Below the pieces are notes generated by a model. The model did no database searches, was not told the origin of the DNA, and saw only the letters and a program-made list of their open reading frames with translations. A DNA stretch of 64,000 nt from Hartmannibacter diazotrophicus (GTDB lineage: Bacteria > Pseudomonadota > Alphaproteobacteria > Rhizobiales > Pleomorphomonadaceae): the NCBI RefSeq assembly GCF_900231165.1, contig NZ_LT960614.1:1238550-1302549 (forward strand), given 5' to 3'. Below are positions 1 through 64,000 of this stretch, one piece after another. The stretch's first letter is position 1, and every line of letters starts with the position of its first letter. The translations under genes were made by a program, and so were the position numbers.

Positions 1-732
1 CGCGACGTGCGGCAGGTCGAAATGCTCTCCGTTGGCGGTCACGGCCAGCGTATAGGCGGCGAGCGTCAAGGCAAGGACCAGCGTGCCCGGCAGGTCGAAG
101 CCGGGCCGGTTCGCTGCCGTGCTCGGCTGCCCCTTGGGCAGGGCGAGGCTGCCGACAAGGAAAGCGGTCAGCCCCAATGGCACCAGGACAAGGAAGATCG
201 CGCGCCAGTCGAAGCCGGCGATGAGGGCGCCGCCGAGACTGGGACCGAGCGCGGTGCCGATGGCCGACATTGTCCCGAGCAGCCCCATGGCGCGGCCTGT
301 CCGCTCCCTTGGAACCGTCTCGCGGACAAATGCCACCGTGAGAGCCATCAGGACGGCGGCGCCAAGGCCCTGCGCGCCTCTGGCCGCAATCAGCGTCGCG
401 AGCGTCGGGGCAAGGCCGCAAAGGAGCGACGCCGCCGTGAACAGAAGGACACCGGCGAGGAGAACCCGGCGATGGCCGAGAACATCGCCCAGGCGTCCGG
501 CACCGACGATGGCGACCGTTACCGCCAGCAGATAGGAAAGGATGATCCACTGCACGTCCTGAAAGGGCGCCGCAAAGGCTTCGGCCATCGCCGGAAGGGC
601 GACATTGGCGATGCTGACGCCAAGCGAGGACAGCAGCATCGAGAGGGCGAGGCTGACGAGCGCCCAGCCGCTGGAGGGCGCCGGCGTGCTGCGCTCCTTG
701 AGTGTGTCGTCTGAAATGGACGGATTGGCCAT
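1..732 (-). CDS. MFS drug-efflux transporter, DHA2-like (3' end missing)
   Basis: Inner-membrane proton-coupled exporter of the major facilitator superfamily. The first 244 residues are present and the frame stays open to the window edge, so the C-terminal half lies outside. A short cytoplasmic N-terminus (about 20 residues) leads into repeated hydrophobic helices. MFS motif A reads GAGRLGDVLGHRR at residues 77-89, between helices 2 and 3. Helix pattern and the APFQDVQWII region resemble DHA2 (14-helix, EmrB/QacA-like) exporters, but the subfamily cannot be settled without the missing half. It is transcribed divergently from the LysR gene starting at 874, which suggests the regulator controls it. 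Substrate unknown. Confidence 0.88.
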   Translation of the reverse strand, partial: MANPSISDDTLKERSTPAPSSGWALVSLALSMLLSSLGVSIANVALPAMAEAFAAPFQDVQWIILSYLLAVTVAIVGAGRLGDVLGHRRVLLAGVLLFTAASLLCGLAPTLATLIAARGAQGLGAAVLMALTVAFVRETVPRERTGRAMGLLGTMSAIGTALGPSLGGALIAGFDWRAIFLVLVPLGLTAFLVGSLALPKGQPSTAANRPGFDLPGTLVLALTLAAYTLAVTANGEHFDLPHVA

Positions 733-788
733 GACTTCGTCTCCTGCCGGGGAATGAAAAGGATCGACGGGAAACGTAGGCCCGAAGA

Positions 789-834
789 TATCATGGCGGA
801 ACGCGCATCGTTTGCACCTGATCAGTGCATGATA
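789..834. promoter_or_regulatory. Nested inverted repeats between MFS and LysR genes
   Basis: Two inverted repeats share this divergent intergenic region. The inner one is TGCAC (813-817) with GTGCA (825-829), 7 bases apart. The outer one is TATCATG (789-795) with CATGATA (828-834). LysR regulators commonly bind interrupted dyads in such regions, so this is a candidate operator. Binding is inferred. Confidence 0.4.
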
Positions 835-873
835 CGCCATGTCAAATCGGGGCGGCGATGCTATGATCCACCG

Positions 874-1791
874 ATGTCCCGTCCCGATCTCAACCTGCTC
901 ATCGCGCTCGATGTCCTTCTGGAGGAGGGCAGCGTGGCGCGGGCCGCAAGGAGGCTGAGGCTCAGTCCGTCCGCGATGAGCCGCACGCTGGCGCGGCTGC
1001 GGGAGACGACCGGCGATCCGTTGCTCGTCCGAGCCGGGCGGGGCCTCGTGCCGACACCGCGAGCGCTGGAATTGCGCGAGCGCGTCGGTCCGCTGGTGGA
1101 AGGCGCAGAGGCCGTCCTGCGTCCGGTCGAGGCTCTCGACCTCGATCGGCTTCGGCGGACCTTCACCCTCAGGAACCGGGAAGGCTTCGTGGAGAATTTT
1201 GGAGCGGCGCTGATCGCGCGCGTCGGCGAGGAAGCGCCGGGCGTCAGGCTGCGCTTCGTGCCGAAGCCGGACAAGGACAGCAGATCGCTGCGCGATGGCA
1301 GCGTCGACCTGGAGACAGGCGTTGTCACCAGCACGCTGGGGCCGGAAGTGCGCGCGCAGGCCCTGTTTCGCGATCGCTTCGTCGCTGTCGTGCGCGTTGG
1401 ACATCCTTTGTGTTCGGGGGAGATGACGCCCGCCCGCTATGCCGCCGCCCGGCACGTGCTCGTCTCGCGCCGTGGTCTCGACCGGGACGCGGTCGATGAC
1501 GCCCTTGGGTCGCTGGGCCTGAGACGGGAGATCGCGACCGTCGTCGCCGGATATACGGAAGCCCTAGCGCTCGTGCGGGCTACCGATCTGGTCGCCTGCG
1601 TCCCCGACCGCCATACGGAAAACCTGCGCGCTGGCCTTGCCGTCCTGTCCCTGCCGGTTCGGCTGCCGGAGATCACGGTATCGATGCTGTGGCACCCGCG
1701 TCTCGATGCCGACCCAGCCCATCGGTGGCTGCGCGGCTGCGTCCGCGCGGTCTGCAGGCGCGGCGAGGGCGATGCCGCCGGATCCGGCTAA
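874..1791 (+). CDS. LysR-family transcriptional regulator
   Basis: DNA-binding regulator of 305 residues, the usual LysR length. The start at 874 places the winged helix-turn-helix directly at the N-terminus (residues about 4-63, with PDLNLLIALDVLLEEGSVA and RRLRLSPSAMSRTLARLRE). The C-terminal part (about 92-300) has the two-lobed effector-binding pattern. The reading frame extends upstream to 754, but that extension runs through the divergent promoter and does not look like LysR sequence. It lies head-to-head with the efflux gene starting at 732 and probably regulates it. The inducer cannot be read from sequence. Confidence 0.9.
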   Translation: MSRPDLNLLIALDVLLEEGSVARAARRLRLSPSAMSRTLARLRETTGDPLLVRAGRGLVPTPRALELRERVGPLVEGAEAVLRPVEALDLDRLRRTFTLRNREGFVENFGAALIARVGEEAPGVRLRFVPKPDKDSRSLRDGSVDLETGVVTSTLGPEVRAQALFRDRFVAVVRVGHPLCSGEMTPARYAAARHVLVSRRGLDRDAVDDALGSLGLRREIATVVAGYTEALALVRATDLVACVPDRHTENLRAGLAVLSLPVRLPEITVSMLWHPRLDADPAHRWLRGCVRAVCRRGEGDAAGSG

Positions 1792-1950
1792 GCATCTTCG
1801 CCGCAAAGCAATGCCTTCCGGTTGGCGGTCAATCCCATTGTGCGATGCAAAACAACAATTTGGCCGAAATGGCCATTCATCGCGTGCCCTTGCTTCCCGA
1901 TGTGCTAAAAGGCCGCAATTGCAGCCCGCGCCAATCAGGGAAAGAAGACG

Positions 1951-4236
1951 ATGGCCAACGAGCGACTGACCGGACCTGAGCTGGACGAAGCCGCGCTTTA
2001 TTATCACCGCTCGCCGCGGCCCGGTAAGCTGGAAATCCGGGCGACGAAGCCGCTCGGCAACCAGCGCGACCTGGCGCTGGCCTATTCACCGGGTGTCGCC
2101 GCGCCTTGTCTGGCCATCAGGGACGACCCGGCCAACGCCGCCCTCTACACCGGCCGAGGCAATCTCGTCGCCGTGGTCACGAACGGCACGGCCGTGCTTG
2201 GTCTTGGAGCGATCGGTCCTCTGGCGGCCAAGCCCGTCATGGAAGGCAAGGCCGTCCTCTTCAAGAAATTCGCCGGCATCGACGTCTTCGACATCGAGGT
2301 CGACGAGACCGCCATCGAGCGCGTGGTCGATGTGGTCGCGGCGCTGGAGCCGACCTTCGGCGGCATCAACCTGGAAGACTTCAAGGCGCCGGAATGCTTC
2401 GAGATCGAGACCCGGCTGCGCGAGCGGATGAAGATCCCCGTCTTCCACGACGACCAGCATGGCACCGCGATCATCGTGGCCGCTGCCATCGTCAACGGCA
2501 TGGAACTGGCCGGCAAGAAGCTGGAAGACATCAAGATCGTCACCTCCGGCGCGGGCGCCGCGGCGATCGCCTGTCTCAACCTGATGGTCTCGCTTGGCGT
2601 GAAGCGGGAGAACATCTGGGTCACCGACATCGACGGCGTCGTCTACAAGGGCCGCCCGACGCTCATGGACCGCTGGAAGGAGGTCTATGCGCAAGAGACC
2701 GACAAGCGGGCGCTGGTCGAGGTCATCGGCGGGGCGGACGTCTTCCTCGGCTTGTCCGTCGGCGGCATCCTGAAGCCCGAGATGCTGCTGCAGATGGCCG
2801 AAAAGCCGCTGGTGATGGCGCTCGCCAATCCGAACCCGGAAATCTCGCCGGAACTGGCCATTGCCACCCGTCCCGATGCGATGATCTGCACCGGCCGGTC
2901 GGACTATCCCAACCAGGTCAACAACGTCCTCTGCTTCCCCTATATCTTCCGCGGCGCGCTCGATGTCGGCGCGACGCAGATCAACGAGGAGATGAAGCAG
3001 GCGGCGGTCAAGGCCATCGCGGCGCTCGCCAAGGAAGAGCCGCCGGAGCGTGCTTCCCAGACCTACGCCGGCGAGGCCGACAGCTTCGGGCCGAACTATC
3101 TGATCCCGCCGCCGCTCGACCAGCGCCTCATCCTGCGCATTGCCCCGGCCGTTGCGCGGGCCGCGATGGAAAGCGGCGTCGCCATGGCGCCGATCACCGA
3201 TTTCGACGCCTATCAGGACCGCCTGAACCGCTTCGTCTTCCGCTCCGGTCTCACCATGAAGCCGGTGATTGCGGCGGCAAAGAAGGAGGCCAAGCGCGTC
3301 GTGCTGGCCGACGGCGAGGACGAGCGTGTCCTGCGCGCCGCCCAGGTCATTCTTGAGGACGGCATCGCCAAGCCCATCCTGATCGGCCGTCCGGCCGTGG
3401 TGGAAACGCGGCTGAAGCGCTTCGGTCTCAAGATCAGGCCCGGCCGCGACTTCGAGATCATCAACCCGGAAGACGATCCGCGCTACCGCGACTATGTCGA
3501 CCTCTACCTCGACAAGGTCGCACGCAAGGGTGTGACGCCCGATGCCGCCCGCACCATCGTGCGCACCAACGCCACCGTCATCGGTGCGCTGTCGGTCGTC
3601 CGGGGCGATGCGGACGCTCTCATCACCGGCCTTGAAGGCCGCTTCATCCGCCATATCGAGCATCTGCGCGGTATCATCGGCTTTGCGCCGGGCGCCACGG
3701 ACTATTTCGCCCTGTCGCTGCTGATTTCCAACCGTGGCCCGCTGTTCCTGACGGACACCTATGTGACACCGGACCCGAACCCGGAAGAGCTTGCCCAGAT
3801 GACGATGATGGCGGCGGCAGAAATCCGGCGCTTCGGCATCACGCCGCGTGCCGCGCTTCTGTCGGCGTCGAACTTCGGCTCCCGCGAGGGCGTTTCCGGC
3901 GCCAAGATGCGCGATGCGCTGGCCATTCTGCGCGAGAAGGTCCCCGATCTCGAGGTCGACGGCGAAATGCACGGCGATGCGGCGCTCTCGCTGCTCGACC
4001 GGTCGCGCGTCATGCCGAAATCGACCTTGAAGGGCGAGGCGAACCTCCTCGTCTTCCCCGATCTCGACGCCGCCAACATCACGCTGTCGGTCCTGAAGAT
4101 CTCGACGGACGCCCTCCACGTCGGCCCGATCCTCATCGGTCCGGCCAAAGCGGTGCACATGATCACCCCGTCGGTGACCTCGCGCGGCGTCGTCAACATG
4201 ACGGCCATCGCCGCGATGACGGCCGTGGACAAATAG
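1951..4236 (+). CDS. maeB: NADP-dependent malic enzyme, MaeB type with phosphotransacetylase-like domain
   Basis: Oxidative decarboxylation of malate to pyruvate, supplying NADPH and pyruvate in the cytoplasm. At 761 residues it matches the long hybrid MaeB class. The N-terminal malic domain (about 20-155) is followed by an NAD(P)-binding domain with DDQHGTA at 167 and SGAGAAA at 199. A phosphotransacetylase-like domain occupies about 430-755; in this family it is thought to be regulatory, sensing acetyl-CoA, rather than catalytic. An AAGAAG ribosome-binding site precedes the ATG. The gene ends in a clear hairpin terminator. Together with ppdK at 26 kb it fits a malate-pyruvate-PEP route for growth on C4 acids or fatty acids. 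Confidence 0.96.
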
Positions 4237-4257
4237 GCGCGGGGCAGATCGGAACGC

Positions 4258-4285
4258 AAAAAGGCGCCCCTTCGGGCGCCTTTTT
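4258..4285. terminator. Bidirectional intrinsic terminator
   Basis: Perfect stem AAAAAGGCGCC / GGCGCCTTTTT around a short CCTTCG loop, between the convergent maeB and SRPBCC genes. The A-tract and T-tract make it usable from both directions. Confidence 0.92.
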
Positions 4286-4318
4286 CAATCTGGACGGTGC
4301 GATCCCGGCAACCACCGT

Positions 4319-4807
4319 TCACATCGACTTGGCTTTTTCCACGATCCCGTTGAGGCCGGCCTCGTAGATGCCGTCGATCACCGCCTTGGCCTCGTCGTCG
4401 CTGGCGCCCTTGGCGTCGAAGGTGCCTTCCCAGCTGATGCTTGCACCGCCATCGTCATCGGCCGCGACCGAAATGGTCGAGACATAGTTGGCGACGGGCA
4501 GGGGGCTCTCGACGATCGAATAGGTGTAGCTGGTGCCGGCGTCGTCCCACTTTTCCAGCTTCTCGACGATTGTGCCGCCGCCCTTCAGCGACAGCGTGCG
4601 CAGGGTGGCGCCGTCCTTCTCCGAAAGCTCGCATTTTTCGACGGCCGGATGCCAGGTTCCGATCCCGCAGAAGTCGCCGACAGTCGTCCAGACGGTCTCG
4701 ACCTTCAGCGACTTGTCCTCGACGCGCTTGGACGTTTCCACTGCGAATGCGGGCGTGATGGCGATGACGCTGGCCGCAAGGCCGAGCGCCAGGGCGCGAA
4801 TGGTCAT
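4319..4807 (-). CDS. Exported SRPBCC-fold protein
   Basis: 162-residue protein with a Sec signal peptide (MTIRALALGLAASVIAITPAFA, probable cleavage after AFA at residue 22), so probably periplasmic. The mature part resembles the polyketide-cyclase-like SRPBCC/START fold: an opening VWTTVGDFCGIGTWHPAV segment and alternating strands ending in a C-terminal helix. Members bind hydrophobic ligands; the ligand here is unknown. A GGGAGGATC ribosome-binding site lies just upstream of the ATG. It is convergent with maeB and shares its terminator. The fold call is reasonable; no specific function is supported. Confidence 0.8.
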   Translation of the reverse strand: MTIRALALGLAASVIAITPAFAVETSKRVEDKSLKVETVWTTVGDFCGIGTWHPAVEKCELSEKDGATLRTLSLKGGGTIVEKLEKWDDAGTSYTYSIVESPLPVANYVSTISVAADDDGGASISWEGTFDAKGASDDEAKAVIDGIYEAGLNGIVEKAKSM

Positions 4808-5052
4808 GATTGATCCTCCCGGAGGCGTTTTTTTATCCTGTGCGCACGAAGCACATGGGCCACTACGAAGTCGTAAGTGTGCCGGATGACCTTAGTTCGG
4901 CCGATACCGGCCAGCCAGCGGGAAAAATTGTCGCACTGTCATGTGTGGGCAGTCCGGGAGTCCGGCGGCGTCTTGCCGGCGTTCGGTGCGGTTTGGAAGG
5001 CTCATGAAAGAGGCCGGGCTGTACGCATCTGACGTACGGGCGTCTTGCGATG

Positions 5053-5709
5053 TCAGAACTCGACTTCCAGCTCCACGATCTCGTCGGGCTCGGCAAGTGC
5101 CCCCTCGGTCCACTCCACCATCAGCGGCCATTCGAAGATACGCTCGCAGTAGGCCGCAAGATCGTCCGGCAGGTCGACCGCATAGGTGCGAAAGCGCGTA
5201 CAGACGGGCGCATACATGGCGTCGGCCATGGTCGGGGTCTCGCCGAAGAGATAGGGTCCGCCATACTGGTCGAGGCACTCGGTCCAGATCGCCTTGATGC
5301 GTTCCACGTCCGGCCTCGCACCGGAGAAAATCTTGAAGCTCTTGTGCCGGGCCTTGAGGTTCATCGGCAGCGCCGAACGCAGATTGTAGAATCCCGAGTG
5401 CATCTCGCCCGACACGGCCCGGCAATGCGCCCGCGCCGGTTTGTCGGTTGGCAGGATGCCGGCCTTCGGCGCGGTTTCGGCCGCATAGTTGGCAATCGCC
5501 AGCGTATCCCACACGACGACGTCGCCATGCGTCAGGCGCGGTACCAGGACCGAGGGCGAGAGCAGCAGCAACTCCTGGCGAGCCTCCTCGGTGTCGAGAT
5601 CGGCCTGGATTTCCTCAAAATCGATGCCGGCCATGCGGCACAGCAGCCAGCCGCGCAACGACCACGAGGAGTAATTCTTGGACGAGATCGTCAGTGTCGC
5701 CTTTGCCAT
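5053..5709 (-). CDS. Glutathione S-transferase family protein
   Basis: Cytosolic GST of 218 residues. The thioredoxin-like N-terminal domain (about 5-82) begins with a beta strand and the SSKNYSSWSLRGWLL segment, where a Ser near residue 14 is the likely glutathione-activating residue. The helical C-terminal domain spans about 90-210 and contains the FGETPTMADAMYAPV core typical of the family. The ATG at 5709 is preferred because upstream codons do not extend the fold. It is divergent from phaZ with about 118 bases between starts. Substrate unknown. Confidence 0.9.
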   Translation of the reverse strand: MAKATLTISSKNYSSWSLRGWLLCRMAGIDFEEIQADLDTEEARQELLLLSPSVLVPRLTHGDVVVWDTLAIANYAAETAPKAGILPTDKPARAHCRAVSGEMHSGFYNLRSALPMNLKARHKSFKIFSGARPDVERIKAIWTECLDQYGGPYLFGETPTMADAMYAPVCTRFRTYAVDLPDDLAAYCERIFEWPLMVEWTEGALAEPDEIVELEVEF

Positions 5710-5827
5710 GTCCGTCGCTGTCCCCGGGGCCGGTATGATGCGTCGAACGATCCTCTCGCAACGCAGCGAGAATTGCACTAGCTTTTTGTGTGGTGCAGCA
5801 TCCCTAAAAAGGGGGAGAGGCGGGTCA

Positions 5828-7042
5828 ATGCTTTACGATGCCTATCAATTCCAGGACGATATGATTGCACCCGTCCGCCGGATGGCGCGGCTGATGCAGT
5901 CGGTGACCCGTCTTGCCTTCTGGGGTGCCGGCGAAAACGTCGCGATGCGCTTTGCCGCCGCCATGGAGATGGTCTCGCGCTATCATCTCAGCCACGCGCG
6001 TCCCGACTTCGGCATCGAGGCGGTGCCCGTCGGCAATCGCATGGTGCCGGTGACGCAGAGGGTCGCCCTCGACTTGCCCTTCGGCAAGCTGCTGCACTTT
6101 TCCAAGGACATCGACAGCGAGCAGCCGCGCATCCTTGTCGTGGCGCCCCTGTCCGGGCATTTCTCGACGCTGCTGCGCGGGACGGTGGAGACACTGCTGC
6201 GTGACCACGACGTCTTTATCACCGACTGGGCCAACGCCCGCGACGTGCCGCTGGAAGCCGGCGGCTTCGGCGTCGACGACTATGTGGAATATGTCATCCG
6301 TTTCCTGGAGACGATGGGTCCGCACGGTCACGTGCTCGCCGTCTGCCAGCCCTGCGTCCAGGCGCTGGCTGCCGTCGCGGTGATGTCGGAGGACAATAAT
6401 CCGGCAACGCCGCGTACGATGACGCTGATGGCCGGACCGATCGATCCGCGCGAAAGCCCGACATCCGTGAACGAGTTCGCGGTCGCCAAGTCCCTCGACT
6501 GGTTCCAGAGTTCGGTGATCTCCAAGGTACCAGCGCGCTATCCGGGTGCCGGCCGCCGGGTCTACCCGGGCTTCCTGCAACTCGTCGGCTTCATGGCCAT
6601 GAACATGGACCGCCACCGCAGCGCCCATTCCAAGCTCTACCGTCATCTCGCCAGGGGCGAAAAGGCCGAGGCGGAGAAGATCAAGACCTTCTACGACGAG
6701 TATTTCGCCGTCCTCGATCTTGCCGAGGAGTTCTATCTGGAGACCATCGAGAGGGTGTTCCACAAGGCCGAGCTTGCCGTCGGCGAATTCACCTATCGTG
6801 GCCGCAAGGTCGATCCCGGGGCGATCCGCAAGACGGCCCTTCTGACGGTGGAGGGCGGGCGCGACGATATCTGTGCGCTCGGCCAGACTGCCGCCGCGCA
6901 CGACCTTTGCCGGTCCCTGCGTCCGCACCTGAAGCGCCACCATCTTCAGGCCAACGTTGGCCACTATGGCGTCTTCAACGGCAAGCGCTGGGAGCGGGAG
7001 ATCTACCCCGTCGTGCGCAACATGATCCTGGCGATGGAATAG
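5828..7042 (+). CDS. phaZ: Intracellular polyhydroxyalkanoate (PHB) depolymerase
   Basis: Degrades stored polyhydroxybutyrate granules to 3-hydroxybutyrate. 404 residues from the ATG at 5828. The lipase-box equivalent VCQPC has Cys173 as likely nucleophile. Asp346 or Asp347 in EGGRDD and His379 in GHYGVFNG complete the triad, as known for intracellular PhaZ enzymes such as PhaZa1 of Ralstonia eutropha. There is no signal peptide, which fits a cytoplasmic granule enzyme. The 118-base divergent spacer contains TGCAC and GTGCA half sites that could bind a PHA regulator, but this is only suggestive. ETF-QO, acuI and meaB elsewhere in the window belong to the same storage/short-chain-acyl economy. 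Confidence 0.95.
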   Translation: MLYDAYQFQDDMIAPVRRMARLMQSVTRLAFWGAGENVAMRFAAAMEMVSRYHLSHARPDFGIEAVPVGNRMVPVTQRVALDLPFGKLLHFSKDIDSEQPRILVVAPLSGHFSTLLRGTVETLLRDHDVFITDWANARDVPLEAGGFGVDDYVEYVIRFLETMGPHGHVLAVCQPCVQALAAVAVMSEDNNPATPRTMTLMAGPIDPRESPTSVNEFAVAKSLDWFQSSVISKVPARYPGAGRRVYPGFLQLVGFMAMNMDRHRSAHSKLYRHLARGEKAEAEKIKTFYDEYFAVLDLAEEFYLETIERVFHKAELAVGEFTYRGRKVDPGAIRKTALLTVEGGRDDICALGQTAAAHDLCRSLRPHLKRHHLQANVGHYGVFNGKRWEREIYPVVRNMILAME

Positions 7043-7187
7043 CCTTCGACTCTTGACCCTCCGCCATCGAAATTTGATGAATTGATCTTATTGGTTCGCT
7101 CTCGGCCCACCGTTGGCCGGGATGGGTCCTGTCGGTCCTTTGCCGTTGGTTTCAGAAGTCGTTGTCCAGTTCCACGGGATTGCCTGC

Positions 7188-7805
7188 ATGTCAGAGAAAA
7201 TCCGTCACGTCGTCTTCGATATCGGTCGCGTCCTCGTTCACTACGAGGCCGAGGTTCCCTACCGGCATCTCATTCCCGACGAGAAGACGCGCCGCTGGTT
7301 CCTGGACAACGTCTGCACCGACGCCTGGAACTACGAGCAGGATCGCGGGCGAAGCTGGGCCGACGCCGAGGCGGTCCTGATCGCCGAGCATCCGGACTGG
7401 GAGAACCTGATCAGGGCCTTCCGCCGCCACTGGCACGAGATGGTGCCTTACGCCTATGACGGCACGGTCTCGATCATGGATGAGCTTCTGGAGGCCGGCT
7501 ACGACGTCACGCTGCTGACGAATTTTTCCGCCGACACGTTTCCCGAGGTGCAGGAACTTTACCCCTTCCTGAAAAAGCCTCGTGGCGCGACCGTCTCCGG
7601 CCTGGTCGGCGTGATGAAGCCGGACCCGGCCATCTACAAGGCCCATGTGGAGGCCTTCGACCTCGACCCTGCGGCGACCGTTTTCATCGACGACAAGCTG
7701 GAGAATGTGGACGCCGCCAAGGCGGCCGGCTGGCAGGGCATCCATTTCAGCGATGCCGAAGCCTTGCGGCAGGAGATCGGCGCAATGGGACTGCTGGCGA
7801 CCTGA
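7188..7805 (+). CDS. HAD-superfamily hydrolase, subfamily IA
   Basis: 205-residue phosphatase-like protein of the haloacid dehalogenase superfamily. Asp11 in VFDIGRVLVHY is the predicted nucleophile; the second acidic position is Gly, as in the YihX-like branch. Thr/Asn of LLTNF, Lys144 in MKPDPAIY and Asp168/Asp169 in FIDDKLENV form the remaining motifs. The start at 7188 puts motif I at the N-terminus; the longer upstream frame has no family sequence. It follows phaZ by about 145 bases on the same strand and is convergent with the glycosylase gene. Substrate not inferable. Confidence 0.9.
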   Translation: MSEKIRHVVFDIGRVLVHYEAEVPYRHLIPDEKTRRWFLDNVCTDAWNYEQDRGRSWADAEAVLIAEHPDWENLIRAFRRHWHEMVPYAYDGTVSIMDELLEAGYDVTLLTNFSADTFPEVQELYPFLKKPRGATVSGLVGVMKPDPAIYKAHVEAFDLDPAATVFIDDKLENVDAAKAAGWQGIHFSDAEALRQEIGAMGLLAT

Positions 7806-7855
7806 GAGCGGAGCGGTTCCGAGGCGGCGTCTTCCGACGTCCGGTGGGGCCGCGC

Positions 7856-8755
7856 TCAGTCTGGTTTCGTCACCGCCGCGAGCCTTGCCTTCACCTCCAG
7901 AAAATCCCGCCAGGCGAGGCGCTTTTCCATCGGCTGGCGCAGCAGGTAGGCCGGATGGAAGGTCGGCATCAGCGGCACCTGCCGCCCGCCGACCTCGAAG
8001 GTGCGCCAGCGGCCACGGAACTTGCGGATGCCGACCATCGCGTCCCGCCCGACAAGCGCCTTGGACGGCTGGTTGCCGAGGAACACCAGCACCGCCGGAT
8101 CGACGAGTTCGATCTGGCGCAGGATGAACGGCCGGCAGATGGCGACCTCCTGGTCGGAGGGATCGCGGTTGCCCGGCGGGCGCCAGTAGATGACATTGGC
8201 GATATAGGCTGAGTCCCGGTCGAGCCCGATGGCCTTCAGCATCCGGTCGAGCAATTTTCCCGATCGCCCCACGAAGGGCTTGCCCTGAATGTCCTCGTCC
8301 CGGCCCGGCGCCTCGCCGACGAACATCAGCCTCGCCTTCGGATTGCCGTCGGCGAAGACGAGATTCTTGGCCGTGAGGCGCAGGTTGCAGCCCTCGAAAT
8401 TCGCCAGCAGCGATTCCAGTTCCTCAAGCGACTGCGCCGAACGCGCCGCCTCGCGGGCCGCCATGACCGCGTCGTCGCCCGGCAGTGTAGCGCCGGACAT
8501 CGATCCCGCGGCCGCAGGCGGCGGCGTGGACGGGCCGGCAGCCCGAGGTGCCTGCTGGAAGCGCGCGCCGCTTTCCTGGAGATTGCGTTGCGGAGCGGCC
8601 GGCATGGTCCGCTGCGCGCCCCGTGCCTCCGCCTGCGCGGCGCTTTCGGCGAAGCGATCGACCGGATCGTCGCCGAGCGCCGTATCGACGCCCATCGCCT
8701 CATACCATTCGAGGAGGCCTTTCAGGTCGGCAAAGGAAAGCGGAGGCTCGGTCAT
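7856..8755 (-). CDS. Uracil-DNA glycosylase, type-4-like
   Basis: Removes uracil from DNA in base-excision repair. The catalytic fold covers about 112-299, after a low-complexity Pro/Ala-rich N-terminal arm (about 40-110). Motif 1 is GEAPGRDEDIQGKPFVG from residue 147 and motif 2 is HPAYLLR from residue 267, both close to family 4. Classic family-4 enzymes hold a 4Fe-4S cluster with four Cys. Only two Cys are present in this protein (123 and 207), so the cluster is probably absent. It is divergent from ETF-QO. The fold assignment is firm; the exact class is less certain. Confidence 0.92.
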   Translation of the reverse strand: MTEPPLSFADLKGLLEWYEAMGVDTALGDDPVDRFAESAAQAEARGAQRTMPAAPQRNLQESGARFQQAPRAAGPSTPPPAAAGSMSGATLPGDDAVMAAREAARSAQSLEELESLLANFEGCNLRLTAKNLVFADGNPKARLMFVGEAPGRDEDIQGKPFVGRSGKLLDRMLKAIGLDRDSAYIANVIYWRPPGNRDPSDQEVAICRPFILRQIELVDPAVLVFLGNQPSKALVGRDAMVGIRKFRGRWRTFEVGGRQVPLMPTFHPAYLLRQPMEKRLAWRDFLEVKARLAAVTKPD

Positions 8756-8989
8756 CGCTCGCGGTGGCTGGATGTTGAATGCCGCGCATCCAATCAGGCT
8801 GGCCCTCGAAGCACAAGGCGCAAACCGCAGTGCGCGCCAGCAACGGATCGCGCAAACTCGTTCCAAGGTTGGAGATGCTGCGACGAAGCGCATGCCTTGC
8901 ACCGGGCCGCGCGGCGGGTACATTGCCTTGGAACAATTCCGGCCTTCGATCAATCGGCCAGCGACCACTGAGACAAGGGAGAGAGCCTG

Positions 8990-10666
8990 ATGGCGGCGAG
9001 CGACAGCCAGCCCGAGCGCGAGCAGATGGAATTCGACGTGGTGATCGTCGGCGCGGGGCCTGCGGGCCTTTCGGCGGCCATCCGCCTGAAGCAGATCGCA
9101 GCGGAAAAGGGCGAGGAGATTTCGGTCGTCGTCCTGGAAAAGGGCTCGGAGGTGGGCGCGCATATCCTCTCCGGCGCGGTGATCGACCCGATCGGCCTCG
9201 ACAGGCTGCTGCCCGACTGGCGCGCGGACGAGACGGCGCCGATCAAGACGCCGGTGACCGACGACCAGTTCCTGATGCTCGGCCCGGCCGCGTCCGTGCG
9301 CCTGCCCAACTGGGCGATGCCGAAACTGATGTCGAACCACGGCAACTACATTGTCTCGCTCGGCAACGTCTGCCGCTGGCTGGCCGGCAAGGCGGAGGAA
9401 CTCGGCGTCGAGGTCTATCCGGGCTTTGCCGCCGCCGAGGTGCTCTATGACGACGACGGCAAGGTGATCGGCGTTGCGACCGGCGACATGGGTGTCCTGA
9501 AGGACGGGACAGAGGGGCCGAACTTCCAGCGCGGCATGGAGCTTCTCGGCAAATACGTGCTGATCGGCGAGGGCGTGCGCGGGTCGCTCGCCAAGCAGCT
9601 CATCGCGCGCTTCCATCTCGACCAGAACCGCGAGCCGCCGAAATTCGGCATCGGCCTCAAGGAGCTTTGGGAGATCGATCCGGCCAAGCACAGGCCGGGC
9701 CTCGTGCAGCACTCCTTCGGCTGGCCGCTCGGCTGGTCCACGGGCGGCGGCAGCTTCCTCTACCATCTGGAGGACAACCAGGTCGCCGTCGGCTTCGTGG
9801 TGCACCTCAACTACACCAACCCCTATCTCTCGCCCTTCGAGGAGTTCCAGCGCTTCAAGACCCATCCGGCGGTGCGCGCCACCTTCGAGGGCGGCAAGCG
9901 CATCTCCTATGGCGCCCGCGCCATCACCGAGGGCGGCTACCAGTCGGTGCCGAAGCTCACCTTCCCGGGCGGCGCGCTCATTGGCTGCTCGGCCGGCTTC
10001 GTCAACGTGCCGCGCATCAAGGGCAGCCACAACGCCATGCTCTCCGGCATCGAGGCGGCCGAGGCGGTCGCCAGGGCGCTCACCGCGGGCAGGGCACAGG
10101 ACGAGATCAACGACTACGAGTTCGGCTGGCGGCACGGCCCGATCGGCCGCGATCTCTGGAAGGTGCGCAACGTCAAGCCGCTCTGGTCGAAGTTCGGCAC
10201 GCTGTTCGGCATCGGGCTGGGCGGCCTCGACATGTGGATGAACGAGAAGCTGGGCTTCTCCTTCTTCGGCACCCTGAAGCATGGCTACCGGGACTTTGAG
10301 GCGACCTTCACCAAGAACCACGCCAAGCCGATCGCCTACCCGAAGCCGGACGGCAAGGTCTCCTTCGACCGGCTCTCCTCGGTGTTCCTCTCCAACACCA
10401 ACCACGAGGAAAACCAGCCGGTCCACCTGAAGCTCAAGGACCCGTCGGTCCAGCGCTCGGAACTGGACCTTTTCACCGGGCCGTCGACCCGCTACTGCCC
10501 CGCCGGCGTCTACGAGTGGACGGGCGTGGAGGAGGGTAACCCCACCTTCGTGATCAACGCGCAGAACTGCGTCCACTGCAAGACGTGCGACATCAAGGAC
10601 CCGAACCAGAACATCACCTGGACGGTGCCCGAAGGTGGCGGCGGACCGAACTATCCCAACATGTGA
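8990..10666 (+). CDS. Electron-transfer flavoprotein-ubiquinone oxidoreductase
   Basis: Passes electrons from ETF (fatty-acid and amino-acid acyl-CoA dehydrogenases) to ubiquinone at the inner membrane. 558 residues. The FAD-binding Rossmann motif VVIVGAGPAGLSAA is at 17-30. The C-terminal ferredoxin-like domain carries Cys503, Cys527, Cys530 and Cys533, a full set of 4Fe-4S ligands. The central region has the quinone-binding, membrane-associated segment typical of the family. A GGGAGAG ribosome-binding site precedes the ATG. It is divergent from the glycosylase gene. The last 30 bases plus the stop codon are duplicated downstream (see the repeat at 10637). Confidence 0.97.
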   Translation: MAASDSQPEREQMEFDVVIVGAGPAGLSAAIRLKQIAAEKGEEISVVVLEKGSEVGAHILSGAVIDPIGLDRLLPDWRADETAPIKTPVTDDQFLMLGPAASVRLPNWAMPKLMSNHGNYIVSLGNVCRWLAGKAEELGVEVYPGFAAAEVLYDDDGKVIGVATGDMGVLKDGTEGPNFQRGMELLGKYVLIGEGVRGSLAKQLIARFHLDQNREPPKFGIGLKELWEIDPAKHRPGLVQHSFGWPLGWSTGGGSFLYHLEDNQVAVGFVVHLNYTNPYLSPFEEFQRFKTHPAVRATFEGGKRISYGARAITEGGYQSVPKLTFPGGALIGCSAGFVNVPRIKGSHNAMLSGIEAAEAVARALTAGRAQDEINDYEFGWRHGPIGRDLWKVRNVKPLWSKFGTLFGIGLGGLDMWMNEKLGFSFFGTLKHGYRDFEATFTKNHAKPIAYPKPDGKVSFDRLSSVFLSNTNHEENQPVHLKLKDPSVQRSELDLFTGPSTRYCPAGVYEWTGVEEGNPTFVINAQNCVHCKTCDIKDPNQNITWTVPEGGGGPNYPNM

Positions 10667-10787
10667 GTTTGCTGGCTGGCGGTGCGTCGCATCCGCGAGG
10701 AGCACGCGGCCGCCGCCTTCGACAACGGGAGTCAGGCGGCGGCGGGCCGAACGATCCCAACATGTAACGGTGCTGGCTGGCGGCGCG
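10637..10787 (+). repeat. Imperfect duplication of the ETF-QO 3' end
   Basis: The 50 bases at 10637-10686, which span the last codons, the stop and the start of the downstream region, recur at 10738-10787 with about seven differences. The second copy still encodes GGGPNDPNM and a stop in one frame, like the real end GGGPNYPNM. The 51 bases between the copies are unrelated. It is not a gene. Confidence 0.85.
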
Positions 10788-11318
10788 CTGCCGTCCGCCT
10801 GGACGCACGGCAGTCATATTCCGGAAGCCGAAATCGGCTTCGGAAGGCTTGGTTGCTGCGGCGCACAATAACGTGATGGGCAATTTCGAACGAATATTAG
10901 GCATGCCTGAAACGCGTGCAAACAGGCTGTAGCGCTGCTTGAAGAGAGGTGTCTGGACTCTGGCAGGCAAGGCCTGGCCGTCGCCGGGACCGCACTTCAC
11001 AGACAAGACTCAATGTCTTAAGTCGAACAAAATATATTAATAAAATCATTAAGATATATTGATTCTTGGAATCAGATTGTTTGGCGCCTAGGTGCCGTCG
11101 GTTCAGAGATGATTCAATCTCTCAACGAACGGACTCGAAATGAAAGCCGCGCTGTCAAACCGCTTTCAGCTGCGGATTTTCCGTCCCCGGAGCTTAGCCG
11201 GAACTTCAATTTTGCCTTAGCCTTGATCACGCAAAGGTGAAACATTCCGCGCGTTGTCGATTGACGTTTCCCTCGTCCTGCCGGAAGCTTTCCATGCCGC
11301 ATGCATAGGAGGGTTCCG
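10788..11318. other. Intergenic, partly AT-rich
   Basis: About 530 bases without a supported gene. The stretch 11015-11075 is markedly AT-rich (repeated ATATATTAATAAAAT-like sequence), unlike its surroundings, and could hold the promoter of the DUF1194 gene. No hairpin with a T-tract and no RNA gene was recognised. Confidence 0.6.
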
Positions 11319-12155
11319 ATGGACCGAGCTCCCAGTGCGTACCTCGTCCGGCATCTAGGCGCGTCAGTGGCCGCCGCCGGCATTGCGTTCATGACATCGT
11401 TGTTTTCCGCCCCGGCCGATGCTGCCGAGACGGAGGTCGATCTGGAACTCGTTCTCGCCGTCGACGTCTCGCGGTCGATGGACTACGACGAGCAGATGCT
11501 CCAGCGTCAGGGCTATATCGAGGCGATCACCAACCCGGACGTTGTCGGTGCCATCCGGCAGGGGCTCGTCGGCAAGATCGCCATCAGCTACTTCGAATGG
11601 GCCGGTCCCGGCCAGCAGCGGCTTGCCGTTCCCTGGCACCTCATCAGCGACATGGAAAGTGCCGAGGCCTTTGCCGCGCAGATCGACAAGGCCCAGCTCG
11701 GCATGGCCAGCGGGACCTCGATATCGAGCGGTCTTGCGGCCGCCGCCGACCTCTTCGACGGCAACGGCTTTCGGTCCTATCGGCAGGTCATCGACATGTC
11801 CGGCGACGGTCCGAACAATCGCGGCGGCATGGTCGAGCCGGTGCGCGACAAGGTGCTCTCGCGCGGCATCATCATCAACGGCTTGCCGATCATGCTGAAG
11901 CCGGACGGCTATTCGCCCTACTCCATCGCCGACCTCGATCTCTATTACCGCGACTGCGTGATCGGCGGTCCGGGCTCCTTCATCGTGCCGGTGAGGGGGG
12001 AGGAACAGATGATCGAGGGCATCCGGCGCAAGCTGATCCTAGAGGTGGCGGCAAGCCTGCCGCAGATCATCCCGGCGGACGTGATCCTGCCCGCGCCGAA
12101 AACGACGGACTGTCTGATCGGCGAAAAACTCTGGCGGCGCTATATGGATCCCTGA
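11319..12155 (+). CDS. DUF1194 von Willebrand factor A-like exported protein
   Basis: 278-residue protein with an N-terminal signal peptide (hydrophobic stretch about 14-30, cleavage near ADAAE at 33-37). The mature domain opens with LAVDVSRSMDYDE, a MIDAS-type metal site with Asp49, Ser51 and Ser53, followed by ASGTSISSGL and DMSGDGPNN, which complete a vWA-like fold. This matches DUF1194, common in Alphaproteobacteria and of unknown function. The ATG at 11319 is chosen over 11301 because AGGAGGG lies 5 bases upstream. It probably acts outside the cytoplasm in protein binding. Confidence 0.9.
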   Translation: MDRAPSAYLVRHLGASVAAAGIAFMTSLFSAPADAAETEVDLELVLAVDVSRSMDYDEQMLQRQGYIEAITNPDVVGAIRQGLVGKIAISYFEWAGPGQQRLAVPWHLISDMESAEAFAAQIDKAQLGMASGTSISSGLAAAADLFDGNGFRSYRQVIDMSGDGPNNRGGMVEPVRDKVLSRGIIINGLPIMLKPDGYSPYSIADLDLYYRDCVIGGPGSFIVPVRGEEQMIEGIRRKLILEVAASLPQIIPADVILPAPKTTDCLIGEKLWRRYMDP

Positions 12156-12156
12156 A

Positions 12157-12201
12157 GCATCGGACCGAAAAGTGGGAACCGGTTTTCGGACAATCCGATG
12201 C
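12157..12201. repeat. Dispersed palindromic element, copy 1
   Basis: Nested hairpin. Outer arms are GCATCGGA (12157-12164) and TCCGATGC (12194-12201). Inner arms are CCGAAAA (12165-12171) and TTTTCGG (12183-12189), with GGGAACCGGTT in the 3' half. It starts right after the DUF1194 stop codon and separates that gene from convergent glyS, so it may work as a terminator. Relatives lie at 15996 and 43594. Confidence 0.8.
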
Positions 12202-12235
12202 GATCACTAGAATGCTCTGAGGGGGAGGCGATGCC

Positions 12236-14374
12236 TCACCCCGCGATGCGTGAAAAGTCCGCGACCGTGTGACAGGCGGTGCGGATGGCGGCCAGCATGG
12301 CGAGGCGGTTCTTGCGGACGGCCGGGTCCTCGGCATTGACCAGCACGTGGTCGAAGAAGGCGTCGATCGCCGGACGCATCTCGGCAAGGGCCGCCATCGC
12401 CTCGGCGAACTCTTCCTTGTCCACATGGGCCTTCGCATGGGCCGTGGCAGCGTCGAGGACGCCAGCCAGCACCTTCTCCTGCGCCTCGCCCGTCTCCTCC
12501 AGCAGACGCCGGTCGAGGTGGGAATGGTCGTAGGTGGTGCCGTCCTTCTTTTCCTCCGCCTTGAGGATGTTGGCGGCGCGCCGGTAGCCGGCCAGCAGGC
12601 TTGCGCCATCCTCGGTCTCAAGGAAGGCGCCCAGCTGCTCCACACGGCGGACGATCAGCAGCAGGTCGTCCTGGTCACCAAGCGAAAACACTGCATCGAC
12701 GAGATCATGGCGTGCACCCTGTTCACGAAGCTGGACCTTCAGCCGGTCGGCGAAGAAGGAGAGCAGATCCTGACGTACCGCAGTACGGTCACCAACTGGA
12801 AATGTGGTGGCGCCACTTTCGCTTCTAATCTTATTTGCCTCGCTATGCATTTCGTAGGCTGTTCTGATGGCTTGGCTGAGCGACAAACGTAGCCTGTTCT
12901 CCAGCACAAGCCGGATCACGCCCAACGCCGCGCGGCGAAGCGCGTAGGGGTCCTTGGAGCCCGTCGGCTTTTCGTCGATGGCCCAGAAGCCAACGAGCGT
13001 GTCGAGCTTGTCGGCAAGCGCGACGGCGACCGATACCGGCGCGGTCGGTGTGCGATCGCCGGGGCCCTGCGGCTTGTAGTGCTCTTCCAGCGCGGCGGCG
13101 ACGGAAAGGTCCTTGCCTTGGGCGGTGGCGTAGTAGCGGCCCATCAGACCCTGCAATTCAGGAAACTCGCCGACCATGCCGGTGACGAGATCCGCCTTGG
13201 CAAGCTTTGCCGCGCGGGCAGCGTGCTGCGGATCGGCGCCGACCAGCGGCGCGATCTCTGTCGCAAGCGCGACGATGCGCTGGACGCGCTCGGCCTGGGT
13301 GCCAAGCTTCTCGTGGAAGGTGATCTTTTCCAGCTTCGGCAGGCGGCTTTCGAGGCTTGCCCCCAGATCATGCTCGTAGAAGAACTTGGCGTCCGAAAGA
13401 CGGGCGCGGATGACGCGCTCGTTGCCCGCGACGATGGTCTTGCCGCCGTCGCTCGCCTCGATGTTGGAGACGAGCAGGAACTTGTTGGCAAGCTTGCCGG
13501 TCTTCGGATCGTTGAGCACGAAGCATTTCTGGTTGGCGCGAATCGTTGCCCGGATCACTTCCGGCGGGATCGACAGGAACTCCTCGTCGAACGAACCCAT
13601 CAGCACCACGGGCCATTCCACGAGGCCGGAGACCTCATTGAGAAGGCCTTCGTCCTCGACCAGTTCCAGCCCGCTCGCGAGCGCAAGGTCGCGCGCGTCA
13701 TGCAGAATGACGTCGCGCCGGCGTGCCGGATCGAGGATGACCTTGGCCTTTTCGAGGCTCGCCATATAGTCCTCGAAGCGGCGGACGGTGAACGCGTCCG
13801 GCGCGAGGAAGCGATGGCCGCGGGTGGTGTTGCCCGAACGGATGCCCTCGATCTCGAAATCGACGACGACCGGCTCCTCGGTCTCCGGGCCGAAGGTGCA
13901 CAGGATCGAATGCAGCGGCCGCACCCAGCGCAGCGTGCCCGAGCCCCAGCGCATCGACTTCGGCCAGGGGAAGGCGCGGATCACGGACGGGATGACGTCC
14001 GCGATGATCTCTTCCGCCGCGCGGCCAACCTTGCGGATGTCGGCGACGTAGAAGTCGCCCTTCTTCGGATCGGTGACGACACGCGCCTCGTCGATCGAGG
14101 CAAGGCCAGCGCCGCGCAGGAAGCCTTCCAGCGCCTTTTCCGGCGAGCCGACGCGCGGCCCCTTGCGCTCCTCCGAAAGGTCGGGAGAGCGGGCGGTGAG
14201 GCCATGGACGGTGAGCGCGAGGCGGCGTGGGGTCGCAAACGCCTTGGCGCCCTCATAGGTGAGACCGGCCTCGACGAGGCCGCCCGTGACAAGGCTCTTC
14301 AAATCTTCGGCGGCGCGATCCTGCATGCGGGCAGGAATCTCTTCGGAAAAGAGTTCGATAAGAAGATCTGGCAT
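12236..14374 (-). CDS. glyS: Glycyl-tRNA synthetase beta subunit
   Basis: Beta chain (712 residues) of the bacterial alpha2-beta2 glycyl-tRNA synthetase, which charges tRNA-Gly. The N-terminus [18 protein letters not shown] and the [11 protein letters not shown] segment are characteristic, and the C-terminal anticodon-binding-like helical domain is complete. The alpha subunit glyQ lies upstream on the same strand, but 633 bases away, with an opposite-strand CsbD-like gene between, so the two are not tightly coupled. A patch coding for roughly residues 500-535 (about 12780-12870) has visibly lower GC than the rest and looks like a variable linker. Confidence 0.97.
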
Positions 14375-14671
14375 GGTCCTCGAGGCTCCGGATGTCGGCC
14401 ATCCTGTTAGTCGCTCCGGGGCCGCTTGTCACCCATGGGGCCGAAGATTCTTCGATTTTCCGGTCTGCTATGCGCCCGCGTCAGGTTTCGGGCAACCATG
14501 GAACAAATGTCATTCCGGTTAGTGTGATTGCCTATGACTTTTGGCGTGTCTGGACCGCCTCGATGCGCTAGAATCAAAAAACAAGAATCATAAGCCGATC
14601 AAACGCAAGGCCCCTGAAGAGGCTGCGACAATGAAGCCCGTCCGCCAAAGACGGGAAGGGAGGATGCGGAG

Positions 14672-14902
14672 ATGACAAACCGGCGTTCACTGGCCGTGGA
14701 TCGACGCGAGATCAAGCACAACGAATTCAACGAGAAGCTGACGGAAGACCGCTATTGCGAGATCGAGCGGTCATGCGGCAGCCGCGACCGACTGATCGGA
14801 ACGCTGCAGCAGCGTTACGGCATCGAGAAGGAACAGGCCGCTGCCTGGATCGAGGAATGGGCGGATGCCCTGACCGGCGACGACGTCGTCGAGCGCAGGT
14901 AG
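14672..14902 (+). CDS. CsbD-like small stress protein
   Basis: 76-residue soluble, charged protein. The core LTEDRYCEIERSCGSRDRLI followed by GTLQQRYGIEKEQA and WIEEWADAL matches the spacing of CsbD-family proteins (LTDDDLD...G.RDQL.GK.QERYG). The Cys residues in the middle are unusual. Family members are often general-stress induced; their molecular role is unclear. A good ribosome-binding site (GGGAGGATGCGGAG) precedes the ATG. It is convergent with glyQ, and a strong terminator follows 38 bases after the stop. Confidence 0.75.
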   Translation: MTNRRSLAVDRREIKHNEFNEKLTEDRYCEIERSCGSRDRLIGTLQQRYGIEKEQAAAWIEEWADALTGDDVVERR

Positions 14903-14940
14903 CAGGCCGCGCACATCGGGCTGCGGGTAGTGGGGAACAG

Positions 14941-14973
14941 AAAAGCCGGCCAGACAATCTGGCCGGCTTTTTT
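14941..14973. terminator. Bidirectional intrinsic terminator
   Basis: Stem AAAAGCCGGCCAGA / TCTGGCCGGCTTTT around a CAA loop, followed by more Ts, between the convergent CsbD-like gene and glyQ. A- and T-tracts flank both sides. Confidence 0.93.
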
Positions 14974-15007
14974 CGTGGCGCCGGGCGCGCGGTCGCAGAG
15001 GGCGATC

Positions 15008-15952
15008 TTACGCGGCCGCGCCGCCGTCCCTCGTCTGCACCCAGGCCTCGCCGCAGGCCTTGGCGAGTTCGCGCACGCGCAGGATATAGCTCTGCCGCTC
15101 GGTGACCGAGATGACGCCGCGCGCGTCGAGCAGGTTGAAGCGGTGGCTGGCCTTGATGCACTGGTCATAGGCTGGCAGCACGCACTTGTGGATGTGGTCG
15201 GAGGCATCGCCGGCCGCCTGGCCCTTGGCGAGCAGCGAGCGGCATTCCTTCTCCGCGTCGACGAAATGCTGCTTCAGCATGTCGGTGTCGGCATATTCGA
15301 AATTGTGCCGCGAGTATTCTTCCTCGGCCTGATGGAAGACGTCGCCGTAGGTGACCTTGTCCTCGCCCTCAAGGCCGTTGAAGTTGAGCTCGTAGCCGTT
15401 GTCGACGCCCTGCAGATACATGGCGAGGCGTTCCAGACCGTAGGTGAGCTCGCCCGAGACCGGGCTGCATTCCTGCCCGGCCACCTGCTGGAAATAGGTG
15501 AACTGCGAGACTTCCATGCCGTCGCACCAGCATTCCCAGCCAAGCCCCCAGGCGCCGAGCGTCGGGCTTTCCCAGTCGTCCTCGACGAAACGGATGTCGT
15601 GCAGCTTCGGGTCGATGCCGATCGCGGTCAGGCTGTCGAGGTAAAGCTGCTGCAGGTTTTCCGGCGAGGGCTTGAGGATGACCTGGAACTGGTAATAGTG
15701 CTGGAACCGGTTCGGGTTTTCGCCATAGCGCCCGTCGGTCGGCCGGCGCGAGGGCTGCACATAGGCGGCATTCCAGTGCCTGGGGCCGAGCGAGCGCAGC
15801 GTGGTCGCCGGATGGAACGTACCGGCGCCGACCTCCATGTCGTAGGGCTGCAGGATCACGCAGCCTTGGGCAGCCCAGAATTGCTGCAGCGTCAGGATCA
15901 GCCCCTGAAAGGAGCGGCGCGGGTCGAGCGGATTGTCGGAAGCAGCCATCAC
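15008..15952 (-). CDS. glyQ: Glycyl-tRNA synthetase alpha subunit
   Basis: Catalytic alpha chain (314 residues) that activates glycine and transfers it to tRNA-Gly with GlyS. Class II synthetase signatures are visible: [17 protein letters not shown] near the N-terminus, [18 protein letters not shown], and [18 protein letters not shown] in the motif 2 region. [16 protein letters not shown] also matches the family. There are two adjacent Met codons at the start; either may be used. Upstream lies a roughly 420-base region with several hairpins and one palindromic repeat, which may influence its expression. Confidence 0.97.
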
Positions 15953-16373
15953 GTCATCCAGATGCGAGAACGGGCACCCGGAACGGCGCCCGCTTGAAAC
16001 ATCGAGTCAATCCGGCCTGTTCCCGGCCTGAACGGGGATGGGAACCGGTTTTTGGAAAACTCGACGCGGAAACACGACCCGGAGCGCCAGGGCGAATGAA
16101 CACTCGCCCGCAACACCCGAGCGCGCGCAACCTAGTTCAACGTCCCGGCGGATGGAACCATGCTTGCGGAGATTTTTTCAAGGGAGAGGAAAGTCGTCTT
16201 CGGTAGGACGAGAGAAAGCCGGAGCCGGACTGTCAGGCCGTCAGCCGGAACAGGCCATAACCGGGCCTGCCGTCAGGTGCTCGCCAGAAAGGGGAGGCAC
16301 CTGTTTCAACATCCAGAGGCTGCGGTCATTCCGCAACCCTGATTTTCATCGGATGGCTGCCCGCGGGCAAGGA
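15953..16373. other. Intergenic region upstream of glyQ, hairpin-rich
   Basis: About 420 bases between two minus-strand genes. It holds palindromic element copy 2 (15996-16067). It also holds a CAGGTGC / GCACCTG stem near 16275-16305 and a TGCGG / CCGCA stem near 16320-16335. No open frame here looks like a gene. It would be the 5' leader of glyQ if transcription starts upstream. Confidence 0.6.
15996..16067. repeat. Dispersed palindromic element, copy 2
   Basis: Begins GAAACATCGAG and contains GGGAACCGGTTTTTGGA. Outer arms TCGAGT (16002-16007) and ACTCGA (16059-16064) enclose inner arms GTTCCC (16019-16024) and GGGAAC (16040-16045). It is related to the elements at 12157 and 43594. Confidence 0.75.
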
Positions 16374-16544
16374 TCAGCGGTCGGAGGGGCGGTAGACGCC
16401 GGTCTCCGGGTCACGCTCAAGCTTGACCACGCGGCGGGCCTTGGCCGGCACCGGCTGCATCTTGACCTGATTCATGCGCGCGACCACACGGGCAGCGATA
16501 TAGAGGCCGAGACCGACGGCGGCGAGAGTAGCGAGTGGCGGCAT
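16374..16544 (-). CDS. Small single-pass membrane protein, unknown function
   Basis: 56 residues from the ATG preceded by GGGGGAATTC. One transmembrane segment (PLATLAAVGLGLYIAARVVA) is followed by a basic stretch and the C-terminal LERDPETGVYRPSDR. The C-terminal (D)PxTGVYRP motif recurs, as far as I recall, in small rhizobial proteins near S49 peptidase genes; this is from memory. A longer frame reaches back to a TTG about 36 bases upstream, but its ribosome-binding site is poorer. It shares its strand with the S49 peptidase gene upstream. Function unknown. Confidence 0.7.
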   Translation of the reverse strand: MPPLATLAAVGLGLYIAARVVARMNQVKMQPVPAKARRVVKLERDPETGVYRPSDR

Positions 16545-16850
16545 GAATTCCCCCATCAAAAGGACTGCCCCAAACAACAATCCTGAACGAACCTAGAGAC
16601 CCGTTCGTCACAGAAGCATGTCACCATAAAAGAACCTGCTTCGGCAAGCGGATATCGACGAATTGGTGAAAATACGATGCAAAGCGGTAAACCGGCTTGC
16701 CGCGCTCTCACACTCCTCAAAATGGTGACTGGCCGCGGAAATACGAGAGTTCAAGCCTGAATAATTGCGCCCGTCACATAGTCTTGAACGGCTGTCTGGT
16801 CCGTATTGTTCCCACTGCGACCTCTCGCCGCCCGGCAGTCCCCTGGCCGG
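16545..16850. other. Intergenic, nothing recognised
   Basis: About 306 bases between the S49 peptidase gene and the small membrane protein gene, both on the minus strand. It has a somewhat lower GC stretch around 16610-16690. It probably contains the promoter of the small protein; no structured RNA or repeat was seen. Confidence 0.5.
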
Positions 16851-17714
16851 TCAAAGTCCGAAACGCGACCAGTAGAGCCGCTCCTCGGCCGCACCGATCA
16901 ACTCCTCCGCGGAGAAAAGGGACGGAGTTCCGGCCTGTCCCGGAAGGCTGGCGCCGAACTGCCGCCGCAGGAATCCGCGGCTTGCCCCGACGAAGCGGAG
17001 GGTGGTCTTCTCGCCATAGCGCGCCTTGAGATCCTGGCGCATGTCGCCGACGCGGTCGATCAGCCCGAGCGCATGGGCGGCATCCCCGGCCCAGAAAAGT
17101 CCGGAGAACAGGTCCTCGCTTTGCGAAAGAGCCTCGCCGCGCCGCGATTTGACGAGGTTGATGAAGACCTTGTGGATGTCCTTCTGCAGGTTCTTGAGGT
17201 GTTCCACGTCCTCGCCGTTTTCCGGCAGGAACGGGTCGAGCGTCACCTTGCGCGTGCCGGCCGTATAGACCCGGCGGTCGATGCCGAGCTTCTCGATGGC
17301 CTTGTCGAGGCCGAAGCCGGCGGACACGACGCCGATGGAGCCGACGATCGAGCAGGGGTCGGCGATGATCTCGTCGCCCGCACAGGCGATCATGTAGCCG
17401 CCCGATGCCGCAACATCCTCCACATAGACGAGCACCGGCTTCGATTTTTCCTCGGCAAGCTGGCGGATGCGCTGGAAGATGAAGTGGGACTGGACCGGGG
17501 ATCCGCCCGGCGAATTGACGAGGATGGCGACCGCCGGAGCTTTCTTGTCCGCAAAAGCCCGGTCGAGCTGCGCGGTGACGGACGCCAGGGACAGGCCGCG
17601 CCGGAGGACGCCGCCGCTGCCGATGACGCCGCTCATGCGAACCACCGGAATGGCGACACCCTCGCGGCGAAGAAACGAAGGCAGGAAGCGGTTGAGAGAC
17701 TTCGACATGGACAC
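16851..17714 (-). CDS. S49-family serine peptidase (SppA/SohB-like)
   Basis: 287-residue signal-peptide-peptidase-like protease with a Ser-Lys dyad. Ser104 in VAASGGYMIACAGDEI is the predicted nucleophile and Lys156 in YTAGTRKVTLDPF the general base, the arrangement of short S49 enzymes. INSPGG-type LVNSPGGSP at 66-73 forms part of the oxyanion region. It lacks the long N-terminal transmembrane segment of E. coli SppA, so membrane attachment is uncertain. Order MTase/S49/small protein/glyQ/glyS on one strand suggests a conserved cluster. It probably degrades leftover signal peptides or membrane-protein fragments. Confidence 0.92.
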   Translation of the reverse strand: MSMSKSLNRFLPSFLRREGVAIPVVRMSGVIGSGGVLRRGLSLASVTAQLDRAFADKKAPAVAILVNSPGGSPVQSHFIFQRIRQLAEEKSKPVLVYVEDVAASGGYMIACAGDEIIADPCSIVGSIGVVSAGFGLDKAIEKLGIDRRVYTAGTRKVTLDPFLPENGEDVEHLKNLQKDIHKVFINLVKSRRGEALSQSEDLFSGLFWAGDAAHALGLIDRVGDMRQDLKARYGEKTTLRFVGASRGFLRRQFGASLPGQAGTPSLFSAEELIGAAEERLYWSRFGL

Positions 17715-17789
17715 GAGTTCGATCGCTTTCTTGGCCGGTGGTCACGAGCGTTGCATACGGGATTTCAAGGGCATGGGGCAACAGTTGCG

Positions 17790-18599
17790 TCAGGTTCGCC
17801 AGGGAATGGCGAGCGCGGCGCCATGCCGGAGCACTGCGTCCACGGCCTCGCGATAGGATCCGTCGGCGTTGTGAACGACAAGGCCCTGCAGGAGGGCAAG
17901 CGGCGCCCGGCTTTGCAGTTTGGCCCGCGCGAGGAGCCGGTGGGCCGGCGCGCCGTCGCGCGCATGCAGGGGCAACAGGTCTATGGACCCGAAGCTGCGT
18001 GAAAGGGCGGCAACGAGGTCCGCGACTTCGTCCGCCCGCCAGATGACGGTGACAGTGCCGTCCGGCCTCAGAACCGAGGCCGCCGCGCGGATCCAGCGGT
18101 CCAGCCCGCCATCCTCCAGCATATGGGCCGCCGCTCTTGTCCGGTCCGGCGAATGGCGGCTGCGGCTGGCCGGATGAAAGGGCGGGTTCATGATCACATG
18201 GTCGGCGAGCCCGGCCGTGAGCCCGGCCGCAACGCGCTCCCGTCCCGTCGCCCCGATGTCCGCAGCAATGATCCGCATCGACCGGCAAAGCGGCGCGTTG
18301 GCCGCGAGATTGTCGTGCAGGAGCACGAGGGCGGCCTCGTCGCGCTCGACGAAAACGAGGTCGACATCGCCAAGACGGGCAGCCGCGCAAAGCCCCGCAA
18401 CGCCAACCCCGGCGCCGAAGTCGGCGATGGTGCCGCGTGTCGTTCCGGGCAGGCTCGCCGCCAGCACCACGGCGTCGAAGCCCGACCGGTGGCCGCGCGC
18501 GGGCTGGCGCACCGTGACCTTGCCGCCGAGGAAGGCGTCGGTGGTGGTGGCCGGAACGTCGGCATCGGCGGCCTCATCTCGGATCGACGATGGCGACAT
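17790..18599 (-). CDS. TrmN6-like SAM-dependent N6-adenine methyltransferase
   Basis: 269 residues. The class I methyltransferase motif I is IADFGAGVGVAGL (58-70) and the catalytic NPPF is at 138-141, the signature of N6-adenine or N-methyl transfer. Overall similarity is to tRNA1(Val) A37 methyltransferase. RNA is therefore the likely substrate, but the specific tRNA is inferred. It starts three bases after the DUF2007 stop, so it is almost certainly cotranscribed with it, and the S49 peptidase gene follows 75 bases downstream. Confidence 0.9.
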   Translation of the reverse strand: MSPSSIRDEAADADVPATTTDAFLGGKVTVRQPARGHRSGFDAVVLAASLPGTTRGTIADFGAGVGVAGLCAAARLGDVDLVFVERDEAALVLLHDNLAANAPLCRSMRIIAADIGATGRERVAAGLTAGLADHVIMNPPFHPASRSRHSPDRTRAAAHMLEDGGLDRWIRAAASVLRPDGTVTVIWRADEVADLVAALSRSFGSIDLLPLHARDGAPAHRLLARAKLQSRAPLALLQGLVVHNADGSYREAVDAVLRHGAALAIPWRT

Positions 18600-18601
18600 G
18601 A

Positions 18602-18838
18602 TCAGGCGGATCGCTTTTCGGGGCGCAGTTCATCGCCAAGGCCCGCATCTTCCATGAGCCGCCGCGCCGCGTCGACGGCATCGGAATCGACCATCAGCCG
18701 GCGGGGCAGGGCGCCGATCGACCCGTCCATGATGCTGGCCGCCTCATCGGCGACGAAATGGCCGATGCCGGCCTCTTTCAGGAGAGAGGAGGCGAAGGAA
18801 ATCGTGACGGCATTGTTCGTACGGATGAGTTCTTCCAT
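18602..18838 (-). CDS. DUF2007 domain protein
   Basis: 78-residue protein of the DUF2007 (putative signal-transducing, PII-like fold) family: MEELIRTNNAVTISFASSLL, AGIGHFVADEAAS and a C-terminal RLMVDSDAVDAARRLMEDAG. It is the first gene of a minus-strand run with the TrmN6-like methyltransferase (2-base gap). In related bacteria, from memory, this gene sits head-to-head with polyprenyl diphosphate synthase. Here about 3 kb with the exosortase cassette intervenes. Function unknown. Confidence 0.88.
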   Translation of the reverse strand: MEELIRTNNAVTISFASSLLKEAGIGHFVADEAASIMDGSIGALPRRLMVDSDAVDAARRLMEDAGLGDELRPEKRSA

Positions 18839-19462
18839 TCAGCGCTCCTTGCACCCGCAACCGCCCGGATGACGTCTCGGCGGCCGAAACAGGCCTGTTT
18901 CGGTACCCCTCCTTGTTGGCAGGGCTTTCCCGCCGGGCACAGAGGCCGCAGGCGGCCGGCACGGTCACAGGCCGTCAATATCGCATGGGAACATGTAGCG
19001 GCGGAACCGCAAATCACAATGCCGGCATGGTCTTGAGGGAGTTCCCGGTGGGGTCTCCGCTCCGCGGATCGAGGCTCCCCTGTGGGAGTTCCGCCGCAGC
19101 GTGTCGTCCGCCCATGCGGGCAAAAAGGCGCCGGTCCCGTCCATTCATCAGGTGGTGACAGACATCGCCGGCGCCGCCCGGACAAGCCCATGAACGGGCC
19201 ATGGTCCTGGTTAACGGCTGGCGGGAGGAAAAGGCGCAGCACTCGCCGCGAGTGTAAAATTGAAGATTTCGCGGGTTGTACTTCAGAAAAACATGAAAGA
19301 TAGAAATTAAATCAAAGTTTATATATTCACCAAGAAAATTAACCATATCAATTCAGATTTTGAAATTAAGCATTACGTCAAATGAATGTTGAATCGGTTG
19401 GTAAAAATGAATAGTTTGTTCACCGTGGCGCAATAAGAATGCATATAATTAATGAGTCTATC
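18839..19462. other. Long intergenic region with a 20-bp palindrome and an AT-rich end
   Basis: About 620 bases without a supported gene. A perfect 20-base palindrome, CCGAAACAGGCCTGTTTCGG, lies at 18884-18903, 46 bases upstream of DUF2007. From about 19250 to 19460 the composition falls sharply to AT-rich, in contrast with GC-rich sequence on both sides; this may be the promoter of the exosortase cassette or a trace of insertion. Short frames here have no recognisable family. Confidence 0.65.
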
Positions 19463-19867
19463 ATGCTTAGAAATCGCTTTCTGATTCTCGTTTTGGCCGC
19501 GCCGACTCTTGCCTCCTGCGCGGCCCTCGACCCGACCCTGAGAGGGGCCGGCTTCGTTCCCCTGGGCAGTGGCAGCCCCCTTTTCGGCGATACCCCGAAC
19601 TATCTGCCGTACAGTCCGCTCGCGAAGGGGCGGCCGTTCGAGACCGGCTTCAAATTGCCGGGCGGCGATCTTCGCCCGCTGGCCTATTCGCAGGGTCAGG
19701 CCAGGCACACGGTCTACCCCGACCCCTACAGACGGCCGGGTGGAACCTATAAGCCGCCGGGTCCGACCCGCGCTCCGGAAGTCGGTGCCGAAGGCGCTGC
19801 TGCGGCGTTCGCCGTCGTGATCGGCAGCATTCTGGTGATGACGGGCCGCCGCCGTCGCAAGGCGTGA
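19463..19867 (+). CDS. VPEID-CTERM-like exosortase substrate with lipoprotein signal
   Basis: 134-residue secreted protein. The N-terminus is a lipoprotein-type signal: RNR, a hydrophobic core, then the lipobox LASC with Cys19. The middle (about 20-100) is rich in Pro, Gly and Tyr with no recognised domain. The C-terminus is a tripartite sorting tail: APEVGAEG, a hydrophobic helix (AAAAFAVVIGSILVM) and TGRRRRKA. This is the layout of PEP-CTERM-like signals, and Pro-Glu at the expected place plus the neighbouring XrtE-type gene point to the VPEID-CTERM variant. An upstream ATG at 19439 is possible. The two genes are 41 bases apart on one strand. Biological role unknown. Confidence 0.82.
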   Translation: MLRNRFLILVLAAPTLASCAALDPTLRGAGFVPLGSGSPLFGDTPNYLPYSPLAKGRPFETGFKLPGGDLRPLAYSQGQARHTVYPDPYRRPGGTYKPPGPTRAPEVGAEGAAAAFAVVIGSILVMTGRRRRKA

Positions 19868-19908
19868 TCGCCCTGCGATCGAGTGCGTTGGTCTTCCATC
19901 GAGACTGA

Positions 19909-21597
19909 GTGACCGGCATGAGTGTCCGCAATTGGCCGAAATCGACGCTGTGGCGCATGGGCTCCCTGCCGTCGATCCTCTACCTTGAATATCTCACGCT
20001 GTTTGTCGTGCTGAGGATGCTCTACCAGCGTGACGACCTCGACAAACTGCCGGGCTTCTGGGTCGAGCTGCTGAATCTGGGAAGGGATTTTCCCAACAAC
20101 TTTGCGGGCGTCTATTTTGTCGGCGGCGTGATCTGCGCGATGTTTGTCGGCCTCATTTTCTGGGGAGACAGGCTTTGGCGGCAGTTCGCCGCAAGCGGCA
20201 TCGGTCTCAAGACCGTCGATGCGCTCTGGCTCGGCATTCATGCCGCTGCCCTTCTCGTGTCCGTCGCCATCGTCAATGCGGTTCTCGCAACGACGGGGAT
20301 CTCTCCGTCCGCTGCCGCCCTTCTCCTGACGGCCTGTCTTGCCTCGGCCGCCGTGTCGGTATTCGCGCTGGCGAGGGCTTTCCTCGGTCCGGCGTTGTTG
20401 GGTTTTCTTGGCGCCATTTCGCCGATCGTGGCCGGTTCCCTGGCCATCGGCATTTCAATGTCCTTTCTCGCCAGCGTGGTTCAGTCGTTCTGGGAATGGC
20501 TGACGGGGCCGACCCTGCACCTGACGGCTGCGATCCTGCAGTTCTTTGCGGTTGGCATCGACGTCGTGCCCGAAGAGCGGATGATCGTCCTCCGCGAATT
20601 CGCCGTCATCATTGATTCCGGCTGCTCCGGCATCACCGGCATGGCGCTGGTCGGGATTTTCCTCGGCGGCTATCTGTTTCGCTTCCGCGGCGAATACCGC
20701 TTTCCCCGGGCGCTTCTCATCGTTCCGGCGGGAACAGTGATTTCCTTTCTTGCCAATGGCCTTCGCCTCGCTGCGCTCGTTCTCGTCGGCGCCTATGTCG
20801 ATCCTGGCATCGCCAAGGACGGCTTTCATTCGATGGCGGGCTGGCTGTTCTTCTGCACCGTGACCATCGGCCTTATCGCACTCAGCCGGCAACTCGCCTG
20901 GTTCGGCACTGAAGACCGCCGGATGGTCCGCGAGGGCGACAATCCGGCGGCGGCCTATCTCGTGCCGTTCATCGCCTGGCTCACGATCGGGCTCGTCACC
21001 GGTGCGATGACGGTCGGCCTCGATCGTTTCTATGCCATTCGCGTGGTGGCGGTTCTCGGTCTGCTCTGGGCCTTCCGGGGTGAGTATTGGCAAAGCGTGC
21101 TGCCGCGCCTTTCGAGTGGCGCGCGTTCGGGGGCATGGGTCTCCGCCGCGCCCTGGGCGATCGGCCTTGCGGTTTTTGCTCTCTGGCTGGTCCTGGTGGA
21201 CGAGGACAACTCCCGCGCTGCCTCGATGTCGTCGGAAATCCAGCAGTGGTCGTCCCTGGCGGCAGTCGTCTGGATCGCCTTCCGCATCCTTGGAACGTCG
21301 ATCGTCGTTCCCGTGATCGAGGAACTCGCCTTTCGAGGCTTCCTGCAGCGCCGGGTCTTCGGGGCAGACTTCACGTCGGTCGGTTTCGGATGGTTCTCCG
21401 TCCCCTCGATCCTTCTGAGTTCCATCGCCTTCGGCCTGATGCATTCGAACATCGTGGCGGGCATCCTCGCCGGTTGCGCATTCAGCCTTGCCTGCTATGT
21501 GCGCGGCCGACTGACCGACGCCATGATCGCCCACGGCGTCGCCAACGCGCTGCTTTGCGTCTGGGTGCTCGCCTTCGGCCGTTGGGATCTGTGGTGA
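19909..21597 (+). CDS. xrtE: Exosortase E fused to CPBP/CAAX intramembrane protease (XrtE)
   Basis: 562-residue, strongly hydrophobic inner-membrane protein with two catalytic halves. The N-terminal half carries exosortase residues: Cys239 in DSGCSGI, Arg286 in NGLRLAALVLVG and His307 in GFHSMAGW. The C-terminal half is a CPBP (Abi/CAAX-type) protease: Glu471-Glu472 and Arg476 in PVIEELAFRGFLQRR, His512 in FGLMHS, and His542/Asn546 in HGVANA. This fusion is the known exosortase E / VPEID-CTERM architecture. It is expected to recognise and cleave the C-terminal tail of the protein encoded just upstream. Numbering is from the GTG at 19909; an ATG three codons later is an alternative. Confidence 0.93.
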   Translation: MTGMSVRNWPKSTLWRMGSLPSILYLEYLTLFVVLRMLYQRDDLDKLPGFWVELLNLGRDFPNNFAGVYFVGGVICAMFVGLIFWGDRLWRQFAASGIGLKTVDALWLGIHAAALLVSVAIVNAVLATTGISPSAAALLLTACLASAAVSVFALARAFLGPALLGFLGAISPIVAGSLAIGISMSFLASVVQSFWEWLTGPTLHLTAAILQFFAVGIDVVPEERMIVLREFAVIIDSGCSGITGMALVGIFLGGYLFRFRGEYRFPRALLIVPAGTVISFLANGLRLAALVLVGAYVDPGIAKDGFHSMAGWLFFCTVTIGLIALSRQLAWFGTEDRRMVREGDNPAAAYLVPFIAWLTIGLVTGAMTVGLDRFYAIRVVAVLGLLWAFRGEYWQSVLPRLSSGARSGAWVSAAPWAIGLAVFALWLVLVDEDNSRAASMSSEIQQWSSLAAVVWIAFRILGTSIVVPVIEELAFRGFLQRRVFGADFTSVGFGWFSVPSILLSSIAFGLMHSNIVAGILAGCAFSLACYVRGRLTDAMIAHGVANALLCVWVLAFGRWDLW

Positions 21598-21925
21598 ACT
21601 GAACCGCTCACGGCGCGATCAAGGACAAATTACCCCAGCGGTCGCCTATGGAGGCCCCAGCCGGGCCCTTGTCCGCGCGTGGCCGCGTTTTTCGGGCGCT
21701 CTGCGGCATTTGAGGCTTTGTCGTCGGCCGGACGGTATTCGGTCATCATGCCGCGGACGGCTGCTTTTTGCCGGGGAGTTCCAACGCGCCGCGGCCCGCG
21801 ATCTGCGACGCGTCTTGCCGCGCCGTTGACGGAACCCTATTGTTAGCGCATGAGGCGGCAGCGAAAGGCCAGCCGAATCGTCCGAGGGGCAGGGCGGTGC
21901 GGGTTCATGACGAAAATTGGAGACC
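21598..21925. other. Intergenic, promoter region of polyprenyl synthase
   Basis: About 328 bases between the exosortase gene and polyprenyl synthase. A TTGACG near 21831 followed by a TATTGT could be promoter elements, but the spacing is poor. No hairpin terminator was recognised after the exosortase gene. Confidence 0.45.
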
Positions 21926-22945
21926 ATGAGAGTGGGCGTTGTCGCTTCCCTCGAAAAGGAAAAGCCGGATACGGGAATTTCATTGCTGACCTCGCTCGTC
22001 CAGTCGGACATGGAGCGGGTCAACCGGCTGATTCTCGACATGGCGGCCGCCAACGCGGAGATGATCCCCGATGTTGCCCGCCATCTGATTGATTCGGGAG
22101 GCAAGCGGCTGCGCCCGATGCTGACCCTCGCCAGCGCCGCCATGTTCGGCTATCGCGGCGACGGACACGTCAAGCTCGCCGCCTCCGTCGAATTCATGCA
22201 TACGGCGACGTTGCTGCATGACGACGTCGTTGACGAAAGCGAAATGCGGCGCGGCAAGGCGGCGGCACGGATGGTTTGGGGCAACCAGGCCAGCGTCCTC
22301 GTCGGTGACTATCTGCTGGGGCAGGCGTTCCGCAAGATGGTCGAGGTCGGGTCTCTGGAAGCGTTGGCCGTCTTGTCCAACGCTGCCTCGGTGATTGCCG
22401 AGGGCGAGGTCATGCAGCTTGTCGCGGCCAAGAATCTCTCCACCAGCGAAGACGAGTATATCCGCGTGATCGAGGCCAAGACTGCGGCTCTTTTCGCCGC
22501 TGCTTGCGAGGTCGGCCCGATCGTTGCCGGAGCCGACGACAAGACACGCAAGGCGATGGCCGACTACGGCCTTTATCTGGGCCTTGCCTTCCAGCTTGTC
22601 GATGACGCGCTGGACTATGGTGGCTCGTCCGCCTCGCTCGGCAAGCGCACGGGCGATGATTTCCGCGAAGGCAAGATCACCCTGCCGGTCGTGATCGCGC
22701 ACCGGGGCGGTGATGCCCAGCAGCGCGCCTTCTGGGCCCGCACCATCGAGCAGGGAACGATCGTCGAGGGCGATCTGGAGACCGCGACCGAACTGATGCA
22801 TCGCCACGGCGCCATTCCGGCCACGATCGAGCGGGCACGCCATTATGGCGACAAGGCGCTTATGGCTCTGGAAGACATGCCGCACGGCGACCATCGGCGC
22901 TCTCTGCTGGATGTCGTCGAGTTCTGCATCAGCCGCGTTCACTGA
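21926..22945 (+). CDS. Polyprenyl diphosphate synthase (octa/decaprenyl type)
   Basis: Builds the long isoprenoid side chain of ubiquinone by repeated addition of isopentenyl diphosphate. 339 residues. The two Asp-rich motifs are DDVVD at 99-103 and DDALD at 226-230, binding Mg-diphosphate. GGKRLRPMLTL upstream is the other family signature. The ATG at 21926 follows GGAGA; the frame extends to a TTG nine bases upstream, which is less likely. Product length (C40 versus C50) is not decided by the visible sequence. ispE and dxs in the same window feed this pathway. Confidence 0.95.
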   Translation: MRVGVVASLEKEKPDTGISLLTSLVQSDMERVNRLILDMAAANAEMIPDVARHLIDSGGKRLRPMLTLASAAMFGYRGDGHVKLAASVEFMHTATLLHDDVVDESEMRRGKAAARMVWGNQASVLVGDYLLGQAFRKMVEVGSLEALAVLSNAASVIAEGEVMQLVAAKNLSTSEDEYIRVIEAKTAALFAAACEVGPIVAGADDKTRKAMADYGLYLGLAFQLVDDALDYGGSSASLGKRTGDDFREGKITLPVVIAHRGGDAQQRAFWARTIEQGTIVEGDLETATELMHRHGAIPATIERARHYGDKALMALEDMPHGDHRRSLLDVVEFCISRVH

Positions 22946-23010
22946 CGGCGGAGCCGGACAACCTTTCCACTGATGTTGCGGAGGCTTCGTCCCCTGCCCG
23001 GGCGGGCGGT

Positions 23011-23916
23011 TCAGGTCAAGGCTGCCGCCGCAACCCACCAGTGCGGGAAAAGCCGTCGCAAGTCGCCGGCTGCCGCTTCGGCCCTCCCGGCCGTCTCGAA
23101 CAGCCCGAAGCAGGTCGCGCCCGAGCCGGACATGCGCGCAAGGGCGCAGTCCGGAAAGCCGCGCAGGGCGCCGAGAACCTCTGCGATCGCCGGAGCAAGG
23201 GCGATGGCCGGCCCTTCCAGATCGTTTCTCATCAGGCAAAGCATGTCGATCATCTGCGCGTAGCTGTCCCAGCCGTCCGAAGCTTCGATCGGAGGATTGG
23301 ACTTTTCCGAAAGGCGCCGGAAGATCGCCGGCGTCGCGACCGGAACCACCGGATTGACCAGCAGGATGCCGGCGTCCGGCAGGTGTGCGAGCGGGACGAG
23401 ATCGTCGCCGATGCCGCGTGCCCGGAGCGGGCGCATGGCAAGGCACATCGGAACGTCCGCACCGAGCTTCAGCGCCTTGGCCCGCAATCCGTCATCCGGT
23501 TCGATCCCGAGATGATCGCAGACGAGCCGGATGGCCGCGGCCGCATCGGCCGAGCCGCCGCCGATGCCCGAGGCGACCGGCAGCGATTTTTCCAGCCTGA
23601 GATGAAGACCGGCCCCTTCGGGATCGAGGCCCGCATGTTCGAGTGTGAGGGCCGCGGCCCGCAGGACCAGATTGTCCTTCGGGTCGAGATCGGCAAGCTG
23701 ACTGGCGAACGGTCCTGCGACGGACATGGCCAGCCCGGCGCCCTCCATGAGCGAGAGGCGGTCGCCGATCGCCGGAAAGGCGACGATCGAATCGAGCAGG
23801 TGATAGCCGTCGGCACGCTGCCCGACCACATGTAGCGCCAGATTGACTTTCGCCCGCGCGAATTCCGAGCGCGGCGCCGGAGCTCCCGGCGCCGGCCCGG
23901 CCTTGAGAGAGGTCAC
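23011..23916 (-). CDS. ispE: 4-diphosphocytidyl-2-C-methyl-D-erythritol kinase
   Basis: GHMP-fold kinase of the non-mevalonate isoprenoid pathway, phosphorylating CDP-ME. 301 residues from a GTG at 23916. Lys23 in ARAKVNLALHV and Asp124 in the ATP loop PVASGIGGGSADA (113-125) match the catalytic Lys and Asp of E. coli IspE. MSGSGATCFGLF is the third GHMP motif. The GTG is preferred because it has GGAGA upstream and begins 19 bases after the TPR gene stop; the frame continues upstream inside that gene, which cannot be coding. Cotranscribed with the TPR gene. Confidence 0.94.
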   Translation of the reverse strand: MTSLKAGPAPGAPAPRSEFARAKVNLALHVVGQRADGYHLLDSIVAFPAIGDRLSLMEGAGLAMSVAGPFASQLADLDPKDNLVLRAAALTLEHAGLDPEGAGLHLRLEKSLPVASGIGGGSADAAAAIRLVCDHLGIEPDDGLRAKALKLGADVPMCLAMRPLRARGIGDDLVPLAHLPDAGILLVNPVVPVATPAIFRRLSEKSNPPIEASDGWDSYAQMIDMLCLMRNDLEGPAIALAPAIAEVLGALRGFPDCALARMSGSGATCFGLFETAGRAEAAAGDLRRLFPHWWVAAAALT

Positions 23917-23935
23917 GGGAAGGCTGTCTCCAGGC

Positions 23936-25729
23936 TCAGCCGCCGGACGGCTTGTCGCCGTCCGCTGCCTGCTTGGAGGTGGCGTCAGGCAACCCGTTGA
24001 CGAGCTTTTCCAGGATCTTCGGCAGATCGGCCGTTTCAGGGTTGCTGTCGCGCGCATGGGCCCACTGGAAACGGGCCTCGATCCGGCGCCCGACGCGCCA
24101 GTAGGCATCGCCAAGGTGGTCGTTGATCGTCGGATCGCCGGGTCTGAGATTGACGGCCTGTTCCAGCTGCGTCACGGCATCCTGATAGCGCCCGAGCTTG
24201 TAGTAGACCCAGCCAAGGCTGTCGACGATATAGCCGTCCGTCGGCTCCGCATCGACGGCCTTCTTGATCATGTCGAGTGCCTGGTCGTAGTTCTCGCCGC
24301 GGTCGACCCACGAATAGCCGAGGTAGTTCAGCACGAGGGGCTGGTCCGGGCTGAGTTCGAGCGCCTTCTTGAAGTCGGCCTCGGCCTCCGGCCAGCGGTC
24401 GGTCCGCTCCAGCGTGATGCCACGGTAGTAGTAGATGGACCAGTCCTTGGCCGCAGGGCTCGCCATATGATCGATGGCCTGCGTGTAGACCTCGGACGAT
24501 TCCTTGAACATCTTGCGGACCCGCAGGATGTTGCCGAGGGCGATGGCCGCCTCCAGGTCTTCGGGGTTCTTTTTCAGGACCGTTTCCAGATGGGCGCGGG
24601 CCTCGTCCACCTTGTCGAGAGAATTGTAGTCGAACCCGATCTGGATCTCGGCGGCCCGCTTGAAGGACGACGTGTCGTCGATTTCCGACAGGACCTCGAT
24701 CGCACGCTCGTAGTTCTGCGCCCGCTCGAAGATTTCCGCCAGCGTGAGACGGGCGACCTCGGTCTTCGGGTCGAGATAGAGGGCGAGCTGCAGGAAGCCG
24801 GCGACCAGATCCGTGCCGTCGTCGTCGCGGGCGATGGCGTTGCCGAGCCCGGCGAGAATTTCCGCCGCTCCGACATTCGGGTCGGTCACGAAGGGCTTCA
24901 TGCTCTGCTTGCCGGCAATGTCGGCCCTGAGGCGCGAGAGCACCACGTGATCGGGAATGCGCGTCAGCAGCCCGTCGACAAGCTGCCTCGCCTCATCGAT
25001 CTGGCCGTCTCGCACCAGTGCCCGCACATAGGCCTCGGTGATGCGGATCGAACCCTGGTCATAGCCGTAGGCGACGCGCAGGCGCTTGACCGCCTCGTCG
25101 GGCTTGCCGGCGGCATCGGCGATGAGCCCCGCATGATAGCTGCGGAACAGATCGTACCACGGCGGCCCCTTCAGCTTGTCCAGCCGGGCGAGGGCGGCGG
25201 CGGCCTTGCCCGACCCCAGCTCGGCCCACGCCGAGATCACCTCGGCAACGAGGTCGGACAGCGGGTCGGCCTTGGACTGCGAGGTGAGCTCAACCGCTTT
25301 GGACCATTTGCCGTGTTTGAGAGCGTCGATGCCGAAGGCGAGATACGTCATTCGGTTGTCCGGATTGGCCTTCATCAGCTGCTTGCCGATCGACAGCGCA
25401 TCCTTGATCTCGCCGTCCGCGAGCGTCAGCGCGAAGGCCCGCTCCAGAAGATACGGATCGTGGGGTGCCGTCTGCAGCGCACGGGTGAAATAGGTCGCCG
25501 ATGCGTCGAGATCCTTGATCCGGTCGGCATGAAAGGCCGCAAGGAAATTGCCGCTGGTGCTGTTGGCGCTCGGAAGATTGAGAGCCTCCGCCGGACGTTC
25601 GGCGAGGGCCGGAACGGCTCCTGCCAGGAACACGCCGGACATGAGCACGAGGGTCCTGGCCATGCGCTCCGCCGGGCGCCGGCCCCAAACAGCCGTCGCA
25701 TCCGTACCGCGCCAAACTTTCTGCATCAT
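23936..25729 (-). CDS. Exported tetratricopeptide-repeat protein
   Basis: 597 residues: a signal peptide (hydrophobic 26-38, cleavage near ALA-ER at about 43) then TPR-like helix pairs throughout. The best repeats are at about 360-560 (YERAIEVLSEI, DEARAHLETVLKKNPED, PEAEADFKKALELSPDQP, QDAVTQLEQAVNLRPGD). The long NYLGYSWVDRG and DSLGWVYYKLG helices are typical of a family often annotated near ispE in Hyphomicrobiales. It probably scaffolds protein complexes in the periplasm or at the membrane; the partner is unknown. It forms an operon with ispE. Confidence 0.9.
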   Translation of the reverse strand: MMQKVWRGTDATAVWGRRPAERMARTLVLMSGVFLAGAVPALAERPAEALNLPSANSTSGNFLAAFHADRIKDLDASATYFTRALQTAPHDPYLLERAFALTLADGEIKDALSIGKQLMKANPDNRMTYLAFGIDALKHGKWSKAVELTSQSKADPLSDLVAEVISAWAELGSGKAAAALARLDKLKGPPWYDLFRSYHAGLIADAAGKPDEAVKRLRVAYGYDQGSIRITEAYVRALVRDGQIDEARQLVDGLLTRIPDHVVLSRLRADIAGKQSMKPFVTDPNVGAAEILAGLGNAIARDDDGTDLVAGFLQLALYLDPKTEVARLTLAEIFERAQNYERAIEVLSEIDDTSSFKRAAEIQIGFDYNSLDKVDEARAHLETVLKKNPEDLEAAIALGNILRVRKMFKESSEVYTQAIDHMASPAAKDWSIYYYRGITLERTDRWPEAEADFKKALELSPDQPLVLNYLGYSWVDRGENYDQALDMIKKAVDAEPTDGYIVDSLGWVYYKLGRYQDAVTQLEQAVNLRPGDPTINDHLGDAYWRVGRRIEARFQWAHARDSNPETADLPKILEKLVNGLPDATSKQAADGDKPSGG

Positions 25730-26312
25730 CGGCCCTCCGTCGGCCTGTCACGTCATCCGGGCGCCTGATCGCCGTCGCCCGAAGCGGGGAAGCCTTGGGA
25801 TCAACCGGTCTAGGGGCCGCTGCCACTGTCCGAATCAAGACGAATAAGGCTCTTGACCCAGCATCGCAAATTCCATCAGCGAGGATGGACGGAATTGTGA
25901 CCTGCCGCAAGTCTGACCGGATGACGCCGCAAAGGCCTTCAAGCGGTGCAAGGCGGCCGGCGTGCTGCCGCCACGCCTTCCTTGTAAAATAGAAAAATCA
26001 AACGCTTAAAACCTCATGTCGCGGCAAAATCCCTTGCGCCGCATCATTTCTGGATGCATCTACGGTGCAGTGCGGAAAAAGATACGTTAGGCTCCCGCGG
26101 TTTCGGGAGGGGGCGCATCGCTTTGCCGAATGCCGTAAATTGCGGCAGAAGGCGGCGTCGCGGGACGGAATAAGGGGCGCTCGGATCTCTCAATGACGGC
26201 AGGATACAACCTGCCTGGGAGCGGAATGCCGGGACGGGGAACGGAATTCCAGGGCCGGGAACGCGAACCGGACAGGTGAGATCCGCGTCCATCGCCTGTT
26301 CTGGAGGGACGA
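25730..26312. other. Divergent intergenic region between TPR gene and ppdK
   Basis: About 580 bases with no supported gene. It has a CTCCCG / CGGGAG stem at 26092-26109 with a CGGTTT loop and an AT-rich patch near 25985-26015 that could host promoters. No RNA gene recognised. Confidence 0.55.
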
Positions 26313-28982
<2,670 letters not shown>

Positions 28983-29091
28983 ACGGAGCGGGCTGCGTCA
29001 AATCGCTGGGGTGACGCATTCGCGATGCGGCGTTTAGTGAAGCCTGTTTCGCTTTCGTGTCCCGCGTTGCTGGATGATCGGCCATCAAAGA

Positions 29092-30048
29092 ATGTCAGGC
29101 ATGGCTTTTCCCCTTGATCTCGACCGTATCCGCGCCGCCGGAAAGCCCGGTGTCGCGCGGGCGCTGGCAGCGATCGAGGCCAAGGGCGGCTTGCACCGCC
29201 ATGCCGAATTGCTCGATCAGGCGGTGGACGCCGCGCACGGCCACGTGCTCGGACTGACGGGCCCGCCGGGCGTCGGCAAGTCGACCCTCACCAACCTTCT
29301 GGCGCAGAGCGCGCGCGGTCGCGGCGAGAGCCTCGGCATCATCGCGGTCGATCCGTCGTCGCAGCGAACTGGCGGGGCGCTTCTCGGCGATCGGACGCGC
29401 TTCAAGACCGACCCGGCGGACAAGGACCTCTTCGTCCGCTCCATGGCCGCCCGCGACCGGCTCGGCGGCCTCTCCGACCACGCCGTGGCGGTAACGGTTC
29501 TCTTCGCCGCGATCTACGACCGGGTCATCGTCGAATCGGTCGGCATCGGGCAGTCGGAAGCCGACGTCGCCCATGTCGCCGACACGGTGGTTCTGTGCAT
29601 CCAGCCTGGGTCCGGCGATAGCCTCCAGTTCATGAAGGCCGGCGTGATGGAGCTGCCGGATATCGTCGTCGTGACCAAGGCAGACCTCGGTGCAGCGGCA
29701 AGACGCGCCGCCGCCGACGTCGCGGGCGCTCTGACCCTCGGCGAGCGCCGGACAGCATCGTGGACACCGCCGGTGATCCTCGTCTCCTCGACGAGCCGCA
29801 GCGGGCTCGACGATCTGGAGCGGGCAGTTCGCGAGCACCGGGAGTATCTGGCGCGCACGGGCGCCGGCGCGGACTTGAAGCACACACGGCAGCGACACTG
29901 GATCGAGGATACGATCCGGACAAACTTCGGCCGGCAGGGCCTCGCCCGCGTCGATATCGAGGCGGCGCTGGCCGCGTCGGGCGGTCCCTTCCAGGCGATC
30001 CGGGAGCTTGAAACCCGGCTTACTGCTTACGTGGGAACCCTCTCTTGA
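29092..30048 (+). CDS. meaB: MeaB/ArgK-type GTPase chaperone of methylmalonyl-CoA mutase
   Basis: G3E-family GTPase that protects and loads adenosylcobalamin-dependent methylmalonyl-CoA mutase. About 318 residues. The P-loop GPPGVGKST is at 57-65, with switch-type DPSSQRTGGALLGDRTR, ESVGIGQSE, and the base-recognition TKAD. The start is uncertain between ATGs at 29074, 29092 and 29101; none has a strong ribosome-binding site. The mutase itself is not adjacent, so it is likely elsewhere in the genome. It links to propionyl-CoA use alongside the AcuI-like reductase. Confidence 0.93.
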   Translation: MSGMAFPLDLDRIRAAGKPGVARALAAIEAKGGLHRHAELLDQAVDAAHGHVLGLTGPPGVGKSTLTNLLAQSARGRGESLGIIAVDPSSQRTGGALLGDRTRFKTDPADKDLFVRSMAARDRLGGLSDHAVAVTVLFAAIYDRVIVESVGIGQSEADVAHVADTVVLCIQPGSGDSLQFMKAGVMELPDIVVVTKADLGAAARRAAADVAGALTLGERRTASWTPPVILVSSTSRSGLDDLERAVREHREYLARTGAGADLKHTRQRHWIEDTIRTNFGRQGLARVDIEAALAASGGPFQAIRELETRLTAYVGTLS

Positions 30049-30738
30049 GCCCTGTGTTCCTCGTCGACTAGAACGATTTAAACAAACTAAACGAATAACT
30101 AAAGAAGAGAGTCATGCGCGAGGGGCAAAGGCGACAGGAAGGGGAGCGATCCGCCGGGCATCCGGATCCTGCGCCCTGTCGGATGGATCACGAGAGACGA
30201 ACTGTTTAAGCGTATTGGCAGCCAGCGCTTCAGGAAAGTCGGTATGATGCGACTGTCCTGGTGCTGGAGAGTGGCTCATTGCGCTCGGTATTCGCTCGCT
30301 TGCGGTTTTTTGTGGGAATCCTATGTCGGCTTATGAGTTTTTGTGGTATTGAAAAATGGCAACTGACGTTTGGCTGACGTTGGTAGGGGTAAGCAGCTTG
30401 TGTTTGATCGACGACGCGGAGGTGGCGCTGGGCCGCCATCGGGTCACGGACAAATGAACGAGTATTGAGAAGCTGCTTCTCAGTGGGCGTTTTACAATCA
30501 AATTTGGCACAGGCGGTGGAACAGCGGGGCCTTTTTCTGCGTTAGTCCACCGTACCAAGGCGTATTGGCCGTTTCCGGCTCGTTAGCCTTATGTGTTCAC
30601 CGAGTTTCAAGAGTTGAGTGCTAGCATTCTCGCAGCATTGGCAAGAAACATTGTGAATACAAACGAGCGGCAGACTTGGGTTTTGCCGCGATGTGCAAGT
30701 TAAGAATATGATAAATTTTTGGACTTGGGGGATTAGAG
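30049..30738. other. Long gene-poor, lower-GC region
   Basis: About 690 bases with lower GC than the surroundings. Short open frames on the minus strand lack family features, hydrophobic pattern or ribosome-binding sites. Two TGACGTTKG-type repeats lie near 30364-30382. It probably includes the promoter of the small protein at 30739. No RNA gene or mobile element recognised. Confidence 0.55.
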
Positions 30739-30999
30739 ATGAGTAGTTCTTGCTTGACGGGAAGCGTCAGGATCATTGCGATGGGCATCGCAATGACTGC
30801 CTTGATCGTTTTCGGGCTTTCGAGGATCGAAATGACGGAAGGCGCATCGCAGATGGCCTTCGGTAATTCTCCGATCACGAAGGCCGCAACAAAGGCGCAG
30901 GCCGTTTCGGCGGCGGCGCAGCCGGCAGAGGCGATGGAAACGTCGCGACTTCCGGTGCCTGCGGACGCTCAGGTCAGGGTCATCCTGGCTCTGAAGTGA
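30739..30999 (+). CDS. Small single-pass membrane protein A (paralogue of the one at 31363)
   Basis: 86 residues with no known domain. The N-terminus MSSSCLTGSVRIIAMG leads into one transmembrane helix (about 9-27), then a polar, Ala-rich spacer, then the C-terminus PADAQVRVILALK. A GGGGATTAGAG ribosome-binding site precedes the ATG. The protein aligns at both ends with the small protein 364 bases downstream, sharing the S-C-L near residue 5, RI(I/V)A, and RVILALK at the very end. This argues that both are real genes arising by duplication. The conserved C-terminal octapeptide suggests it binds something. Function unknown. Confidence 0.68.
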   Translation: MSSSCLTGSVRIIAMGIAMTALIVFGLSRIEMTEGASQMAFGNSPITKAATKAQAVSAAAQPAEAMETSRLPVPADAQVRVILALK

Positions 31000-31362
31000 G
31001 TTCGTTATTGAGCTGTTAACCATGGTCGGGATAGAATCGATGCGTTCATGTGATTCTCGGCCAGGGTGCTTTCATATCGCGACTGCGATATGCGGAACAT
31101 AGGGGTTGAGGGCACAATAAATAGTATTACGAAACAGTAGTTTGGTACTTGTTTTTTGGCATTTTCAGCGACCCGGGGGCTTCAGTGTTTTTGCGCTGGA
31201 GCCCCTTTTTCATTGCAGCGCAGCACATTGACGAAACCGCCGCTCGCCGGTCGATACGCGTCTGTCCCCAGAAAAAAGTTTCGATAATGTCCTGGCAAGG
31301 ATGACGAATTCCCGGCAGCCCCGTCCATGCCGTGGTCGAAACGACAACGGGGGACTTCCACA
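31000..31362. other. Spacer between the two small paralogues, with hairpins
   Basis: About 363 bases. A perfect stem CATATCGC / GCGATATG with a GACT loop sits at 31073-31092. An intrinsic terminator (listed separately) follows at 31176-31211. Otherwise nothing recognised. Confidence 0.55.
31176..31211 (+). terminator. Intrinsic terminator
   Basis: GGGGCTTCAG pairs with CTGGAGCCCC (one G-U) around a TGTTTTTGCG loop, followed by five Ts. It lies downstream of the small membrane protein A gene and would separate its transcript from the second paralogue. Confidence 0.8.
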
Positions 31363-31593
31363 ATGGGTGCGTCGTGCTTGAGCAACGGGTTGCGGATCGT
31401 CGCGACCGGAACCTTGATCACCGCCGTCATCATCGCTGCCATCGCCTGGAGCGGCCTCGGTCATCGGGCTGACGCGCTGAAACTTGCCACCGCGCAGGAA
31501 ACGGCCGGGAAGACCGATCTGTCCGCAAGCATGGCGCGGCCGGTGCCGGGCGCGGACGAAGCCGGGATCCGGGTCATCCTCGCCCTCAAGTAA
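31363..31593 (+). CDS. Small single-pass membrane protein B (paralogue of the one at 30739)
   Basis: 76 residues from the ATG at 31363, chosen because it aligns with the start of the upstream paralogue and has GGGGGAC upstream; the frame itself runs back to 31327. Layout is MGASCLSNGLRIVATG, a transmembrane helix (about 10-29), a short polar spacer, and the C-terminus PGADEAGIRVILALK. The last seven residues are identical to the paralogue, while the spacer is unrelated and ten residues shorter. It has its own leader after a terminator, so the two may be regulated separately. Function unknown. Confidence 0.68.
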   Translation: MGASCLSNGLRIVATGTLITAVIIAAIAWSGLGHRADALKLATAQETAGKTDLSASMARPVPGADEAGIRVILALK

Positions 31594-32027
31594 TCCGCCG
31601 GCGCACCTCAGCGCCCTGATCGGCGGACATCTGCGGCACTTCCGATTGCCGAAAAATTCCTAGGTTCGGGCCGTTCGCCATGCGCCATCTCGGGGCGGGC
31701 GGGTGGTCTTTCGAAAAATTCCTTTTCCGGTCGACAGGCATGTCCGGCCAGACCGCAACCCGTCGCAATTTCCTAAAGTGGCGGGACTGGCCGGAACTGC
31801 GGGGTGATTGGCGGAGACCGCCAGGCGGACATATTGCGTCCGCACCCACGAACCGCAGGCAACCCGAAGGGCACCGCGATCCGCAGCAAGTCGCGGTGCG
31901 TCAGGGAGGGAAGCCGTCTCCATTCGCCGGGCCGCACGGCCGCGGGCGGATGGCGAAAAATGCGGCGCGTGGGATCGCCTTGCGGCCGGCCGGCGCAACG
32001 CCGGGTGCGGCGCCTTGCCCCGATCCG
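31594..32027. other. Intergenic, nothing recognised
   Basis: About 430 bases between the small protein gene and the end of the convergent MFS gene. The 12-base string CGAAAAATTCCT occurs twice, near 31652 and 31710. No terminator with a T-tract or gene-like frame was found. Confidence 0.5.
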
Positions 32028-33266
32028 TCAGGCCCGCACATAGGGGCGCGGCACGGCTTCTTCGCTGATCGGCAGGTGGACGATGCCCGCTGCCAGAGCC
32101 AGCACGACTCCGAGCGCCCAGACGAGGTCATAACTTCCCGTCTGGTCATAGACGACGCCGCCTAGCCAGACGCCGAGGAAGGCCCCGATCTGGTGCGACA
32201 GGAAAACGAAGCCGAAGAGTGTCGCCATGTAGCGGGTACCGAACATCAGCCCCACGAGCGCCTGCGTCGGCGGAACCGTCGAAAGCCACAACAGGCCGGC
32301 CGCGGCCGCGAACAGCGTGACGGTCACGGGCGTTGTCGGCGCGATGGCGAAGAGGCCATAGGCGATGGCGCGTCCGAAATAGATCGTCGAGAGCACCCAG
32401 CGCTTCGGATAGCGGCCCGAGGCATATCCCGCCCCCAGGGCGCCGACGATGTTGAAGGCACCGATGAGTCCGATCGCGAGCGCCCCCCAGATCGGGTCCA
32501 GCCCCTGATCGACGATAAAAGGCGGCAAGTGGGTGGTGACGAAGGCGACATGGAAGCCGCAAACGAAGAAGCCCGCCGTCAGATAGAGATAGCTGCGATG
32601 GCGGAAGGCCTCGCGCAGCGCCTCGGCGATGGTCTGCTCGCGCGTGGCCGTCATCGCCGGATGATGGGCCAAGGGCTTGCCCTTCAGCGGGATCGCGAGC
32701 AGCGGGACGGCGAACATGCCGATGCCGATCAGCATCAGCGCGGTCTGGTAGCCATAGCCATCGAGCAGCGAGATTCCGATCGGGGCGAAAAGAAGCTGGC
32801 CGAGCGAACCGGCGGCGGTGCCGAGACCGAAGCTCATTGTGCGCATCCGCTCCGGCAGGAGGCGCGCGAAGGCGGCGAGCACGAGGAAAAAGGCCGATCC
32901 GGCAATGCCGAGGCCGATCAGGACACCGGCGGTCAGCTGCAGGGCGACGGGATCGGTCGTCTGCGCCATCAGAACGAGGCCGAGGCCGTAAAGGGCGGTG
33001 CCGACGGTCAGCACCCGCCACGTGCCATAGCGGTCGGCGATCATGCCGACGAACGGTTGGCCGATGCCCCAGGCAAGATTCTGGATTGCGATGGCGAGCG
33101 CGAAGACCTCGCGGCTCCAGCCGTTTGCCGTTGTCATGGGCGTCAGGAAGAAGCCCATCGTCGCGCGCGGGCCGAAGGTCAGGACAGCAATCAGACAGCC
33201 GCAGATCAGGATGAGGGGAACGTTGGCCGCCGCTCTGGCTGCGGATGGCTCGGTGCTGGCAGACAT
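32028..33266 (-). CDS. MFS transporter
   Basis: 412-residue, 12-helix major facilitator. GFFLTPMTTANGWSREVFALAIAIQNLAWGIGQPF in helices 1-2, the motif-A-like loop GMIADRYGTWRV, and PPFIVDQGLDPIWGALAIGLIG in helix 7 resemble the monocarboxylate/oxalate-formate branch. An uptake role for small organic acids is possible but not shown. No regulator or pathway gene is adjacent; the SleB-like gene upstream is on the same strand 160 bases away. Confident as MFS, not as to substrate. Confidence 0.9.
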   Translation of the reverse strand: MSASTEPSAARAAANVPLILICGCLIAVLTFGPRATMGFFLTPMTTANGWSREVFALAIAIQNLAWGIGQPFVGMIADRYGTWRVLTVGTALYGLGLVLMAQTTDPVALQLTAGVLIGLGIAGSAFFLVLAAFARLLPERMRTMSFGLGTAAGSLGQLLFAPIGISLLDGYGYQTALMLIGIGMFAVPLLAIPLKGKPLAHHPAMTATREQTIAEALREAFRHRSYLYLTAGFFVCGFHVAFVTTHLPPFIVDQGLDPIWGALAIGLIGAFNIVGALGAGYASGRYPKRWVLSTIYFGRAIAYGLFAIAPTTPVTVTLFAAAAGLLWLSTVPPTQALVGLMFGTRYMATLFGFVFLSHQIGAFLGVWLGGVVYDQTGSYDLVWALGVVLALAAGIVHLPISEEAVPRPYVRA

Positions 33267-33426
33267 CGAAGGAACTCGCGCGTCAAAAGTGGAGCGGCGA
33301 GCATATTTTGAAAATGACGCTTTCAGAAATGAAACTTCGGCATCTCATTCATCGCCGAAACGAATGCATGCGACCGCATTATTGGGGTGCAAGCGACCGG
33401 AAAGCCGGCCCGTTCAGCGTAGTGCG

Positions 33427-34689
33427 TCAGCTCCAGCCACCGTTGATCGTCTGATAGAAGATATGCTTGCCGATCTTCGCCTGGCGATGGAAGACGCCGG
33501 CCCAGTTGGGGCGGACATAGGTCGCGTGATAGTGGGTGGCGGTGCCGACATCGTCGAGCCAGACCCGGCCGAGCGAGATGTTCTCCGCGATGGCCTGGGC
33601 CTTGCGCCAGGCGTGGCGGCTATAGATCACATCCTTGATCCGGTCGCAGGCGAACGAAAACTGGCAGCGGTTGTAGAGATTGCGGTTTTGGTAGACGACG
33701 CCGCAGATCGTTGCCGGATAGGCCGGGTTCTTCAGGCGATTGAGCACGACCTGGGCGACGGCCTCCTGGCCGCGCGTCGGCTCGCTGCGGGCTTCAAAAT
33801 AAATGGCCTCGGCGAGACATTTCTGCTCCGAGGCCTGGAAGATCGAGGAAGGCAGGGGTGTCTTTGCCCACCAGTGCTCGCCGGGCAGAACCGCCAGCTC
33901 GGGAACATCCGGCTTTTCCTTCGGCGTGGAAAAGAGCGCGGCGAAGGCATCCTGCGCCACGACCGAACTGTCCGGCGCATAGGCCGTCGCGATGGCCTGA
34001 GCGGCACTGCCGGCGCCCCACGGGCTGACCTTCTGGCTCGGATAATTGGCGGCGATGAGCTGGGTGGCGTCCGGCCGGTGCTGCGGCAGGGGCAGCGGAT
34101 CGAGCTTGGCGACATTCGTCAGCGCGAGCTTCGGGCTGATGAAGCGGGCGACCGCGATGGCCGAGAGCGGCATTGGCGTGTCGGCGAAAGCGACCTGCAG
34201 GGAATCGGGATGGGTCGGCAGCGCGAGCCGGCTGTGCTCCTCGAACAGCGATCCGGCGGAAAAGCCCTTCGGCGCCGCCGGCGTCGTGATGCTCATCGGC
34301 AGGTCGCCCTTGAGGGTGCGGTCGATGCGGTCCTCGTCCGGGATTTCCGCCGCCTTCGAGATCGAGCCGGTGATGATCGGGTCGACGTCGCCGATGATGA
34401 TGTCCGCGCCGTTGACGCCCCGCGTCACGATGGCAACGCTGCCCTTCGCCTCGTCGAGCTGTCCGGAGGCAACGTGGATCGAGCTGCCGGCCGTCGCGTC
34501 GATCGACATGGTCCAACGCGCGGTCGGGTCCATGTCGCGGGTCAGCATGCTGGCGACATCCTGCAGCGCCACGGTGGTGGGCGTCAGTGCAGCGATGGCG
34601 AGTGTCGCGCCGCCGATCAGGAGGGCGCGTCCGGACATCGCGCCCGATTTGCCGGGCCGTCCGCGATGGAAGAGGGCTGTCTGACGCAT
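33427..34689 (-). CDS. SleB-type cell wall hydrolase
   Basis: 420-residue protein with an N-terminal membrane anchor or uncleaved signal (about 24-41). A long linker of no recognised domain follows, and a C-terminal Hydrolase_2/SleB domain spans about 285-420. That domain opens CLAEAIYFEARSEP, with the catalytic Glu expected in this segment, and contains VVLNRLKNPAYPATICGVVY and CQFSFACD. Homologues in Gram-negatives act on peptidoglycan in the periplasm; here there is no spore context. The ATG at 34689 is preferred over the TTG two codons upstream. Confidence 0.9.
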   Translation of the reverse strand: MRQTALFHRGRPGKSGAMSGRALLIGGATLAIAALTPTTVALQDVASMLTRDMDPTARWTMSIDATAGSSIHVASGQLDEAKGSVAIVTRGVNGADIIIGDVDPIITGSISKAAEIPDEDRIDRTLKGDLPMSITTPAAPKGFSAGSLFEEHSRLALPTHPDSLQVAFADTPMPLSAIAVARFISPKLALTNVAKLDPLPLPQHRPDATQLIAANYPSQKVSPWGAGSAAQAIATAYAPDSSVVAQDAFAALFSTPKEKPDVPELAVLPGEHWWAKTPLPSSIFQASEQKCLAEAIYFEARSEPTRGQEAVAQVVLNRLKNPAYPATICGVVYQNRNLYNRCQFSFACDRIKDVIYSRHAWRKAQAIAENISLGRVWLDDVGTATHYHATYVRPNWAGVFHRQAKIGKHIFYQTINGGWS

Positions 34690-35123
34690 GACCAACTTTC
34701 AACTCCACTTGAACCTGAAAGCGCCTGAAACGAAACGCGACGCCGTCCTCATTCCGAACCGGTGAGCCCACCGGCTGCGGAAGGTTGAACTCGTTGAAAT
34801 TTTTGGGATGTCCGTATGCCCGGGAAAATGTCCGGCGACCCATCTCCGTCTCGCGAAAACTATGGACCGATTAACCTTGAGAAGGCGTTAATCACGAGGA
34901 ATCGAGGTGCATCTGGAGGGGCGTGAAGTCATATGGTTTCACAGGAACGCCTTTCGCGCCGCGCTACATCCTTGAATCTGGGAGAGAACGGTCTCGTTCA
35001 TGCGCTTTCGCCTGGATGCATTTTGCTCTAGCCAAATGGCCATTGGCCGCTCCCCCGTCCGCCGTGCTACATGCGGGGAAAAGGCGCACCTGCCACAGAT
35101 CGCCAGAACGAAGGAGTTTCCCC
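34690..35123. other. Divergent intergenic region between SleB-like and AcuI-like genes
   Basis: About 434 bases. It contains GTCATATGGTTTCA near 34928, which closely resembles part of the hairpin at 53789 (GTCATATGGCTTCA). The remainder should hold two divergent promoters; no gene or RNA recognised. Confidence 0.5.
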
Positions 35124-36113
35124 ATGGATCGCTTCAAAGCCATTCTCGTCGAACGCGACGAGGCCAAGAAACAGTCCGTGCGGGTCGCAGAGATCGGCCC
35201 CGAGGACCTGATGGACGGCAACGTGACCGTCCACGTCGACTATTCGACGGTCAACTACAAGGACGGGCTCGCGATCACCGGCAAGCTTCCGGTCGTGCGC
35301 CGCTGGCCGATGATCCCCGGCATCGACTTTGCCGGCCGGGTGGTCTCCTCCGACGATCCTGTCTTCAAGCCCGGTGACGAGGTGGTGCTGAATGGCTGGG
35401 GCGTCGGCGAGGCGCACCTTGGCGCCTATGCGCAATATGCCCGTGTCAACGGCGACTGGCTGATCCACAAGCCCGAGGGTCTTTCACCGGCGGAATGCAT
35501 GATGATCGGCACGGCCGGCTATACGGCGATGCTCTGCGTGCTGGCGCTGGAAAAGCACGGTCTCGATCCGCGCATGGGGCCGGTCGTCGTCTCGGGCGCC
35601 AGCGGCGGCGTCGGCACGGTGGCGATTTCGCTGCTCGCCAAGCTTGGCTGGCATGTGATCGCGGTGACCGGGCGTACCAGCGAAGCCGATTTCCTGAAAT
35701 CCCTCGGCGCGGCCGAGATCATCGACCGGGCGGAACTCTCCGAGACGCCGAAGCTGCTCGCCAAGGAGCGCTGGATTGCCGGCGTCGACACGGTCGGCTC
35801 GACGATCCTTGCCAACATCCTGTCGATGACGACGGGCGAGGGCGCCGTCGCCGCGTGCGGCAACGCGCAGGGCATGGACCTGCCGACGAGCGTCGCGCCC
35901 TTCATCCTGCGCGGCGTCTCGCTGCTCGGCGTCAACTCCGTCACGGTGCCGCGCGAAAAGCGTATTCAGGCCTGGGAGCGTCTTGCGACGGACCTCGACA
36001 AGGACAAGCTGAAGGCGCTGACCACCGAGATCGGCTTCGACGACCTGATCGAGACCGCAAAGGCCATCACCGAGGGCAAGGTCCGCGGCCGGGTGGTCGC
36101 CAAGATCGGCTGA
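35124..36113 (+). CDS. acuI: Acrylyl-CoA reductase-like zinc-free MDR oxidoreductase
   Basis: 329-residue medium-chain reductase of the YhdH/AcuI group, which reduces acryloyl-CoA with NADPH to propionyl-CoA. VNYKDGLAITGK and PMIPGIDFAGRVV in the N-terminal catalytic domain, and the NADP Rossmann motif VVSGASGGVGTVA are typical; structural-zinc Cys ligands are absent. The ATG at 35124 follows AAGGAG; a frame extending upstream to 34923 is not family-like. It may serve acrylate detoxification or propionyl-CoA metabolism together with MeaB. Other YhdH-family substrates cannot be excluded. Confidence 0.9.
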   Translation: MDRFKAILVERDEAKKQSVRVAEIGPEDLMDGNVTVHVDYSTVNYKDGLAITGKLPVVRRWPMIPGIDFAGRVVSSDDPVFKPGDEVVLNGWGVGEAHLGAYAQYARVNGDWLIHKPEGLSPAECMMIGTAGYTAMLCVLALEKHGLDPRMGPVVVSGASGGVGTVAISLLAKLGWHVIAVTGRTSEADFLKSLGAAEIIDRAELSETPKLLAKERWIAGVDTVGSTILANILSMTTGEGAVAACGNAQGMDLPTSVAPFILRGVSLLGVNSVTVPREKRIQAWERLATDLDKDKLKALTTEIGFDDLIETAKAITEGKVRGRVVAKIG

Positions 36114-36144
36114 GGCATCATCCGGCGGCAGGGGAGACACGAGG

Positions 36145-36753
36145 ATGGCGGGTCCGAACTGGAACGAGCGTTATGCCGGGGCCGATTTTCTTTTCGGCGA
36201 AAAGCCAAACGTCTTTCTCGCCGCCAGCGTCCATCACCTGAAACCCGGCGGGCAGGTGCTCGCCGTGGCCGATGGCGACGGGCGCAACGGCGTCTGGCTG
36301 GCCGAACAGGGCTTCGATGTCCTGTCGGCCGACAGCTCCAGCGTCGCGCAGGAAAAGGCGAGGGCCTTTGCAGCCCGACGTAATTTCTCTCTGCGCTTCG
36401 AACTCGCCGATCTTCAGGCCTGGCCCTTTCCGGAGAATGCCTTCGACGCGGTTGTCGGCATCTTCATCCAGTTCGCCGGCCCCGATTGGCGGGAACAGCT
36501 GTTCGCCAACATGAAGCGGTCGCTGAAGCCCGGCGGCGTCCTGCTCCTGACAGGCTACCGGCCCGAACAGATCGACTACGGCACCGGCGGACCGCGCGAC
36601 GTCGGGCATCTCTATACGGAAGAGTTCCTGCGCAAGGTCTTCGGCGACTTCGCGATCCTGCAACTCGACAGCCACGACATGGAACTGCACGAGGGCAGCG
36701 GCCATGACGGCATGTCGGCGCTTATCGACCTCGTCGCCCGCAAGCCGGCGTGA
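36145..36753 (+). CDS. Class I SAM-dependent methyltransferase
   Basis: 202 residues. It starts NWNERYAGADFLFGEKPNVFL, close to TehB/SAM-methyltransferase-25 families. Motif I is AVADGDGRNGVWLA, where the usual G-x-G-x-G is D-G-D-G-R-N-G as in this branch. FDAVVGIFIQF and KPGGVLLLTGYRP are motifs II/III. It begins 31 bases after the acuI stop, so it is likely cotranscribed. The small-molecule substrate is unknown. Confidence 0.88.
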   Translation: MAGPNWNERYAGADFLFGEKPNVFLAASVHHLKPGGQVLAVADGDGRNGVWLAEQGFDVLSADSSSVAQEKARAFAARRNFSLRFELADLQAWPFPENAFDAVVGIFIQFAGPDWREQLFANMKRSLKPGGVLLLTGYRPEQIDYGTGGPRDVGHLYTEEFLRKVFGDFAILQLDSHDMELHEGSGHDGMSALIDLVARKPA

Positions 36754-36795
36754 TGGCAGGCGCCAGCGAGGACAACTGATCCTTCCGCCGGGAAT

Positions 36796-37308
36796 TCAGC
36801 CAGCCTTCAGCACCAGTTCGAAGGGCGTGCCCTCGAAGGCATCCTCGCCGCGTCCGATCGCCTCGATGGCGCGCACCATGCGTCCACCTCGCCCGAGGAT
36901 GTCATCGGCGATCGTCACGAGCCTGAGATTGGGAGTTGCCGACGGCGCAAGCTTGCGCAGCGTCTGCGCCAGTTCTTCCTCGTCGCGATTGGGCTCCAGC
37001 GTGGCGGCGGCGATATAGGCGGCGGCCGTCGAGCGGCTGATGCCGGCAAAGCAGTGCACCACCAGCGGACCGGTCCGGTTCCAGTCGGCGATGTATTCCA
37101 GATAGGTCTCGACGTGGTGGACGCCCGGCGGCGTCATGCCCGGCGTCGGCGCGATGATGTCGTTCATCGCCAGGAAGAGATGACCGGCAGAATCGAAGCC
37201 GGCCGGCAGGCGCATCGGCGTCCCCGCGTTGAGCAGCGAGACGATGTGCCGGGCGCCCGTGCGCTCCACCGTTTCATCGAGCCGGGCGAGGGAGCAGACG
37301 TGGATCAT
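36796..37308 (-). CDS. Protein-tyrosine phosphatase-like protein
   Basis: 170-residue cysteine-dependent phosphatase. The P-loop CxxxxxR is HCFAGISRS with Cys86 and Arg92. An Asp near residue 50 (AMNDI) is a candidate general acid. The family resembles small dual-specificity/tyrosine phosphatases common in Hyphomicrobiales; the substrate could be a phosphoprotein or a small molecule. Its ATG overlaps the stop of the HD gene by four bases, indicating translational coupling, so the two probably act together. Confidence 0.85.
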   Translation of the reverse strand: MIHVCSLARLDETVERTGARHIVSLLNAGTPMRLPAGFDSAGHLFLAMNDIIAPTPGMTPPGVHHVETYLEYIADWNRTGPLVVHCFAGISRSTAAAYIAAATLEPNRDEEELAQTLRKLAPSATPNLRLVTIADDILGRGGRMVRAIEAIGRGEDAFEGTPFELVLKAG

Positions 37309-37973
37309 GGCGATTTCCGTTTTTCTGTTTTTGTGTGCGACGCCTTGGCCGCCTGCCGAAGGTCTTCGATAGCGTGGAAGCGGGCGAGGAAGGCCGCTTC
37401 CGCGGCCCGCACCGGGACGGGATCGAGGCCAAGGCGCGGTCCGTCGCCGCGATCGGTTCCGAACTCCCGCGGCTCGCCGAAGATCTTCTTTGCCTCGTCC
37501 CGCATGAAGCCGGCCAGTTCCACCGCCTCGAAGTAGGCGGCGATGCCGTCGGCCTTCTTGGTGAGGCGCTTCAGCGCGGCGGAGGTGACCGCCGGCAGGC
37601 CGAAGCGGAGGTGGATCGCGGCCGTAAGCCGGGCTTCGACGGCCTTGTAGTTGCCGCCGATCACCGCCTTGAAGGGGGAGATCATGTCGCCGATCACATA
37701 TTCCGGCCCGTCATGCAGCAGCACGATCAGGCAGTCGTCGGGGCTGAGCCCCGGCTCCAGCTTACGGGCGATGTCTTCCACCAGCAGGCTGTGCTCGGCA
37801 ACGGAGAAGGCGTGATCGCCGAGCGTCTGGCCGTTCCAGCGGGCAACGCGCGCGAGGCCGTGCGCGATATCCTCGATCTCGACGTCGAGCGGTGAGGGAT
37901 CGATGAGGTCGAGCCGGCGGCCGGAAAGCATGCGCTGCCAGGCGCGCGGCGGGGTCTGGATACGGTCGGCCAA
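37305..37973 (-). CDS. HD-domain phosphohydrolase, YfbR-like
   Basis: About 222 residues. Metal-binding HD motifs: H in HAFSVAEHSLLVEDIA, the HD pair in LIVLLHDGPEYVIGD, and a later Asp in the helix near KKADGIAAYFEA. YfbR-type enzymes are 5'-nucleotidases; activity here is inferred. Start is uncertain: no ATG precedes the conserved PPRAWQRMLSGRR. A TTG at 37973 is chosen. The frame continues to a TTG at 38036 overlapping the ygfZ stop, but that stretch contains a perfect ATGCTGC / GCAGCAT hairpin and looks non-coding. Coupled to the phosphatase gene. Confidence 0.82.
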   Translation of the reverse strand: MADRIQTPPRAWQRMLSGRRLDLIDPSPLDVEIEDIAHGLARVARWNGQTLGDHAFSVAEHSLLVEDIARKLEPGLSPDDCLIVLLHDGPEYVIGDMISPFKAVIGGNYKAVEARLTAAIHLRFGLPAVTSAALKRLTKKADGIAAYFEAVELAGFMRDEAKKIFGEPREFGTDRGDGPRLGLDPVPVRAAEAAFLARFHAIEDLRQAAKASHTKTEKRKSP

Positions 37974-38032
37974 GCGGGGCTCATGGAATCGAATGCTGCG
38001 AAGGTGGCAGCATAGCCATAGCGTCCGGGCGA

Positions 38033-38896
38033 TCAATCCTCGGCGGCGGCGGTCGTCTCCGGCCAGACGTATCGCGCCCAGTCAGGAAGGGCGAGGCTGA
38101 CGGGAACATCGCCGGCACGAATGTCGGTTGCGCCGGCGGCCCGGTCCAGCCGCAGGATCGCGAGCCCATGGCGTCCGTCGACCGAACCCAGTGTGCCGGC
38201 CGGCTTGCCGTCGGCGGTGATCGCGGTGCCGGTCGCCGGCAGGTCGCTTTCAGAAGAGACGAGCACCGGCCGGCGCCGTGCGGTGCCGCGATGCTGCATC
38301 CGGCTCACGACCTCCTGGCCGACATAGCAGCCCTTCTGGAAGTCGACGCCGGTGATCTGGTCCATGGCCGTCTCGTGCGGAAAGGCGTCGCCATAGGTAA
38401 AATCGGTGCCGCCTTCCGGGATGCCGAGCCGGATGCGCAGCGCCTGCCATGCGGCGGCTTCGGTGCTGGTAAGCCCCGCCGCCTTGTCACGCGGCACATA
38501 GACCCGCCTGCCGAGACCCGCATGGCGTGGATCGGCGATGGCCAGGCCCTCCGGTCCCGGCCCGTCGCCCTCGCCAAAGACGACGAAGACGGCATAGTCG
38601 CCGCTGACGTCCTTGATCTCCGCCTTGGCCCTGAGACGATAGAGCATCAGGCGCTTCGTCAGATCGGCCAGCAGCGGCGCCGGCAGGTCGAGCAGGAACC
38701 CTCCCTCGATCGGCGCGACGAGAAAATCGACGAGGATTTTTCCCTGCGGGCTGAGGAGCGCGCCGAAGCCGGACCCGTCCTTCAGCACGTCGTCGATATC
38801 GCAGGTAATCAGCCGGTCGAGGAGCGTATGCGCATCCGGGCCGCTGACCATCAGGAGATCGCGGCCTTCGAGTTCGGCGACCTGGGCTTGCGTCAT
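38033..38896 (-). CDS. ygfZ: Folate-binding Fe-S cluster assembly protein YgfZ
   Basis: 287-residue tetrahydrofolate-binding protein that helps assemble or repair iron-sulfur enzymes. The signature K-G-C-Y-x-G-Q-E is complete at 188-195 (QKGCYVGQEVVSRMQHRG). The N-terminal GcvT-like domain includes FGALLSPQGKILVDFLV. The ATG at 38896 is preceded by GGAGTTGGAG; the longer frame to 38953 overlaps the divergent promoter. First gene of a minus-strand run with the HD and phosphatase genes. Confidence 0.94.
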   Translation of the reverse strand: MTQAQVAELEGRDLLMVSGPDAHTLLDRLITCDIDDVLKDGSGFGALLSPQGKILVDFLVAPIEGGFLLDLPAPLLADLTKRLMLYRLRAKAEIKDVSGDYAVFVVFGEGDGPGPEGLAIADPRHAGLGRRVYVPRDKAAGLTSTEAAAWQALRIRLGIPEGGTDFTYGDAFPHETAMDQITGVDFQKGCYVGQEVVSRMQHRGTARRRPVLVSSESDLPATGTAITADGKPAGTLGSVDGRHGLAILRLDRAAGATDIRAGDVPVSLALPDWARYVWPETTAAAED

Positions 38897-39067
38897 GGGC
38901 TCCAACTCCGATCCGCCTCGTTGCGCGCGTCGGCCCGGTTGGGCCAAGTCCATCGCAGGCAGCGAGTTTCATTCGTCTTCGATAGGTAGCCGTCGGACCC
39001 GCCCCTCACAAGGGCCGAGCTTTGCCGGTTTCCCTCGTCCCGTCATCGTCGTATAGGCAGGGGACGA

Positions 39068-40426
39068 ATGCGAACGCGGGACCTTCATACCATGGCCGAG
39101 ACCTTTGACCTCCTCATCAAGAATGCCGTCGTCGTCAATCAGGATGGGGAGGGCGAGCGCGACATCGCGGTGAAGGACGGCAGGATCGCGGCGCTCGGCG
39201 GGTCCATCGATGCCTCGCTGGCCGGCGAGGTGATCGACGCCAGGGGGCTGCATGTGTTGCCCGGCGTGATCGACACGCAGGTTCATTTCCGCGAGCCCGG
39301 CGCGACCCACAAGGAAGACCTGGAATCCGGCTCGCGCGCGGCGGTGATGGGCGGTGTGACGGCGGTCTTCGAAATGCCGAACACCAACCCGCTGACCACC
39401 TCCGCCGAGCGTCTGGCCGAAAAGGTCGCCCTCGGCCGGCACCGCATGCACTGCGATTTCGCCTTCTGGGTCGGCGGCACGCGCGCCAACGTCGACGACA
39501 TCCCCGAGTTGGAGCGTCTGCCGGGGGCTGCCGGCATCAAGGTCTTCATGGGCTCTTCCACCGGCGATCTGCTGGTCGAGGATGACGCGGGCGTCGCCGC
39601 GATCCTGTCGAAGACGCGCCGCCGCGCCGCCTTCCATTCCGAGGACGAGTTCCGCCTGCGCGACCGGCAGGGCGAGCGCATTCCCGGCGATGCCGCCTCG
39701 CATCCGGTCTGGCGCGACGCAGAAGCAGCGCTGATGTGCACGAAGCGGCTCGTCCGTATCGCCCATGAGACCGGCGCGCGCATCCACGTCCTCCACATCT
39801 CCACCGCCGACGAGATGGACTTCCTGAAGGACCACAAGGACGTTGCCTCCTGCGAGGTGACGCCGCATCACCTGACGCTCTCCGACGAGGACTACGCGAC
39901 CCTCGGCACCAAGCTGCAGATGAACCCGCCGGTGCGCTCGAAGGCCCATCGCGAGGGCATCTGGAAGGGCTTGCAGCAGGGCGTTGCCGACATTTTCGGC
40001 TCCGACCACGCGCCCCACACGCTGGAGGAAAAGGCCAAGGAATATCCGGCCAGCCCCTCCGGCATGACCGGCGTCCAGACGCTGGTGCCGATCATGCTCG
40101 ACCACGTTTCCAAGGGCCGCCTGACGCTCGCCCGCTTTGTCGACATGACCAGCGCCGGCCCGGCCCGCCTCTTCGGCATCGCAATGAAGGGCCGCATCGC
40201 GGTCGGTTACGATGCCGACTTCACCGTCGTGGACCTGAAGCGCACCGAGACGATTACCGACGGCTGGATCGCCTCCAAATGTGCCTGGACGCCCTATGAC
40301 GGCAAGTCGGTCACGGGCTGGCCGGTCGGCACCATCGTGCGCGGCAGGCGGGTGATGTGGGAGAACGAACTCGTCACGCCGTCCAACGGCGAGCCGGTGC
40401 TCTTCGGCGAGGCGCTGCCGCGCTGA
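39068..40426 (+). CDS. Dihydroorotase-like amidohydrolase with altered metal motif
   Basis: 452-residue class I dihydroorotase/allantoinase-type TIM-barrel protein. Metal ligands expected from the family are Lys158 (GIKVFMGSS), His190 (FHSEDE), His243 (HVLHIST) and Asp313 (GSDHAPH), all present. The opening D-x-H-x-H-x-R motif reads DTQVHFREPG, so the first His is Gln71. The enzyme may bind one metal or be non-catalytic, as PyrC-like partners of aspartate carbamoyltransferase are. No pyrB is nearby. Start: ATG at 39068 has AGGGGACGA; 39092 is an alternative. Confidence 0.88.
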   Translation: MRTRDLHTMAETFDLLIKNAVVVNQDGEGERDIAVKDGRIAALGGSIDASLAGEVIDARGLHVLPGVIDTQVHFREPGATHKEDLESGSRAAVMGGVTAVFEMPNTNPLTTSAERLAEKVALGRHRMHCDFAFWVGGTRANVDDIPELERLPGAAGIKVFMGSSTGDLLVEDDAGVAAILSKTRRRAAFHSEDEFRLRDRQGERIPGDAASHPVWRDAEAALMCTKRLVRIAHETGARIHVLHISTADEMDFLKDHKDVASCEVTPHHLTLSDEDYATLGTKLQMNPPVRSKAHREGIWKGLQQGVADIFGSDHAPHTLEEKAKEYPASPSGMTGVQTLVPIMLDHVSKGRLTLARFVDMTSAGPARLFGIAMKGRIAVGYDADFTVVDLKRTETITDGWIASKCAWTPYDGKSVTGWPVGTIVRGRRVMWENELVTPSNGEPVLFGEALPR

Positions 40427-40643
40427 GGCCTCGCCGATCGCCCTGTTCAAAGATGTCATCGTCTGCGCAGGCGGACCATCCATGAGACTTTCTTGGCGAG
40501 ACTGACGTCAATCCTCCGCCTTCGCGGAGGATGACTGCCGTCCGGGCAAAGGACGCTTTCCAACAAATCGAGCGAATCCGGTCGAATTCTGCTAAGTCAG
40601 GTCGCCTATATTTGGCCACCCGTCTTTGAAGGAATTCATTGCG

Positions 40644-41207
40644 ATGACCACCTGGATCGTCCTCGGCGTTCTCGTTCTTCTCGCCCTCTATCTCGTCAGC
40701 CTCTACAACCGCCTCGTCAAGGCGCGGCAGATGGCGAAGGAAGGCTGGTCGGGCATCGACGTGCAGCTGAAGCGCCGCGCCGATCTGGTGCCCAATCTCG
40801 TCGACACCGTGAAGGGCTACATGTCCCACGAGCGCGAGACGCTGGAGGCGGTGACGACGATGCGCGCGCAGGTCGGCGCGGTGCCGGCCGGCGATGTGGA
40901 GGGACGTGCCAAGGCGGAGGGGCTGCTTGGGCAGGCGCTCGGCCGGCTTCTGGCGGTCGCGGAGAACTATCCCGACCTCAAGGCCAGCACCAACTTCCAG
41001 ACGCTGCAGCTCGAACTCTCCAATCTGGAAAACGAGATCCAGATGTCGCGGCGCTATTACAACGGCGCGGCGCGGGAGCTGAACGTGATGGTGGAATCCT
41101 TCCCCTCCAATCTCGTCGCCGGCCAGTTCGGCTTTGCGCCGATGGACTATTTCGAGATCGAGAATGCCGCCGACCGCGCGGTGCCGAAGGTCGGCTTCAA
41201 CGGGTGA
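40644..41207 (+). CDS. lemA: LemA family protein
   Basis: 187 residues: an N-terminal transmembrane helix (about 4-20), then a long helical cytoplasmic or periplasmic domain with [20 protein letters not shown] and [29 protein letters not shown] and [19 protein letters not shown] follow; all are LemA hallmarks. Function is not firmly known; LemA is regularly paired with DUF2207 or TPM-type membrane proteins, as here, where the next gene begins at its stop codon. The ATG at 40644 follows AAGGAATT at good distance; an upstream TTG is unlikely. Confidence 0.93.
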
Positions 41208-41212
41208 AAGCG

Positions 41213-43135
41213 ATGAAAGCCATCCTCGCCGCGCTGGCGCTCGTCCTAGCGCTCGCCTCGCCCGTTCTCGCCGAGGAACGCATCCGCTCCTACGATTCGC
41301 GCATCGATGTGCGGACCGACGGACTTCTCGACGTCACCGAGACGATCACCGTCGATGCCGAAGGCGCCAATATCAAGCGCGGCATCTACCGCGATTTTCC
41401 GCTGATCTACGTCGACGAGAACGGCAAGCGGCATGAGGTTGGCTTCGACATCCTCTCGGTGAAGCGGGGCGGAAGGGACGAGCCCTATTTCACCAACCGG
41501 AACAGCGACGGCATCCGGATCTATATCGGCGACAAGGACGTCCTTCTCTCACCGGGAACCTACACCTACGAGATCCGCTACGAGACGAGCCGCCAGTTCC
41601 GGCGCTTCGACGATCACGACGAGGTCTACTGGAACGTCACCGGCAACGACTGGGCTTTCCCGATCGACGAGGTGAGCGCCGAGATTCAGTTGCCCGATGG
41701 CGCGCGCCCGGAAAAATGGACGGCCTACACCGGCTATTACGGCGACGCCGGCTCGGACTACACGGCCAGCGCCGACGGCAGCCTCGTGCGCTTCCGCACG
41801 ACCCGGCCTCTGGCGCCGCGCGAGGGGTTCTCGGTCGTCGTCGCGATCCCGAAAGGCGTGATCGCCGCGCCGACGGCGGCCCAGGAGGCGGCCAATTTCT
41901 GGCTCGACAACCGCAACCGGATTCTGGCCGCCATCGTCCTTGCGGTCATCGGCGTCTACTATCTCTTCATCTGGGACCGGGTCGGGCGCGATCCGCCCAA
42001 GGATGTCGTCATCCCTCTTTTCAGGGCGCCCGAGGGTGTTTCGCCCGCGCTTGCCGGCTACATCCACGACATGGGCTTCAAGGGGAGCGGGTGGACGGCG
42101 CTCTCGGCGGCCGTCGTCTCGCTCGCGGTCAAGGGCTATCTCGTTCTTGACAATCTTGGCGACAAGCCCGTCCTCGAGCGGACCGACAAGCCCCTTTCGA
42201 ACGACCTGCCGCCCGGCGAACGGGCGATCCTGACCAAGCTCGACGTCATCGGCCATCCCCGCTTTCGCCTCAGCCGCGACAACGGGCCGGATGTCGCCAG
42301 CATCGGCTTGAACTTCCGCGCGACGATCGAGAAGGAAAATCGGGGCCGCTTTTTCGCGATGAACGTCGGCTATGCCGTGCTCGGCATCGCCCTCAGCGTG
42401 GTTGGCGTCATCGCGATGTTCGCGCTCGGCAACTGGTCGGCAGATGAAGTGGCCGCCGTCATTCCCTTCGTCGCGGCCGGCTTCATCCTGGCGATCTTCG
42501 CTGTGCTCGTCGGCCAGCTCCTCGGTCGCGGCAACCCGGCGGGTAAGATCGGCACGATCGTCATCCTGTTCTTCCTCGGCCAGTTCGTCGTGACCGCCGC
42601 GAGCCTTGGATCGGCGGCGATGTTCGACTGGATGATCGCCAACCCCTTCCTGCCGATCACGCTCGGCATCATCGTCGGCCTGAACGTTCTTTTCTTCATT
42701 CTGCTGCGTGCGCCGACCGTTCTCGGGCAGAAGCTGATGACCGATATCGAAGGTCTGAAGCTCTATCTCTCCAAGGCGGAATCGGAGCGGATGAACATGG
42801 CCGGCGTACCGCAGATGTCGCCGCAGCATTTCGAGACCCTGCTGCCCTATGCCATTGCCCTCGGCGAGGAAAAGCCCTGGACACGGGCGATGGAAGCCTG
42901 GCTCGCGACGGCGGCTGTCGCCGGTGCCGCTGCGGCGGCCTATTCGCCCGGCTGGTACCACGGCGGCTCCTTCGATCACGGCGGATTGACCCAGTCCCTC
43001 GGCAGCCTCGGCAGCAGCATGTCCTCGTCCTTCCAGTCTTCGGTTCCGCCGCCGAAGTCTTCGAGTTCCGGCTTTTCGGGGGGAGGCGGCTCGTCCGGCG
43101 GTGGCGGAGGCGGCGGCGGAGGCGGCGGCTGGTAG
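41213..43135 (+). CDS. DUF2207 membrane protein with Gly-rich tail
   Basis: About 640 residues. Signal peptide ([20 protein letters not shown]), an extracytoplasmic beta-rich domain (about 20-215, [20 protein letters not shown]), and a transmembrane helix near 235-255. The middle is soluble, and two or more transmembrane helices lie at about 385-495. The C-terminus is Ser/Gly rich, ending in a long run of glycines and Trp. This is the DUF2207 architecture. A GTG at 41204 overlaps the lemA stop, so start is 41204 or 41213; coupling to lemA is clear. The pair probably forms an envelope complex of unknown role. Confidence 0.92.
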
Positions 43136-43241
43136 AGGAAGCTGCGAGCCTGCCAAGGTGAGGGGGAAGCGGAACTGCGATTGAAGCCCGGAGTTTCCTT
43201 GGGTATCGCTTGTGCGTCTGTCCCTCCCGGATTTCTTCCCT

Positions 43242-43595
43242 ATGCCCTTCTTCGAATATGCGCGCCCGGTGCTCTTTCTGTGCCTGTCCAACGTCTTCAT
43301 GACCTTCGCCTGGTATGGGCACCTCAAATATGCCGACAAGCCGCTCTTCCTCGTCATCGTGACGAGCTGGGGTATCGCGTTCTTTGAATATTGCCTTGCC
43401 GTTCCGGCGAACCGCTACGGGCATGAGGTCTATTCGGCCGCCGAACTGAAGACCATGCAGGAGGTCATCACCCTCGCTGTCTTCGCGGGCTTCTCCGCAC
43501 TCTATCTCGGCGAGAAGCTGACGCTCAGCCATGGTGTCGGCTTCGCGTTTATCTGCCTCGGCGCCTTCTTCGTCTTCAAGTCGCCTCTGGGCTGA
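43242..43595 (+). CDS. DUF486 (DMT-related) membrane protein
   Basis: 117 residues with four predicted transmembrane helices. SNVFMTFAWYGHLKY in helix 1, FFEYCLAVPANRYG and LGAFFVFKSP at the end are the DUF486 pattern, a half-size relative of drug/metabolite transporters that probably dimerises. The ATG at 43242 starts directly before the first helix; a GTG frame at 43212 also exists. The stop codon overlaps palindromic element copy 3. Substrate unknown. Confidence 0.88.
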   Translation: MPFFEYARPVLFLCLSNVFMTFAWYGHLKYADKPLFLVIVTSWGIAFFEYCLAVPANRYGHEVYSAAELKTMQEVITLAVFAGFSALYLGEKLTLSHGVGFAFICLGAFFVFKSPLG

Positions 43596-43665
43596 AGCAT
43601 CAAGCCGAAAAAGCCTGTCCCCGTCTCGTACGGGGATGGGAACCGGTTCTGGTGACGGCTGAATG
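43594..43665. repeat. Dispersed palindromic element, copy 3
   Basis: Begins GAAGCATC inside the DUF486 stop. Nested arms: AGCCG (43603-43607) with CGGCT (43656-43660) and TCCCCG with CGGGGA (43619-43636), followed by GGGAACCGGTT. It lies between convergent genes, as copy 1 at 12157 does, so it may terminate transcription. Confidence 0.8.
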
Positions 43666-43674
43666 TTCGTTGCC

Positions 43675-44385
43675 TCATTGCGGCAGCGGCTGATCCTCGG
43701 GCAATTCCGGCATCGAAAAATCCTTCCAGGTGCCGTCGGCCCCGATCTCGACCTTGTAGAAGAGATAGCTCCCCGTCGCCGCGATCTCCGCGAAGTCGCC
43801 CGCGGTCATGACGCGGTAGACCTCCACCATCTGCCTCGGCGTCAGCCGGCTTGGCGGAATGTCGGCGAAATACGGCCAGACATAGGTTTCCTTCGGCGTC
43901 CCCTTGTCTTCCACGACCCAGCCGGCGTCGAGCACGTCGGCGAGGATGGCGAGAATCTCCAGTCCGTCCTCGTCGCCGGATTCGGCCCTCAGGGTGTCGA
44001 TCTTGTCGTCCGATTCCTGGGTGGCAAGATGCGGCGGCGTCTTGGAAAGCGCCATCACCGGGCGAAGCGCCTCCGGGTTCCCGGTCAGGGCCGCGTCGAT
44101 GATCTTCTGCCGCATGGCGGCGACGGGAGCCGGCAGATCCTTGGTGCCATAGTGGATTTCGGGCAGCGGGCCATCGGCGTTGTCTGGCGTTGACGACGGT
44201 TGCGCGGCCCCATAGGGATTCGTCGCGGCGCCGGGAACGGAGATGCCGCCGCCGTCATCTTCCTTGAGCGGCGCCGAAGGGTCGATGGAGGGCACCTGGA
44301 TGCGTTGGGTGGGCACCTCTGTGGCACTCAGCGCATGAAGGGGGGTGCAAATCGCCAGCACTGCCAGCAGGGACGTATACCGCAC
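43675..44385 (-). CDS. Exported protein of unknown function
   Basis: 236 residues from a GTG at 44385 with GGGAG upstream. Signal peptide RYTSLLAVLAICTPLHALSA, a Pro/Ser-rich linker, then a mainly helical domain (about 85-225) with RQKIIDAALTGNPEALRPV and GSYLFYKVEIGADGTWKDF. The last part has tryptophans and the ending DFSMPELPEDQPLPQ. No recognised domain; it resembles conserved hypothetical periplasmic proteins in Hyphomicrobiales. The longer frame to 44550 lacks a signal peptide and is less likely. Confidence 0.78.
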   Translation of the reverse strand: MRYTSLLAVLAICTPLHALSATEVPTQRIQVPSIDPSAPLKEDDGGGISVPGAATNPYGAAQPSSTPDNADGPLPEIHYGTKDLPAPVAAMRQKIIDAALTGNPEALRPVMALSKTPPHLATQESDDKIDTLRAESGDEDGLEILAILADVLDAGWVVEDKGTPKETYVWPYFADIPPSRLTPRQMVEVYRVMTAGDFAEIAATGSYLFYKVEIGADGTWKDFSMPELPEDQPLPQ

Positions 44386-44607
44386 TGTCCGTTCTCCCGG
44401 AACGGCGGGTGCTGGTTGCCGCAAAGCACCGCGCCTGCCCCAGCATATAGGCCAGTGGTCGCGACCTGTCATCCGGCCAAGACGCCCGGAAAACGATCGT
44501 ATCGGTTTGAAAACGGTGTGCTTTTCGACCAGATGGGCAGGTCTGCCCAAAGCCGATTTTGTGTCGCTGTTGCCCTAAGGCAACGCAGCCGCGAATCCGG
44601 CGCCAGC

Positions 44608-44877
44608 TTACTGAAGCGTCCGGTCCAGCGTGTAGTCGCCGGCGGCGACCTTGGCGGGAATCTTTTCCATCATCGCGGCGACAATGTGCTCGCCGAAACA
44701 GTCAACCAGCGTCGTCAGCGCAGTGAACAGGGCAACATGAGCGAACGCGTCGGGCGGCACGCCCTCCATGTCGGCCTCGTCGAAAGCCTGTTCGATGTGG
44801 TGCATCGCACGGCGCTTGATCACGTCGGCTTCGGAGGCTTCCTGGCCAGCATCAACATCTTCCAGAGGCAACGTCAC
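44608..44877 (-). CDS. Small conserved protein of unknown function
   Basis: 89 residues from a GTG at 44877 (GGGATGGATC upstream); a TTG eight codons earlier is possible. Acidic and helical, with MHHIEQAFDEADMEGVPPD, HVALFTALTTLVDCFGEH and the C-terminus GDYTLDRTLQ. Proteins of this pattern are widespread in Alphaproteobacteria as hypothetical proteins. No membrane segment. It is flanked by spacers of about 220 bases, so it is probably transcribed alone. Confidence 0.75.
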   Translation of the reverse strand: MTLPLEDVDAGQEASEADVIKRRAMHHIEQAFDEADMEGVPPDAFAHVALFTALTTLVDCFGEHIVAAMMEKIPAKVAAGDYTLDRTLQ

Positions 44878-45109
44878 GTTCGATCCATCCCTGCAGTTCA
44901 AAAATCCAAACTCGGTAACAGGGCGAAATAAAATCGCCCTTGTCGCAATTTCAGCGGCAATGGGCGTTTGCCCCCGAGTGAGCCGATCCTAACAGGCCTT
45001 TGGTTCGTTGTAAGGGGGAATATTAATCGAAGTTAACAGATGGAGCTTAATGCCGATTCAGGATGAATTTTGCACTAATGTGTTGTCATCCCGCCGGAAA
45101 ATGCCCGGA

Positions 45110-45550
45110 TCAGTGGTTTTCTCCAAGGCCTTGCGCGATCGAGGAGCCTTCCGCCAGATAGTCGTTGACGAGCGCTTCGGCATTGGGCGTGCAGGAACGG
45201 AAGATCAGCGCGGCCTCCAGGTTGGCCGTGTTGTAGGCGGCGACATAGGCCTTGCGGGTCTTGTCCTCCGGCGCTTCGACGGCGAGAAGATTCGTCATTT
45301 TCGTGCGCCAGATCGTTCCGTCACGGCCATGACAGATGGCGTCGAGATGCGACAGCGAGCCGAGGATCGCCGAAAGGCGCGTGAGAGCCTGCACCTTGGA
45401 GGAGGAAGGCGCCAGTGTCTCGCCGCCGGAAGCACCCTGGGCGAAGGCATCCGGCCCGGCGCTGGCTGTTCCAAGCAGCAAAATGACGAGAAGGGCCCGT
45501 CCCGGAAGACAAGTCCGGGATGCGGTCGGGGCGGTCGGAAAAAGCCGCAA
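45110..45550 (-). CDS. TIGR02301 family exported protein
   Basis: 146 residues from a TTG at 45550, selected because GAGAGAGGGGGTGA lies just upstream. The signal peptide (GRALLVILLLGTASAG, cleavage near FAQ) follows at once. The mature domain has LSAILGSLSHLDAICHG, WRTKMTNLLAVEAPEDKTRK and YNTANLEAALIFRSCTPNAE, with two Cys probably forming a disulfide. This matches TIGR02301, an alphaproteobacterial family of unknown function often found beside a NUDIX gene, as here (101 bases upstream). Confidence 0.85.
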   Translation of the reverse strand: MRLFPTAPTASRTCLPGRALLVILLLGTASAGPDAFAQGASGGETLAPSSSKVQALTRLSAILGSLSHLDAICHGRDGTIWRTKMTNLLAVEAPEDKTRKAYVAAYNTANLEAALIFRSCTPNAEALVNDYLAEGSSIAQGLGENH

Positions 45551-45651
45551 TGCCTCACCCCCTCTCTCTTGCCGTTGCCCGCCTGGGCCGATGCGACCCG
45601 GTTGGCCGCCGCATTCAGGCTGCCACAACGCCGGTCGCGATTGCGCCGCCG

Positions 45652-46095
45652 TCACGGGCAGGCTTCGTCCGGGAGCTTGTCCCGTGCCTCGAATGCATAG
45701 CGTAACAGGCCCGGCGTGTGCGGAAGGATCGACAGGACTTCCGGCTCATGCCATCCGGCCTCTTCCGCGTCGTCGCCGGCATGGATCGCATCGCTCCCCA
45801 CAAGACGGCCGGCAAAGACCGCAATGACATAGTGCGCGGCGAGGTGGCCGTCGCCGTCGTGCCGGACCGATTCCAGCAGCGAAGGCACGCCGACCGTCTC
45901 GATGGAAAGGCCGCATTCCTCCAGGACTTCCCGCCGCGCCGCATCCGCCAGCAGCTCACCTGCCTCCACATGGCCGCCGGGCAGGGACCAGAGGCCCGCA
46001 TACGGAGCCTTGCCCCGGCGCACGAGCAGCAGTCGCCCGGCATGCCAGACAGCCGCGCTGACGCCGAGACGGGGCATGACCGGCCAGTCACCCAT
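45652..46095 (-). CDS. NUDIX hydrolase
   Basis: 147-residue pyrophosphohydrolase. The Nudix box G-x5-E-x7-R-E-x2-E-E-x-G is complete in GGHVEAGELLADAARREVLEE. The start may be the ATG at 46095 or at 46077. Preceding strands (RLGVSAAVWHAGRLLLVRRG) fit ADP-ribose or nucleoside-diphosphate hydrolases, but the substrate is not resolved. It is followed by the TIGR02301 gene and preceded 38 bases away by a hypothetical gene, so a three-gene operon is likely. Confidence 0.92.
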   Translation of the reverse strand: MGDWPVMPRLGVSAAVWHAGRLLLVRRGKAPYAGLWSLPGGHVEAGELLADAARREVLEECGLSIETVGVPSLLESVRHDGDGHLAAHYVIAVFAGRLVGSDAIHAGDDAEEAGWHEPEVLSILPHTPGLLRYAFEARDKLPDEACP

Positions 46096-46133
46096 CGCTC
46101 TGGGTTGCTTCAAAGGGTTTCTCGACGTCAAGA

Positions 46134-46643
46134 TTACTCGAACAGAGCATCGATCGCCATCTGGACCGCATTCGGGTCGGCGGGCTCCGGATCGGACACG
46201 GGCGCACCGTTGATCAGGCCGCTGGCATGTTCCAGCAGCGGCTTGATCTGATGCTCGGCAACGTTGGTGACCCGCATGATCGTATGATCGATGGGAAGGT
46301 CCTCGTTGGCGATCATCCGCTGCACCGACAGGAGGGCCTGGTCGAGCATGCCGATGGTGGCTTCCAGCGCCTTGCGCCGCTCCGGCTCGACAGCATTGTA
46401 GGCGGCGATCGCCAGGTCGCGATGCTTGAAGTGCGAGGCGCGGAAGTGTTCGGGATAGCTGCAGGGGCTCCAGTCGAGCACATCGCTGACGCACTCGGGC
46501 ATCACCGGCAGCATGTCGATCAGCATCACCACTTCGTTGAAGTGGTTGAGGTAGTCGGTCGCAAGACGGGTGTCGGGATGAATGTTGGCTTCCGCCAGAC
46601 GCTGAGGCGTCAGGACGAAGTCGTCCACACCCGTCGCTTCCAT
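46134..46643 (-). CDS. Conserved protein of unknown function
   Basis: 169 residues from the ATG at 46643 (CAAGGGCGG upstream). Helical; notable segments are DYLNHFNEVVMLIDMLPVMP, DVLDWSPCSYPEHFRASHF and KHRDLAIAAYNAVEP with several His and Asp/Glu. This could suggest a metal or cofactor site, but no family is recognised. It appears to be a conserved hypothetical protein in Hyphomicrobiales. Likely first gene of the operon with NUDIX and TIGR02301, and divergent from the SRAP gene. Confidence 0.78.
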   Translation of the reverse strand: MEATGVDDFVLTPQRLAEANIHPDTRLATDYLNHFNEVVMLIDMLPVMPECVSDVLDWSPCSYPEHFRASHFKHRDLAIAAYNAVEPERRKALEATIGMLDQALLSVQRMIANEDLPIDHTIMRVTNVAEHQIKPLLEHASGLINGAPVSDPEPADPNAVQMAIDALFE

Positions 46644-46814
46644 CCGCCCTTGGACGCTCAATTCGATCTCCCGCGTGCCTGCCCGCCCGTCATATCGGGC
46701 AAGTCTATGCACGACATCGTTGCTAAAGTGCTTACAACTGTCACAGGGTGCGGCCGCCCCAGGCGGGCGGGAATCGGACGGACGAAAGAGACAAGACGAG
46801 GCAGGCAGCAGACC

Positions 46815-47564
46815 ATGTGCGGACGCTTCACCCTGATCGCAACGCCCGACGAAGTCCGGCGCTATTTCCGCTACGACGAACAGCCGAATTTCCCGCCGCG
46901 CTACAACATCGCGCCGACGCAGCCGATCGCCGTCGTCATCGCGGGCAAGGAAACCACGCATTTCCGGCTGATGCGCTGGGGCCTCATTCCCGGCTGGGTC
47001 AAGGACACGGCAAAGTTTCCGCTGCTGATCAACGCAAGATCCGAGAGCGCCGCGGAAAAGCCGGCCTTCCGCGCAGCGATGCGTCATCGTCGCAGCCTCA
47101 TTCCGGCAAGCGGCTTTTACGAATGGCGCCGCGTCGGCAAGGAAAAGCAGGCCTTCTTCATCCGGCCGAAGGACGGCGGCGTGGTCGCCTTTGCGGCCCT
47201 GCACGAATGCTATCAGGATGCCGCCGGCAACGAACTCGACACGGCCGCGATCCTGACGACCAGCGCCAACCGGCTCATGGCGATGGTGCATGACCGGATG
47301 CCCGTCGTGATTCGCCCGGCGGACTTTGCCGAATGGCTCGACACCGCGCGCAACGAGCCGCGCCATGTGACGGAGCTGATGCGCCCGGTCGACGACGACT
47401 TCTTCGAGGCGATCCCGGTGTCGTCGAAGGTGAATGCTGTCCGCAACGACGATGCCTCGCTGATTTCGCCGATCAGCGAGCCGCTTTCACTCGATTCGCC
47501 GCCCAAGGAGGAGGTCGAGGAGCCTGCGCCGCGTCGCTCGCAGGGCGATCTGTTCTCCGAATGA
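46815..47564 (+). CDS. SOS response-associated peptidase (SRAP/YedK/HMCES)
   Basis: 249-residue protein that crosslinks to abasic sites in single-stranded DNA. Cys2 after the initiator Met (MCGRFTL) becomes the N-terminal nucleophile. Asn73 (LINARSE), Glu103 (ASGFYEW) and His159 (MVHDRMP) are the remaining active-site residues. The last 25 residues are acidic and unstructured, ending QGDLFSE. The ATG is certain because Cys2 must follow it. Divergent from the hypothetical gene at 46643. Related in role to the glycosylase at 7.9 kb, which makes abasic sites. Confidence 0.95.
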   Translation: MCGRFTLIATPDEVRRYFRYDEQPNFPPRYNIAPTQPIAVVIAGKETTHFRLMRWGLIPGWVKDTAKFPLLINARSESAAEKPAFRAAMRHRRSLIPASGFYEWRRVGKEKQAFFIRPKDGGVVAFAALHECYQDAAGNELDTAAILTTSANRLMAMVHDRMPVVIRPADFAEWLDTARNEPRHVTELMRPVDDDFFEAIPVSSKVNAVRNDDASLISPISEPLSLDSPPKEEVEEPAPRRSQGDLFSE

Positions 47565-47649
47565 CCTCTTCCGACAGACGCAATACGCGGCTGTCCTTCT
47601 GCATCTCGTGCTATGACTCTGCTTCATCAGGGAACTGATGGGGGGCGAC

Positions 47650-48138
47650 ATGAAGTCCGACAGTTCACACAGCTTCGACCGTGCACTTGTGTCTGTGCCG
47701 GGCGGGGAGCGCGTCGCCCAGACCCCCTTCGGTGCGCGGATCGTCATACACGCAACGGCCTCGGAAACCGGAGGCGCTCTGGGGATGTGGGAAACCTTCA
47801 CGCCTCCGGGCCATGGACCGGCACCACACACCCACACCCGCGAGACGGAGGTCTTTCGGGTCATTCGCGGCACTTACCGCTTTACCTGCGGCGAAGATGT
47901 CTTCGATGCCTCTCCGGGAACGGTCGTGGTCTTGCCGCCATTCGTCCAGCACGCATGGGTCAATATCGGCAACGAGCCGGGGCAGATGTTCGCGACGGTG
48001 ACGCCTGGCGGATGCGAACAGCTTTTCCTCGATATCGCCGCATCCGGCGCCACGACGCCTGAAGAGATCGCTGTCATCGAGGCGCGACTCGGCATCATCA
48101 ATGAGGCGACTATGGCTCTGGCCGCAAGGGATCATTGA
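47650..48138 (+). CDS. Cupin-domain protein
   Basis: 162-residue single-cupin protein. Cupin motif 1 is HTHTRETEVFRVIRGTYRF and motif 2 is GTVVVLPPFVQHAWVNIG. The His/His/Glu and second-motif His can bind a metal ion, but whether it is an enzyme or a binding protein is unknown. ATG at 47650 has GGGGGCGAC upstream; another ATG four codons earlier is possible. It follows the SRAP gene by about 85 bases. Confidence 0.88.
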   Translation: MKSDSSHSFDRALVSVPGGERVAQTPFGARIVIHATASETGGALGMWETFTPPGHGPAPHTHTRETEVFRVIRGTYRFTCGEDVFDASPGTVVVLPPFVQHAWVNIGNEPGQMFATVTPGGCEQLFLDIAASGATTPEEIAVIEARLGIINEATMALAARDH

Positions 48139-48341
48139 GGCAACCTTGAAAGCCATCGGCTTCGAAGACCGTCCGCCACACAGTTTGGATGGAGCGCTGC
48201 GCCGAACCGGTCCAGGCGTCAAACCGTCAAGACTTTCCGGTCCAATGGAACGGATTCGCCGCCCAAGAGTTACTTCCGCACACCAGTGAAACGACTTCAA
48301 CGGCAGACGCGGCGACCCTGTTTCCGCGCGGAGGGAAACTC

Positions 48342-48500
48342 GTGACCATCGGAACCATTCTCCTCATCATCCTCATTCTGATCCTGCTCGGCGTCGTCCC
48401 GGCCTGGCCGCATTCGCGCGCCTGGGGCTATGGCCCGTCCGGCATCGTCGGCGTGATCCTGATCGTCCTCCTGCTTCTCGTCCTGCTTGGACGAATCTGA
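48342..48500 (+). CDS. DUF3309 small membrane protein
   Basis: 52 residues from a GTG with GGAGGGAAACTC upstream. Two hydrophobic helices (TIGTILLIILILILLGVVP and GVILIVLLLLVLLGRI) flank AWPHSRAWGYGPSG, which is the DUF3309 consensus. Found widely in Alphaproteobacteria with no known function. The upstream frame extension lacks family sequence and is non-coding. Confidence 0.88.
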   Translation: MTIGTILLIILILILLGVVPAWPHSRAWGYGPSGIVGVILIVLLLLVLLGRI

Positions 48501-48533
48501 CGGCGGGGCTTCGGAATTTCATCAGCGAAAACG

Positions 48534-48562
48534 GCGACGGCGGCCTCATGGGCCGCCGTCGT
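48534..48562. terminator. Hairpin terminator between DUF3309 and ald
   Basis: Perfect 11-base stem CGACGGCGGCC / GGCCGCCGTCG with a TCATG loop. The AAAA on the plus-strand left side becomes a T-tract for the minus-strand ald transcript, so it mainly serves ald. It sits between convergent genes. Confidence 0.82.
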
Positions 48563-48588
48563 TGCATTTGTCTGAAGGTCTTCAGCGT

Positions 48589-49707
48589 TCAGGCGGCAAG
48601 CGCCATGGCCGGGGCCACGAAGCTCTCCGCGAGCGCTTCGGCAACCGCCGCGTTGGTCAGCCTGCCGGCGTGGACGTTGAGACCGTTGGCAAGATGGGGG
48701 TCGTCCGCGAGCGCCTTCTTCCAGCCCTTGTCGGCAAGCGCCAGCGTGAAGGGCAGGGTGGCGTTGTTCAGCGCATAGGCCGAGGTGCGGGCAACGCCGC
48801 CTGGCATGTTGGCGACACAATAGTGGACGACGCCGTCGACCAAATAGGTCGGATTGGAATGCGTGGTGGCGCGCGACGTCTCGGCGGCACCACCCTGATC
48901 GATGGCGACGTCGACGATCACCGAGCCCGTCTTCATGGCCGCGACCATCGGCCGGGTGATCAGCTTCGGTGCGGCGGCGCCGGGGACGAGAACGGTGGAG
49001 ATCACCAGATCGGCCCGGGTCACGAGGTCACCGATGATCTGGGCATTGGCATGGGCCGTCTTCACGCGGCTGCCGAAGGTCGCGATCTGGCGACGCAGCA
49101 CGTCGAGCGAACGGTCGACGACCGTGACCTGCGCGCCGAGGCCGATGGCGATCTGGGCCGCGTTGGTGCCGGCGACACCGCCGCCGAGGATGACGACCTC
49201 GGCCGGCAGAACGCCCGGCACGCCGCCGAGCAGCACACCCATGCCGCCGCTCGCATTCTCAAGACAATGCGCGCCCGCCTGCGGGGCCATGCGGCCCGCG
49301 ACTTCCGACATCGGCGCCAGCAGCGGCAGCGCGCCGGAGGCGCTCGTGACCGTTTCGTAGGCGATGCAGGTCGCGCCGGACGCCATCAGGTCATGGGCCT
49401 GGTCGGGATCAGGAGCAAGGTGGAGATAGGTGAAGAGGATCTGGTTTTCGCGCAGCTTCTTGCGCTCGGCTGCCTGCGGCTCCTTGACCTTGACGATCAT
49501 GTCGGCGGCGGCGAACACTTCGTCGGCCGTGTCGAGGATTTTCGCGCCGGCGGCGGCATAGGCGGCGTCGTCCGCGCCGATGCCCTTGCCCGCGCCAGCT
49601 TCGATCACGACCTCGTGGCCGTGGGCAACGAGTTCGGCAACCGACGTCGGCACCAGACCGACGCGATCCTCATGGTCCTTGATTTCCTTCGGCACACCAA
49701 CGCGCAT
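48589..49707 (-). CDS. ald: Alanine dehydrogenase
   Basis: Reversible NAD-dependent deamination of L-alanine to pyruvate and ammonia. 372 residues. MRVGVPKEIKDHEDRVG at the start, Lys75 in VKVKEP and His96 in YLHLAPD are the known catalytic pair. The NAD motif is VVILGGGVAGTNAA. AGGAGGATGCC precedes the ATG. It is divergent from an Lrp/AsnC regulator, a classic arrangement in which the regulator activates ald in response to alanine. Contributes to pyruvate supply alongside MaeB. Confidence 0.97.
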   Translation of the reverse strand: MRVGVPKEIKDHEDRVGLVPTSVAELVAHGHEVVIEAGAGKGIGADDAAYAAAGAKILDTADEVFAAADMIVKVKEPQAAERKKLRENQILFTYLHLAPDPDQAHDLMASGATCIAYETVTSASGALPLLAPMSEVAGRMAPQAGAHCLENASGGMGVLLGGVPGVLPAEVVILGGGVAGTNAAQIAIGLGAQVTVVDRSLDVLRRQIATFGSRVKTAHANAQIIGDLVTRADLVISTVLVPGAAAPKLITRPMVAAMKTGSVIVDVAIDQGGAAETSRATTHSNPTYLVDGVVHYCVANMPGGVARTSAYALNNATLPFTLALADKGWKKALADDPHLANGLNVHAGRLTNAAVAEALAESFVAPAMALAA

Positions 49708-49795
49708 GGCATCCTCCTGACACTGATGAATGACCTGTTCCCCGCCTTCGGCTTTTTGCGAAGGCTTGGAAAATATGATCAATCCGGCGTCATGC

Positions 49796-49876
49796 AATTT
49801 CCTGCGTCATTGAGGGGCTATGGATCAATTTTTTCGAAGAATATGCTATAAAGGCGGGAGATAGACGCAGGAAATT
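49796..49876. promoter_or_regulatory. Long-spaced inverted repeat in the ald/Lrp divergent promoter
   Basis: AATTTCCTGCGTC (49796-49808) is repeated exactly inverted as GACGCAGGAAATT (49864-49876), 55 bases apart and ending just before the Lrp start. In addition TATGATCAAT (near 49775) and TATGGATCAAT (near 49820) form a direct repeat. Together these are candidate Lrp-type operator sites. Confidence 0.55.
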
Positions 49877-49879
49877 CGA

Positions 49880-50341
49880 ATGATCCAGATCGACAGCATC
49901 GATCGCGCCATCGTCAACGCGCTGCAGGAGAACGGCAGGCTGACCAATGCGGAGCTTGCCGCGGGCGTGAACCTCTCGCCGTCGGCCTGTCTTCGTCGTG
50001 TCCGCCTGCTGGAGGAAAGCGGCCTCATCCAGAAGACCGTGGCGCTGCTCGATCCGCAACTCGCTGGCGTTCCCGGCACGGCCTATGTCTTCGTCACGCT
50101 GGAAGGTCAGGGCAGGGCGGCGCTCGATGCCTTCGAGCGCGCCATCCGCCATGTGCCGGAAATCACCGAGTGCTATCTGCTCGCCGGCCAGCACGACTAC
50201 CTGATGCGGGTCGTCTACCACGACAGTTCCGACCTGGAACGGCTTCACACCGAAATTCTGACCCCGCTGCCGGGCGTAGTGCGCGTCCAGTCCACGTTGA
50301 CGCTTCGAACGGTCAAGCGGACGACCAAGCTGCCGGTCTGA
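49880..50341 (+). CDS. Lrp/AsnC-family regulator, probably of ald
   Basis: 153 residues. N-terminal helix-turn-helix (SIDRAIVNALQENGRLTNAE to SPSACLRRVRLLEESG, about 6-48) and a C-terminal RAM/AsnC ligand-binding domain with YVFVTLEGQ and ITECYLLAGQHDYLMRV. Divergent from ald with 172 bases between starts. Such regulators (AldR, BkdR types) respond to amino acids, here most likely alanine. The operator candidate directly upstream would allow autoregulation. Confidence 0.94.
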   Translation: MIQIDSIDRAIVNALQENGRLTNAELAAGVNLSPSACLRRVRLLEESGLIQKTVALLDPQLAGVPGTAYVFVTLEGQGRAALDAFERAIRHVPEITECYLLAGQHDYLMRVVYHDSSDLERLHTEILTPLPGVVRVQSTLTLRTVKRTTKLPV

Positions 50342-50525
50342 CGCCGGACGGCCACCCCACGATCTCCAACCGGCGATCACCGGGTGCTCACGGTGAGTTG
50401 CAATCCTGTGATGAGCCTCGGCTCCCGGTCGATGGTAGTTTTTCTTCCGTGAACGCGCCGCCAGGCAATCGGTTGGAGGAACCGGTGGCGGCTGCGGATG
50501 TCACGCGCGAAGGGGGGATGTCAGG

Positions 50526-50990
50526 ATGACAATCGGATTTTCAGGACACGGCCTCGGCGCCGGATTGGGACTGTTTGTGCTTGCCGCCGTGATGCATGTC
50601 GTGCCGGCCCTTGCGGGCGAGATCAATGTGCAGGACGGCGCGGCGATCTCCGGCTACGACCCGGTCGCCTATTTCGAGGACGGCATGCCGGTCGAGGGCA
50701 AGCCCTCGATCACAGCAACACACAAGGGAGCGGAGTTCCGCTTCGCGAGCGAGGCGCACCGCGCCGCCTTCATCGCCAATCCGGAGAAATTCGCGCCGCA
50801 ATATGGCGGCTACTGCGCCTTCGCCGTCGCCCAGGGCGCCAAGGCGAAGATCGAGCCCGAGGCTTATTCGATCGTCGACGGCAAGCTCTACCTGAATTTC
50901 GACAAGAGCGTGCAGGCGAAATGGAGCGAAGACATCCCCGGCTACGTGATGAAGGGCGATGCCTATTGGCCGAGCGTCAAGGACCAGTAG
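50526..50990 (+). CDS. Exported YHS-domain protein
   Basis: 154 residues. Signal peptide with hydrophobic core at 9-27 and probable cleavage after ALA at 30. The mature protein has the YHS-like core ISGYDPVAYFEDGMPVEGKP, FRFASEAHRAAFIANPEKFAP and YGGYCAFAV, where Cys97 is the single Cys. YHS domains are often near metal transport and may bind metal; here that is inferred. A GGGGGGATGTCAGG precedes the ATG. Neighbours do not reveal a pathway. Confidence 0.9.
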   Translation: MTIGFSGHGLGAGLGLFVLAAVMHVVPALAGEINVQDGAAISGYDPVAYFEDGMPVEGKPSITATHKGAEFRFASEAHRAAFIANPEKFAPQYGGYCAFAVAQGAKAKIEPEAYSIVDGKLYLNFDKSVQAKWSEDIPGYVMKGDAYWPSVKDQ

Positions 50991-51057
50991 GTGCTGGCGG
51001 TGCCGAGCGCTCGCTTCTCGCCAGCTTTCCGTCAACTCTGCGACCACGGGTCAGGTC

Positions 51058-51576
51058 ATGAATGCCGCAATTGGGCAGATAGCCCGTCAGGATGATCCCG
51101 GAGCAGGGGAACTGTGCTTCGTCCCCCTGTCGCAGGTGAAGCAGCACGACATCATCGCGCTCATGAACAACGACACGGTGGGCCGGCAGCTGCCGTTGCT
51201 TGCGGGTGAATTCTCGTCCGACGCCTGCAAGGCATTCCTCTCGGCGAAGCAGAAGCTCTGGGACGACCATGGCTTCGGCCCCTGGGCCTTTCTCATCAAG
51301 GGAGAATTCGCCGGCTGGGGCGGCTTGCAGCCAGAGCAGGGCGAGGCCGATTTCGCACTCATCCTTCACCCCGATTTCTGGGGCTGGGGACGCCGGATCT
51401 TCGAGCGTGTGAAGCATCAGGCCTTCGGCGAGATGAAGCGGGACTCGATCACGATCCTGCTTCCTCCAACCCGGTCGAATTCGCGGGCCGTCACCCGGTT
51501 GGGCTTCGTCGAGGACGGCGAGGTGACCGTCGACGGTGAACGCTTCAGGCGATTCCGGCTGAGGAAGACCGGTTGA
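51058..51576 (+). CDS. GNAT-family N-acetyltransferase
   Basis: 172-residue acetyltransferase-like protein. The segment WAFLIKGEFAGWGGLQPEQGEADFALIL and HPDFWGWGRRIFERV form the acetyl-CoA-binding beta-alpha unit, and SNSRAVTRLGFVEDGEV is the typical C-terminal end. It resembles the RimJ/RimL-type GNAT branch. The start at 51058 has GGGTCAGG upstream; the frame upstream overlaps the YHS gene. Substrate unknown. Confidence 0.88.
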   Translation: MNAAIGQIARQDDPGAGELCFVPLSQVKQHDIIALMNNDTVGRQLPLLAGEFSSDACKAFLSAKQKLWDDHGFGPWAFLIKGEFAGWGGLQPEQGEADFALILHPDFWGWGRRIFERVKHQAFGEMKRDSITILLPPTRSNSRAVTRLGFVEDGEVTVDGERFRRFRLRKTG

Positions 51577-51633
51577 CCGGGATCGCCTCTTCGCTCGCCT
51601 GCTCGCGGACAGGCCTCGGCAAGACGAGGCGAA

Positions 51634-51882
51634 TTACGCCTCGCCCGCGTCCTTGAGGAAGGGCTCCACCTTGCCCTTGAGCTTCAGCGTCATCGGCTGG
51701 CCCTTGCGGTCGAGCGTCTTGCCTGCGGCGACGCGGATCCAGCCCTCCGAAACGCAGTATTCCTCGACGTTGGTCTTCTCGGTGCCATTGAAGAGGATGC
51801 CGATGCCGCGCTCCAGAAGGGCGGCGTCGTGGAAGGGGCTGTCGGGATTGACGGACAGGCGGTCCGGCAGGGCTTCGCTCAT
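51634..51882 (-). CDS. DUF3297 protein
   Basis: 82 residues matching DUF3297 almost throughout: [54 protein letters not shown] and [10 protein letters not shown]. The family is short, soluble and of unknown function, common in Alpha- and Gammaproteobacteria. The ATG at 51882 aligns with the family start. Convergent with the GNAT gene. Confidence 0.92.
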
Positions 51883-52112
51883 CGGATTGCCTTTCATGGC
51901 GTGTGAGTGGCGTTCGAGAAGCGCTGATAGCGCATCTTGTCGCCAAGGTGAACTCAATCCGGTCGGACGGCGGCGAAGAGGAAGACTCTTGCCAACACTC
52001 CGCCATCAGGATGATCTATCGATCGCGGATCGGGACGCCGCGATTTGCGGGGCCGCAAGACGTCTTGGGTATCGGTAGCGGCAGATGTCGTCCCGTTGGA
52101 GACAAGGCAATC

Positions 52113-52547
52113 ATGAAGCGGCGCATTTCGATCATGGGCCCGGTGTTCCTCATGACATCGGTCCTTTCCCTTGGGGCCGTCATTGCGCAGGACGCGGCCG
52201 CCCCGGACGGGGATGACAATGACGGCATGATGATGGAGAACATGGACCATGGGGCCATGGGGACGGGCGACGGCGAGGCCACGCCGGCCGATTCGCCGGC
52301 GAGCGCGGCCTTCGTCGCCGCCAACGCCCGCATGCATCAGGCCATGAACATCCCGCTGACCGGGGATGCGGATGTGGACTTCGTGCGCGGCATGATTCCG
52401 CATCACCAGGGCGCGGTCGAGATGGCGAAGATCGTGCTGCAATACGGCAAGGATCCAGAAGTCCGCAAATTGGCGGAAGGCATCATCGCCGCGCAGCAGC
52501 AGGAAATCGCCTTCATGAACGCCTGGCTCGACAAGCACGGCAACTGA
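52113..52547 (+). CDS. DUF305 exported protein
   Basis: 144 residues. Signal peptide (about 1-25), a Met-rich linker ([15 protein letters not shown]) and the DUF305 four-helix, ferritin-like domain with [13 protein letters not shown], a pattern of His/Met residues suited to copper binding. DUF305 proteins are often near copper resistance genes; none is adjacent here, so copper handling is inferred. Start is the ATG at 52113 with an AAGG upstream. Convergent with aroC. Confidence 0.9.
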
Positions 52548-52571
52548 GGCCGAGCGCGGTTCGGCTTTGGG

Positions 52572-53696
52572 TCACCCCCTGTGCAGGGGATAGTCCACCG
52601 GGCCCGGGCGGCCGGTCTGGCCGCGATGACGCAGGAACTGGTCGGCGATAACGCAGGCGATCATCGCCTCGCCGACCGGAACGGCGCGAATGCCGACGCA
52701 GGGGTCGTGCCGGCCCTTGGTCCTGAGATCCACTTCCTCGCCGGTCGCCGAGACCGATTGCCGGAGCGTCAGGATCGACGAGGTCGGCTTGATCGCAAAA
52801 CGCGCGACGATCGGCTCGCCGGTCGAAATGCCGCCGAGGATGCCGCCGGCCTTGTTGGACAGGAACACCGGATGGCCGTTGGGGCCGAGCCGCATTTCGT
52901 CGGCATTTTCCTCACCGGTGAGTTCGGCGGCGCCAAAGCCTTCGCCGATCTCTACGCCCTTGACCGCGTTGATGGACATCAGCGCCGAGGCGATCTCCTG
53001 ATCGAGCTTGGCGTAGATCGGTGAGCCGAGGCCGGCCGGAACGCCTTCGGCGACGACTTCCAGCACCGCGCCGACCGAAGACCCGGCCTTGCGGATGCCG
53101 TCGAGATAGTCTTCCCACTCTTTCGCCGCGACCGGGTCGGGGCAGAAGAAGGGGTTCTCGTCGACAGCCGCCCAGTCCCAGCGGCTGCGGTCGATCTTGT
53201 GCGGGCCCATCTGCACCATCGTGCCGCGGATGGTCATGCCCGGCAGCACAAGGCGGGCGACGGCGCCAGCCGCCACCCGCGCCGCGGTTTCACGCGCCGA
53301 GGAGCGTCCGCCGCCGCGATAGTCGCGCACGCCGTATTTCATGTCGTAGACATAGTCGGCATGACCCGGCCGGTATTTGTCGCGGATCTCGCCGTAGTCC
53401 TTGGAGCGCTGGTCGACGTTGCGGATCATGAGCGAGATCGGCGTGCCGGTGGTCACCAGCCCGTCGGTGCGTTCGTCCTCGAAGACGCCGGAGAGAATCT
53501 CGACCTGATCGGGCTCCTGCCGCTGCGTCACGAAGCGCGAGCCGCCCGGACGGCGCTTGTCGAGCCAGTGCTGGATCATGTCCGCCGAGATCGGCAGGCC
53601 GGGCGGACAGCCATCGACCACGCAGCCGAGCGCGGGCCCGTGGCTTTCGCCCCAGGTGGTGACGCGGAAGAGATGACCGAAACTGTTGTGCGACAT
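52572..53696 (-). CDS. aroC: Chorismate synthase
   Basis: Final step of the shikimate pathway: EPSP to chorismate with reduced FMN. 374 residues. [18 protein letters not shown] near the N-terminus, [18 protein letters not shown] and [17 protein letters not shown] near the C-terminus are the three family signatures. Upstream on the same strand lie the histidine phosphatase and fabI, separated by two palindromes. It is the end of the minus-strand run and is convergent with DUF305. Confidence 0.97.
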
Positions 53697-53788
53697 GGCC
53701 GGGCCCGGTGAGAGCGGCGAAGCCTTCGCCGCGTGTTTGCGTGGCGCCGTGTTTACGTGGGCAGCAGCGCGCGGTCAAACAGCCCTTT

Positions 53789-53839
53789 GGAGCGGTTCAC
53801 GGTCATATGGCTTCATATGAGCGTCGTTCGAACCGCTCC
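53789..53839. repeat. Palindromic element upstream of aroC (first of two)
   Basis: Arms GGAGCGGTTC (53789-53798) and GAACCGCTCC (53830-53839) enclose an inner TCATATG / CATATGA hairpin. A partial match, GTCATATGGTTTCA, occurs near 34928. It is probably an interspersed repeat. Confidence 0.75.
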
Positions 53840-53853
53840 AGCACTCCGAAAAC

Positions 53854-53905
53854 AGAGCATTTCCCTGTCGATTAGGTCCCTACCTGATCGACAGGGAAAT
53901 GCTCT
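53854..53905. repeat. Palindromic element at the end of the phosphatase gene (second of two)
   Basis: Perfect 19-base arms AGAGCATTTCCCTGTCGAT (53854-53872) and ATCGACAGGGAAATGCTCT (53887-53905), reaching two bases into the stop codon of the minus-strand histidine phosphatase gene. There is no T-tract, so a transcript-stabilising or attenuating role is more likely than plain termination. Confidence 0.85.
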
Positions 53906-54548
53906 AGATCCAGCGACCCTCTTGCCCGTCCCAGGCAAAGAAGCGCTTTTGCGGCACGGAGAGCTCCATGAGCTCCTCGACCGGAATCCGCTGCAGGATG
54001 GCCCGGAAAACGCGGCTCACCGCCCCGTGCGAAACGATGACGGCCGGACCGTCGATCGCCGCCAGCCAATGCGCCGTGCGGGCCATCAGGTCGGCATAGC
54101 TTTCGCCGCCGGGAGGACGATGGTTGAAGGGATCGGCGCGGCGCGGCTCGAATTCCTGCGGACGCGTCGTCTCGATCTCGGCCATGGAAAACCCTTCCCA
54201 TGTGCCGAAGGTGATTTCCTTCAGGCGATCGTCGTAGGAAATGGCCGCGGGATCGATACCGAGTTCGCCGGCGACGATCTGCATCGTTTCGCGCGCCCGT
54301 GCCATCGGCGAGGCGAAAAAGCGAAACGCGGACGGGGCTATGCCCCTGTCCTCAAGATGGGTCTTGAGCGTCTGCCCGTTTCGCCGTGCCTGGCCGCGGC
54401 CCTTGTCGTTGAGCGGGATGTCCGTCTGGCCCTGAAGCCTCAGCGCGGCGTTCCAGTCCGTCTCGCCGTGGCGGATGAAGACCATCGGCAGCGCCACGGC
54501 GCTGCGGATGGCCTTTGAAACCTCGCCCGGCACCAGCCTATCAAGCAT
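53904..54548 (-). CDS. Histidine phosphatase (phosphoglycerate-mutase-like)
   Basis: 214 residues. The catalytic RHG motif is FIRHGETDWN, the second basic region is FFASPMARARETM, and the second catalytic His is in VSHGAVSRVF. Substrate may be a sugar phosphate or nucleotide; not resolvable. The ATG at 54548 overlaps the fabI stop (ATGCTTGA), implying coupling. An ATG at 54485, just before the RHG motif, is an alternative. Confidence 0.9.
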   Translation of the reverse strand: MLDRLVPGEVSKAIRSAVALPMVFIRHGETDWNAALRLQGQTDIPLNDKGRGQARRNGQTLKTHLEDRGIAPSAFRFFASPMARARETMQIVAGELGIDPAAISYDDRLKEITFGTWEGFSMAEIETTRPQEFEPRRADPFNHRPPGGESYADLMARTAHWLAAIDGPAVIVSHGAVSRVFRAILQRIPVEELMELSVPQKRFFAWDGQEGRWI

Positions 54549-55362
54549 CCTTGACGACGGAGATGTCCGGTGCGTCCACGGCCTTCATGCCGACGACATG
54601 GTAGCCGCTGTCGGCGTGGTGGACTTCGCCGGTCACCGAGCGCGACAGATCCGAGCAGAGGTAGAGACCGACGTCGCCGACCTCGTCGGTGGTGACCGTG
54701 CGCTTCAGCGGCGAGTTATACTCGTTCCACTTCAGGATATAGCGGAAGTCGCCGATGCCGGAGGCGGCCAGCGTCTTGATCGGGCCGGCCGAAATCGCGT
54801 TGACGCGGATGCCCTTGCCGCCGAGGTCGACGGCGAGATAGCGCACGCTCGCCTCGAGCGCCGCCTTGGCGATGCCCATGACGTTATAGTGCGGCATGAC
54901 CTTCTCGGCGCCGTAATAGGTCAGCGTCACGATGGAGCCGCCATTCGTCATCAGCTTTTCGGCGCGCTGGGCGACCGACGTCAGCGAATAGCAGGAGATC
55001 AGCATGGTCTTGCTGAAATTTTCTTCCGACGTGTCGACATAGCGGCCGGTCAGCTCGTCCTTGTCGGAAAAGGCGATGGCGTGGATCACGAAGTCCAGCG
55101 AGCCCCATTCCTTCTCGATGGCGCCGAAGCAATCGTCCATCGACTGCTTGTCGGTGACATCGCAATGGCCGAAGACCTGACCGCCCACTTCGGCGGCCAG
55201 CGGCTCGACTCGCTTGCGCAGGGCATCGCCCTGATAGGTGAAGCCGATGAGACCACCTTGGGAATGGATCGACTTGGCGATGCCCCAGGCAATCGACCGG
55301 TTGTTCGCGAGCCCCATGATCAGGCCGCGCTTGCCCGCCATCAATCCCTGTGCGTTCGCCAT
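54541..55362 (-). CDS. fabI: Enoyl-[acyl-carrier-protein] reductase, FabI type
   Basis: NADH-dependent reduction of trans-2-enoyl-ACP, the last step of each fatty-acid elongation cycle. 273 residues. SDR fold with MGLANNRSIAWGIAK as the cofactor loop. Catalytic Tyr159 and Lys166 (HYNVMGIAK), and Tyr149, match FabI numbering. The ATG at 55362 has GGAGACAAGT upstream; another ATG four codons earlier is possible. First gene of the fabI-phosphatase-aroC strand run. Confidence 0.96.
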   Translation of the reverse strand: MANAQGLMAGKRGLIMGLANNRSIAWGIAKSIHSQGGLIGFTYQGDALRKRVEPLAAEVGGQVFGHCDVTDKQSMDDCFGAIEKEWGSLDFVIHAIAFSDKDELTGRYVDTSEENFSKTMLISCYSLTSVAQRAEKLMTNGGSIVTLTYYGAEKVMPHYNVMGIAKAALEASVRYLAVDLGGKGIRVNAISAGPIKTLAASGIGDFRYILKWNEYNSPLKRTVTTDEVGDVGLYLCSDLSRSVTGEVHHADSGYHVVGMKAVDAPDISVVKDA

Positions 55363-55835
55363 ACTTGTCTCCATGTCATCCACTTGACCGACCCGCCTGC
55401 CGGAGGGCGTGACCTCATTGCATAGCAATATGCGGCTCGCAAGCCTTTGCCGGTGCCGATTGCTGCCGGTGAAACGAAGGTTGCGCGAGCCGTCACGCCC
55501 AGAACTGGTCTTGTCCGCGCCGGTCGATTGCCGGTGATTACGCAATCGTCGTAGCTGTGGACAAGCTCCTCCTGCGCCGCGAACAGACAGTTGCGATGCA
55601 CCGAAAGGAGGACACCTTGTAGCTGAGGGAATGTTTCGAGGAAATATATTCCGTTTGCAGAGCACACGCAGCCGGCTTCACTTTTTGAGTCAGGATCTTT
55701 CATGAACCGACTTGCATGACAGCGGCATGACATCGCTGGTCTTTCCGGTTCAAAGCCTTGACAGGGCCTGGAGCGCCACTGATCCTCGGGCGCCTTCGGG
55801 CCGCACCCTCCCAGGCTCTTCCGGATCAAGACCCC
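55363..55835. other. Divergent intergenic region between fabI and the FAD-linked dehydrogenase
   Basis: About 470 bases with two divergent promoters expected. A TTGACA near 55759 with no clear -10 is the best element seen. No RNA gene, repeat or small gene recognised. Confidence 0.5.
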
Positions 55836-57257
55836 ATGCGCCCTGCGCCAACGCCCGATCTTCTTGCCCGATTCGCCGCGATCGTCGGGGCCGCCAACGC
55901 GTTGACCGACCCGGTCGACATCGCCCCTTACGTCGTCGAATGGCGCGACCTCTATCTCGGCCGCACGCCGCTCGTCCTGAAGCCGGGGTCGACGCAGGAA
56001 GTCGCCGAGGTCCTGAAGCTTGCCCATGAAACGGGAACGGCCATTGTGCCGCAGGGCGGCAACACCGGCCTCGTCGGCGGCCAGACCCCGGACGAGACCG
56101 GCGCGGAGATCGTGCTGTCGCTGTCGCGCCTCAACCGCATTCGCGATGTCGATCCCGCCGGCGATACGGTGACGGTAGAGGCGGGCGTGGTTCTTCAGGC
56201 CCTTCACGATGCGGCGGCGGAAACAGGCCGGCTTTTTCCGCTGACGCTTGGCTCCATGGGCTCCTGCCAGGTGGGCGGCAATATCGCGACCAACGCCGGC
56301 GGCACGGCGGTGCTCTCCTACGGCAACATGCGCGCGCAGGTGCTGGGGCTCGAAGTGGTGCTGGCCGACGGCCGGATCTGGAACGGGCTGAAGCGGCTGC
56401 ACAAGGACAATTCCGGCTACGACATGAAGCAGCTCTTCATCGGCAGCGAGGGCACGATCGGCGTCATCACGGCGGCGGTCTTGAGGCTCCAACCGCAGCC
56501 AGCGGGCATCGAGGTCGCCTTCGTCGGCATGCCGGGGCCGGAAGAGGCCTTGAAGCTGCTGACGCTGGCGCGCTCAAGGGCCGGGGCCATGCTGACCGGC
56601 TTCGAACTGATGCCGCGCATGGGACTGGAATTCACGCTGCGCCATCTCGCCGGCGCGCGCGATCCGCTGGAGGCGTCGCACGACTGGTATGTGCTCTGCG
56701 AGATATCGTCGACCAGCGAGGCCGAGGTCGCGCGCCGGGTCATGGAGCAGGTGCTCGGCGAAGCCCTGGAGGACGGCATCGTCACGGACGCGGCCATCGC
56801 CCAGTCGATGGATCAGGCCGCCGCCTTCTGGAAGCTGCGCCACGGCATGTCGGAGGTGCAAAAGCACGAGGGCGGTTCGATCAAGCATGATGTGTCGGTG
56901 CCGGTGGATCAGGTGCCGGCCTTCCTGCGCAGCGCCATCGCGGCGGTCGAGGCGTTCATGCCGGATTGCCGCCCAATTCCCTTCGGCCACCTCGGCGACG
57001 GCAACATCCACTTCAACGTCAGCCAGCCAATCGGCATGGACAAGGAGGCCTATCTCGCCAACTGGGATGCGATGAACGAGGTGGTGCACGCCATCGTCGG
57101 CGAATTCGGCGGATCGGTCGCGGCCGAACATGGTGTCGGACGGCTGAAGCGCGGGCTCATCGAACGGGTGAAGGATCCGGTCGAACTGGAGATGCTGCGG
57201 GCGCTCAAGAAGACCTTCGATCCGAAGGGGATCCTCAATCCCGGCCGGGTTGTCTGA
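55836..57257 (+). CDS. FAD-binding D-2-hydroxyacid dehydrogenase-like oxidoreductase
   Basis: 473-residue vanillyl-alcohol-oxidase-type flavoenzyme. N-terminal FAD_binding_4 domain (about 40-180) with IVPQGGNTGLVGGQTPD and GSCQVGGNIATNAGG. C-terminal FAD-linked oxidase domain (about 215-470) with GHLGDGNIHFNV and HGVGRLKRG. Similar proteins oxidise D-2-hydroxyglutarate, D-lactate or glycolate; the substrate here is not determined. The ATG at 55836 starts at the family N-terminus. Convergent with the SMR gene. Confidence 0.92.
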   Translation: MRPAPTPDLLARFAAIVGAANALTDPVDIAPYVVEWRDLYLGRTPLVLKPGSTQEVAEVLKLAHETGTAIVPQGGNTGLVGGQTPDETGAEIVLSLSRLNRIRDVDPAGDTVTVEAGVVLQALHDAAAETGRLFPLTLGSMGSCQVGGNIATNAGGTAVLSYGNMRAQVLGLEVVLADGRIWNGLKRLHKDNSGYDMKQLFIGSEGTIGVITAAVLRLQPQPAGIEVAFVGMPGPEEALKLLTLARSRAGAMLTGFELMPRMGLEFTLRHLAGARDPLEASHDWYVLCEISSTSEAEVARRVMEQVLGEALEDGIVTDAAIAQSMDQAAAFWKLRHGMSEVQKHEGGSIKHDVSVPVDQVPAFLRSAIAAVEAFMPDCRPIPFGHLGDGNIHFNVSQPIGMDKEAYLANWDAMNEVVHAIVGEFGGSVAAEHGVGRLKRGLIERVKDPVELEMLRALKKTFDPKGILNPGRVV

Positions 57258-57278
57258 GGGGGCTCTCGGGATAGTCGC

Positions 57279-57626
57279 TTAGTGCGCGACCGTCCTGGAA
57301 AAGAGGTTGATGACGACGACGCCCAGGATGATGAGGGCAAGGCCGACGATCGCTGGGGCGTCCAGTTTCTGCCCGGAGAAGAGCCAGGCCACCGCCGCGA
57401 TCAGAACGATGCCCGCACCGGACCAGATGGCATAGACGACGCCCGTCGACATGACGCGGAGAGGGAAGGAGAGACACCAGAAGGCGAGGGCATATCCGCC
57501 GACGGTGATCAGCGATGGCACCAGCCGCGTGAAGCTTTCCGATCGCGCCAGCGCGCTGGTGGCGATCACCTCGGCGACGATGGCCGCGGCGAGAAAGGCA
57601 TAGGTCGACAGCGGGATGGCAGGCAT
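57279..57626 (-). CDS. Small multidrug resistance (SMR) transporter
   Basis: 115 residues, four helices. The essential proton/substrate Glu19 is in AAIVAEVIATSAL; VVYAIWSGAGIV and GQKLDAPAIVGLALIILGV are the family motifs. Works as an antiparallel dimer exporting cations such as quaternary ammonium, or guanidinium in the Gdx branch; the presence of ARSESFTRLVPS favours the EmrE/QacE side. Convergent with the flavoenzyme gene, and 36 bases downstream of the RNA methyltransferase. Confidence 0.93.
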   Translation of the reverse strand: MPAIPLSTYAFLAAAIVAEVIATSALARSESFTRLVPSLITVGGYALAFWCLSFPLRVMSTGVVYAIWSGAGIVLIAAVAWLFSGQKLDAPAIVGLALIILGVVVINLFSRTVAH

Positions 57627-57662
57627 CGGCAGACTCCCAATGTTCCGGATGCAGGCGAGGCG

Positions 57663-58919
57663 TCAGCCGGACGCGCGCCGCAGCACGACCACCGCCTCCA
57701 CATGGGCGGACCAGAGGAACTGGTCGACTGGCGTGACGCTCTCGATCCCGTAGCCGCCGTCGACGAGCAGCCGCACGTCGCGGGCGAGCGTTGCCGGATT
57801 GCAGGAGACCGCGACGACAGTCGGCACCTTGGAGGCGGCAAGTTCGGCTGCTTGGGCATTCGCGCCAGCGCGGGGCGGATCGAAGACCACGGCGTCGAAA
57901 CGGGCGAGCTCCTTGGGCGTCAGGGGCCTGCGGAAGAGATCGCGCCGTTCCCGGTTGATCTGTTTCAGGCCCTTCGCGAAGCGCGCGCCCTTGTCCAGCG
58001 CCTCCATCGAAGCCTTGTCGCCCTCCACGGCGTGGACCGCACTCTTCGTCGCAAGCGGAAACGTGAAGGTGCCGGCGCCGCAGAAGAGATCGGCCACTGC
58101 TTTGGCGCCTTTGACGGCGGCAAGGATCAGGTCCGTCATCGCCTGTTCGGACTCGGCGGTCGCCTGCAGGAAACCGCCGGGCGGCGGCACGACGCTGACG
58201 CCGACGAAGGACAGCGACGGCGGAACGCGCTCCACGATGACCTCGTCGCCGACGGACAGCCGGGCAATCCCGGCCGCCATCGCCGCCTCGATCAGCGGCA
58301 GGCGCTGCTTGTCGGCGTCCTTGGGCGGCAGGCCGGTGAGGCAGACGTCGAGACCGTTCGCCGTGGTCAGAACGGAGATGGCGAGATCGCCCTTCTTCGG
58401 GGCGGCGACGGCGGCAAGCTGCTCAAGGGCGGGCAGGGCCTTGACGATGGCAGGCCGCGCCACGGGGCACTCATCGATCGGAACGATGCGATGGCTCTTG
58501 CGGCCGTGGAAGCCGAAGAGCAGGCGATGACCGTTTCGTCGCGCGGCAAGCGTCACACGCCGCCGGCTGCCGGACGGAACGATGATCGGCTCGGAGATCT
58601 CCGGATTAAGGCCGCGCGAGGCAAAGGCGGCGCGCACGAGGTCCTGCTTGAAGGCGGTATAGGCGGCAGGACCGAGGTGTTGCAGGCTGCAGCCGCCGCA
58701 GTCGGTGTAATGCCGGCAGGCCGGCGCGATCCGGTCCGGGCTCGGCGTCACGACGTCGAGGAGGTCGCCGCGCTCGCCATCGAGCTCGACCGCGACGGTC
58801 TCGCCGGGCAGCGTGAAGGGAACATAGACGGGTTGCCCGTCGAGCGTGGCGATGCCGTCGCCCTGCGCGCCAAGCCGTTCGATCGTCAGGGTCTCGGCCT
58901 CAACGCCGTTGCCGCTCAT
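57663..58919 (-). CDS. TrmA/RlmD-type RNA m5U methyltransferase
   Basis: 418 residues. N-terminal TRAM-like domain (about 1-60), then a 4Fe-4S site with Cys68, Cys74, Cys77 (CRHYTDCGGC) and Cys151, and the SAM-binding FCGAGTFTFPLA. The catalytic Cys is in SCNPATLARD. It methylates uracil in rRNA or tRNA; which position is not decided by sequence. Its ATG overlaps the tlyA stop by four bases, so the two are translationally coupled. Confidence 0.93.
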   Translation of the reverse strand: MSGNGVEAETLTIERLGAQGDGIATLDGQPVYVPFTLPGETVAVELDGERGDLLDVVTPSPDRIAPACRHYTDCGGCSLQHLGPAAYTAFKQDLVRAAFASRGLNPEISEPIIVPSGSRRRVTLAARRNGHRLLFGFHGRKSHRIVPIDECPVARPAIVKALPALEQLAAVAAPKKGDLAISVLTTANGLDVCLTGLPPKDADKQRLPLIEAAMAAGIARLSVGDEVIVERVPPSLSFVGVSVVPPPGGFLQATAESEQAMTDLILAAVKGAKAVADLFCGAGTFTFPLATKSAVHAVEGDKASMEALDKGARFAKGLKQINRERRDLFRRPLTPKELARFDAVVFDPPRAGANAQAAELAASKVPTVVAVSCNPATLARDVRLLVDGGYGIESVTPVDQFLWSAHVEAVVVLRRASG

Positions 58920-59659
58920 GTCTTCTGTGCCCCAAGCAGGAATTCGCGGTTGCCGTCGCCGCCGGTGATAGGCGATGGCAAGTGCCCGACAACCTGCCAG
59001 CCGTCAAGGCCGCCGATCCACGCGATGATTCGCTGCAATGCCTCGTCGGCAAGCTCAGGGCTCCTGACCAGCCCGCCTTTGCCGATGCCTTCGCGCCCGA
59101 CCTCGAACTGCGGCTTGACCAGTGCGGCAAGGCGGGCGCCGGGCGCGGCAAGATCGAGCGCCGGCGCAAGCGCGAGCGTCAGCGAGATGAAGCTGACGTC
59201 TGAGACCACGATCTCCGGCGGCTCGCCAATGTGGGCCAGCGTGAGGTCGCGCGCGTTGAGGCCCTCAATCGACGTCACGCGCGGATCGCGGTGGAGACTC
59301 TCGTGCAACTGCCCGTGGCCGACATCGATCGCCGTTACATGCCGGGCGCCCCGCTCCAGCAGCACCTGGGTAAAGCCGCCGGTGGACGCGCCGACATCGA
59401 GGCAGGTCTTGCCGGCAGGATGGAAGGCGAAAGCATCGAGCGCTGCGACGAGCTTCAGCGCCGCGCGGGAGACATAGCGCGCCGCCGGATCGTCGATTGC
59501 GATGTTGGCCCCGGCGGCGACGGTCTGGCCGGGCTTGGTGACGACCGACCCGTCAACCTGCACGGTGCCGCGCTGCACGGCATCGCGCGCCCGGGCCCTG
59601 CTGTGAAAGTGACCAAGATCGACAAGCAACTGGTCCAGCCGGATCTTCGCGCCGCTCAC
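58916..59659 (-). CDS. tlyA: TlyA-type rRNA 2'-O-methyltransferase
   Basis: 247 residues. N-terminal S4 RNA-binding domain (about 5-60, IRLDQLLVDLGHFHSRARA), then an FtsJ-like Rossmann domain with CLDVGASTGGFTQVLLE and VVSDVSFISL. LVKPQFEVG supplies the KDKE-type Lys/Asp/Lys. TlyA enzymes methylate 16S and/or 23S rRNA. The gene overlaps the MFS gene upstream and the RNA methyltransferase gene downstream by four bases each, giving a coupled three-gene unit. In relatives dxs lies directly upstream; here dxs is separated by two genes. Confidence 0.95.
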   Translation of the reverse strand: MSGAKIRLDQLLVDLGHFHSRARARDAVQRGTVQVDGSVVTKPGQTVAAGANIAIDDPAARYVSRAALKLVAALDAFAFHPAGKTCLDVGASTGGFTQVLLERGARHVTAIDVGHGQLHESLHRDPRVTSIEGLNARDLTLAHIGEPPEIVVSDVSFISLTLALAPALDLAAPGARLAALVKPQFEVGREGIGKGGLVRSPELADEALQRIIAWIGGLDGWQVVGHLPSPITGGDGNREFLLGAQKT

Positions 59660-60981
59660 GCGGCGGCGTCCTTTTCGGCGGCTTCGTTGGCGGCGTCGAT
59701 CTCGGCCTGTACGGCAACGCCGGGGTCAACAGGCGTCTGGACCATGGGATTTTCCTCTTCGAGCGGTTCGGGCGTCAGCACCGCGCCGACAGTCGCCGTG
59801 GAGAAGAGGTCGAAGTCGTTCTTCTCTTCGGTGGTCTGCGAGGCGCGCTGCTTGATGCGCAGCGCGGTAAAGAGCAGCAGCGCCACCTGCGTCGCGGCGA
59901 TGAAGAAGAAGAGAGCGCTGGCGCCAAGCCCCTTCATCAGCACGGAGGCGACGAAGGGGCCGATGACCGAGCCGATGCCGTTGGCGAGCAGCAGACCGGC
60001 GGCGGTCTCGACGTAGTCCGTCGGCGCCGCGCGGTCATAGGCATGGGCCGCGGCAATCGAATAGCCGGGCAGGGTGGTGATGCCGAAGAGAAAGCCGAAC
60101 AGCAGCAGCATCGTGTTCGACAGCGTCAGGCTGGCGAGCAACATGCAGACCGCCGCGGCAGCCGCGAGCACCATCATCAGGACATAGCGCCGGTCCATCT
60201 TGTCCGACATCCGGCCGACCGGCCATTGCGCCAGAGCGCCACCGATGACGGCGACGCTCATGAAGAGGGCGGCCGCGCTGTTGGAAAGACCGTGGTCGAC
60301 GCCATAGATCGCCCCGAGCGACCAGAAGGAGCCGTTGCCGATGCCGATCATGAAGGTTCCGACAAAGCCGACGGGCGCCATGCGGTAGAGCTTCTTCGGA
60401 TTGAACTGCACGAGCGTGATTGGCGCGGGCTGCGCCGAACGGGTCATCGCCACCGGGATCGCCGCGACGGAGACGAGGATGGAAGCCAGCATGAAAAGCG
60501 TGAAGCCGCTGACGGGCGCCAGCGTCACCAGCATCTGTCCGGCCGTGATCGCGGCGAAGTTCACGACGATGTAGCTGCTCATCAGCAGGCCGCGATTCTC
60601 GTTGGTCGCCCTGTCGTTGAGCCAGCTCTCGATGATGAGATAGAGCCCGGCGAGGCTGAAGCCTGTCACCGCGCGGCAGATCATCCAGACATAGGGATTG
60701 ACGAGAAGCGGATGGACCAGAGCGATGGCTGACGCGGCGGAGACAAGCGCGGCGAAGGATCGGATGTGGCCGGCACGCAGGATGAGATAGGGGCCGGCGA
60801 CGCACCCGGCGACAAAGCCCGCGTAATAGGCCGAGCCGATGAGGCCGATGTCGAGCGCGCCGAACTGCTCCATCGAGGCGCGCAACGGCGTCAGCGTGCT
60901 CTGGAGGCCGTTGCCGGCAAGAAGAAAAGAAATACCGATCAGCAGCGATGCGATCGGAGCCAATGTGGAGGGCACGGTCAA
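59656..60981 (-). CDS. MFS transporter, YcaD-like
   Basis: 441 residues, 12 helices. GLQSTLTPLRASMEQFGALDIG in helix 1, ESWLNDRATNENRGLLMSSY after helix 4, and GRMSDKMDRRYVLMMV as motif A of the second half match the YcaD branch. The C-terminal 60 residues are acidic and cytoplasmic, unusual in length. The start is a TTG at 60981 or a GTG two codons later; no clear ribosome-binding site. It overlaps tlyA, so expression is linked to RNA modification genes for no obvious reason. Confidence 0.88.
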   Translation of the reverse strand: MTVPSTLAPIASLLIGISFLLAGNGLQSTLTPLRASMEQFGALDIGLIGSAYYAGFVAGCVAGPYLILRAGHIRSFAALVSAASAIALVHPLLVNPYVWMICRAVTGFSLAGLYLIIESWLNDRATNENRGLLMSSYIVVNFAAITAGQMLVTLAPVSGFTLFMLASILVSVAAIPVAMTRSAQPAPITLVQFNPKKLYRMAPVGFVGTFMIGIGNGSFWSLGAIYGVDHGLSNSAAALFMSVAVIGGALAQWPVGRMSDKMDRRYVLMMVLAAAAAVCMLLASLTLSNTMLLLFGFLFGITTLPGYSIAAAHAYDRAAPTDYVETAAGLLLANGIGSVIGPFVASVLMKGLGASALFFFIAATQVALLLFTALRIKQRASQTTEEKNDFDLFSTATVGAVLTPEPLEEENPMVQTPVDPGVAVQAEIDAANEAAEKDAAA

Positions 60982-61475
60982 ATCCGAGATAGCAGGTGAA
61001 ATAGGGCGCGCAATGGTCCGCGCTGGCGTCTATCGCGTCAGATCATGCCTGATTTGTGGCCAAAGGGGAATTCCGGCAATCCGTCGCCGGCCCGGCACCA
61101 GAGCAGGCAATGCGCAAACGGGACCGTCCCCCGAGCGAAAGCCGTCGCTGACCGGTGCGGATTGTTGCGGACAGCCTGATCGGATTGGCCGGACGGGCTG
61201 GTCAACCCGGCTCCAGGCGCGGAAAATCAAGGTGATTCTGAACTAGGTCCGGGAGCGACGGGAACCGAAAATCCGTCCGGATGTGCATCGAGGCCATCAT
61301 CAGGCCCCGCTTTTGCTCGTTTTGGGTGATGGTGTTGTCCGCAAGCGACTGTCGCGGCCGAATGGCCAGCGCTGCGGCGGTTCGCGAGAGAAGCACGAGG
61401 GTGAATTTCGACCAGTAGAGGGGCGTCATTTTTTGCTCATGAGAGATGAGTTTCAGTAGATGCGGAGATCGGCGG
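60982..61475. other. Divergent intergenic region between MFS and GT-C-like genes
   Basis: About 494 bases. A 75-codon frame on the minus strand (61202-61429) was considered but has no ribosome-binding site or family. Promoters for both flanking genes are expected; none is clear. Confidence 0.5.
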
Positions 61476-63059
61476 ATGAGCAGAAAATTCGAAAATTTCT
61501 ACGTCAACGTAGCGATGGGGACGTTGTTCGCCTGTCTGGTGATCGCGATATCCATCGATCCGAAGGTTCATGGCTACGATGACGGAATTATTCTCACCGG
61601 CGCCGATCGGGTCTTGCGCGGCGAGGTTCCCTATCGCGATTTCTGGAGCATGTACGGGCCTGCAACCTATTATTTCAATGCAGCCGTGCTGGAACTGTTC
61701 GACAACAGCGCCATTGCCGTCAAGATAACGGCACTTCTCTTCAAGGTGCTGATCGTTGTCTTCGGGTTTGTCATCATCTCGAAGGCAAACGGACCCAAAT
61801 GGGCGTTTCTCGGGGCGGTTTGCCTTTTGGGTCTGCTGATCAAGCTCGGCTTCGATCTTTTTACCGTGTATCACGCGACGGCACTCATCCTCGTCGCCTT
61901 CATGATGATCTCAAGCGCCGAGCCGACGCGCATCCGCATGCTGGGGGCAGGACTCCTGACCGGCTTTGCGGCGCTCTTTCGCCATGACATGGGGTTCTAC
62001 GCCTGCCTCACGGCTGCCCTTGCATTGATGGTTTTCGCCTTTGGCGAAGGCACCGGCCTTCGCGCCAGATTGGGCAAGGCAGCGCTGCAGATCGCCATTT
62101 TCGCGGCCGGCGTCGGGCTCGTCTTCTTTCCGGCCCTGATTGTCCTCCTGAAGGCGGCCGGCGTGCAGGACGTTGTCTTCAACCTCATTACGGCGCCGAG
62201 CGCCATCTATCCCGCGGCGCGCGGCCTTCCATGGCCGTTCCCCTGGGATTCGGCCGTCTATATTCCGCTGCTGGGGATCCCGATCCTGGCGGCGATCGGC
62301 CTCGGACTGGCCCAGCATTCCGAAACGTCGGAACAAAGCTTTGCCGACCGAATGCTGATCACCTTGTCCCTTGCCGCCGTTGTCTTCATGGCCAAGGGAG
62401 CCGTGCGCGTCGAGAGCCTGCACATGGCGCCGGCTCTCGTCTTCGCCTTCCTGGCGCTCTTCACCTATCGCGGTGCCTACTGGCGCGAGAATCGCCGTGC
62501 TCTCGTCATGACGGTTCTGGTCATCGGCGGCATTTCCTATTCCGCCCTTTATGCCGCGACGGGTTTTCGCAACTCCGCCAGCAATGTCATGAAGATCGCC
62601 CGGGCGGAGCATCCTTTCCAGGCGCTGGATTGCCTGACCAGGATCGGCGAGGATCGTGTCGCGTGCCTGGAAATTCCGGCGCGCTACCAGCAGGCGGTGG
62701 CGTTCATCAAGGAAAACACGACCCAGGATGACCTGATCTACGTGGGGCCGAAGCACCACGACAAGGTCTTCGCCAACTATCTCGCGTTCTATTTCTTTGC
62801 CGACCGCAGGTCGCCGACGAAATGGGAGGAGACTCACCCCGGAATCCAGACGTCGCCGGAAGTCCAGATGGCGATGATCATCGATTTCACGGCGCGTCCC
62901 CCCAAATACATCCTGCTCGATGCCGCCTGGGGAGACATTCACGAACCGAACCAGTCATCCAGGAGCTCGGGGGTGTTCGCGCTCGATAACTTCATTCGCG
63001 ACCACTACCGCAAGGTCACAAGCTACGGCAGCCTGGACGTCTGGGCCGAGAACAGCTGA
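61476..63059 (+). CDS. GT-C-like multi-pass membrane glycosyltransferase or related protein
   Basis: 527 residues from the ATG at 61476 (CGGAGATCGGCGG upstream). About ten hydrophobic helices. After the first helix comes DDGIILTGADRVLRGEVPYR then DFWSMYGPATYYFNA, the acidic and YGP loop typical of GT-C enzymes using polyprenyl-phosphate sugars. The C-terminal 150 residues are soluble with two Cys (CLTRIGEDRVACLE). Substrate and product unknown. It splits dxs from the tlyA operon and is on the opposite strand to both. Confidence 0.75.
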   Translation: MSRKFENFYVNVAMGTLFACLVIAISIDPKVHGYDDGIILTGADRVLRGEVPYRDFWSMYGPATYYFNAAVLELFDNSAIAVKITALLFKVLIVVFGFVIISKANGPKWAFLGAVCLLGLLIKLGFDLFTVYHATALILVAFMMISSAEPTRIRMLGAGLLTGFAALFRHDMGFYACLTAALALMVFAFGEGTGLRARLGKAALQIAIFAAGVGLVFFPALIVLLKAAGVQDVVFNLITAPSAIYPAARGLPWPFPWDSAVYIPLLGIPILAAIGLGLAQHSETSEQSFADRMLITLSLAAVVFMAKGAVRVESLHMAPALVFAFLALFTYRGAYWRENRRALVMTVLVIGGISYSALYAATGFRNSASNVMKIARAEHPFQALDCLTRIGEDRVACLEIPARYQQAVAFIKENTTQDDLIYVGPKHHDKVFANYLAFYFFADRRSPTKWEETHPGIQTSPEVQMAMIIDFTARPPKYILLDAAWGDIHEPNQSSRSSGVFALDNFIRDHYRKVTSYGSLDVWAENS

Positions 63060-63068
63060 GCCGAAGCA

Positions 63069-63088
63069 GTGCCCGCAGGAGCGGGCAC
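63069..63088. terminator. Hairpin after the GT-C-like gene
   Basis: Stem GTGCCCGC / GCGGGCAC with an AGGA loop, ten bases after the stop, between convergent genes. Only a short TTTT follows later, so termination is possible but not assured. Confidence 0.5.
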
Positions 63089-63163
63089 CGGCTTTTGCGC
63101 CGGGATCGGGATCGGAGCAGGGGATCGGCGTGATGCCGGGAACGACGCAAATCGTCCCGGCTG

Positions 63164-64000
63164 TTACTCGCCTGCCTTCACGGGGACGACCGGAACTTCC
63201 GAGCCGAGCGACGAGAAGACGGCCTTCACGATGCCTTCGGCGTCGAGGCCTGCGGCCGCATAGAGCGCGTCCGGCTTGCCGTGGTCCAGATAGAGGTCCG
63301 GCAGGTGCAGGGTGCGGATCTTGAGGCCGCGGTCGAGCAGGCCTTCTTCGGCGAGCAACCCCAGCACATGGCTGCCGAAGCCGCCGATCGAGCCTTCCTC
63401 GATGGTGATCAGCACGTCGTGGCTGGACGCGAGGCGGATGACGAGGTCGCGGTCGAGCGGCTTGGCGAAGCGCGCGTCCGCCACCGTGGTCGAAAGACCG
63501 AAGGTCTCCAGTTCCTCGGCGGCTTTCAGGGATTCGGCAAGGCGCGTCCCCAGCGACAGGATCGCGACGCGGCTGCCTTCGCGCAAGATGCGGCCCTTGC
63601 CGATCTCCAGAACCTCGCCCTTCTCGGGCAGCTCAACGCCGACACCTTCGCCGCGCGGATAGCGGAAGGCGATCGGGCCGGCATCATGGGCGGTGGCCGT
63701 CGCCACCATGTGGACAAGTTCGGCCTCGTCGCTTGCGGCCATCACCACCATGTTCGGCAGGCAGGCGAGATAGGCGATGTCGAAGGCGCCCGCGTGCGTC
63801 GGTCCGTCGGCGCCGACGAGCCCGGCCCGGTCGATCGGGAAGCGCACGGGCAGGTTCTGGATCGCGACGTCGTGGACGACCTGGTCGTAACCGCGCTGCA
63901 AAAAGGTGGAATAGAGGGCGCAGAAGGGCCGGTAGCCTTCGGCGGCGAGCCCGGCGGCGAAGGTCACCGCATGCTGTTCGGCAATGCCGACGTCGAAGCA
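63164..64000 (-). CDS. dxs: 1-deoxy-D-xylulose-5-phosphate synthase (5' part missing)
   Basis: First enzyme of the non-mevalonate pathway, joining pyruvate and glyceraldehyde-3-phosphate with thiamine diphosphate. Only the C-terminal 278 residues lie in the window; the frame is open to the right edge. [19 protein letters not shown] is the transketolase-central motif with the cofactor-activating Glu. [18 protein letters not shown] and [14 protein letters not shown] follow. It shares the isoprenoid pathway with ispE and polyprenyl synthase in this window. Convergent with the GT-C-like gene. Confidence 0.96.

Follow-up and report, generated by a model that had tools for sequence, protein, structure and literature searches.

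An exosortase E cassette with one adjacent tail-bearing partner in Hartmannibacter diazotrophicus

Described systems closest to the cassette

For the chemistry of exosortase-family enzymes and the role of their companion CAAX-type proteases, exosortase E (XrtE) offers a minimal case of one enzyme, one tiny substrate and two genes; our literature search found no experiment on it. A gene pair of this kind lies in the 64,000-nucleotide stretch of DNA analyzed here (the window). A preliminary description had put it forward as a good candidate for a new envelope process. Its novelty is not supported: fusions of EpsH with a CAAX protease are noted in a 2006 study (PMC1569441), and curated models exist for both partners. 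The family is already known, and the window cassette is a variant of the exosortase E system.

With exosortase E/VPEID-CTERM (TIGR04162 plus TIGR04161) the locus shares an enzyme scoring over the family cut-off, the fusion and an adjacent tail-bearing partner. It differs in its APEVG tail, in the longer body of a partner that is probably a lipoprotein, and in an XrtE that falls in a separate small clade. PEP-CTERM/exosortase A (EpsH) has a tripartite tail and a Cys-Arg-His exosortase in common with it. However, the 2006 study (PMC1569441) gives a median of 8 PEP-CTERM proteins per genome and a range of 1 to 65, whereas XrtE genomes contain 1-8 tails, exactly one in 13 of 24, and XrtE substrates are tiny. 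MrtJ/JDVT-CTERM likewise pairs a CPBP enzyme with a single tail-bearing target in two genes of sporadic occurrence (PMC11980579), but lacks an exosortase half and carries another tail signature. MrtX/MYXO-CTERM also sets a CPBP protease on a tripartite tail, in the same predicted orientation; it differs by an invariant Cys in the tag and dozens of targets (PMC11980579) and by the lack of an exosortase half.

The insert and its fusion enzyme

The small open reading frame (ORF) ends at 19867 and is followed, after 41 bases, by a 562-codon ORF, an arrangement that the preliminary description had reported correctly (Table 1). Use of an upstream ATG at 19439 would lengthen the precursor to 142 residues; xrtE starts with GTG, and an alternative ATG at 19918 would give 559 residues. 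The distance from the DUF2007 start to residue 18 of the synthetase is 203-320 bp in 18 of 18 relatives with an empty site and 3130 bp in the window, and the extra DNA with the gene pair amounts to about 2.9 kb. Two 500-base intervals, beginning at 19000 and 19250, have GC contents of 0.494 and 0.500. Promoter and terminator scans found nothing above shuffles, and repeats were confined to short, partly matching pairs. xrtE scores over the cut-off in 1 of 20 genomes of the family and 6 of 397 of the order, the window genome included. Because the flanking genes adjoin in all 18 relatives and xrtE is sporadic in both family and order, we regard the pair as a two-gene unit, and the two genes seem to move together.

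Table 1. Features of the cassette and its flanks, in window positions
Feature	Position	Strand	Remark
DUF2007 gene	18602-18838	-	Pfam name; left flank of insert
Segment holding only the two genes	18839..21916	.	DUF2007 gene to polyprenyl synthetase gene
AT-rich stretch	about 19250-19460		upstream of gene pair
Substrate precursor, 134 aa	19463..19867	+	signal peptide, then a body of 86 residues rich in Pro, Gly and Tyr, then the sorting tail
Lipoprotein-type signal peptide, lipobox L-A-S-C	19463..19519	+	Cys19 codon 19517-19519
C-terminal sorting tail APEVGAEGAAAAFAVVIGSILVMTGRRRRKA	19772..19864	+	PE motif followed by a helix and a basic end
xrtE, exosortase E/CPBP protease fusion, 562 aa	19909..21597	+	TIGR04162 189.9 bits
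Exosortase half	20113..20883	+	PF09721 residues 69-325; predicted periplasmic face
Cys239	20623-20625	+	exosortase catalytic residue (predicted)
Arg286	20764-20766	+	exosortase catalytic residue (predicted)
His307	20827-20829	+	exosortase catalytic residue (predicted)
CPBP (Rce1-like) protease half	21271..21552	+	PF02517 residues 455-548
Glu471/472	21319-21324	+	CPBP catalytic residues (predicted)
His512	21442-21444	+	CPBP half
His542	21532-21534	+	CPBP half
Asn546	21544-21546	+	CPBP half
Polyprenyl synthetase gene	21917-22945	+	Pfam name; right flank of insert

Model searches confirmed the larger protein as exosortase E and bore out its assignment as an exosortase/CPBP fusion. The whole protein scored 189.9 bits against TIGR04162 exosortase E/protease (cut-off 150), and scores also exceeded the cut-offs for TIGR03008 CAAX-protease-related (126.3 bits; 81.05), PF09721 (55.9 bits; 25.7) and PF02517 (53.9 bits; 22.4). 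The catalytic residues named beforehand proved right: across 94 aligned fusions, one of them the window's, C239, R286, H307, E471, E472 and H542 never vary, and H512 is kept in 93. N546 is likewise the same in all 94. The CPBP motifs EExxxR (E471-R476), FxxxH (F508-H512) and HxxxN (H542-N546) are all present. Because these residues are nearly invariant against mean column identities of 40% and 31%, both active sites appear to be needed. The XrtE proteins of Hartmannibacter, Salipiger and Alloyangia make up a clade of three, distinct from the two main clades of alphaproteobacterial XrtE.

A single-sequence search of genome contigs for XrtE relatives returned nothing; an alignment-based search worked and supplied the best 80 of 166 matches, which are not a census. 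Both halves lie in one ORF in 79 of these best 80 loci, a count in which the search patterns and filter favor one-ORF loci. The linker, residues 326-348, has no invariant residue among 15 aligned XrtE. These two observations argue weakly against a formal possibility raised in the preliminary description, that the CPBP half processes XrtE itself and leaves the substrate untouched; we found nothing in its favor and consider it extremely unlikely.

The AlphaFold2 model of XrtE had a pLDDT of 89.1 and a pTM of 0.85, and the CPBP half modeled alone reached a pLDDT of 93.8. Compared with solved structures, the CPBP half ranked 4cad (Rce1) first (Z 6.4, rmsd 5.6, 167 aligned) and 6u0o (SagB-SpdC) second (Z 6.0, rmsd 5.9, 185 aligned), both CPBP-type proteins, followed by an unrelated entry at Z 4.8. 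Foldseek with this half alone again gave 4cad as its best match, at E 0.51. For the whole model, Foldseek found no match at E 0.001 and VIA reached a best Z of 5.9, to unrelated helical proteins. A sequence-profile search for a solved relative found none, returning two designed proteins at E 0.15-0.16.

The partner protein and the tail family

The basic N-terminus of the precursor, MLRNRFLILVLAAPTLASC, fits the pattern of lipoprotein signals (prokaryotic lipobox, PS51257), with the lipobox suitably spaced from the start. The window partner is probably a lipoprotein, as judged from its sequence. Its lipobox, which the preliminary description had not mentioned, supplies the sole Cys of the body. 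Only 5 of 83 XrtE-adjacent precursors fit it; the window's is one of these, and some of the remaining four are doubtful. We rejected lipoprotein nature as a trait of the partner family and, because the lipobox is rare among relatives, place it outside the core mechanism. The precursor had no match in Pfam and none above cut-off in NCBIfam. No convincing homologue was found in 19 other genomes of the family (best other E 0.028), and the plasmid collection gave a single match at E 9.

As previously described, the small protein ends in a PE motif, a hydrophobic stretch and a basic RRRRKA end, together of the form APEVG...RRRRKA. A profile of 83 tails, which includes the window tail, recognized it at 39.1 bits (E 4.4e-9). 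Identities to the tails from Salipiger and Alloyangia are 47-53% and 53%, respectively. Next to the Salipiger XrtE (40% identity) is an unannotated partner in which a tail of this kind follows a different body. The proposed membership in an exosortase E/VPEID-CTERM pair stands for the enzyme but not for the substrate, whose tail alone reached 13.8 bits against the VPEID-CTERM model TIGR04161 (cut-off 33). The whole protein gave no match to this model, and neither did anything in the genome over cut-off. Of the V-P-E-I-D signature, as taken from the model name, APEVG keeps only P and E. Against MYXO-CTERM (TIGR03901, cut-off 20) the tail alone scored 18.3 and the whole protein 15.5, and the helix has no Cys close to it.

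Of 93 other loci, 70 have an ORF with such a tail no more than 1.5 kb from xrtE, and in 69 the distance is no more than 500 bp; the filter used found none nearby in 23. The neighborhood of XrtE and tail is beyond chance. The 83-tail profile found no other tail-bearing protein in the window genome (next best 14.3 bits, E 0.26), which supports the proposal of one dedicated adjacent substrate. At E 0.01 it found tails in 0 of 19 XrtE-less genomes of the family, whereas tails occur in all 24 XrtE genomes, whose tails are among those in the profile. The nearby ORFs and this co-occurrence together argue for enzyme-substrate pairing.

In 59 of 69 precursors the tail, counted from the residue before P, is 28-31 residues long. 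Small residues recur at fixed steps along XrtE-partner tails, and the window tail keeps these family features. That retention, together with two intact ORFs and seven preserved catalytic residues, speaks against the view that the cassette is a degenerate passenger without function in this genome; sporadic acquisition, the diverged tail and a body for which we found no homologue would suit such a passenger, which we nevertheless judge very unlikely.

Possible roles of the two active sites

The insert holds an exported-type precursor with a tripartite tail and one enzyme with two intact active sites. The reading we prefer, with about even confidence, is that this is a self-contained, horizontally acquired exosortase E cassette in which cutting and transfer at PE fall to the exosortase half and removal of the tail to the CPBP half, and the product is a tether. 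Sec would export the precursor, and its N-terminus would be lipidated and cut by signal peptidase II, where most relatives would instead use an ordinary signal peptidase I site. The tail helix would hold PE outside and RRRRKA inside. At the periplasmic face, the exosortase half would cut at or next to PE and may pass the short chain on to a lipid or glycan acceptor in the envelope; a cut by the CPBP half in the leftover tail would then let it leave the enzyme. With its N-terminus lipidated and its C-terminus joined to the acceptor, the product here could form a short tether between membrane and surface polymer, a role supported by PEP-CTERM proteins that stabilize polymer-surface contact in other bacteria (PMC12188702).

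The loop holding Cys239 contains 0.54 K/R per 10 residues versus 1.62 just after the Glu pair. This charge pattern suggests opposite faces for the two active sites, the Cys239 site being predicted at the periplasmic face and the Glu pair where its helix meets the cytoplasm. Charge patterns read by eye give MrtX (three of four loci, L143, L144 and L145, with L142 left out for its wrong frame) and MrtJ (11 of 12 loci, L158 yielding no ORF) the same predicted orientation as the CPBP half of XrtE. We rejected topology as proof of two-ended cutting, since the CPBP half is not opposite to CPBP sortases. Because myxosortase-type enzymes share the orientation, topology does not decide the CPBP role, and a cytoplasmic Glu pair simply fits tail disposal.

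This shared orientation of CPBP enzymes acting on tripartite tails, together with a cut proposed for MrtX on the distal side of the Cys before its helix (PMC11980579), means that the sorting cut could be the work of the CPBP half. The exosortase half would then only transfer or modify the new end, both sites acting in turn on the same outer tail end. Tail variation also tracks the CPBP half better: across 69 of 71 loci (L054 and L109, lacking full PE context, were dropped), the partial rank correlation was 0.379 between tail and CPBP half given the exosortase half and 0.160 for the converse, with 0 of 400 shuffles as high for either. In a sliding analysis of 68 loci (L107 also dropped) covariation peaked at residues 326-400, at partial values of only 0.20-0.21. 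Because conservation is also higher in the CPBP half, the correlation may reflect conservation alone, and we did not use it as evidence of docking. Moreover, the tail lacks the invariant Cys of MYXO-CTERM, and the exosortase Cys-Arg-His triad is invariant, whereas a mere helper might not need it. We regard a myxosortase-like sorting cut as unlikely.

XrtE precursors consist almost entirely of signal and tail and have next to no cargo: their median length is 65 residues (n=69), and in 27 of the 69 the tail motif is preceded by at most 30 residues, just enough for a signal peptide. The window partner is an exception, with its longer body and probable lipoprotein signal. Such brevity would suit an enzyme that matures very short secreted peptides, the tail delivering the peptide and the product being a core, from a few residues to some tens in length, that is either free or attached to something. 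Also in favor, 13 of 82 cores have exactly two Cys with 3-8 residues between them (shuffle mean 1.33, highest 6, in 2000 shuffles) and none has more than two, and one Marinicaulis genome carries two arrays of four precursors with three recognizably shared cores. Yet 62 of the 82 cores lack Cys, and the 86-residue window body has only its lipobox Cys. The cores of two Hydrogenophaga (L073 and L081) are completely different on near-identical tails. Nor do the shared Marinicaulis cores show clear purifying selection. Among the 36 codons of the three core pairs, 10 differ with and 5 without an amino-acid change, and among the 90 codons of their tails 4 and 36, respectively (the fourth pair, whose core lengths differ, was left out); these counts clearly support neither diversifying nor purifying selection on the cores. 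Peptide maturation is in our view improbable.

We hold as similarly doubtful a broader proposal, that XrtE is a transferable dual-site maturation machine for minimal peptides, as opposed to usual protein sorting, captured here by a lipoprotein to give a peptide fixed at both ends by an N-terminal lipid and a C-terminal exosortase-added group. If short peptides were the product, Acidobacteriota, Planctomycetota, Myxococcota and Pseudomonadota would have a class of secreted or surface peptides that is new. In the minority of cores with a close Cys pair, the pair could form a loop.

The exosortase E pair and its insertion site

Re-examination of the two genes bore out the coordinates and catalytic residues in the preliminary description, which had proposed an exosortase E system. 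The enzyme is recognized by the exosortase E model (TIGR04162; 189.9 bits against a curated cut-off of 150). The small partner had been expected to match the VPEID-CTERM model (TIGR04161), and here the expectation failed: its tail scores 13.8 bits against a cut-off of 33, and no protein in the window's whole genome exceeds that cut-off.

Genes of the exosortase E pair (positions in the window)
Feature	Location	Product	Basis
Substrate precursor	19463-19867 (+), 41 bases upstream of xrtE	134 residues (142 with upstream ATG), exported, ends APEVGAEGAAAAFAVVIGSILVMTGRRRRKA	ORF
xrtE	19909-21597 (+)	562 residues: exosortase half and CPBP (Rce1-like) protease half	ORF, domain models

The closest plasmid match to the window XrtE comes from Salipiger (39.9% identity), where an 86-residue ORF, absent from the record's gene table, ends 29 bases upstream of the XrtE gene. 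The body of this protein differs from that of the window partner; the tail, VPEIGGQGAAAALALVFGALVLMTSYRRREV, shares 47-53% identity with the window tail, varying by alignment. A third such tail, VPEIHAEGAAAGLLFVLGGIAVMTGTRRRRS, ends an ORF directly upstream of xrtE in Alloyangia pacifica. In a quick tree without bootstrap, the three enzymes form one clade (SH-aLRT 100) with which Myxococcota and Planctomycetota sequences group (next two forks 89 and 93), and a branch of support 98 sets the two main alphaproteobacterial XrtE clades apart from the window's side. On sequence grounds, the window's small protein is the cognate XrtE partner despite missing the VPEID-CTERM cut-off, and the two genes are almost certainly enzyme and substrate.

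The pair is confirmed as an exosortase E system; the kind is known and the variant unusual. Four EpsH-CAAX protease fusions were described by Haft and co-workers in 2006 (PMC1569441), and curated models already exist for both partners. In the open literature we found no paper about the exosortase E/VPEID-CTERM system, although two mention exosortase E once each, and an earlier description of its short partners may exist; papers on related systems cover myxosortase (PMC11980579), cyanoexosortase B (PMC12188702), rhombosortase (PMC3237569) and XrtF (PMC10936215).

XrtE is rare, exceeding the cut-off in 1 of 20 family, 6 of 397 order and 4 of 385 class genomes, the window's genome counted in each. 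The polyprenyl synthetase gene was found at E 1e-40 in 18 of the 19 other family genomes (one had no match). In all 18, the DUF2007 gene starts 203-320 bp from synthetase residue 18 and is followed by a methyltransferase gene; in the window that distance is 3130 bp. Apart from the two genes, the roughly 2.9 kb of extra DNA contains nothing but an AT-rich stretch, where two 500-base windows have a GC of 0.494-0.500. Third-position GC is 0.73 and 0.78 in the pair; the genes at 16851, 17790, 21917 and 23936 have 0.84, 0.82, 0.79 and 0.84, a comparison that omits the ORF at 23041 (0.75), which overlaps a longer opposite-strand reading frame. The pair appears to be a transferable two-gene unit. Elsewhere in the window, a 537-aa ORF at 61446-63059 (+) had no Pfam match at E 0.001.

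Pairing of enzyme and tail across loci

For comparison we assembled 93 other fusions: 79 from the best 80 of 166 loci, 8 from genome searches and 6 from plasmids; L111, which has the CPBP part only, was left out. Their record titles place them in Pseudomonadota, Acidobacteriota, Planctomycetota, Myxococcota and Thermodesulfobacteriota, and all 10 tested passed the TIGR04162 cut-off. One, L101, is a metagenome bin titled Klebsiella pneumoniae, probably a mislabel; its XrtE is sister to that of an alphaproteobacterial bin, L119 (support 100).

Using a simple filter for PE or PD, a hydrophobic stretch and a basic end, we found a tail ORF within 1.5 kb of xrtE at 70 of the 93 loci and within 500 bp at 69. 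By distance, 73 tail ORFs lie within 500 bp, 9 up to 1.5 kb, 8 up to 3 kb, 7 up to 6 kb and 5 farther. L042, counted among the 70, was a false match on a permease; the true partner beside it was used thereafter. At E 0.1, the VPEID-CTERM model picks up 51 of 83 XrtE-adjacent tails. Among the 23 loci lacking a nearby tail ORF, three (L051, L077, L112) are interrupted by contig ends, and at L044 a gene annotated as VPEID-CTERM lies 1.7 kb from xrtE. At six others (L046, L052, L053, L064, L078, L120) at least one flank exceeds 9 kb, yet no ORF with a PE tail lies within 1.5 kb; the substrates of these enzymes may be encoded elsewhere or carry a different motif. At L052, L064, L078 and L120, among others, flanking DNA is sufficient and even a looser filter found no tail-like ORF; at L046 it gave a single unconvincing match. 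Across the set, pairing of XrtE with an adjacent tail ORF is general.

A long-branch betaproteobacterial XrtE (L107:7588-9096) lies near two opposite-strand tail ORFs that encode 235 and 236 residues and end PELNGSALPMGSF and PEINGSALPMGSF, unlike the small partners at other loci. In another family of the order (L004, L006, L007), an ORF judged by eye to be outer-membrane-barrel-like adjoins xrtE.

The claim of one dedicated substrate held. We scanned the window's genome with a profile built from 83 tails, and it found the adjacent protein only (39.1 bits, E 4.4e-9; next 14.3 bits, E 0.26). The same profile gave no matches at E 0.01 in 19 family genomes lacking xrtE, and 1 to 8 tails in each of 24 XrtE genomes, exactly one in 13; the minimum of one is partly circular because the profile includes those genomes' tails, whereas the low count is not.

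Active sites and topology

C239, R286, H307, E471, E472, H542 and N546 are invariant in 94 aligned fusions, the window's included, and H512 is present in 93 (Tyr in L108), while mean column identity is 40% over 15 sequences and 31% over 66. The best 80 of 166 loci came from patterns around P-x-x-E-E and F-H-S, either one sufficing, so conservation of H307 and the Glu pair is partly selected; that of C239, R286, H512 and H542 is not. Judged by these residues, neither half looks vestigial.

Taking helix limits from an AlphaFold2 model (pLDDT 89.1), we found that across the family positive residues per 10 are few in the Cys239 loop (0.54), 294-301 (0.37), 366-376 (0.07) and 428-450 (0.34), and many in 257-268 (2.45), the linker 326-348 (1.25), 387-410 (1.90), after the Glu pair (1.62) and 530-537 (3.06); loop 150-162 (0.30) is an exception to the alternation. 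This pattern predicts that the exosortase triad lies on the periplasmic face, with the Glu pair, His542 and Asn546 near the cytoplasmic end. Myxosortase and MrtJ share the predicted orientation of the CPBP half, and arguments based on that orientation are correspondingly weaker. The exosortase half probably cuts at PE, and would do so, with transfer, on the outer face; more tentatively, the CPBP half might then dispose of the leftover tail.

Precursors with little cargo

A recognizable signal peptide was present in 69 of 80 adjacent precursors (window's included; L042 and L107 left out). These 69 have a median length of 65 residues (quartiles 57 and 79), and 27 have at most 30 residues ahead of the tail motif. 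Even when the longest reading of each ORF is taken, the median is 73.5. Among 81 PE-anchored tails, in which PE itself belonged to the filter, positions after P are Ala/Gly at 7 (70 tails) and 10 (77), Gly/Ala/Ser at 16 (76) and Arg/Lys at 24 (69). By this spacing, the XrtE tail is a putative ruler.

We extracted 82 cores from 92 candidates (12 away from xrtE; 10 without a clear signal peptide), with cut sites estimated by a simple rule of our own. Cysteine is absent from 62, single in 5, double in 15 and never more frequent. Two Cys with 3-8 residues between them occur in 13 of 82 cores against a shuffle mean of 1.33 (maximum 6 in 2000), related rows being counted separately. XrtE substrates are, as predicted proteins, nearly without cargo. 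The window precursor is atypical, with a lipobox and an 86-residue body ahead of the motif, the second longest of 69; in this genome it could be a double-ended tether, lipidated at the N-terminus and joined to an acceptor at the C-terminus.

We found no description of the family-wide scant cargo, or of close Cys pairs where Cys occur, in the literature searched; this trait renders the product of exosortase E a directly testable question.

One Marinicaulis genome carries two four-precursor XrtE arrays on different contigs (L089:8397-9177 and L185:793-1586); three cores have a counterpart in the other array (5/5, 5/6 and 16/25 residues) and the fourth has none. In L193, L194, L195 and L005, XrtE genomes from the window's order or near Hyphomicrobium, two Cys in the cores flank a short hydrophobic segment (such as FCFGPFC), and a Gly-rich spacer then precedes the PE tail.
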